Virus record (IMG/VR): IMGVR_UViG_3300042898_001863
Location: 1 to 25,984 of that record
From: a virus
Length of the DNA stretch: 25,984 nucleotides
Direction: 5' to 3' (one strand)
The notes under the pieces were generated by a model. That model had not been told where the DNA came from and did not search any database. It was given only the letters and a program-made list of their open reading frames with translations. This document shows positions 1 through 25,984 of the stretch, one piece after another (position 1 is the stretch's first letter; every line of letters begins with the position of its first letter). The translations under genes were made by a program, and so were the position numbers.

Positions 1-1875
1 GTTGTGAATTTCCTTGTATATCTTTTCCAGATAATACCTTTCATCCACATCATAGTCTTCCCATGATTTCTTTTCAAATTTGCTCAGATCTTGTTGCATC
101 CATTTCCCGGCTTCAAGTTGTATTTCTCTACCGTCAATCTTGTTGATCTTCATGATCTTACAACCTCCAGAAGAGATGTAATACCTAATTGTTTTTTGTA
201 ATATTGATTTGTCTAGTGTTCTGTTTATGATGCATATTTGGTGGAACTCCCATTCACCCTTTATCTTTACACCAGCGCAATAGTCTAGTATGTTTTTGTT
301 TTCCATGATTGTTTTCTCAGGAGGGATATCATGTACAAAATAATTGAATACTGCTTTGGGTACAATTAGGTGAGACTTATTTTTGTGTAGAGCTAGATTC
401 TCAAATTCAAATCTACCCTTGCACTTATACTTACCTGCAGTGTTAACAGCAATATAGTTATTAACATCTGCTAGAATCAACTTGCTGTACTCATCATGCT
501 CTAACTGAAGATTGGTTATCTTCTCCCACTCAGCACAGATGTCCATGTATCTCTGTTTGTGTTCTTGTGGAATCATCATTTCCAAACCGTCAGTGTTTTG
601 CATAAGAGGAATACTACCTGGTATACCTTCTGCTAGCATTTCATATAACATCATCAGACTTAGCTGACCATTAATAGTAACGCGCATTGTAAACTCAGGA
701 TCATACAAGAAACTATTCTTGTCATTGCTTAAACCATAAGTTGAATTCAGTATAATCTTGTATACATAGTTCTTTGGATCTTTCTTTGGAATCTTCTTTC
801 TCTCTTCAAAGAACCACTCATACAAATTACAGAATTCTTTTTGTGGTAAATGCGCCGGAGACCAACCATTGCGTATTGCTAGATTTGGATAAAAACTAGT
901 TACGTCACTGGTCATTATAACCATCCCATCTCCGGACGCATATATACCACTTTCTTTTGCACCATGCACCCCACCTAAACCAAAGTCTGTCTTAACTCCT
1001 TTATACTCAATACTATACTTGAAACCACCTTTTGTGTTATTAGGATCTATGACAACCATTTTAAAATTGTCTAGAAGATCTTGGAAGACTTCAGTCTTAA
1101 ACTTTGTATATGGGAGTATAAGATCTTTTACAGTGATTGATGTTCTGTTTGTTCTTAATTGTCTTAAGTCATATCTTTTTATACCGGTCTTCTCACTCAA
1201 GAACATCATAAATAGTTCTTTGGATATTCTTGGTTCAGATGCACTATAAAGCTTTATACCATACTCAGCTGTTAGATTAGCTCTCAGGTTTATTTGCTCT
1301 TTGCTTAATTCCATAATACGCTTGGTGGACTTGACATCATTCTTACAGTAAGTTAATACTGTTTGTAATTGCTGCCAAGTTTTAATCTTGATACTATGGT
1401 GTATAGGCATCTCCTGTATGTTATCCCAATCCATGGAATACTGAATCCATTTCAGAGAAGAACGTTTAGCTGGATTGTCCCAATGGTTCAGCTTAAACAC
1501 ATCAACTTGATTAATCAATATGTTATACTCTGAGTACTCTTGGAACTCACCATCATTTTGTTTGTTTATTATCTCTTGTGCTTTTTCATAAATCTTAGTA
1601 GTCAGCTCATCTGCAGAGAGTTCTTTTAGTTCATTCTTGTTTTTGAGTATGAACATTGTAATCTGCGCATCAAATGCTATTCCGTTGAAAGACACATGCC
1701 ATTCTTTTAATGTCACATTCTCTTCAAGGAATTCTACAAAGTCTATAAAATCATTTTGTAATTGATGCACTATAAACACTTTAGTTGTGTCTTCTTTATA
1801 ATGCTCAAACACGGCTATGAAACAGTTGCTTAAAGTCTCATAGTCCATAACCCAATGGGTCTTTTGTCTTGTCAT
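1..1875 (-). CDS. Family B DNA polymerase with 3'-5' exonuclease (C-terminus off the left edge)
   Basis: This is the replicative DNA polymerase. I translated it from the minus strand; 625 residues lie in the window and the frame is still open at base 1. The N-terminal exonuclease carries Exo I (D11-Y-E13), Exo II (N64 with F68-D69) and Exo III (Y176 to D180, YCKND). The polymerase domain has motif A (D324, DVTSFYP), motif B (K373 to NSTYG at 377-381) and motif C (QNTDG, D429). Motif C reads NTD where most family B enzymes have DTD. The ATG at 1875 is the first in frame, and Exo I at residue 11 leaves no room for a later start. It follows a terminator-like hairpin, so it may have its own promoter, but I could not define one. 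The family call is very secure; the sub-family is not determined. Confidence 0.95.
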   Translation of the reverse strand, partial: MTRQKTHWVMDYETLSNCFIAVFEHYKEDTTKVFIVHQLQNDFIDFVEFLEENVTLKEWHVSFNGIAFDAQITMFILKNKNELKELSADELTTKIYEKAQEIINKQNDGEFQEYSEYNILINQVDVFKLNHWDNPAKRSSLKWIQYSMDWDNIQEMPIHHSIKIKTWQQLQTVLTYCKNDVKSTKRIMELSKEQINLRANLTAEYGIKLYSASEPRISKELFMMFLSEKTGIKRYDLRQLRTNRTSITVKDLILPYTKFKTEVFQDLLDNFKMVVIDPNNTKGGFKYSIEYKGVKTDFGLGGVHGAKESGIYASGDGMVIMTSDVTSFYPNLAIRNGWSPAHLPQKEFCNLYEWFFEERKKIPKKDPKNYVYKIILNSTYGLSNDKNSFLYDPEFTMRVTINGQLSLMMLYEMLAEGIPGSIPLMQNTDGLEMMIPQEHKQRYMDICAEWEKITNLQLEHDEYSKLILADVNNYIAVNTAGKYKCKGRFEFENLALHKNKSHLIVPKAVFNYFVHDIPPEKTIMENKNILDYCAGVKIKGEWEFHQICIINRTLDKSILQKTIRYYISSGGCKIMKINKIDGREIQLEAGKWMQQDLSKFEKKSWEDYDVDERYYLEKIYKEIHN

Positions 1876-1914
1876 ATTCTTTTGTTCAGTTAAGCTGTCC
1901 CCCCGTGTTAGATG

Positions 1915-1937
1915 CAAAAGGGAGCGCATGGCTCCCT
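1915..1937 (-). terminator. Terminator-like hairpin upstream of the DNA polymerase
   Basis: A perfect 7-bp stem (AGGGAGC/GCTCCCT, 1919-1925 with 1931-1937) encloses a 5-base loop. Read on the minus strand it is followed by TTTTG, a short U-tract. It lies in the 88-bp gap after the 139-residue gene and before the polymerase start, so it may end or attenuate the upstream minus-strand transcript. The U-tract is weak, so an RNA-processing or pausing structure is also possible. Confidence 0.5.
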
Positions 1938-1963
1938 CTTACATAGATTATGTGTTTTTATCT

Positions 1964-2383
1964 TTAGTCATTAATCAACTGAATCTTTGGTGGTTCAGGT
2001 GTGATGATACCGCTATCATTCACAAACTTCTTCCAGTCAAAGCTACTTGCGTTAACCGCATGCATATTGATCAATGATTCCATGTCTTCTTTTTCTGTAA
2101 TGTAGTGCTCTGTAAATGTCTCTATCTGTATTCTTGCTTCTTTGTATGTTTTACCGTTTGGTCTTGGAGTCTTGGTTTTAACCGGATCTCCGTTTTCATC
2201 TAGACGAGGCACAGCGTGCATGCTATCTTTGATTGTTGTTGTTATGACTACTAAGATTTTTGAATCTGAGTCATATAAAAATTCTGTATAAGGACACTCC
2301 TTGTGAACGGGAATTGCCTTAAACGCTTTCTTGCCATTCCATGGGGAATTAACAAGCATCATTGTTGGTGTAATTGCTGACAT
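1964..2383 (-). CDS. Hypothetical phage protein, 139 aa
   Basis: I do not recognise the family with certainty. The protein is soluble, with a beta-rich first half and a helical acidic second half; no transmembrane segment or metal-binding cluster is visible. The ATG at 2383 is preceded by an A-rich tract (TAAAAAATCAAATAAC) and no Shine-Dalgarno sequence. It is the last gene before the hairpin at 1915-1937 and lies between the PD-(D/E)XK nuclease block and the DNA polymerase. A replication-accessory role is suggested by position only. Confidence 0.8.
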   Translation of the reverse strand: MSAITPTMMLVNSPWNGKKAFKAIPVHKECPYTEFLYDSDSKILVVITTTIKDSMHAVPRLDENGDPVKTKTPRPNGKTYKEARIQIETFTEHYITEKEDMESLINMHAVNASSFDWKKFVNDSGIITPEPPKIQLIND

Positions 2384-2412
2384 GTTATTTGATTTTTTAG
2401 AGTACTAATATA

Positions 2413-2976
2413 CTAACTTTTTTTTGTAAGTTCCAAATTTAAAACTGAAATATTCAGTGTTTCCTGAGTGAGGTCAGGTTTGGAACAGAGCTCACCAACT
2501 TCTCTTAAAATCTTTTCTTCTACTCCCATCATTTCTGAATACATCTTGAAGTACCTTTCTGGATAAAGAAAAGATTCCACATAAGGAAGATTAGGATTGT
2601 TGTATCCAATATATTGCCTGATCTTTGCTTTAAAGTCATTGCTTATTTTTGAATACCTGCCGGTTGTTACATAATGCCAGTCTTCTAGTAGATCACTAAA
2701 GTCAAAAACATATACACCTTTCTTCTCTTCTACCTGTTTAAAGTCATGGTACAGTTTGTTCCCAAGTAGTTTTACTTTCTCAAACTGTTTGAAGAAATCA
2801 TCATCTCTTAAATGATACAGACAAATAAACTTTGCATCATCTACAGCATAATGATTTGCCCAGGACATGTAGGTTTCAATAGGAGTAACGCTTACTCCTC
2901 TTTTAATATCCAGAGCCGGGTAGAGAAACACCCGGCTTTTCTGAAAGTAGTCTTTGTACAGTGACGTGATTACCAT
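2413..2976 (-). CDS. Hypothetical phage protein, 187 aa
   Basis: No family is recognised. The sequence is aromatic-rich (many Tyr and Phe), soluble, and has no P-loop or nuclease motif that I can see. It starts 9 bp after the end of the PD-(D/E)XK nuclease gene and ends with TAG 29 bp before the next start, so it is almost certainly in the same transcript as the nuclease. The role is unknown. Confidence 0.8.
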   Translation of the reverse strand: MVITSLYKDYFQKSRVFLYPALDIKRGVSVTPIETYMSWANHYAVDDAKFICLYHLRDDDFFKQFEKVKLLGNKLYHDFKQVEEKKGVYVFDFSDLLEDWHYVTTGRYSKISNDFKAKIRQYIGYNNPNLPYVESFLYPERYFKMYSEMMGVEEKILREVGELCSKPDLTQETLNISVLNLELTKKS

Positions 2977-2985
2977 ATTGTTATT

Positions 2986-3999
2986 TTATAAAGTTACTAA
3001 ACGTCTGGCAAATTCATACGGTGAGCTGTAATTCTTGTTGTTGTAATACCACATAGCATGTTCAAGTTTTACATGTAACTCAACGCACCAATTTATCATT
3101 GTACTCATGGAAACAGGGAATGCATAAACTTGATTGTACTTGTCAATTACAATAAAGTGAAACTGCACTGTGTATCCTTTAGAGATTAAGTCTTTGAAAT
3201 TATCTTGTACAAGTGTCCAGTATATGGCAGCTTGCACCCAATAATTATAAAACTCAATTGTCTCTTTGAAGTCACTCAGGGTTTTGCCTGATGTCTTAAG
3301 ATCATTTATCGTAATATTACGATTATCATGATCAATGTGAATGTTGTCAATTATACCATGAAGATCACAAAACCTTGTGCTACAACGGAACTCTTTTTCA
3401 TTGTGAATCTCAACATTATTGAAATCATTTGCATGCAGACCTAGTAAGTAGCTTACATGCACGTTGCTTCTTAGTATATCAACAGCTTCAGTGCAACGCT
3501 TGAGAGTCTCATCATCTAGAAGAGTCTTGTTACCTTTGCTCTTCAAGAACTCAAAATAAGTTGTTGTTTCTTCTGTAATTATTTTTGCAAATCTTTGAGC
3601 ATCTGTCTTGAGTGCCTGATGTAAGTTGATCTCTTTGAGTATATCTAAAATATCTTTTCCAAAATCATCTAGAGTACCTATTGTTCCAAAAGAACTAAGG
3701 ATGTGCTCTTTGTGTTTTTCAAATACTTTATCTATAACTAGTCTTGAGTTGCCCGTTGGTAAGTTTGACGGTAACATCATAAATTGTTCATCAAATGAGC
3801 CATTGTCTAGTAGAAGACAATGAATCACTTTGCCATCTACGAGATAGCTTTCTATTTTTTCCTCTCTCTTCTGTAACACATAATGGTTGTAATACAGTTG
3901 AGGAGAATACATCATCTTACTCAAGCCTGAATAGCTGAGGCTAAGGGGCTTTGAGTAAAACTCTTTTTCTAAATCTTGTATTGTTTTTTCTTCTGTCAT
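2986..3999 (-). CDS. PD-(D/E)XK exonuclease of the RecE/Cas4/AddB-like type
   Basis: A 337-residue nuclease predicted to resect DNA ends for recombination or packaging-associated repair. The N-terminus (LSYSGLSKMMYSPQLYY, 20-37) matches the opening helix of RecE-like and DUF3799-type phage exonucleases. A GKVIHCLLLD block (56-65) corresponds to their G-x-x-x-H segment. The catalytic core is visible as GIID (D218), NDLKT (D233 and K235, the D-x-K pair) and the downstream QAAIY motif (Q256 to Y260). I see no iron-sulfur cysteine set, so it is closer to RecE-like enzymes than to classical Cas4. It starts one base before the stop codon of the 366-residue gene. With the Sak4-like ATPase and SSB elsewhere in this arm it makes a plausible exonuclease/annealing system. 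Confidence 0.85.
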   Translation of the reverse strand: MTEEKTIQDLEKEFYSKPLSLSYSGLSKMMYSPQLYYNHYVLQKREEKIESYLVDGKVIHCLLLDNGSFDEQFMMLPSNLPTGNSRLVIDKVFEKHKEHILSSFGTIGTLDDFGKDILDILKEINLHQALKTDAQRFAKIITEETTTYFEFLKSKGNKTLLDDETLKRCTEAVDILRSNVHVSYLLGLHANDFNNVEIHNEKEFRCSTRFCDLHGIIDNIHIDHDNRNITINDLKTSGKTLSDFKETIEFYNYWVQAAIYWTLVQDNFKDLISKGYTVQFHFIVIDKYNQVYAFPVSMSTMINWCVELHVKLEHAMWYYNNKNYSSPYEFARRLVTL

Positions 4000-5100
4000 T
4001 TATAAGTGCGGGTTAATTTCTTCTGTGTTAAACTCTTCAATACAAGTGTCAGTATACAGATCTAAAATGTTTTCTTCTAGACCTTTTAATACTACATCAG
4101 TTAAACCAATCTCTTTAATTTTAATGTAATCTGTGTTAATATTCCTCTCTACTTCTTCCTTTAGAATAGGCATCATTACATTAAGATTATGAGCATTGAG
4201 TAACTTGCGTTGTAGCAAACACTCTACAATATCATCATTGTAAAAACTTCTGAGATTCTTGATGCTGAAAAATTGGATGAGAGCTTTGAAATTTACATGA
4301 CTTCTATTTGGACTTTCCCAAATCTTGTAACCGTGCTTAGAAATCAAGAGCAACAAATATACAGAAGATTTTTCAAAATCACAATTTGCCATCATCTCAA
4401 CTGCTAATTTTGTATTGTCTTTGTCTTTGCTTTGAAACAATCTTTGTATGCTTACGTACTGTTCATGATCCATTACAGCACCAGTATTGAGCTTCTTGAG
4501 AATCTCATCTTGAGGATAAAGATCAGTGTCTTCACAAGCTTGTAAAAACTTTTCAACATTCTCATCACCCCCAAAGAAATACTGATGATCATACTCACCT
4601 TTAAAGTCTACACCTGTATACCTTTTCAATTGAGTTTGAATCTCAAATTTAAAGTAGACCTTATCAGCTGTCATACTCTCAACATCTTTTACAAATTCAT
4701 TTATATTAGGTACATGTGTTAAGTACTTTTTAAAATAATTTAAAGCTTGGTTTTTTTCATTATTTCTTAGCCATTCAGCTACAAAGAAACTCTTGTAAGA
4801 CTTAGGACCAATGATTTTCAAAGTTGCCTTATCAGGAAACTTTACTATTGAAACATTCTGAGTTTCACAGAACTGTTTTATTTTAAATCTTGGTATGTCA
4901 CAATCTGGATAAATGTATATTTTATCTCCAGATTTTGGTGTATACTTTTTGTCTACAACCTTCTCCATAAGAGAATTCACAAACTTATCAACAGTCTCTT
5001 TTGGATTTTCAATTATATACTCAACATGATACTTGAATGACTCACCATGATTTGTGGGAGCCGCATCAATGTATATGGCCCTTTTAAGTTTATCTCTCAT
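4000..5100 (-). CDS. Hypothetical protein downstream of the MoxR-VWA pair, 366 aa
   Basis: No family is recognised. It looks like a soluble, two-part protein: an alpha/beta N-terminal third with a Y-I-Y-P-D-C-D strand-turn near residue 66, then a long helical region. A possible toprim-like or Rossmann-like N-terminus cannot be supported by a clear motif. It overlaps the 161-residue gene by four bases and ends immediately before the PD-(D/E)XK nuclease. It sits on the same tightly coupled run as the MoxR ATPase and VWA protein, so it is a candidate client or partner of that system (inference from position only). Confidence 0.8.
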   Translation of the reverse strand: MRDKLKRAIYIDAAPTNHGESFKYHVEYIIENPKETVDKFVNSLMEKVVDKKYTPKSGDKIYIYPDCDIPRFKIKQFCETQNVSIVKFPDKATLKIIGPKSYKSFFVAEWLRNNEKNQALNYFKKYLTHVPNINEFVKDVESMTADKVYFKFEIQTQLKRYTGVDFKGEYDHQYFFGGDENVEKFLQACEDTDLYPQDEILKKLNTGAVMDHEQYVSIQRLFQSKDKDNTKLAVEMMANCDFEKSSVYLLLLISKHGYKIWESPNRSHVNFKALIQFFSIKNLRSFYNDDIVECLLQRKLLNAHNLNVMMPILKEEVERNINTDYIKIKEIGLTDVVLKGLEENILDLYTDTCIEEFNTEEINPHL

Positions 5101-5582
5101 AGTTTTATTCTTGGATTTTCTGGATTGTACTTTTCATACTCCTCTTTTAGCTTGAATTCAAACTCAAACATTTTTGTAGAATCCATGCCTCTCATCTTGT
5201 ATTTAAGCTCATAAACAAGATCTTCTACAATGTATGAATAGATTTCTGGTGTCATCCATTCTTTTTTTACTAACCATGCAGTAAAGTTGCCTACTGTTTG
5301 ATTTGAAATAGTAAAAAGATTAGAGTCATCTCTGAATTTTCTACTAGCTTTTGTTCTAAGATTAACCATGTTGTTAATTATCCAACTTTCTTTGCTTATT
5401 TTCCAAATCCAGTAAATGGATTTTTCTACATCAAGCTGATTCAGTATCAGTTGTGCCATTGTATGATCACTTTTATCACTGCTTTTCAGCATGTTTATAA
5501 GTGTAGTTGTTGTGTCTTTGTTAAGAACTTTGGGATCAGCTACTGCTGACCCCGTGTTCATTGTTGTTTCTAATACTTCCAT
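5097..5582 (-). CDS. Hypothetical protein next to the MoxR ATPase, 161 aa
   Basis: A mostly helical, charged, soluble protein with no recognised domain. It starts one base after the MoxR ATPase gene ends and overlaps the next gene by four bases (ATGA-type junction), indicating co-translation. It has many Trp residues for its length, in the middle section. Position suggests an accessory subunit or substrate of the AAA+/VWA machine. Function unknown. Confidence 0.78.
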   Translation of the reverse strand: MEVLETTMNTGSAVADPKVLNKDTTTTLINMLKSSDKSDHTMAQLILNQLDVEKSIYWIWKISKESWIINNMVNLRTKASRKFRDDSNLFTISNQTVGNFTAWLVKKEWMTPEIYSYIVEDLVYELKYKMRGMDSTKMFEFEFKLKEEYEKYNPENPRIKL

Positions 5583-5583
5583 G

Positions 5584-6996
5584 TTATAGTTTCATTGCCA
5601 TTTTCATAACCTCAGGATCTGCTAGAAGCTTTTGGAACTTGGCTTTGTTGCCGTTCAAAATCTTCTTAACCATTACATACTTGAGGTCATCTGTTAAAGT
5701 GTTGTCAACTGCCAGCTTAATAAGTCTGTCAATTTGCTTTTGATAAACTGTGTTGTTTTCAGAATAGTTTATAGTGAAGTTAATTAAACGTGTTGTTAAT
5801 ACGCTTGCAATATCAGCACGATATTGAGAGCCTACACCAATACAGTTACGTAACTCACCAATAATATAATCTGTGTTATCATGTAACAAGATGTCTTTAG
5901 GACTTACTAACTTGTCAAGTTTATTGTTGATAAACGTTGTAAATATAGTAGTGAACTCTGCTCCTACAGAACCCTCACCAATCATTTGAATCAAAGGTAA
6001 GTTTGCAGAAAAGTCTGGTATAGAACTAATACAGTTGAAGAAAGTAGTAATACTTCTAGCATTCACACGAGCACTTACTAGTTCCTCATGCATCAATAAG
6101 AAGTTAATACAACGACCATCAATACCTTGTTTCTCTGCCCAACGAGCCCATACATCTTTGTCAAACTTTAAGTTTATGCTTACAAAACGAGTTCTTTGTG
6201 CTGTGTCAATAGAGTTTACTAAATACTCACCATTGTCTGGATTAGCTGTCAAGATAATGTGCCAGTCTTTTGGTAACTTCCAAGAGATATATTCTTGTCT
6301 GTCTACCAATTCCATCACAGCTTGGATGAATCTGATGTCAGCACGATTCCAGTCATCTAAGATTAAGAAACCACCGCCTTGCTTATCTGCAATCCATGAC
6401 GGAGGACAATAAGCCATCTGTTTGTTTCCGGTAAAGTTATAACCGCGCTTGATATATTCTTGAACGGCGTTCTCATCTACCCAAAGACATTCTGCTTGGT
6501 CGCTCTCTGCTGAAACTTCCTTCTCAACTTGTATTATTTCCTCAACCATTTCTTCAACTTCTACTTCTACTTGAGTTGGTACAACTACTGTTCTCATTAC
6601 AGGATTGCCATCAGCACCCATAACTTGTTTTTGTATTTGCTTGTTTTGAGTAACCATCTTCTTTACCATGGTTGGTACCATTCTTGTTTCTTCTACGGTT
6701 ATTGTTTTCATAGAAGAAGAAGTTGCATCCTTGCATAATTGGAACTGTCTGATTGGAAAACCAACCAAGTCACCTAGCTCCTCGATCTGAGCCAAATTTA
6801 ATTTTACTACACTTAGACTAGTCTCATTTGCTAATTGCAAAACAGAACTAGTCTTACCAATACCTGACTCACCTACGATCTCTACAGCTACCGGAGACTT
6901 ACCACCTTCTTGCAGATAGCGATTGTTGTTTACAATATGAGTTAAGAAGTCTTTTGCTTCATCAATGTTTAAGTTTACTTGTGCGTTTGTTGACAT
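5584..6996 (-). CDS. MoxR-family AAA+ ATPase
   Basis: A 470-residue AAA+ ATPase of the MoxR type, which normally works with a VWA-domain partner to remodel or activate a target complex. Visible motifs are Walker A GESGIGKTS (42-50), Walker B LILDDWNRAD (211-220, where the family usually reads DEINRA), sensor 1 TANP (250-253) and arginines at 268 and 270 (AQRTR) in the arginine-finger area. Between the first strands and Walker B there is a long, low-complexity insertion (about 98-168) rich in Val, Glu, Met and Lys, likely helical. The gene is one base from the VWA gene, the classic MoxR-VWA arrangement. The start at 6996 is preceded by an A/T-rich, SD-less leader. The family call is secure; the phage role is unknown. 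Confidence 0.88.
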   Translation of the reverse strand: MSTNAQVNLNIDEAKDFLTHIVNNNRYLQEGGKSPVAVEIVGESGIGKTSSVLQLANETSLSVVKLNLAQIEELGDLVGFPIRQFQLCKDATSSSMKTITVEETRMVPTMVKKMVTQNKQIQKQVMGADGNPVMRTVVVPTQVEVEVEEMVEEIIQVEKEVSAESDQAECLWVDENAVQEYIKRGYNFTGNKQMAYCPPSWIADKQGGGFLILDDWNRADIRFIQAVMELVDRQEYISWKLPKDWHIILTANPDNGEYLVNSIDTAQRTRFVSINLKFDKDVWARWAEKQGIDGRCINFLLMHEELVSARVNARSITTFFNCISSIPDFSANLPLIQMIGEGSVGAEFTTIFTTFINNKLDKLVSPKDILLHDNTDYIIGELRNCIGVGSQYRADIASVLTTRLINFTINYSENNTVYQKQIDRLIKLAVDNTLTDDLKYVMVKKILNGNKAKFQKLLADPEVMKMAMKL

Positions 6997-6997
6997 T

Positions 6998-8203
6998 TTA
7001 ATTAAGTTTAATTTGTGGACCTACTAATTTTGGGTTTAACTGGGACTGACTACTGAGTACCCAAAGCATTCTGCCCTTTGCAGGTGTAGGAGCATATGCT
7101 TCACCGTCTGTAAAATAAATCAGACAGGTATATTTGTGAATGTTTTCATTGAAATAATCTATAACCGGTTGGAAACTAGTACCACCTCTACCATGAACTT
7201 TAAAATCAGCTCTATGATTAAAGGGTCCTATGTGGTGTATAGCTGTATCAGCTTGTACTACTGTAATATCTGTGCCGGTTTTGTGTATGTGATGTAATTC
7301 ATTTACACATTCTTTAAGTTCATTGGTACTTACGGACCCTGAAGTATCAATAGCAAACAAGATGTGACGTCTAGGCTTGATCTTCAAACCTGGATTTTCT
7401 TCATATCTCTTGTTATACTTTCTTCTGGTCTTCTTAGTATAGATTTTAGTAGAGCCACCGGAAAATCTTCTAAGATAACTACGCCAGTCAAACTTAGGTG
7501 CTTCAACTGTGTTTATTCTTTGTAAGATTTCAGCAAACTCACCTGGTACACTACCACTAGATTTTTGTACTTGATCAGCAACTTCTTTTAGTATGTGCTC
7601 TGTTTGCTTTTTGATTAGTTTTTGTGTTGCTTCAGGTAGATCTTGAAAGTCTTTCCACGTACCATGATCTGGTACATTAGCTTGTTGATCTTGACCTTTT
7701 ACATTTACAACTACTGTGCATTGACCATTAGCAGAAGCCTCTAGCATTTTATCTAGATTAGGACATGTCCCTGGATTTTGCTTAGCTTTCATCAACTTGT
7801 CATAATAGTACTGAGTACCCTTCCTAGGTTCTAAGTTTAGTTCAGGAAATTTGTCTAGAGTCATACCTCCATCAGGAAGATCATTAGCATCAATGTATTG
7901 ATTGATTTCCAAATCCATTCCTATGTTTGCTATCTCATGCTCAGTCAGATGTTTAAAGTCTGTCAGATGAAAAAAGCCTATGTGCAACAACTCATGCTTG
8001 AGTAAACCTCTTTGGTGATTGCGTTTTAGTTTACTCCAAAAGTCATCATTGAGATCAAGTTGATAGTTGATACCATTTAAAGAAACTGCTGCAGTTGAAA
8101 CTTTTGTGCTCCATCTTTTATTCAGCATTATCAGAAACATCCCGTAGAATGGTTCCCTCAGGATCAAGTCCTTGACTACCCCCGCTAATTGTTCTTGCTT
8201 CAT
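6998..8203 (-). CDS. VWA-domain putative metallopeptidase (DUF2201 type)
   Basis: A 401-residue partner of the MoxR ATPase. The N-terminal half resembles the putative metallopeptidase domain DUF2201_N, with a zinc-site helix KHELLHIGFFH (H70-E71-x-x-H74). The C-terminal half is a VWA-like fold with a complete MIDAS: D286-T-S288-G-S290 in the first loop, T342 in GRGGTSF, and D366 in YFTDGE. The middle section (about 150-240) is Gln-rich and may be a linker. The family often ends in a MoxR partner gene, as here. The chosen start (8203) puts the family's conserved REPFYGMFL segment near residue 16-24 and causes an 86-base overlap with the upstream gene. Whether it cleaves proteins is unproven for this family; activity is inferred from the HExxH motif. 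Confidence 0.87.
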   Translation of the reverse strand: MKQEQLAGVVKDLILREPFYGMFLIMLNKRWSTKVSTAAVSLNGINYQLDLNDDFWSKLKRNHQRGLLKHELLHIGFFHLTDFKHLTEHEIANIGMDLEINQYIDANDLPDGGMTLDKFPELNLEPRKGTQYYYDKLMKAKQNPGTCPNLDKMLEASANGQCTVVVNVKGQDQQANVPDHGTWKDFQDLPEATQKLIKKQTEHILKEVADQVQKSSGSVPGEFAEILQRINTVEAPKFDWRSYLRRFSGGSTKIYTKKTRRKYNKRYEENPGLKIKPRRHILFAIDTSGSVSTNELKECVNELHHIHKTGTDITVVQADTAIHHIGPFNHRADFKVHGRGGTSFQPVIDYFNENIHKYTCLIYFTDGEAYAPTPAKGRMLWVLSSQSQLNPKLVGPQIKLN

Positions 8204-8618
8204 CTTTGTTTGTTTTAATTGTTATTATCAGCTCATCTATTACAATGTCTGTACTAGAAAGCTTCTCATTTAATTGTAATTTAAGATACACTGAGTATGC
8301 ATCAAAGAAGAGTTTTAAATCTTCTACATCTTTTGTATACTCAAGTGCTTTACTTAAAAGCTTTTTGTATGTGATTGGTGGGCTCATTATATCAAAGCCT
8401 ATTGTTCTTAATAACTTTGTTGTCTCTGGTGCGTGAACTTTCCATAACTCTGCGCGCACATTACATTCCAAGAAGAGAAGACCAATGTACATAATGTTTG
8501 ATCCAAACTCGCTTTGCTCTACGCAAGTCAGGCCCATTACTATACTTTCTTCATCTGGAGAATCTAACATGGCTTTTACATTTACATACGTGTTTCTGCT
8601 TAATGTTATTTTTTTCAT
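8118..8618 (-). CDS. Hypothetical protein overlapping the VWA gene, 166 aa
   Basis: A soluble alpha-helical protein with no recognised domain. Its helical pattern (short leucine-rich helices, residues 20-130) is HEAT-like at best. The last 28 codons overlap the start of the VWA gene in another frame. It lies between the DUF6915 gene (stop and start directly adjacent) and the VWA gene, so it belongs to the same cassette. The C-terminal tail (Gly/Ser/Asp-rich) is probably disordered and may be shaped by the overlap rather than by function. Confidence 0.75.
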   Translation of the reverse strand: MKKITLSRNTYVNVKAMLDSPDEESIVMGLTCVEQSEFGSNIMYIGLLFLECNVRAELWKVHAPETTKLLRTIGFDIMSPPITYKKLLSKALEYTKDVEDLKLFFDAYSVYLKLQLNEKLSSTDIVIDELIITIKTNKDEARTISGGSQGLDPEGTILRDVSDNAE

Positions 8619-8960
8619 TTAGTCTTCAAGTTTTTTTGTTCTGATCATCCACTCCTTTGGTTCATGGAGATTATCTAACCATTCTTTTGCGGATGGCAAA
8701 TGACTATTGCAATCCTCTTTTACATGTTGTTCACCAACATATCTTGTGTATACAGTTTTGCCATCACTGTTGACAAAACTTGCGCCGAATATCTTTTCAC
8801 ACTCAAAGATTCCCTCTGAGTGATGTCTAAACATACGGTGCTTTGAGTGACCTACCCATGCTTTGGTTTCATCGAACCAATTGTGTATGTGTAAGTAATC
8901 CTCAACTTTACCGCCCCATTTCTTCACGGAACTTTTACAGTGTTGTAGTGGATGTGCCAT
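8619..8960 (-). CDS. DUF6915 family protein
   Basis: A 113-residue small protein that I recognise as DUF6915 from its characteristic opening (MAHPLQHCKSSVKKWGGK), the IHNWFDETKAW block, the RHHSEGIFECEKIFG block and the YVGEQHVKEDC block. The many conserved His, Asp and Glu residues (for example H29, the H46-H47 pair, H79) suggest a metal site, but the function of this family is not known to me. Its stop-adjacent position next to a DUF6878-like gene and upstream of the VWA/MoxR pair suggests these genes act together. Confidence 0.8.
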   Translation of the reverse strand: MAHPLQHCKSSVKKWGGKVEDYLHIHNWFDETKAWVGHSKHRMFRHHSEGIFECEKIFGASFVNSDGKTVYTRYVGEQHVKEDCNSHLPSAKEWLDNLHEPKEWMIRTKKLED

Positions 8961-9367
8961 TAGTCTCCAAATTTTCCAGTTAGTACTGAGTCAATTGTTT
9001 CTGTAACATTCACATAATGATGTCCATGATAACTACCATCAGCTGTAGAGATGTACAGAGTACCTCCGCCACCTTCATTGTTCCACCAGTCATCTGCATT
9101 ATTAAGCACATGCTTAATTGCTTTTTCTTCTATAAGATCTTTTAATACATCATCAGGAGTAGCAGAAAATCGGTCATTGTTTTCAGATACTATACCATCT
9201 TCTATCTCAATAGTACCTTGATGAACTAAATAAACATCATCAATGCAACCACTGTCTCCGCCACCTGAGTAGTGTATCTTTATGTATTCAAATCCTTGTG
9301 CCGCTAAATTAAATAGCACATGTGTAAACCCACTATCTATGGGAATTGTTAAACTTATTTCTGCCAT
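8960..9367 (-). CDS. DUF6878-like protein
   Basis: A 135-residue protein resembling DUF6878. Supporting blocks are YSGGGDSGCIDDVY (33-46), the DDWWNNEGGGGTLYI block (92-106) and the DGSYHGHHYVNV block near 110-121. It overlaps the DUF6915 start by one base, so the two are translationally coupled. The family has no established biochemistry that I know of; the Asp-, Gly- and His-rich conserved blocks suggest a compact alpha/beta fold that may bind a metal or ligand. It is the first gene of the MoxR-VWA cassette in transcription order. Confidence 0.72.
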   Translation of the reverse strand: MAEISLTIPIDSGFTHVLFNLAAQGFEYIKIHYSGGGDSGCIDDVYLVHQGTIEIEDGIVSENNDRFSATPDDVLKDLIEEKAIKHVLNNADDWWNNEGGGGTLYISTADGSYHGHHYVNVTETIDSVLTGKFGD

Positions 9368-9369
9368 GT

Positions 9370-9795
9370 TTATATTTTTTTCTGTTTGTAAAACCTACCT
9401 AGTATGTTTCCGTTTAAGTACGTGTCACTCTCAAGTACACCATATAAGAACTGGTGTTTTACTTCTTGATAAGTTAATTCTGTTTTGCTATAACATATGG
9501 TCAAGATTTCTCTTTTGATGAGAACACCTTCCTTATAAGCTCTATTAAGGACATCGTTGCTACTATAATAAGCATGATAAGCAAGCTTGGATACTCTGAC
9601 GTAGTCCTTCTTTCTTTTATCTTTTGGAGCTGCTTTTTTACCCAGCTTTTTCTTTGTGTTTGCATAAAAATTCTTTTTGCCTATATAACCTACTGACTTA
9701 CCGTTTATTATAGCAGACATGTGATAGACAAAACCTATAGCTCCTTCTGGTATGTGCTCATCTATAAATAGACTGCCTTGATAAATCCAACTCAT
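9370..9795 (-). CDS. Putative GIY-YIG-like phage nuclease
   Basis: A 141-residue protein with a GIY-YIG-like pattern: GFVYHM (21-26) followed by a glycine turn (NGKS) and YIGKKNFY (37-44). A basic Lys/Arg-rich loop follows (46-64), then YYSSND (76-81), IKREIL (93-98) and a QFLYGVL...YLNGNILGRFY tail typical of small phage nucleases of this kind. The likely role is DNA nicking or cleavage in homing, host DNA degradation or junction processing. The start overlaps the primase stop by four bases (ATGA). The general family is likely; catalytic activity is inferred. Confidence 0.65.
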   Translation of the reverse strand: MSWIYQGSLFIDEHIPEGAIGFVYHMSAIINGKSVGYIGKKNFYANTKKKLGKKAAPKDKRKKDYVRVSKLAYHAYYSSNDVLNRAYKEGVLIKREILTICYSKTELTYQEVKHQFLYGVLESDTYLNGNILGRFYKQKKI

Positions 9796-10772
9796 TGTAA
9801 TGCTTGTTTTAATATTGGGGTTAATACTTCTTGAACTTTTCTTATACCATGATCCCGGATAGAATCACTAAGATCTTTTGACAGCGGAAGAAGGGCACTT
9901 TTAATACCATACTTCATCTCATAATTTTTCATAGCATTAATACCAGCTTCATCATTGTCAAACATAATACAGATGCTCTTGTACTTTAATTTGTATGCAC
10001 TGATAACATGTTCTGCTATTACTGTATTCTCACTATCCGGTGCTACAGCTTCTGCTTCATTGTATCCAAGTTTCATAAAGGCCATTACATCCTTAAGAGA
10101 ACTGCAAATGACAAGATATTTTGTTTTCATTGTCAATTGATCAGTACCCTGAATATAATCACGGACTTTAATAAACTTGCTGTCTTTTACTAGAGGCTGA
10201 TAGATCTTATAAAGAGTCCCATCTTCTCTGAAAAAACCATATATGTAAGCTCTGCCTGATATTGTTATACCTGCTTGTTCATTTTCTCTACACATTGTGT
10301 AGGAAGAGAGAGGAGCTACATTATATTTTTCTAACAACTTTGAACCAATGTGAAATTGTGTCCAATACTTTTCATCAAGTTTTGTCCAGCCTATCTTGTC
10401 AAAGTTTGTAACTTTATATTTTTTCTCAATTTTAAATTCACGTGAAGCATAATCATTATTGTTGACCAGTAACCATTCATTGTAATCTCTTACAATTTTA
10501 TGAGCTGTTTCACCTCTTGTACTCAAATTAAAAAGTCTTTGTACAAGATTAAGAGAATCACCAGAGATGTTTGTAGAAAAGTCCCTGAACATATAGTTGT
10601 TTGTGTTACCTACAAATATACTGAACGAGGGCCTCTTGTCTTTGGGATTAAATGGTGAGAGAATCATAAGGCTTTGACCTGTCAACTTATCTTGAAGCTT
10701 CAAGTAAAATTCAAAAACCCATTCTCTTGGTACCTCAATAAGTTCTGAGATAAGCGTCTTTGTTCTGATCAT
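9792..10772 (-). CDS. DnaG-like primase with TOPRIM domain and cysteine-less zinc-finger region
   Basis: A 326-residue primase that makes RNA primers for the phage replisome. The N-terminal segment keeps the outline of a CHC2 zinc finger (SPFNPKDKRPSFSIF at 39-53, then GDSLNLV at 71-77), but the metal-binding cysteines are absent. The TOPRIM part has YLVICSSLKDVM (219-230), where classical enzymes have an EG-x-x-D motif, followed by IMFDNDEAG (269-277) supplying the acidic D-x-D pair. The same S-L-K-D variant is, as I recall, common in Bacteroidota phage primases. No helicase domain is fused; the helicase is the separate gene at 12744-13742. It lies just after a terminator-like hairpin. Confidence 0.82.
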   Translation of the reverse strand: MIRTKTLISELIEVPREWVFEFYLKLQDKLTGQSLMILSPFNPKDKRPSFSIFVGNTNNYMFRDFSTNISGDSLNLVQRLFNLSTRGETAHKIVRDYNEWLLVNNNDYASREFKIEKKYKVTNFDKIGWTKLDEKYWTQFHIGSKLLEKYNVAPLSSYTMCRENEQAGITISGRAYIYGFFREDGTLYKIYQPLVKDSKFIKVRDYIQGTDQLTMKTKYLVICSSLKDVMAFMKLGYNEAEAVAPDSENTVIAEHVISAYKLKYKSICIMFDNDEAGINAMKNYEMKYGIKSALLPLSKDLSDSIRDHGIRKVQEVLTPILKQALQ

Positions 10773-10780
10773 ACTTGTAT

Positions 10781-10809
10781 AAAATAGAAAAGGGGGATAT
10801 TACTCCCCC
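10781..10809 (-). terminator. Intrinsic-terminator-like hairpin between SSB and primase genes
   Basis: A 6-bp GC-rich stem (GGGGGA at 10792-10797 with TCCCCC at 10804-10809) and a 6-base loop. On the minus strand it is followed by TTTTCTATTTT. It sits in the 60-bp gap after the stop of the ssDNA-binding protein gene. It would lower expression of the primase and later genes relative to the SSB and ATPase upstream. Of the two hairpins in this arm it is the more convincing. Confidence 0.65.
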
Positions 10810-10832
10810 ATTCTCTTCTTGTGAATTATTAA

Positions 10833-11513
10833 TTAGTCTAATTGGAAATCAGCACTAGCTGCACCAGATATTGTATTGTCATCTGAACCAAACTCAGTTA
10901 CAGGATTTGCTTTCTTCTTCTTAATATGTTCAGCTTCATTGTACTTTACAACTTTGCTTACACCATAAGGAGCTCCTGCTTTGCTATACTTTGGCAAGAA
11001 TAAGTCATAAGCTGTATAACCATTCTTGTTTGTGTATTCTTTGCCGCCAATACAGAATTCAATTGCTTTACCTTTAAACGGTTGGTCTTTGTCAAAACCT
11101 TTGAATAAAGATTCAACTGTATCATGCTTACCATCTTGGTCTAGTAACCAATCACCACAACTCAAGGCTGTACAAAAGTTCTTTAAGAACTTCAGCATTT
11201 CTTGGTCACGGTCAATTGCAACACCTTTAGTGGTTGTGCTGTCAGCATAAGCCCACTCACTTGCTTTTACATTACCTACTTGTCCTTTGTGACGACCTTT
11301 AGATTCATTGTTCTTGTCAATCATAAAACCTTCAAAGTCTTTGCCCATGTCTGGACCTTCAAGACTTAAGATAATATTATACGCGCCTTCTTTGTATGTA
11401 TACGGTTCTAAAGTTATTCCGTTTACAATGCACATGTGGTTTCCTGGTTGTAGCGTTTTAGGTACTCCACCTTCTCCGCCAGCTTTGATGTCTTTGGTGT
11501 TTAATTTTGCCAT
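10833..11513 (-). CDS. Probable ssDNA-binding protein
   Basis: A 226-residue soluble protein resembling the SSB-type proteins that sit beside Sak4-like ATPases in phages. The body is beta-rich with many Gly and Tyr residues and is consistent with an OB-fold. The C-terminus ends in an acidic, flexible tail finishing in D-F-Q-L-D, reminiscent of the acidic tips that recruit partners in SSBs. It starts 12 bp after the Sak4-like ATPase gene, and is followed by the hairpin at 10781-10809. No catalytic motif is visible. An alternative is a DUF669-type phage protein, which has a similar role and context. Confidence 0.55.
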   Translation of the reverse strand: MAKLNTKDIKAGGEGGVPKTLQPGNHMCIVNGITLEPYTYKEGAYNIILSLEGPDMGKDFEGFMIDKNNESKGRHKGQVGNVKASEWAYADSTTTKGVAIDRDQEMLKFLKNFCTALSCGDWLLDQDGKHDTVESLFKGFDKDQPFKGKAIEFCIGGKEYTNKNGYTAYDLFLPKYSKAGAPYGVSKVVKYNEAEHIKKKKANPVTEFGSDDNTISGAASADFQLD

Positions 11514-11525
11514 TTCTTTTTAGTT

Positions 11526-12209
11526 TTAATTTTCATATTCTGTTATTGCATTTTTTACAAGAGCTAAGTCATTTGGAATTTCAAAAGAACCAAACATTCC
11601 TCTAGGTGATTTGCATGTATTCTCCCCGTTATTCTGAGTTTCAAACACGTACTTCACGCCGGTCTCTTTGGACTTTTTCACTTTGCCAAATAAAACAATT
11701 GAAAATAAGCCCTCTAATGTAAGAACATTATCAATCATTTTACCTATGGTTTTAGCTTTTAATTTTCTGCTGCCTTCAATATCAGTACTTTCTTCTGCAT
11801 GAGTCAAGAAGAAAATTGTTAAGTCATCTCTTAAATCTTTGGGTAAAGTTGCAACCTTAGCCAAGTTGCTTGCCATTTTTGTGAACTTGTCATAGCCTTT
11901 GTCTAAAGCTTTTTCCATGTATTCAAAGCCAGACATATACTGAAAGTCATCAATTACTATTGTTTTGATTTCAGGTCTTTTTTCTGATACATACTTCATA
12001 CATGCTACAATGTTGTCCGCTTCTGGTTTGCCATATATATTACCGGTCAAGTTTTCCTTAGACCATAATAGATACTTTGACTTCCACCCCTTGAAGGGAA
12101 GTGGTTTGTTAGCCACATTGATAATGAATGTTTCTTTTGGGTTTAACGTCTCAATGCTAGTAGACTTTCCACTGCCGGACTCTGCGATGATTAAAACACT
12201 TTGTGCCAT
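11526..12209 (-). CDS. Sak4-like/AAA_24 RecA-fold ATPase (recombination)
   Basis: A 227-residue single-domain ATPase. Walker A is AESGSGKS (9-16) and Walker B is TIVIDDF (83-89) with D87 and D88; a Thr-His pair in FFLTHAEE is the expected polar residue after the fourth strand. The length and single RecA-like core fit the Sak4/AAA_24 group, which supports single-strand annealing with a phage SSB, and such an SSB candidate is the next gene. The start is preceded by a purely A-rich leader (AAAAAATAAAATAGAA). A DNA-repair ATPase of another RecA-like group is the main alternative. Confidence 0.78.
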   Translation of the reverse strand: MAQSVLIIAESGSGKSTSIETLNPKETFIINVANKPLPFKGWKSKYLLWSKENLTGNIYGKPEADNIVACMKYVSEKRPEIKTIVIDDFQYMSGFEYMEKALDKGYDKFTKMASNLAKVATLPKDLRDDLTIFFLTHAEESTDIEGSRKLKAKTIGKMIDNVLTLEGLFSIVLFGKVKKSKETGVKYVFETQNNGENTCKSPRGMFGSFEIPNDLALVKNAITEYEN

Positions 12210-12216
12210 TTCTATT

Positions 12217-12747
12217 TTATTTTTTGTTTATTAAGTCATTCAACCACTGTTTAGTGCTGACTGGTTTATTTAAAAAAATTGCAGCCAAGTCTCTAATAGT
12301 CATCTGATCCATTGGTAAGTCTTCATTTGCATTAGGCAATATGAAAACATCTTCATCTTTTTTCTTGACATCTTTTTTGGCTTCTTTGATTAGAACTAAT
12401 TCATCTACAGGCACTAGATACCTTACGTGTCCAGTCTGTGGATGAGGATCAGTCATGTCATACTCCTCTTGAAAATGCGAATTAAAGTTCCACCTATACA
12501 GGCGTCTTTCCGTATCTTCTGGAATTAAGTCTTTACTGGTGAATTCTACGTAAACGTCTTCACCCTTGTTTATCTCACTTGCAAAAAATGCAATGTGAAG
12601 ATCTGTTTTTCCATGAGGTCTATAAGCCATCTTGGGAATAAATAATGCATCAGATACTCCATTGCTTTCAAGCGTTGGCTGATGAAATTCCCGAAGCTTG
12701 CGTAAACGCTCCTTCTTGTCTTCTGGTTTGTCTGTTGTTGATATCAT
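12217..12747 (-). CDS. Hypothetical protein between DnaB-like helicase and Sak4-like ATPase, 176 aa
   Basis: No family is recognised. The protein is soluble; a central beta-rich part (about 40-125) is followed by an acidic/lysine segment and a short helical C-terminus. The ATG overlaps the end of the helicase gene by four bases, so it is co-translated with it. A replisome accessory role is suggested only by position. Confidence 0.8.
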   Translation of the reverse strand: MISTTDKPEDKKERLRKLREFHQPTLESNGVSDALFIPKMAYRPHGKTDLHIAFFASEINKGEDVYVEFTSKDLIPEDTERRLYRWNFNSHFQEEYDMTDPHPQTGHVRYLVPVDELVLIKEAKKDVKKKDEDVFILPNANEDLPMDQMTIRDLAAIFLNKPVSTKQWLNDLINKK

Positions 12748-13742
12748 GTTCTTATTCTTTTTTCTTGTGTTGCTGGTGTTTGCATTTCTACAATTTTCAT
12801 CTTCTCAAACTCTGCTTTAAAGAAACTCATACGAGTATTTCCATTTCTGCACTTGAGGAAATGTACAACCAACACCATGTCATTATCTATTATATACCTG
12901 TCTGGTCCATAATATCTTATCTTTTGCTTACCCGGTCTGTTAATACCAACTAACATATCAGCATGCTGGAGAAGCGCATCTGCTCCAAAGAGATCTGATT
13001 CAAGAATGTAATTTCCATACTTGCCATCCTCATTTCTTTCTGGACTGTCTATGCCACGGTTTAACTGGCTTAGGATAATAAAAGCAATTGGATAGCGTCT
13101 TTTAAGACTTGTTAGTGCTTCACCTAGAGAATAGAGGCTATCATATTTGTCCTTCTCAAAGGCGTCTTTCTTCAAGAGTAAGCTGTGATCAAGTGTTACA
13201 ATTGTTTTCTTGTACATTTTTTTACCATCCTTTTCTGTTGCATGTTCATTCATGTAAGCTGCAATGATTTGTTTAAACTCAGTTACAGTACACGGTTCTT
13301 CTACAATGTCAATAGGATACTTGACTCTTTCTTGTGCATATTCATAGCACTTGTTTAGTTCTTCATTGGTCATCTTACCACCAGGCTCTGCACTACATAG
13401 ATACTTGTAAGATTTACCAAGAACACTGGAGTATTCACGGATGGCTGATGTCCTTGATAGCATTTCAAACTGGAATTCCAATACTCTAAAATCATCTCCT
13501 GCGTTAAGCTTGAAAGCCTCACGTATGATTTGATCTTTGATTAATGTCTTCCCACTGGCTGGCCTTCCTCCTATTACGGTAGTGGAATGCCATTCAATAC
13601 CATCTGTGCCCGCGTCATTCCACTTGGGCCATGGTGTTTTAATACTACGTATTTCACCCTTCATCCTACCTTGCAGATAGAGCAGGGAATCCCTGAACCC
13701 ATCGCGTTGGCTTCTCCACGCTGTTGATTTTTTGTCACTCAT
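12744..13742 (-). CDS. DnaB-like replicative helicase (RecA-like ATPase core)
   Basis: A 332-residue hexameric-type helicase expected to unwind the fork ahead of the family B polymerase. Walker A is GGRPASGKT (58-66), the classical DnaB form. Walker B is the strand ending in TIVTLDH, and the SQLNRG motif with the following ESDLFGADALLQHADM segment matches the DnaB H3 and later core. It is much shorter than cellular DnaB and lacks the N-terminal collar domain, as in many phage enzymes. A TATATTTG -7 motif lies about 50 bp upstream. The gene upstream may encode its loader. Confidence 0.87.
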   Translation of the reverse strand: MSDKKSTAWRSQRDGFRDSLLYLQGRMKGEIRSIKTPWPKWNDAGTDGIEWHSTTVIGGRPASGKTLIKDQIIREAFKLNAGDDFRVLEFQFEMLSRTSAIREYSSVLGKSYKYLCSAEPGGKMTNEELNKCYEYAQERVKYPIDIVEEPCTVTEFKQIIAAYMNEHATEKDGKKMYKKTIVTLDHSLLLKKDAFEKDKYDSLYSLGEALTSLKRRYPIAFIILSQLNRGIDSPERNEDGKYGNYILESDLFGADALLQHADMLVGINRPGKQKIRYYGPDRYIIDNDMVLVVHFLKCRNGNTRMSFFKAEFEKMKIVEMQTPATQEKRIRT

Positions 13743-13790
13743 AATAAATTTGAATATCTCTTAAGGTGCTTTGTTCTTCTGAGACTGTAA

Positions 13791-13798
13791 CAAATATA
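13791..13798 (-). promoter_or_regulatory. Possible Bacteroidota-type -7 promoter motif before the helicase gene
   Basis: TATATTTG on the minus strand matches the TAnnTTTG consensus exactly and lies in the 71-bp gap between the 210-residue gene and the helicase gene. It predicts a leader of roughly 40-45 bases. I see no good TTTG -33 element, and in an AT-rich genome such an 8-mer also occurs by chance inside genes (for example 4354-4361 and 10613-10620). Confidence 0.35.
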
Positions 13799-13813
13799 AT
13801 AATAAAATTACAT

Positions 13814-14446
13814 TTATACTACACTTTCAGAGAAATAATTTTGATCTTGTTGAATGTCACCAGACTCAACAACAGCACACATGTTAGCTAGTTCTGAGCC
13901 CCATGATTTGTCTGATTGTTGCTTGCGGATAAAGTACTGAGAAGTTTGCATATACATGTAATTCTTTCTCTCATATTCATCTACATACATTGCTGTTGCT
14001 TTAAGTATAGTTTCCCAACTGTACTCATAGGTTTTTATAAACCATTCTAGTGCAGTTTGTACATTCTTCTTATCAGATCTTGCAGCTTTACCACTTGGTA
14101 AACGTAGTTTGGGGAAGAGAAGTATGTATGCATCTATGTTCTTCTGGTAATCATCACCCATCACAGACTTGTTCACTTTCTTTTTGTTTACTTTAAAGTG
14201 ACCATCTATGTCTTCTAAGAATGCATTTGCCTGAGAAGAAAGTTCATACTTAATACCTGTTGCATCAGTAAGATCTTTTATCCAAGAGTCTTTGACTAGA
14301 CTTCTTATTTCAGCATGCAGATTTATGTACTGAGAAGCAACACTTTCTCTTATACAACACATCAAGTAAAACTGATTTGGAGTCAGTTTTTTTTGTGCTA
14401 TCTGCATGAATACTTCCATCATCTCTAAATTATTTTTTGTACTCAT
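13814..14446 (-). CDS. Possible replisome organiser or helicase loader, 210 aa
   Basis: A 210-residue soluble protein. The N-terminal half (about 5-70) is helical and looks like a winged-helix DNA-binding segment. The C-terminal half has the pattern LFPKLRLPSGK, a W-F-I-K-T-Y block, and MQTSQYFIRKQ, which is similar to regions I associate with phage replication-initiation and loader proteins. It is the first gene of the minus-strand replication arm, directly before the DnaB-like helicase, the usual place for a loader. The identification rests on context and general pattern, not on a decisive motif; a transcription factor is possible. Confidence 0.45.
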   Translation of the reverse strand: MSTKNNLEMMEVFMQIAQKKLTPNQFYLMCCIRESVASQYINLHAEIRSLVKDSWIKDLTDATGIKYELSSQANAFLEDIDGHFKVNKKKVNKSVMGDDYQKNIDAYILLFPKLRLPSGKAARSDKKNVQTALEWFIKTYEYSWETILKATAMYVDEYERKNYMYMQTSQYFIRKQQSDKSWGSELANMCAVVESGDIQQDQNYFSESVV

Positions 14447-14498
14447 GCTTTGTATTGTGGATTATTTTTTGTATATTAAAAGTATAGATTTAAAGTTT
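14447..14498. promoter_or_regulatory. Divergent promoter region between replication arm and spanin-like genes
   Basis: The only 52 bp separating a minus-strand start (14446) from a plus-strand start (14499) must hold promoters for both directions unless one gene is reached by read-through. Weak TAnnTTTA matches occur back to back: TAGATTTA on plus (14485-14492) and TACTTTTA on minus (14484-14477). Neither has a well-spaced -33 box, and both sites end only a few bases from a start or overlap each other. Confidence 0.4.
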
Positions 14499-14831
14499 AT
14501 GTCAAGAGCTTCATTTGTAACTTACTGTGTATTAGTCATAATAATTTTAGTACTGTCAGCATTAGTTGTATTCCGTAACAGTCAAGTTGCTGATTATGCC
14601 AGTGAAGAAAGAGCTTTAAAGGATTCCATATTAACTCTCTCTGTTAAGATTGACTCAAGTCATGCTAGACAACAAAGACTTGAGCGTCAACTAGATGGAT
14701 TATCTACAATAGAATCACAAGTAATAACTAAAACACATGATAAAATCAATTTTATTTACAGCGTTGCTACTCCTGATGAGCTCGATTCAATTATCCGGTC
14801 AAACTGGAAAACCAAATCAAGATACAATTAA
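14499..14831 (+). CDS. Rz-like membrane protein (putative inner-membrane spanin)
   Basis: A 110-residue protein with an N-terminal transmembrane anchor (about 6-25) followed by a charged, coiled-coil-prone periplasmic part (35-80) and a short polar C-terminus. That layout is the one expected of an i-spanin, which joins inner and outer membranes at the end of lysis. I start it at 14499 rather than at the earlier in-frame ATG at 14406, because the earlier start lies inside the opposite-strand gene and adds a second hydrophobic stretch. The next gene starts inside its 3' end in another frame, the typical Rz/Rz1 overlap. Sequence similarity to named Rz proteins is not obvious. Confidence 0.6.
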   Translation: MSRASFVTYCVLVIIILVLSALVVFRNSQVADYASEERALKDSILTLSVKIDSSHARQQRLERQLDGLSTIESQVITKTHDKINFIYSVATPDELDSIIRSNWKTKSRYN

Positions 14832-15147
14832 GTGTTATGGAGTCACAGAACTCAAGAACATAGCTACAAGTATTGTAGAAGGAAAAACCTGTGATACTCT
14901 TTTGTCTGTTTCCAAATTAAAACTTCAGCTGAAAGACACTATAATTACAGAAAAGAACATTGAGATTGAAAATCTTAATAAGATCAGTGCCTTCAAAGAT
15001 CAGATCATTACCCGCAAAGAGAATGACATTGAAGCCTTGAATAAAAGCTTAGCTTCTGAAATCAAAAAGCATAAGTGGACCAAATATGGATGGGCTGCTA
15101 CAGCTACAATCCTTGGAACATTTGCGTTGCTTTTTGCTCTACGGTAA
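14737..15147 (+). CDS. Secreted coiled-coil protein with C-terminal membrane segment (spanin partner candidate)
   Basis: A 136-residue protein with a signal peptide (about 1-21, ending SGQ), a long coiled-coil-prone region (about 58-110) and a C-terminal transmembrane segment (about 118-135). Cysteines at 33 and 52 could form a disulfide. It resembles the small secreted coiled-coil proteins that sit beside Rz-like genes in Bacteroidota phages. There is no lipobox cysteine at the signal cleavage site, so it is not a classical outer-membrane o-spanin. The 95-base overlap with the gene before it, in another frame, supports a joint lysis role. It ends one base before the convergent glycosylase gene. 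Confidence 0.65.
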   Translation: MIKSILFTALLLLMSSIQLSGQTGKPNQDTIKCYGVTELKNIATSIVEGKTCDTLLSVSKLKLQLKDTIITEKNIEIENLNKISAFKDQIITRKENDIEALNKSLASEIKKHKWTKYGWAATATILGTFALLFALR

Positions 15148-15148
15148 T

Positions 15149-15865
15149 CTACCACACTATCTTTTCATTGAATTGCTTTTTTACAGCTTCAGAGATCTTG
15201 TTATACATGTCTCCTGAATCCCATTTTTCTAACTGAAAATGAGCAGCAGAAGCCGGATGACTTGTAAAGATCTTAAAGTTATTATCTGGTACACTATCTG
15301 CCCACTCTTGTGCTTTCTTACCCATGAATACATAAACTGTACCTGGATTATTGTACATAAGAACATCAAATACAAATGCTAGGAATGGTTGCCACAGTTT
15401 ATAATGAGAACCAACTTTTCCTATTGTTGTTGTGAGAGCACAATTAAGCATTAATATACCTTGATTAGACCATTTCTTAAGATCTGGATCCCATGTGAAC
15501 CCATCCTTGTAAACTGTATCTTCTAATTCTTTGTACATAAACTTCAGTGAAGCCTCAATTTTACCTAGGTTACTACATGAAAATGCTATACCGTCAGCAC
15601 AATTTATATGAGGGTACGGGTCTTGCCCAATTATAACTACTTTTAAATCTTTGTATGGACATTCCTCAAACGCCCTGAACAATTGCTTTACAACCGGAGT
15701 AAACCGGTTACCTTGCTTTGCTTCTTTGAGTAATTGCCTTAATATAATATCAAAGTCTTCACTCATGATAAACGTTTTAAGCTTATCACCCCAGCCAGAT
15801 GGCTTGAGTTTTTCATAAAGTTTAAGCTTTATGTCATCTAAATCTACAGTGTTTAATACGCTCAT
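15149..15865 (-). CDS. ung: Uracil-DNA glycosylase (family 1)
   Basis: A 238-residue family 1 uracil-DNA glycosylase, which removes uracil from DNA. Motif 1 is GQDPYP (80-85), with catalytic Asp82 and a Pro where many enzymes have His, followed by DGIAFS (91-96). The uracil-binding segment is LMLNCALT (138-145) with N141, then GSHYKLWQPF (152-161). The DNA-intercalation loop is HPASAAHF (203-210), against HPSPLS in the classical family. Length is normal for the family. The gene stands alone on the minus strand between two plus-strand units, and ends one base from the convergent spanin-like gene, so it presumably has its own promoter. Confidence 0.95.
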   Translation of the reverse strand: MSVLNTVDLDDIKLKLYEKLKPSGWGDKLKTFIMSEDFDIILRQLLKEAKQGNRFTPVVKQLFRAFEECPYKDLKVVIIGQDPYPHINCADGIAFSCSNLGKIEASLKFMYKELEDTVYKDGFTWDPDLKKWSNQGILMLNCALTTTIGKVGSHYKLWQPFLAFVFDVLMYNNPGTVYVFMGKKAQEWADSVPDNNFKIFTSHPASAAHFQLEKWDSGDMYNKISEAVKKQFNEKIVW

Positions 15866-15895
15866 TTTAAATTTTAATTGTTTAAATTTTATATG

Positions 15896-15903
15896 TATAT
15901 TTG
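15896..15903 (+). promoter_or_regulatory. Bacteroidota-type -7 promoter motif close to a start codon
   Basis: TATATTTG is an exact TAnnTTTG match and ends four bases before the ATG at 15908. A transcript starting at the usual few-base distance would begin at or next to the start codon and be leaderless. A TTG at 15878-15880 is the only -33-like element and is spaced about 15 bp, slightly too close. The alternative is that translation starts at a later ATG (15953). Confidence 0.5.
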
Positions 15904-15907
15904 CTTT

Positions 15908-16237
15908 ATGGAAAATTCAGAACCAAAAAAACCAGATACTTTAGTACATCCAATGATTAATCCTGAGGCCATAATCAAGATTGAGGTATCAGAATTTTAT
16001 CTTAGACGTTGCCAAAAGCTTTTAATTGCTTTGGCTGGTCAAATGGGTAATGAAAAGTTTATTGAAGCTATCAAAAAACTTGAGGAGGATAAACCTCTAG
16101 AAACCTTTGAGGAAGCTATTCTTGATGTTGTACTACCTCTTGTAGATACAATAGAAAGAGCAGCAAAAGAACAAGGGTTTGTAGAAGAAAGACCATTTAC
16201 TCCAGAAGAGATGATGAAAATCTATGAGGCTATCTAA
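15908..16237 (+). CDS. Hypothetical phage protein on the plus strand, 109 aa
   Basis: A 109-residue helical, acidic protein. The core (IIKIEVSEFYLRR, then a helix-rich section and IERAAKEQGF) resembles a small family I recall from Bacteroidota phages, with no known function. It is the only plus-strand gene between two minus-strand blocks and ends by overlapping the next minus-strand gene by eight bases, tail to tail. I start it at 15908; an in-frame TTG upstream adds an implausible hydrophobic leader, and 15953 is an alternative ATG. Confidence 0.75.
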   Translation: MENSEPKKPDTLVHPMINPEAIIKIEVSEFYLRRCQKLLIALAGQMGNEKFIEAIKKLEEDKPLETFEEAILDVVLPLVDTIERAAKEQGFVEERPFTPEEMMKIYEAI

Positions 16238-16637
16238 AGTTCAGCCCCACTAAATCTCCTGCGTCAATAATAGATTCAATTACACTGCTCAATTCTTCCT
16301 TGGAACAATCTGCTAAACTTTTACAATATAATATTTTTTCATTGTTGTAGTTTGTAACAAAGCATAAACCTGCAGCCTTTTTAATTTCAAACTTTAATTC
16401 TGATACTGTATGACCAGTACTTCTTGCTAGTTCTGCTAGACAAGCATGTATCTTGGCCAGCTGATCTAAAGTGCCGTCATCTTTGTTTGCTTCCATGAAG
16501 ATGTTTACAGTTTGATCTAGGACAAGACCAGCCAAGAAAGCTTCATACTTAGCTTTACTTGATGCTACAGGAGAAAGCTTACCGCCCTCACCTTTAATAA
16601 ACTTGCCATGAAAAATGTTATACTTTTGTTTGCTCAT
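16230..16637 (-). CDS. Conserved phage protein, 135 aa, possibly NinB-like
   Basis: A 135-residue soluble protein. The pattern EANKDDGTLDQLAKIHACL, followed by LARSTGHT and KSLADCSKEEL, is one I associate with a small family frequent in Bacteroidota phages and sometimes labelled NinB-like recombination protein. I cannot confirm the NinB link from motifs. It opens near the 3' end of the accessory block, overlaps the 67-residue gene by four bases (ATGA) and converges on the plus-strand gene with an eight-base overlap. Confidence 0.75.
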   Translation of the reverse strand: MSKQKYNIFHGKFIKGEGGKLSPVASSKAKYEAFLAGLVLDQTVNIFMEANKDDGTLDQLAKIHACLAELARSTGHTVSELKFEIKKAAGLCFVTNYNNEKILYCKSLADCSKEELSSVIESIIDAGDLVGLNFR

Positions 16638-16837
16638 AACTTTTCTATTTCTTGTTTAACTTCTTGCCAATATTCTTCATGCCCGTATATATAGTTGTCT
16701 TCTAAAATAGGATACATAGTTATTGATTTTATCTGCAATATCTCATCAACTGCTATTAATGCACATTGTTTTGCTTCATTCCAAGACCATATAGCATACT
16801 TTTCTACTAATTCTTTTGCTTTGTCTTTTGGTGTCAT
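16634..16837 (-). CDS. Small conserved phage protein, 67 aa
   Basis: A 67-residue protein of a type common in Bacteroidota phages: MTPKDKAKELVEKY at the start, AKQCALIAVDEI in the middle, and a YWQEVKQEI tail. It is helical and soluble. Function unknown. It is placed directly after the ClpS gene (one base gap) and coupled by ATGA to the next gene. Confidence 0.78.
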   Translation of the reverse strand: MTPKDKAKELVEKYAIWSWNEAKQCALIAVDEILQIKSITMYPILEDNYIYGHEEYWQEVKQEIEKL

Positions 16838-16838
16838 A

Positions 16839-17120
16839 CTATTCTATTTTAGCTGTGAGACCTTGCTCTAGCAAAGCTTCACATACCGGTTTAAGTTTAT
16901 CATAAGAGCCGTGCTTTACGTCACACTTACCATTATGGTGTACCAGAAGAGCACATTGTTCAGCCTGGATTGGGTTGTGATCACAATACTTTAGCAAGCA
17001 ATTAATTACATGATCAAAAGTATTGTAGTCATCATTGTAAAGTATGATGACTTTTGTTTTTTCTGTGACCTCTTTTATAAGGACATCTAATTCTTCTTCT
17101 ATGCCTGGTTCAAATATCAT
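16839..17120 (-). CDS. clpS: ClpS-like N-degron adaptor
   Basis: A 93-residue protein with the ClpS fold signature. ClpS adaptors deliver proteins with destabilising N-terminal residues to ClpAP or ClpCP. Seen here: the substrate-pocket motif N29-D30-D31-Y32 followed by NTFDHVINCL, the conserved AEQCALLVHHNGKC block (H61 in the position that contacts the N-degron amino group), and the closing LLEQGLTAKIE strand. The NTFDHVI and GKC-x-V forms are those I recall from Bacteroidota ClpS proteins rather than from E. coli. The N-terminal extension (1-22) is acidic and short, as in host versions. It overlaps the gene upstream by 11 bases and is one base from the gene downstream. This family is normally cellular, so acquisition from a host is likely. 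Confidence 0.9.
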   Translation of the reverse strand: MIFEPGIEEELDVLIKEVTEKTKVIILYNDDYNTFDHVINCLLKYCDHNPIQAEQCALLVHHNGKCDVKHGSYDKLKPVCEALLEQGLTAKIE

Positions 17121-17355
17121 CTGCCTTGTTATAAAAGTTCAACCATTTGTCTCTTTCTTCTATGGCTTCTAGCCTAGGTTTATCTATTTCTATTATAGAC
17201 TCACCACAAAGACCAAGATCAGTATCTATTTCTTCTAATAGCCTGCCTAGGTCTCTAAGTTTTTTCATCTGAGTACCTGATATCCAAGACGCTCCTGAGC
17301 TAACTTCATTAAGAACATGTCTCTGTTCTGCAAGTTTCTTTAAATTAATTTTCAT
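17110..17355 (-). CDS. Small hypothetical coiled-coil protein, 81 aa
   Basis: A helical, charged protein (KKLAEQRHVLNEV, then KLRDLGRLLEEID) without a recognised domain. I start it at the ATG at 17355; an ATG six codons earlier exists but lies inside the end of the preceding gene. It overlaps that gene by 11 bases and the ClpS gene by 11 bases, so it is translated as part of the same set. Whether it relates to ClpS is unknown. Confidence 0.68.
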   Translation of the reverse strand: MKINLKKLAEQRHVLNEVSSGASWISGTQMKKLRDLGRLLEEIDTDLGLCGESIIEIDKPRLEAIEERDKWLNFYNKADDI

Positions 17356-17560
17356 CTCCAAATAATTTGTCAAACATTGTGTGATTCCAGCACAGTTTTA
17401 CCTGGCTGCTATTATAGTGTTTAATTTCACGGGTCTTCTCATTGCAGACTACCCAGATTGTGTTCTCATGTGGACCATAGTCCATCAAGAATAACACTTG
17501 GCCATCGCCATGTGGGGTTTCCACCCACAATACTTGCTGTACTTCATGTATTGCCGTCAT
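17345..17560 (-). CDS. Conserved small phage protein, 71 aa
   Basis: A beta-rich 71-residue protein of a type widespread in Bacteroidota phages: EVQQVLWVETPHGDGQVLFL, then a DYGPHENTIWVV block and a KHYNSSQVKL segment. Function unknown. The sequence looks like a small SH3-like barrel, but that is only an impression. It overlaps its neighbours at both ends. Confidence 0.75.
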   Translation of the reverse strand: MTAIHEVQQVLWVETPHGDGQVLFLMDYGPHENTIWVVCNEKTREIKHYNSSQVKLCWNHTMFDKLFGDEN

Positions 17561-17843
17561 CTTTCTTGTTTAATATTATTTCTCTAACTTCATATGTCAA
17601 ATCCATTAAGGCATCATACACAGCTTGCTGTTGAGCATTGGCTGCAGTATCCTCATTATAGTTGGTCATTTTGTTTAATGCCTCTTCATATTCTTTTACA
17701 GTGGTGAAGAGCTTTTTAAAGTAAGACTTTAACTGAAACCTGTGCTCTGGTAAGGTGTGTACCAGTTCTGATAGACACCTTACGTGAGCAAGCATCAAGT
17801 TTATATTCATTGCATCTTCTCTTGATAGGTGTTGATGAGACAT
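17544..17843 (-). CDS. Small hypothetical helical protein, 99 aa
   Basis: A helical, charged protein without a recognised domain; two helices (about 15-45 and 45-70) are clear from heptad-like spacing of hydrophobic residues. It overlaps the next gene by 17 bases and starts 11 bp after the lipoprotein gene ends. Role unknown. Confidence 0.7.
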   Translation of the reverse strand: MSHQHLSREDAMNINLMLAHVRCLSELVHTLPEHRFQLKSYFKKLFTTVKEYEEALNKMTNYNEDTAANAQQQAVYDALMDLTYEVREIILNKKDDGNT

Positions 17844-17854
17844 ATAATTTTAGT

Positions 17855-18091
17855 TTACCATTTTCCACTATTTGTTATGCAATATCTACTGCCCACATGA
17901 GCATTCATCCAATCTGCTGAACTTAATACAAACTCTTTGTTGTTATTACTGCATTCATTCTTAATTACTACACTGTTGTTTTGTACATTATCTGATTGTA
18001 CTATACCACAGTTACAAGGACCTTCATTTTCTTTCTTTTTGCAGGAACCTAATAAGGCTACAACCGCTATTGCTAATACTATTTTTTTCAT
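17855..18091 (-). CDS. Small phage-encoded lipoprotein
   Basis: A 78-residue protein with a signal peptide and lipobox LLGSC, the acylated cysteine being C17, followed by KKKE. The mature part has four more cysteines (26, 28, 47, 71), which could form two disulfides. Similar short Cys-rich lipoproteins occur in Bacteroidota prophages, as I recall. It should be exported and anchored in an envelope membrane; a role in superinfection exclusion or host surface change is plausible but not shown. It starts two bases after the gene upstream ends. Confidence 0.78.
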   Translation of the reverse strand: MKKIVLAIAVVALLGSCKKKENEGPCNCGIVQSDNVQNNSVVIKNECSNNNKEFVLSSADWMNAHVGSRYCITNSGKW

Positions 18092-18093
18092 GT

Positions 18094-18456
18094 TTATTTG
18101 TTTTTTACTATTTCTATTAGTTTATCTAGACAGGCTTGTTCTGCTTCTTCATATGTTTTAACTATACCTGATGCTTTAGCTTCATCATTCCATGTTATAG
18201 ACCAATGATATTCTCCAGGTTTTACAATATTATAACTTATAAAGTTGAATACTAGATTGTGTTTCTCTCTAAACCATCTAAATGCTTGTTGGTAAAGTGG
18301 TGCTAAAATAATGTCTTCAGGAATATCCAAAACTCCATTTACAGGATTACCTGCCCATAATTTATTAGGTCTATCCCAAGTTCCAAAACAAGGTTCATCA
18401 AATCCTAACTCTTTAAGAGCTAGTGCTTGTTCATAATTTACAAATTCTTTTGTCAT
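18094..18456 (-). CDS. Conserved phage protein, 120 aa
   Basis: A 120-residue soluble protein that I recall as common in Bacteroidota phages, with the diagnostic segments QALALKELGFDEPCFG, PLYQQAFRWFREKHNL and a YHWSITW strand followed by a C-terminal helix. Function is unknown. Its ATG is shared with the stop of the 50-residue gene upstream (ATGA). Confidence 0.8.
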   Translation of the reverse strand: MTKEFVNYEQALALKELGFDEPCFGTWDRPNKLWAGNPVNGVLDIPEDIILAPLYQQAFRWFREKHNLVFNFISYNIVKPGEYHWSITWNDEAKASGIVKTYEEAEQACLDKLIEIVKNK

Positions 18457-18605
18457 ATTGGTCTAGTTTTATAAGTTTCAAGCTTAAAGCACAAAAAGTA
18501 ATACCTTCTATGCTCAATACCTAAATCTACGCTATCAAAATCCCATCTTACAGGTAGAAGATGCCACTCTACTAAGTTTACTACAAATCTTACTTGTTTT
18601 TTCAT
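18453..18605 (-). CDS. Short hypothetical protein, 50 aa
   Basis: I translated this from the gap between two larger genes. It opens at the ATG at 18605, fused as ATGA to the stop of the 132-residue gene, and stops with TGA at 18453-18455, overlapping the next ATG in the same way. Both junctions show the coupling seen throughout this block, which supports a real gene. The protein is rich in aromatic and basic residues (EHRRYYFLCFKLE) and has no signal or known domain. Confidence 0.7.
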   Translation of the reverse strand: MKKQVRFVVNLVEWHLLPVRWDFDSVDLGIEHRRYYFLCFKLETYKTRPI

Positions 18606-19000
18606 AATCCTACTTTAGTTTTTTTAATCAGGGGTAACATCCCATCAATCTTGTTCATAGCATCATTATAAGCTTTAACAAATACATCTTGTTTAACTGG
18701 TTTATAGAAGCTGAGAATACGTAGTTCTAATTCTATAGGAGATATTCTATCTCCAAGAACCCGTACAGCCTTTACTACAGAGTTCATAATATCTCTTTTG
18801 TTTATTGTTATTGAGTGTATATAGAGTATTTCAGTACTTTGCTTTACATACTTAAACTTAAGAAATTTCTTAGCCTCAGCATCTTGAGCTTCTTTTTGCA
18901 ATGAGTGCTGTAAGGTTATAGCTTCTCTACTAAGCTTGAATCTTTGCTTATTAAGGCTATTAATTTTAGCTTTTATCTGTTTTGCTGTTGGTTTTTTCAT
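18602..19000 (-). CDS. Hypothetical helical protein, 132 aa
   Basis: A lysine-rich protein with a strongly helical, coiled-coil-prone N-terminus (about 1-45, KAKINSLNKQRFKLSREA) followed by a more globular segment. No domain is recognised. It overlaps the 50-residue gene by ATGA and follows the 78-residue gene by four bases. Confidence 0.75.
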   Translation of the reverse strand: MKKPTAKQIKAKINSLNKQRFKLSREAITLQHSLQKEAQDAEAKKFLKFKYVKQSTEILYIHSITINKRDIMNSVVKAVRVLGDRISPIELELRILSFYKPVKQDVFVKAYNDAMNKIDGMLPLIKKTKVGL

Positions 19001-19004
19001 TTGT

Positions 19005-19241
19005 TTACTGGTTTAGGTGTACATATAATTCAATAATTTTCCAAGTTAATCCAGGATTTGAAGGTCCTATTTTTGCAGTTAGTTCTTTTTGATGTTTTAA
19101 TGCTTGTGTATAAGTTAAAATCTGAGATTTGTTTAAAGCTTTAATTTCATCAGCTCCTGTATCATCAGAACCATCTTTTGCAATTTTACTCCAGACCATA
19201 TTTTCATTGTCTATTACTATGTATAAATCTGTTTTTGTCAT
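19005..19241 (-). CDS. Small hypothetical protein, 78 aa
   Basis: A soluble alpha/beta-looking protein (DLYIVIDNENMVWSK, then a helix-rich middle) with no recognised family. Its ATG overlaps the stop of the 39-residue gene upstream. Role unknown. Confidence 0.7.
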   Translation of the reverse strand: MTKTDLYIVIDNENMVWSKIAKDGSDDTGADEIKALNKSQILTYTQALKHQKELTAKIGPSNPGLTWKIIELYVHLNQ

Positions 19242-19357
19242 TGTTTTACTGGTTTAGGGGTGCATATATGACCATCACTCCACTTAATACCTGGAGGAGG
19301 TGTTAATTCTGGTGAGCTGTACTTGGTACCACACTCACTACATATAAAGTTATTCAT
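19238..19357 (-). CDS. Very short Cys-containing protein, 39 aa
   Basis: Translated from the minus strand across what would otherwise be a 108-base gap. The ATG at 19357 overlaps the preceding stop by eight bases and the TGA overlaps the following ATG. The sequence has a CSECGTKY knuckle and a third cysteine near the end (HICTPKP), suggesting a partial zinc ribbon. With only 39 residues function is open; coupling at both ends is the main support. Confidence 0.65.
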   Translation of the reverse strand: MNNFICSECGTKYSSPELTPPPGIKWSDGHICTPKPVKQ

Positions 19358-19580
19358 CTTCTTCTTTTTTATACTTTAAAGCCACAGAATAAACTTTATC
19401 TTCATCTTTATACCAACCTACAATAGTTGATAAGTTAGATAAAATAAACTCAGGACTATGACTGTTTCTAATATGAGTAGTTACACTATTATCTTCCCAA
19501 AGGATATAAAAAGTATCATTTATAGCAATTTCATTATGATCTACATCTGCCATATAAGCACATCTTATTTCTATCTTCAT
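19350..19580 (-). CDS. Small hypothetical protein, 76 aa
   Basis: A beta-rich acidic protein (EIRCAYMADVDHNEI, then a TFYILWEDNSVTTH strand pair) with an acidic/lysine C-terminus. No family is recognised. Start and stop each touch a neighbour by one to eight bases. Confidence 0.7.
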   Translation of the reverse strand: MKIEIRCAYMADVDHNEIAINDTFYILWEDNSVTTHIRNSHSPEFILSNLSTIVGWYKDEDKVYSVALKYKKEEDE

Positions 19581-20050
19581 TAGTCTTGTTTTTTAGTTGG
19601 TGGATTATAACTGTCTAGTCTCCATTCTTTAAGACCATCTATTACACCTGCTTTATAAGCATCTTTGAGCTCATCAGTAGAGTAAAGTATTTCATTGTTG
19701 GGGTATTTTCTAAAGCATTCTTCGGCTATTTGTATTTGTAACTGCTGAAGTCTAGTAGGATATTCAGGCCAAGCATCTTTTTCTGTAAGAGGTCTTGTTG
19801 CTTTATCTACAAGCTTAGCATATATACTAATACTATTACTTACTGGGCCATTTGTTGGAGGTACAGGAAACTCTACAATCTCAAACTCTACTTCTTGACC
19901 TTCATCAGAATCAGATAATCCTGGGCCATTTACATAGCCATGATCTAGTATAGGTAATATTCTTACTCCTGTATTACCATAGAAGAGATCCTCTTTAGCA
20001 TGATACCATACCTGCCAACCACTTTCTGTTTTATGCAGTGTTCCTCTCAT
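19580..20050 (-). CDS. Conserved phage protein, 156 aa
   Basis: A 156-residue protein whose N-terminus (GTLHKTESGWQVWY) and central EVEFEIVEFPVPP strand recall a small-protein family common in Bacteroidota phages, with no function known to me. The C-terminal part (about 110-150) is helical, with an AYKAGVIDGL helix. A one-base overlap links it to the next gene. Confidence 0.75.
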   Translation of the reverse strand: MRGTLHKTESGWQVWYHAKEDLFYGNTGVRILPILDHGYVNGPGLSDSDEGQEVEFEIVEFPVPPTNGPVSNSISIYAKLVDKATRPLTEKDAWPEYPTRLQQLQIQIAEECFRKYPNNEILYSTDELKDAYKAGVIDGLKEWRLDSYNPPTKKQD

Positions 20051-20051
20051 A

Positions 20052-20306
20052 TTAGTCTTGTTTGTTTAGTAAGTTAATATAATCTTTTACTACATCAACA
20101 AATAGAGTTTCATTTCTATACTGCTCTCCTTTGTTTACCATATACCAAGCAAGTAAATCGCTCATCTTATCAGTCATATCTTCTTGGCAGCTATAACCTT
20201 TGATAAAACCTTCTCTTAATACCCTTATTTCATCAGTAATAGTTCCATCAGGATATGGTGGATAATACTTTTCAGCTAATTGTTCTATTTCTTCTTGTGT
20301 TTTCAT
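20052..20306 (-). CDS. Small hypothetical protein, 84 aa
   Basis: A helical soluble protein with an aromatic LAEKYYPPYPDG start, an LREGFIKGYSCQEDM middle and a helical end. It shares the helical style of its neighbours but has no recognised family. It abuts genes on both sides by one base. Confidence 0.72.
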   Translation of the reverse strand: MKTQEEIEQLAEKYYPPYPDGTITDEIRVLREGFIKGYSCQEDMTDKMSDLLAWYMVNKGEQYRNETLFVDVVKDYINLLNKQD

Positions 20307-20307
20307 A

Positions 20308-20601
20308 TTATCTGATTAAGGTTAATATTGTGAGGATTAGTATGTCCAGAAGACAAGAGATCCTCAGCAGTTTTTTGTAGTAGTCTGGTTTAGCGGCTCT
20401 TTCTAAAAACACAAAGGCCTGTCCTGTTAATATGATTATAGCAAACATATACCAGTAATGTGTAAACAGTCCTGTAAATACCCATACTACAAAGAAAAAC
20501 TCTGTTGTAAAATGTAAAAAGCTGTCAGTATTTGGGTCTAACAGCGTAAAAAGCCTGTGTCCTATAAACACTAGGGCTAGTCCATAAAAAATTTCTGTCA
20601 T
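20308..20601 (-). CDS. Small polytopic membrane protein, 97 aa
   Basis: Four hydrophobic stretches are visible (about 3-20, 29-47, 49-68 and 78-96), separated by short polar loops, giving a small four-helix inner-membrane protein. It is too polytopic and too far from the spanin pair for a confident holin call. It overlaps the gene upstream by ATGA. Phage membrane proteins of this size can be superinfection-exclusion or lysis accessory factors; no specific assignment is made. Confidence 0.7.
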   Translation of the reverse strand: MTEIFYGLALVFIGHRLFTLLDPNTDSFLHFTTEFFFVVWVFTGLFTHYWYMFAIIILTGQAFVFLERAAKPDYYKKLLRISCLLDILILTILTLIR

Positions 20602-20819
20602 GTTGCTTTGATTTTAATTCCTAATTCAATGCCCGCATTGGTCATATAGATCATCCGGTCTGTGTCTGCATACTCCATTGTGATTTCCATGTGAAGACTG
20701 TTGAAGATGTCTCTCTCTAGTATTACTAGTAATAATATATTCTCCGGTAGTTCATACATTTTTTCTCTAAGGTTTGCAGCAAATAATTCTAGGTCAGTTC
20801 TTGTTTTAAGTTCTGTCAT
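20598..20819 (-). CDS. Small hypothetical protein, 73 aa
   Basis: A 73-residue protein beginning MTELKTRTDLELF and mostly helical in its first half. The reading frame is open further upstream to 20966, but that part is Lys/Arg-rich and overlaps the following gene, so I take the ATG at 20819. The 61-bp gap before it (20820-20880) holds no clear signal. Confidence 0.65.
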   Translation of the reverse strand: MTELKTRTDLELFAANLREKMYELPENILLLVILERDIFNSLHMEITMEYADTDRMIYMTNAGIELGIKIKAT

Positions 20820-20880
20820 GTTGGTTTTTTTAATGTGATTGGTGGGTTTGTTGAGAAGAGGGAGATGATAGTAAAACCTT

Positions 20881-21192
20881 TTACGTGAGCGTTTTTGACT
20901 CTTCTTCAGCTTCTTCAAGCAAACGATTAAGTTCTTTTTCTGCCCACGCCATGTCTTCATTGACAATTATGCTGGTGATTATACCAAACCTTTCTGATGC
21001 GTATGCTAACCATGGGGCGCAACCATCTAAGTTTACCTCTGCTAATAGAAATCCTATTTTGTCTCCTTGGATTTTAAGCTTTAATATCTTGGTCACAGTA
21101 TAAATGTGACCTTGCTTAATCCACTGATTGTTTGGTATGTCATTAGGTTTATTAGAATCATTAATACAAATCACCTTGAAAATCATAGTCAT
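20881..21192 (-). CDS. Small conserved phage protein, 103 aa
   Basis: The N-terminal block IFKVICINDSNKPNDIP followed by WIKQGHIYTV is a recurrent motif of small proteins in Bacteroidota phages. The middle has APWLAYASERF, and the C-terminus is Glu-rich and helical. Function unknown. The ATG at 21192 is used; an in-frame ATG two codons later at 21186 fits the family start equally well. It overlaps the gene upstream by 32 bases. Confidence 0.72.
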   Translation of the reverse strand: MTMIFKVICINDSNKPNDIPNNQWIKQGHIYTVTKILKLKIQGDKIGFLLAEVNLDGCAPWLAYASERFGIITSIIVNEDMAWAEKELNRLLEEAEEESKTLT

Positions 21193-21472
21193 CTTCTTTA
21201 GGTTCTACATATCCAGGATTCCATTCTGGGTTGGTTGAGTACTCAGGAACAAAGTGTCCCTTCTCATGCGCCTGTTTGCGCAAGTCTTTGTGATAATCTT
21301 CTTCTGATGTAAAGTCTGCTATACCGTGTGAGGCCATACCAATTGGATTGAAGTCCTCATCTGCTTTATAGATGTTTACATTAATAATAGTTTCAAGTGA
21401 TTGTGTTGTGAGGAACACTAATCTGTTTTCTGTGCCGTCTTCTGCTGTAAGTTTAAGGGATGTTGTTGCCAT
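21161..21472 (-). CDS. Small hypothetical protein, 103 aa
   Basis: A soluble, acidic protein with a beta-rich N-terminal part (residues 1-45) and a charged, disordered-looking acidic C-terminus (WNPGYVEPKEDDYDFQGD). No family is recognised. It lies four bases from the 102-residue gene upstream. Confidence 0.7.
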   Translation of the reverse strand: MATTSLKLTAEDGTENRLVFLTTQSLETIINVNIYKADEDFNPIGMASHGIADFTSEEDYHKDLRKQAHEKGHFVPEYSTNPEWNPGYVEPKEDDYDFQGDLY

Positions 21473-21476
21473 GGTT

Positions 21477-21785
21477 TTATTGTAGATTTCTGTTTCTTTT
21501 AGGATCTTCTGGTTTAGGAGGTTCTTGTCTGAACACGGTGATCTTCCATGCTTTTTTTGAGCTGGCCGGCATGAGATTTAATAATTCTTTCTTCACGAGC
21601 GCGTGTTCAATTTTAATATCAGCTGTAGTTTTAAATGATGTTTTTTTAAGATCAGTCACAAAGTCCCAACCTTCATTGCAACTCAAGAGAGGACCACCAG
21701 GTATTTGTACCTTGATTGGTCCTCTTGGTGAGTTAGTCATTAAACTATATTCTCTTTGTAAGTATTCGTTTTCTAATGATGCCAT
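21477..21785 (-). CDS. Small hypothetical protein, 102 aa
   Basis: A soluble protein with a central beta-turn (GPIKVQIPGGPLLSC) and a basic tail. No domain is recognised. It begins 29 bases after the SF2 helicase ends. A protein partnering the helicase is possible but has no direct support. Confidence 0.68.
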   Translation of the reverse strand: MASLENEYLQREYSLMTNSPRGPIKVQIPGGPLLSCNEGWDFVTDLKKTSFKTTADIKIEHALVKKELLNLMPASSKKAWKITVFRQEPPKPEDPKRNRNLQ

Positions 21786-21814
21786 GATTTTTTTTGCAAG
21801 ATAATAAAAGTTTA

Positions 21815-22900
21815 TTAATCTTGCACATATTCAATCTTACTTTGGTCAAATCCTTCTAGTGCAGACTTAACCCAGTACTCATCTATGGTATCTTTGTAAC
21901 AGAGAATGTGTATACATGATTCTTCATTTGGATTGAGACGGAGCAATCGGCCTATACGCTGACTTGACTTGCGTTCATTTCCGTATGCGTGCATGATTAT
22001 ACCTTGCTTTAGGTTGGGTATGTTTACACCTTCACTTAATTGAAGTACAGCAGATAGCTTTTTAATTTTACCTTCCTTGAATGCTTTAAGATTTTCTTCA
22101 GAGAGTGCGTTTTTGCTGTGATAACTATGAGCGCATAGTTTGTCAGCTTGCTCCTGTGTATTAGCAAATAGAATTACTTTATCTGTTATAGAGCTCATTA
22201 GTTTTTTGGCTAGTCTTTCTTTGCTTGGGAAATCCATTAGCGCTTTCATTCTCATGACTCTCATGATTTGTAGTTCTTTTGCTCCATATGCAGAGTCTAC
22301 TCTGTCCGTCCAATATGCATAAGACTGTTGTTCAGATGAAAACCATTCTTTGTTTTTTGATTTCATTTTCAGTGTCTTCATTGCATCTAGTGGAATCTTG
22401 TGTACTATGATCTTATAGTCATTTAAGATTTTGTCTTCTATGGCTTCATCTGTCTGGTACGTATACATTATAGGACAAAACTGGTCTACCATCTTTCCCT
22501 TCTGGGATGATTTAAACTTTGGTGGTGTACCTGTTAATCCTACAATCTTACCTTTATATCCTCTTAACCACTCTGCGTGGGTGTATAGAAGAGAGTGGCA
22601 TTCATCCAAGTATATTACATCATACATGTAAATTTGCTTTGACAAAGACAAATACGTTGTAAAGTCCATGTGACTTGTTAGATGAGATAGTCCATGCTCT
22701 TTAGCTTGACTTTTCCACTCTTCAAATATAGATGTCTTTGGTGCAACTACTAGGAACATTGCATCTGGATCCCAATGATGGTCCATATGTTTTAGTCCTA
22801 CTAAAGTCTTACCACCACCCATTGTTATTCCTACACCTGCGCGATGATTGGGTATGAGTATATCCAGAGCTTCTTTTTGTATTTGGTCTCTAGTCTTCAT
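21815..22900 (-). CDS. SF2 DNA helicase/ATPase
   Basis: A 361-residue SF2 helicase core. Motif I (Walker A) is MGGGKT (27-32), motif Ia is VAPKT (52-56), motif II is YLDECH (97-102), motif III is TGTPP (123-127), and motif VI is SQRIGRLLRLNP near residue 320. The DECH box and the compact two-domain size resemble phage helicases of the T4 UvsW or SNF2-like recombination/repair class. It lies among small accessory genes and overlaps the gene before it by ATGA. It is distinct from the replicative helicase and more likely serves fork rescue, recombination or transcription-related functions. Confidence 0.9.
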   Translation of the reverse strand: MKTRDQIQKEALDILIPNHRAGVGITMGGGKTLVGLKHMDHHWDPDAMFLVVAPKTSIFEEWKSQAKEHGLSHLTSHMDFTTYLSLSKQIYMYDVIYLDECHSLLYTHAEWLRGYKGKIVGLTGTPPKFKSSQKGKMVDQFCPIMYTYQTDEAIEDKILNDYKIIVHKIPLDAMKTLKMKSKNKEWFSSEQQSYAYWTDRVDSAYGAKELQIMRVMRMKALMDFPSKERLAKKLMSSITDKVILFANTQEQADKLCAHSYHSKNALSEENLKAFKEGKIKKLSAVLQLSEGVNIPNLKQGIIMHAYGNERKSSQRIGRLLRLNPNEESCIHILCYKDTIDEYWVKSALEGFDQSKIEYVQD

Positions 22901-23121
22901 TTTAAGTTTATTACTTCATTTTTTATTGCTTCATAATAACTACGCAATGATGAGTTTGTACCAACAACTTCATCCATCAATAGATCTAAACTACGTACAG
23001 TGTATTCTATAGCTATCTGATAGCCTACAGTTCCAGGCTTGGCACCATGCTCATTGAATCTTGCAAGAATCTCTTCTGCTTTTTGTTTATGTGTTGTTGT
23101 AGTTGTTGTTATTTTTTTCAT
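22897..23121 (-). CDS. Small helical hypothetical protein, 74 aa
   Basis: A helical protein starting with a run of six threonines (codons of the ACN type, giving a GTT-rich microsatellite at about 23090-23120 on the plus strand). No domain is recognised. It is coupled by ATGA to the SF2 helicase gene. Confidence 0.68.
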   Translation of the reverse strand: MKKITTTTTTHKQKAEEILARFNEHGAKPGTVGYQIAIEYTVRSLDLLMDEVVGTNSSLRSYYEAIKNEVINLK

Positions 23122-23125
23122 GTTG

Positions 23126-23512
23126 TTAAGCGTCTAAGTTTACATCTGGTAATTGCATCTGCTCTGCAATGGTTACATCTACAAAAGCTATGCCGGAAGC
23201 TGGTGCTGGATGAGGAGCGAATAGTGTATCCGCTACTTCCTGTTTCACACACCAAATGTTTCCACTCCTATAAGGATTAGTTGCATCTTGTGTTTTTGCT
23301 TCTACAGCACCAATTAAAATAAAGCCTTGTGATTTCATATCCTTACAGTCAGGACATAATTCTTTAGACCACATTACTTTACCGTGCATATCATCAACAG
23401 CTTTTGCAGCTTTCTCTGATAGCTTAGTATTAATAAACACTGAGCCATCCATTTCTTTAGCGCACACAGGGCATAGTTCATGAACTAATGCAGCGCTCAT
23501 TTTATTTTTCAT
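23126..23512 (-). CDS. Cys-rich (zinc-ribbon-like) hypothetical protein, 128 aa
   Basis: A 128-residue protein with two CxxC knuckles, ELCPVCAKEM and ELCPDCKDM about 40 residues apart, which could bind one zinc ion, followed by a beta-rich C-terminus (FILIGAVE, IWCVKQEV). I use the ATG at 23512; an in-frame TTG seven codons earlier is less likely and would overlap the preceding stop. Related small Cys-rich proteins are, as I recall, common in phages of this type; function unknown. Confidence 0.68.
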   Translation of the reverse strand: MKNKMSAALVHELCPVCAKEMDGSVFINTKLSEKAAKAVDDMHGKVMWSKELCPDCKDMKSQGFILIGAVEAKTQDATNPYRSGNIWCVKQEVADTLFAPHPAPASGIAFVDVTIAEQMQLPDVNLDA

Positions 23513-23522
23513 AGTACTTGTT

Positions 23523-23744
23523 TTAGGGTTCAATAATTCCTCTGTCTATAAGATCGTATGCAGCACGTCCAAACCAACCTTGAAGAGAATACGCAATACC
23601 TGTATCATGTAGATACTGCCATGCATCTCTTTGTTGTTCTTCAGTTGCATCTTCACCCTCACAAAAGCCTTCTGCTATTGCAGTGGCCATGTAAGGTGTA
23701 AGTGCGTTATAGAAATCAGATCTTGTTTTGATTTTAACTTCCAT
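23523..23744 (-). CDS. Small hypothetical protein, 73 aa
   Basis: A soluble helical protein (FYNALTPYMATAIAEGFCEGE, then WQYLHDTGIAYSLQGWFGRAAYDLI). It looks like a compact helical fold that I cannot name. It overlaps the preceding gene by one base. Confidence 0.72.
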   Translation of the reverse strand: MEVKIKTRSDFYNALTPYMATAIAEGFCEGEDATEEQQRDAWQYLHDTGIAYSLQGWFGRAAYDLIDRGIIEP

Positions 23745-24109
23745 TAGTATACAATTATAATTTTACCATTCTTTAAATCAAGCTTTACATCCTTGATGTC
23801 TAAGCTGATTGTGTTACCTGTAGAAACAGAGGTTGTTTCTTCAATCTTTGGTTTTCTAACCACAGGGTTTTCTACAATCTTGCGTGTAAGAGGAACCTTA
23901 GTTGTATTTCTCTTCAAGAAAGACATGTTCACACCCATCTCAGCTTTCCTGTATCTTAGATATACAGCTTGTGGTGACACATTAAAATGTTCTGCGGCTT
24001 TGATTACACCATTCCACATTACTTCTTGATTCTTTTTTGCCTCATCAATAAATTGATTGATGATTCTAAGGTCTGCTTCAGACCACCATTTTGATTTTCT
24101 TTTTGCCAT
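23744..24109 (-). CDS. Myb/SANT-like DNA-binding protein
   Basis: The N-terminal 55 residues look like a Myb/SANT-type helix-turn-helix: a basic lead-in (MAKRKSKWWSEADLRII), a second helix around KNQEVMWNGVIKAA, and a recognition helix VSPQAVYLRYRKAE. The remaining part has a basic linker (60-85) and a hydrophilic beta-rich end. This suggests a DNA-binding regulator of phage genes or a host-genome-directed factor. The motif is a reasonable impression, not a formal domain match. Confidence 0.55.
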   Translation of the reverse strand: MAKRKSKWWSEADLRIINQFIDEAKKNQEVMWNGVIKAAEHFNVSPQAVYLRYRKAEMGVNMSFLKRNTTKVPLTRKIVENPVVRKPKIEETTSVSTGNTISLDIKDVKLDLKNGKIIIVY

Positions 24110-24111
24110 GA

Positions 24112-24423
24112 TTACATGTTGTCTAATTGTTCTTGTTTATCTAATAATTCTTGTATTTGTTCTGCTGTATACTCTTTTGTTAACAGTTTTAAAAACTTGA
24201 CTGCCACATTTATAGTTAACTCATTAGGAAAATGTGTAAAGGGAGTATAATAATCTAAGAAAGAAGTTACTTCATACAGTATATCTGCTTTTACTTTATG
24301 GTTTTCAGCTTTTGACTTATTACCATAAGTAGCATCTTCCATTTTCTCTTCTAAAACATCCATGAGATCTTTTATTTCTAGCTGATCATAATTCAGTTTT
24401 ATGTGTAAACTTAAATAACCCAT
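24112..24423 (-). CDS. Small hypothetical helical protein, 103 aa
   Basis: A helical, acidic protein with no recognised domain (LKDVLEEK-like helices and a C-terminal EYTAEQIQELLDKQEQ helix). It starts five bases after the ParB-like gene ends and stops two bases before the SANT-like gene begins, so it is a member of the same transcript. Confidence 0.7.
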   Translation of the reverse strand: MGYLSLHIKLNYDQLEIKDLMDVLEEKMEDATYGNKSKAENHKVKADILYEVTSFLDYYTPFTHFPNELTINVAVKFLKLLTKEYTAEQIQELLDKQEQLDNM

Positions 24424-24428
24424 AGTTT

Positions 24429-25142
24429 TTAACAGCTAAGTTTATACTGACTTTCAAGATTTCTTGTCATAGCTTTATGATCATGCACAATCTCAATTTT
24501 ATCTTTGTGTATGGCAAGAGTTTTCATAAAACAATCATGATTATATGTTCTTGTAGTTCTTGCAAAGTCTAAATATCCTTTCATAAAATTAGCATTGTTA
24601 GTCTTCATAAATGCACATACCTCTATAAGATGTTTAGTCATTTTATCTGCATCCTGGCATTTAAGTGAGAACTTACCACTTTTTATATCATGGGGAGATG
24701 CATAACCTAAAATCTTAGCTGAAACACTATAGTTAAATCCTGTAGAAAGCTTATGAGCTTTAAGTGTGTTATAAGAATCTTTTCCTGTAGCACAAAAAGC
24801 ATCTACAAAATTGTCAAGTTTCCATGAAGCTGATGTTGTATTTAAACAAGCAATCATATTAACTATTTCTTCTGTATTTTCTGCTTCTGCTACTTTACAT
24901 TCTACTTCTTTAATACCAGCTTTTATTAAAGCTGTTATAAGATGCTGTCCATCTACAATAAATGGTTTTATACTAGCTGAATATAATTTAGTCTTAACAA
25001 TTACAGGTAATCTGAGAATACCATATTTGTGCAAAGAGGATAATAATTTATTCACATGCTCCATATTCACCTCCCTATTAAAAGGGATATATGAAAGATC
25101 TTTTATTTTTAATACTTCTGTTTTTGTTTCTTTAAGTTTCAT
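24429..25142 (-). CDS. ParB/Srx-like N-terminal domain protein
   Basis: A 237-residue protein with a ParB-type N-terminal domain: YIPFNREVN (18-26), KYGILRLPVIV (39-49) and the signature IVDGQHLITALIKAG (62-76). The middle carries an AENTEEIVNMIACLNTT segment, typical of phage and plasmid ParB-like proteins that follow it with a helical region. No clear C-terminal dimerisation domain or HTH is visible. Such proteins may cleave or bind DNA, or be linked to DNA modification. Partitioning is not implied, because no ParA is in the window. Confidence 0.75.
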   Translation of the reverse strand: MKLKETKTEVLKIKDLSYIPFNREVNMEHVNKLLSSLHKYGILRLPVIVKTKLYSASIKPFIVDGQHLITALIKAGIKEVECKVAEAENTEEIVNMIACLNTTSASWKLDNFVDAFCATGKDSYNTLKAHKLSTGFNYSVSAKILGYASPHDIKSGKFSLKCQDADKMTKHLIEVCAFMKTNNANFMKGYLDFARTTRTYNHDCFMKTLAIHKDKIEIVHDHKAMTRNLESQYKLSC

Positions 25143-25155
25143 GTCTCTGTAGTTT

Positions 25156-25569
25156 TTAATTGTTTAATCTGTTAATACTAAATCCTAGTTCCTTTGCTTC
25201 TTGAGGTCTCATCTCTATCCAATAGTGACAGCCTCTGCATACTGATAGCCAGTGAGCTTGATCCAATAACAAGTCTCCTATTCTACCCTTCATGTGATGT
25301 ACATCAGTTGATACCTGTGTACATACTTGTGGCAAGTGTGCTTGACACATAGGATGTTTTGTTAAGAACTCTTTTCTTAACTTGCTGTACTCTGCTTCTT
25401 GTTTTGATCTTTTAGGAGAGCGAGGGGAAATCCGTTTTTGTGTTGGTTTGACTTTAGTAGTAACTGAATGAGCACTCCAGCACTGCTTACAATAACGTTT
25501 CCCCTCTTTGTTCTTCCATATAGGACGTAGCTCTCCGCATCCATCACATATTTTCTTTATTATCTTCAT
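25156..25569 (-). CDS. HNH endonuclease with N-terminal zinc ribbon
   Basis: A 137-residue protein. An N-terminal zinc ribbon uses C8-x-x-C11 and C27-x-x-C30, followed by a basic linker (KPTQKRISPRSPKR) and a C-terminal HNH-type nuclease: C75/C83 in the first knuckle, TDVHHMKGR (H91, H92) and CRGCHYWIE (C111, C114, H115). This is a layout of phage HNH nucleases related to NinG-like and homing-type enzymes. I start at the ATG at 25569; the frame continues upstream, but the extra residues there are translated from the overlapping neighbour. It overlaps that neighbour by 26 bases. Confidence 0.78.
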   Translation of the reverse strand: MKIIKKICDGCGELRPIWKNKEGKRYCKQCWSAHSVTTKVKPTQKRISPRSPKRSKQEAEYSKLRKEFLTKHPMCQAHLPQVCTQVSTDVHHMKGRIGDLLLDQAHWLSVCRGCHYWIEMRPQEAKELGFSINRLNN

Positions 25570-25774
25570 TTGTCTTCTTTGATTCCAAGACTGATTTCTT
25601 TGCAATGACAAGCGCATTCCCAAGTGTCTTGTTAAACACGGTAATACCGGCACGCGCTTGTTGCATTGTATTGTCTTGTTTCACTAAAGTTTTAAGTAGC
25701 TCTTCTTCAAGAGCACCTTCAGGACTCATGACTAGACATACACCATCATCTCCTATTAAAAATTCTACATGCAT
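25544..25774 (-). CDS. Small hypothetical protein, 76 aa
   Basis: A soluble protein with an acidic first half (LIGDDGVCLVMSPEGALEEE) and a lysine/glutamate-rich C-terminus, probably helical. No family is recognised. It overlaps its two neighbours by 26 and 10 bases. Confidence 0.68.
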   Translation of the reverse strand: MHVEFLIGDDGVCLVMSPEGALEEELLKTLVKQDNTMQQARAGITVFNKTLGNALVIAKKSVLESKKTNEDNKENM

Positions 25775-25968
25775 TTGGTTAAGGGTTTTAATTCATAAAA
25801 GTTTGGAGGCAGTATAGCCTCTTGAATTAGTTTCAAAATAATTTGTGCTTTGGTTATTCTCAATTCCTTGAATGAGATTTTGTTTACAAAATCAGGATCT
25901 GTCTCGCTTGTAGTCTGCTCAAAGTGATCTGCAAATTCTGTCTTTGGAAACACTGCATTGAAGAACAT
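25765..25968 (-). CDS. Small hypothetical protein, 67 aa
   Basis: A soluble, helical 67-residue protein with no recognised domain. It is the rightmost gene in the window, starting 16 bp from the right edge with an A-rich leader; any gene upstream is not visible. It overlaps the next gene by ten bases. Confidence 0.68.
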   Translation of the reverse strand: MFFNAVFPKTEFADHFEQTTSETDPDFVNKISFKELRITKAQIILKLIQEAILPPNFYELKPLTKCM

Positions 25969-25984
25969 TGTACTAATGTTATTA

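Follow-up and report, generated by a model that had tools for sequence, protein, structure and literature searches.

ClpS is a small host protein that directs substrates to the protease of the cell according to their first amino acid, and its histidine (H66 in Escherichia coli) binds the α-amino group of the substrate in established ClpS structures. In E. coli, delivery is inhibited when the N-terminal extension (NTE) of ClpS is barred from the pore (PMC9663308), and ClpS becomes more stable in vivo once the NTE is removed (PMC12974527). According to Iyer et al. (2021, PMC7824862; AMM43882.1), several jumbo phages have a ClpS that likely brings targets to host ClpAP, and Atu_ph07 encodes ClpS (gp708) and also ClpA/ClpX (PMC6102473); viral entries named ClpS are also present in BFVD. 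The ClpS of such jumbo or huge phages (also LR756504, LR745206, and LR756502) resembles the one described here in being phage-encoded and proposed to bring targets to the host Clp protease. However, these phages exceed 200 kb and several have their own ClpP (1–3 copies), whereas the crAss-like group considered here has ClpS alone. The initial annotation described ClpS as normally a host gene; its phage location is real, but a phage copy is no surprise in itself, as jumbo phage ClpS had been published with the same proposed role (PMC7824862, PMC6102473). Cyanophage NblA provides a precedent that has been tested: this proteolysis adaptor of phage origin led to phycobilisome loss on heterologous expression (PMC9602691); unlike ClpS, it is an unrelated protein with a specific known substrate and a cyanobacterial host. 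As far as could be found, proposals that phages exploit the bacterial N-degron pathway have so far come from annotation only.

The window, which is the whole stretch of DNA analysed here, comprises an entire linear IMG/VR record of 25,984 bases and is probably a phage fragment. On its minus strand, clpS (16839..17120) encodes a protein of 93 amino acids that matched the PF02617 profile with 65.1 bits (E = 5e-18), above the cut-off of 23. The AlphaFold2 model, based on 33 related sequences, had a mean pLDDT of 86.7, with >90 in the core and 54–60 over residues 1–20. When this model was compared with the PDB using Foldseek, the first 38 matches were all ClpS (M. smegmatis, E. coli, Caulobacter, plants, and others), and the best of them reached E values of ca. 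1e-6 and a TM score of 0.91 normalised on the target. The product of 16839–17120 is confirmed as a complete ClpS, far beyond chance; the structure model and the tree described below both place it in ClpS, the family to which it had initially been assigned. Its best NCBIfam score was 41 bits and missed the equivalog cut-off of 117; the NCBIfam ClpS models look narrow (PRK subsets), and the miss argues only against those subfamilies. Between the window and the related locus L001, dN was 0.16 and dS was 1.04 (dN/dS <1), and the median dN/dS in the group was 0.32 by simple Nei–Gojobori counts, a rough method. These values point to purifying selection acting on clpS. Two other assignments were rejected: a chance or misassigned open reading frame, by the PF02617 score and the Foldseek ClpS matches, and an L7/L12-type fold, by the fold ranking, where the C-terminal fold of L7/L12 reached only 9e-3.

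The initial annotation had correctly named N29-D30-D31-Y32, the block A53..C66 (AEQCALLVHHNGKC) with H61, and L83–E93 (LLEQGLTAKIE). In the alignment with E. coli ClpS, N29, D30, D31, and H61 correspond to N34, D35, D36, and H66, and all four N-degron pocket residues are present. The pocket motif N29-D30-D31-Y32-N33-T34-F35-D36-H37-V38 (17007..17036, minus strand) aligns with N34–V43 of E. coli, and the second pocket helix, A53–H61, is encoded at 16938..16964 (minus strand). N29 and D30 were invariant in all 80 unique phage ClpS, F35 was found in 78 and H61 in 79 of them, and H61 was conserved in 103 of the 105 bacterial ClpS. E. coli ClpS has the fold, the NDD motif, the H66 equivalent, and an NTE plus core in common with the window protein. 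In contrast, the identity is about 20–28%, the gate position M40 is F35 and M62 is A57 in the window ClpS, and the tandem junction prolines of E. coli are missing from it. Since Bacteroidota ClpS have F at the gate in 103/105 and A, T, or S at the second position, F35 and A57 are traits of the host clade; with these replacements of M40 and M62, the preferred N-terminal residue may differ from that of E. coli. ClpS of Bacteroidota hosts (Flavobacteriales, Chitinophagaceae, and others) showed 51–71% identity over the matched part, with the same pocket (NDDYNTFDHVI, QAEQC, and H) and NTE length, whereas the window copy is phage-borne, lies in a replication module, and belongs with L001 and L114 to a separate clade.

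The NTE of the window ClpS covers residues 1–22 (17055..17120, minus strand), with a helix predicted at low confidence for residues 5–19. It is of host-like length, as 102 of the 105 host Bacteroidota ClpS have 24–39 residues before NDD; the core of E. coli ClpS begins at residue 27 (PMC9663308). This NTE would be the arm that is threaded into the pore of the unfoldase.

The start codon of clpS overlaps by 11 nt the end of an upstream gene (17110..17373, minus strand; 87 amino acids, function not assigned), an arrangement as in a translationally coupled operon, and this gene adjoins clpS in L001 at 90% identity. The downstream gene (16634..16837, minus strand; phrog_21441, function not assigned) is absent from this place in L001. 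Further along the same strand are the genes of a NinB/Orf-like recombination mediator (16230..16637; phrog_72 and Pfam NinB with 20.4 bits, below the cut-off) and of uracil-DNA glycosylase (UDG; 15149..15865), which has annotated Crassvirales homologues; the order clpS–NinB–UDG is conserved. A DNA helicase gene (21815..22900, minus strand; phrog_16) precedes clpS in the conserved order, 4.7 kb away in the window and close upstream of clpS in most relatives. The best annotated phage matches of a DnaB-like helicase (12744..13742, minus strand) were crAss-like phages, and a MoxR-like ATPase and a vWA-like protein encoded side by side (5584–8203, minus strand) are apparently also present in Crassvirales cr10_1. 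With these and genes for PolB, an exonuclease, a primase, Sak4, and ParB-like and HNH proteins, the window is, judging from its gene content, a phage replication module. PolB, DnaB, primase, UDG, Sak4, and MoxR/vWA share the window with clpS, which bears out its initial description as phage-borne. The accompanying remark on small accessory genes around it holds for the immediate surroundings, but clpS recurs at a conserved position throughout this phage lineage, albeit not in every member. An Rfam scan of the window gave no matches, a PADLOC scan for defence systems gave nothing of weight near clpS, and a promoter scan found fewer sites than in shuffles. Opposite to the general direction, the plus strand carries two overlapping genes (14406–15147) whose products have apparent membrane segments and which are kept in L001 (80–86%); they could be a lysis or envelope pair.

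UDG, DnaB, primase, Sak4, and MoxR/vWA of the window are related to those of annotated crAss phages, and the replication genes and their order are common to Crassvirales; the gut phage cr10_1 has the replication module in common (exonuclease, primase, MoxR-like, vWA-like, Sak4-like, and DnaB). The crAss major capsid protein falls outside the 26-kb window, and the evidence for it comes from six syntenic large contigs: the crAss capsid was found in six of the 25 large ClpS records (G146, G148, G151, G153, G155, and G161), all six with the helicase–clpS arrangement. A 122-kb sister contig with clpS in the same context encodes the crAss capsid protein, terminase, and portal. Because the replication genes match crAss phages and syntenic contigs carry the crAss capsid, the window is very probably from an environmental crAss-like phage of Bacteroidota. 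Infection of Bacteroidota by this phage group is supported by every indirect sign.

In the loci found through ClpS, clpS lies between the helicase and NinB–UDG–DnaB. To avoid circularity, relatives were scanned with UDG, blind to ClpS, and the loci spanning helicase to UDG were counted. clpS was located between helicase and UDG in the same direction in 22 of the 30 spanning relatives (about four of which are near-duplicates), in a lineage where UDG identity goes down to about 50%. It was lost or absent at loci L218, L229, L277, L280, L284, and L286; since the close relatives L218, L229, and L277 lack it altogether, clpS is not essential. Between the window and L001, the peptide-binding core of clpS (16908–17051) had 65% nucleotide identity, while both gene ends had 88–91%. 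There is only a hint of intragenic recombination or an allele swap of the core, because stretches of other genes were nearly as divergent (synonymous divergence up to 0.85, vs 0.86–0.90 in clpS).

The nearest cellular ClpS were nearly all from Bacteroidota, apart from a single record labelled Chlorobiota and some that bore just the title "bacterium". In a wide ClpS tree of 54 phage and 60 bacterial sequences (91 columns; deeper forks not separated), the window ClpS grouped with L001 and L114 (95/95). The initial annotation had pointed to Bacteroidota host ClpS for comparison, and the window protein was indeed placed among them. Well supported branches of this tree require four or more switches between phage and bacterial labels, which rejects a single phage origin of ClpS. 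Thus, with phage copies scattered among Bacteroidota ClpS, transfer of clpS happened several times, while within the crAss-like group the data are compatible with a single origin (AU p 0.30). The clpS of the window appears to be of Bacteroidota origin. One candidate phage ClpS, L168 (MT835505, "Bacteriophage sp."), was rejected as its ClpS region reads like GC-rich bacterial DNA; this GenBank record is probably mislabelled.

Most of the 80 unique phage ClpS have at least 22 residues before NDD, as in hosts. Only 10–12 residues precede it in a group of NTE-less forms, whose clpS starts are at L237:3870, L240:2998, L242:1756, L245:4350, L249:2627, L250:2259, L254:2545, L263:1630, and L274:2671. 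L266 probably belongs to this group, and L125 was left out of it, its apparent shortness being a motif-matching artefact. The start codon of the NTE-less clpS lies 4–29 nt past the helicase stop codon, and therefore no upstream start could supply an extension. These forms were monophyletic on a core-only ClpS tree (98/96), and their phages cluster within the lineage on the UDG tree. They score as ClpS with 33–56 bits, and the L249 protein models as ClpS with a pLDDT of 92. N29 and D30 are kept in all of them, D31 is replaced by N in some, and H61 is replaced by N in L250; a short C-terminal tail (YES/YEG..H/Y) is common to most. The initial argument that the intact pocket favours an adaptor over a decoy fails here, since the NTE-less relatives mostly keep the pocket too. 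The full-length NTE of the window copy is a better argument for an adaptor, and the NTE may separate adaptor from decoy.

Because the unfoldase pulls on the NTE, forms without it are predicted to act as blockers, and the full-length window protein as a true adaptor. By analogy with E. coli, the NTE-less forms are predicted to capture N-degron proteins without delivering them and are candidate natural anti-adaptors; the E. coli rules for the NTE may not hold for the Bacteroidota unfoldase. We tentatively suggest, as a possible though doubtful reading, that two opposing functions have arisen at the clpS locus, with full-length forms delivering to the host protease and the monophyletic NTE-less forms docking and capturing without hand-over, thereby shutting down the host N-degron pathway. 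If true, the NTE-less form would be a phage anti-adaptor that evolved naturally from an adaptor. Since natural full-length and NTE-less versions occur at one locus, the choice between adaptor and blocker is directly testable.

No Clp N-domain protein or L/F-transferase was found in 23 large phage records with ClpS; ClpP was present in nine of them, mainly megaphages, and in none of the crAss-capsid group. Likewise, the six crAss-capsid contigs with ClpS, which are possibly incomplete, had no ClpP, Clp N-domain protein, or L/F-transferase, and the genome from which the 26-kb window derives could hold Clp parts elsewhere. As ClpS-bearing contigs of the crAss-like phages have none of these three, the adaptor most likely acts on the host unfoldase. 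Of the 118 genomes sampled from one phylum (likely hosts), 116 had ClpS, as did 54 of 80 genomes of an order holding a Bacteroidales genome; these are often drafts, so absences are weak. Among 16 near-kin genomes of likely hosts, 15 had Clp N-domain proteins, although the model also matches ClpB, which leaves both ClpA and ClpC as candidate partners, and eight had L/F-transferase (again often drafts, with weak absences).

The phage ClpS, of Bacteroidota origin and now a fixed gene of the replication/early region, is likely to deliver N-degron proteins to the host Clp protease. Its pocket would bind proteins beginning with a bulky hydrophobic residue (N-degrons), its core would dock on the N-domain of a host ClpA/ClpC-type unfoldase, and the NTE would enter the pore, whereupon the N-degron protein would be handed over and degraded by host ClpP. 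Many extra adaptor copies would shift the host protease to N-degron substrates and away from other clients during infection. Family, fold, pocket residues, NTE, conservation in the lineage, purifying selection, and the lack of a phage unfoldase in the records examined are observations made here; that the protein binds N-degrons, docks on the N-domain of the unfoldase, has its NTE pulled, and transfers its cargo is expected from established ClpS biochemistry (PMC9663308), and we infer the timing and the benefit as well. It is rather unlikely that phage ClpS is instead a decoy or specificity blocker that floods the host unfoldase and protects phage proteins (e.g., ssrA-tagged or regulatory clients), with N-degron delivery secondary. 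The sister phages with the ClpS fold and pocket but no NTE at the same locus fit blocking in that clade, whereas the window copy has a full NTE and a host-like pocket, although a pure blocker could do without the NTE and without some of the pocket residues.

L7/L12 C-terminal domains have the same fold as ClpS, and some phages, crAss phages among them, encode proteins of the L7/L12 kind, which would suit a ClpS-fold protein repurposed for a non-Clp role. Such a repurposing is very unlikely, given that the ClpS E values are nearly four orders of magnitude better than those of L7/L12 and that the α-amino-binding residues N29, D30, and H61 are conserved. Scarcely more than negligible, and already disfavoured, is a recently acquired selfish or neutral host gene that is useless to the phage: several transfers, with phage ClpS scattered among those of Bacteroidota, would agree with it, but clpS keeps its place in a diverged lineage, its dN/dS is well below 1, and no host genes flank it. 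Contamination with host chromosome or misassembly, in favour of which nothing was found, is refuted for practical purposes by same-strand phage genes on both sides and by the same arrangement in many independent contigs.

In the open-access literature searched, crAss-like phages and ClpS were not found together in any paper; this is weak evidence of novelty, subscription papers being mostly outside it. The conserved place of clpS in crAss-like phages and the monophyletic NTE-less subclade appear to be new here. A conserved single-gene adaptor without phage Clp enzymes, as in the contigs examined, narrows the question to one protein on a host machine, and control of protein turnover would join the known host-takeover themes of a major Bacteroidota phage group. 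No ClpS was found in the gut crAss records of the phage collection, and the gut crAss-like phage cr10_1 (L213, NC_055875) has its own tmRNA (ssrA; 26352–26737), a different way into Clp proteolysis from the ClpS of its environmental relatives. The other large ClpS-bearing group in the phage records consists of huge phages of up to 642 kb. Among megaphages, LR756504 (W01), LR756502 (W03), and G149 have ClpS and up to three ClpP-like genes but lack a Clp N-domain protein. An in-frame TGA interrupts two of these ClpP-like reading frames (W01:146269–146691 and G149:231742–232164).
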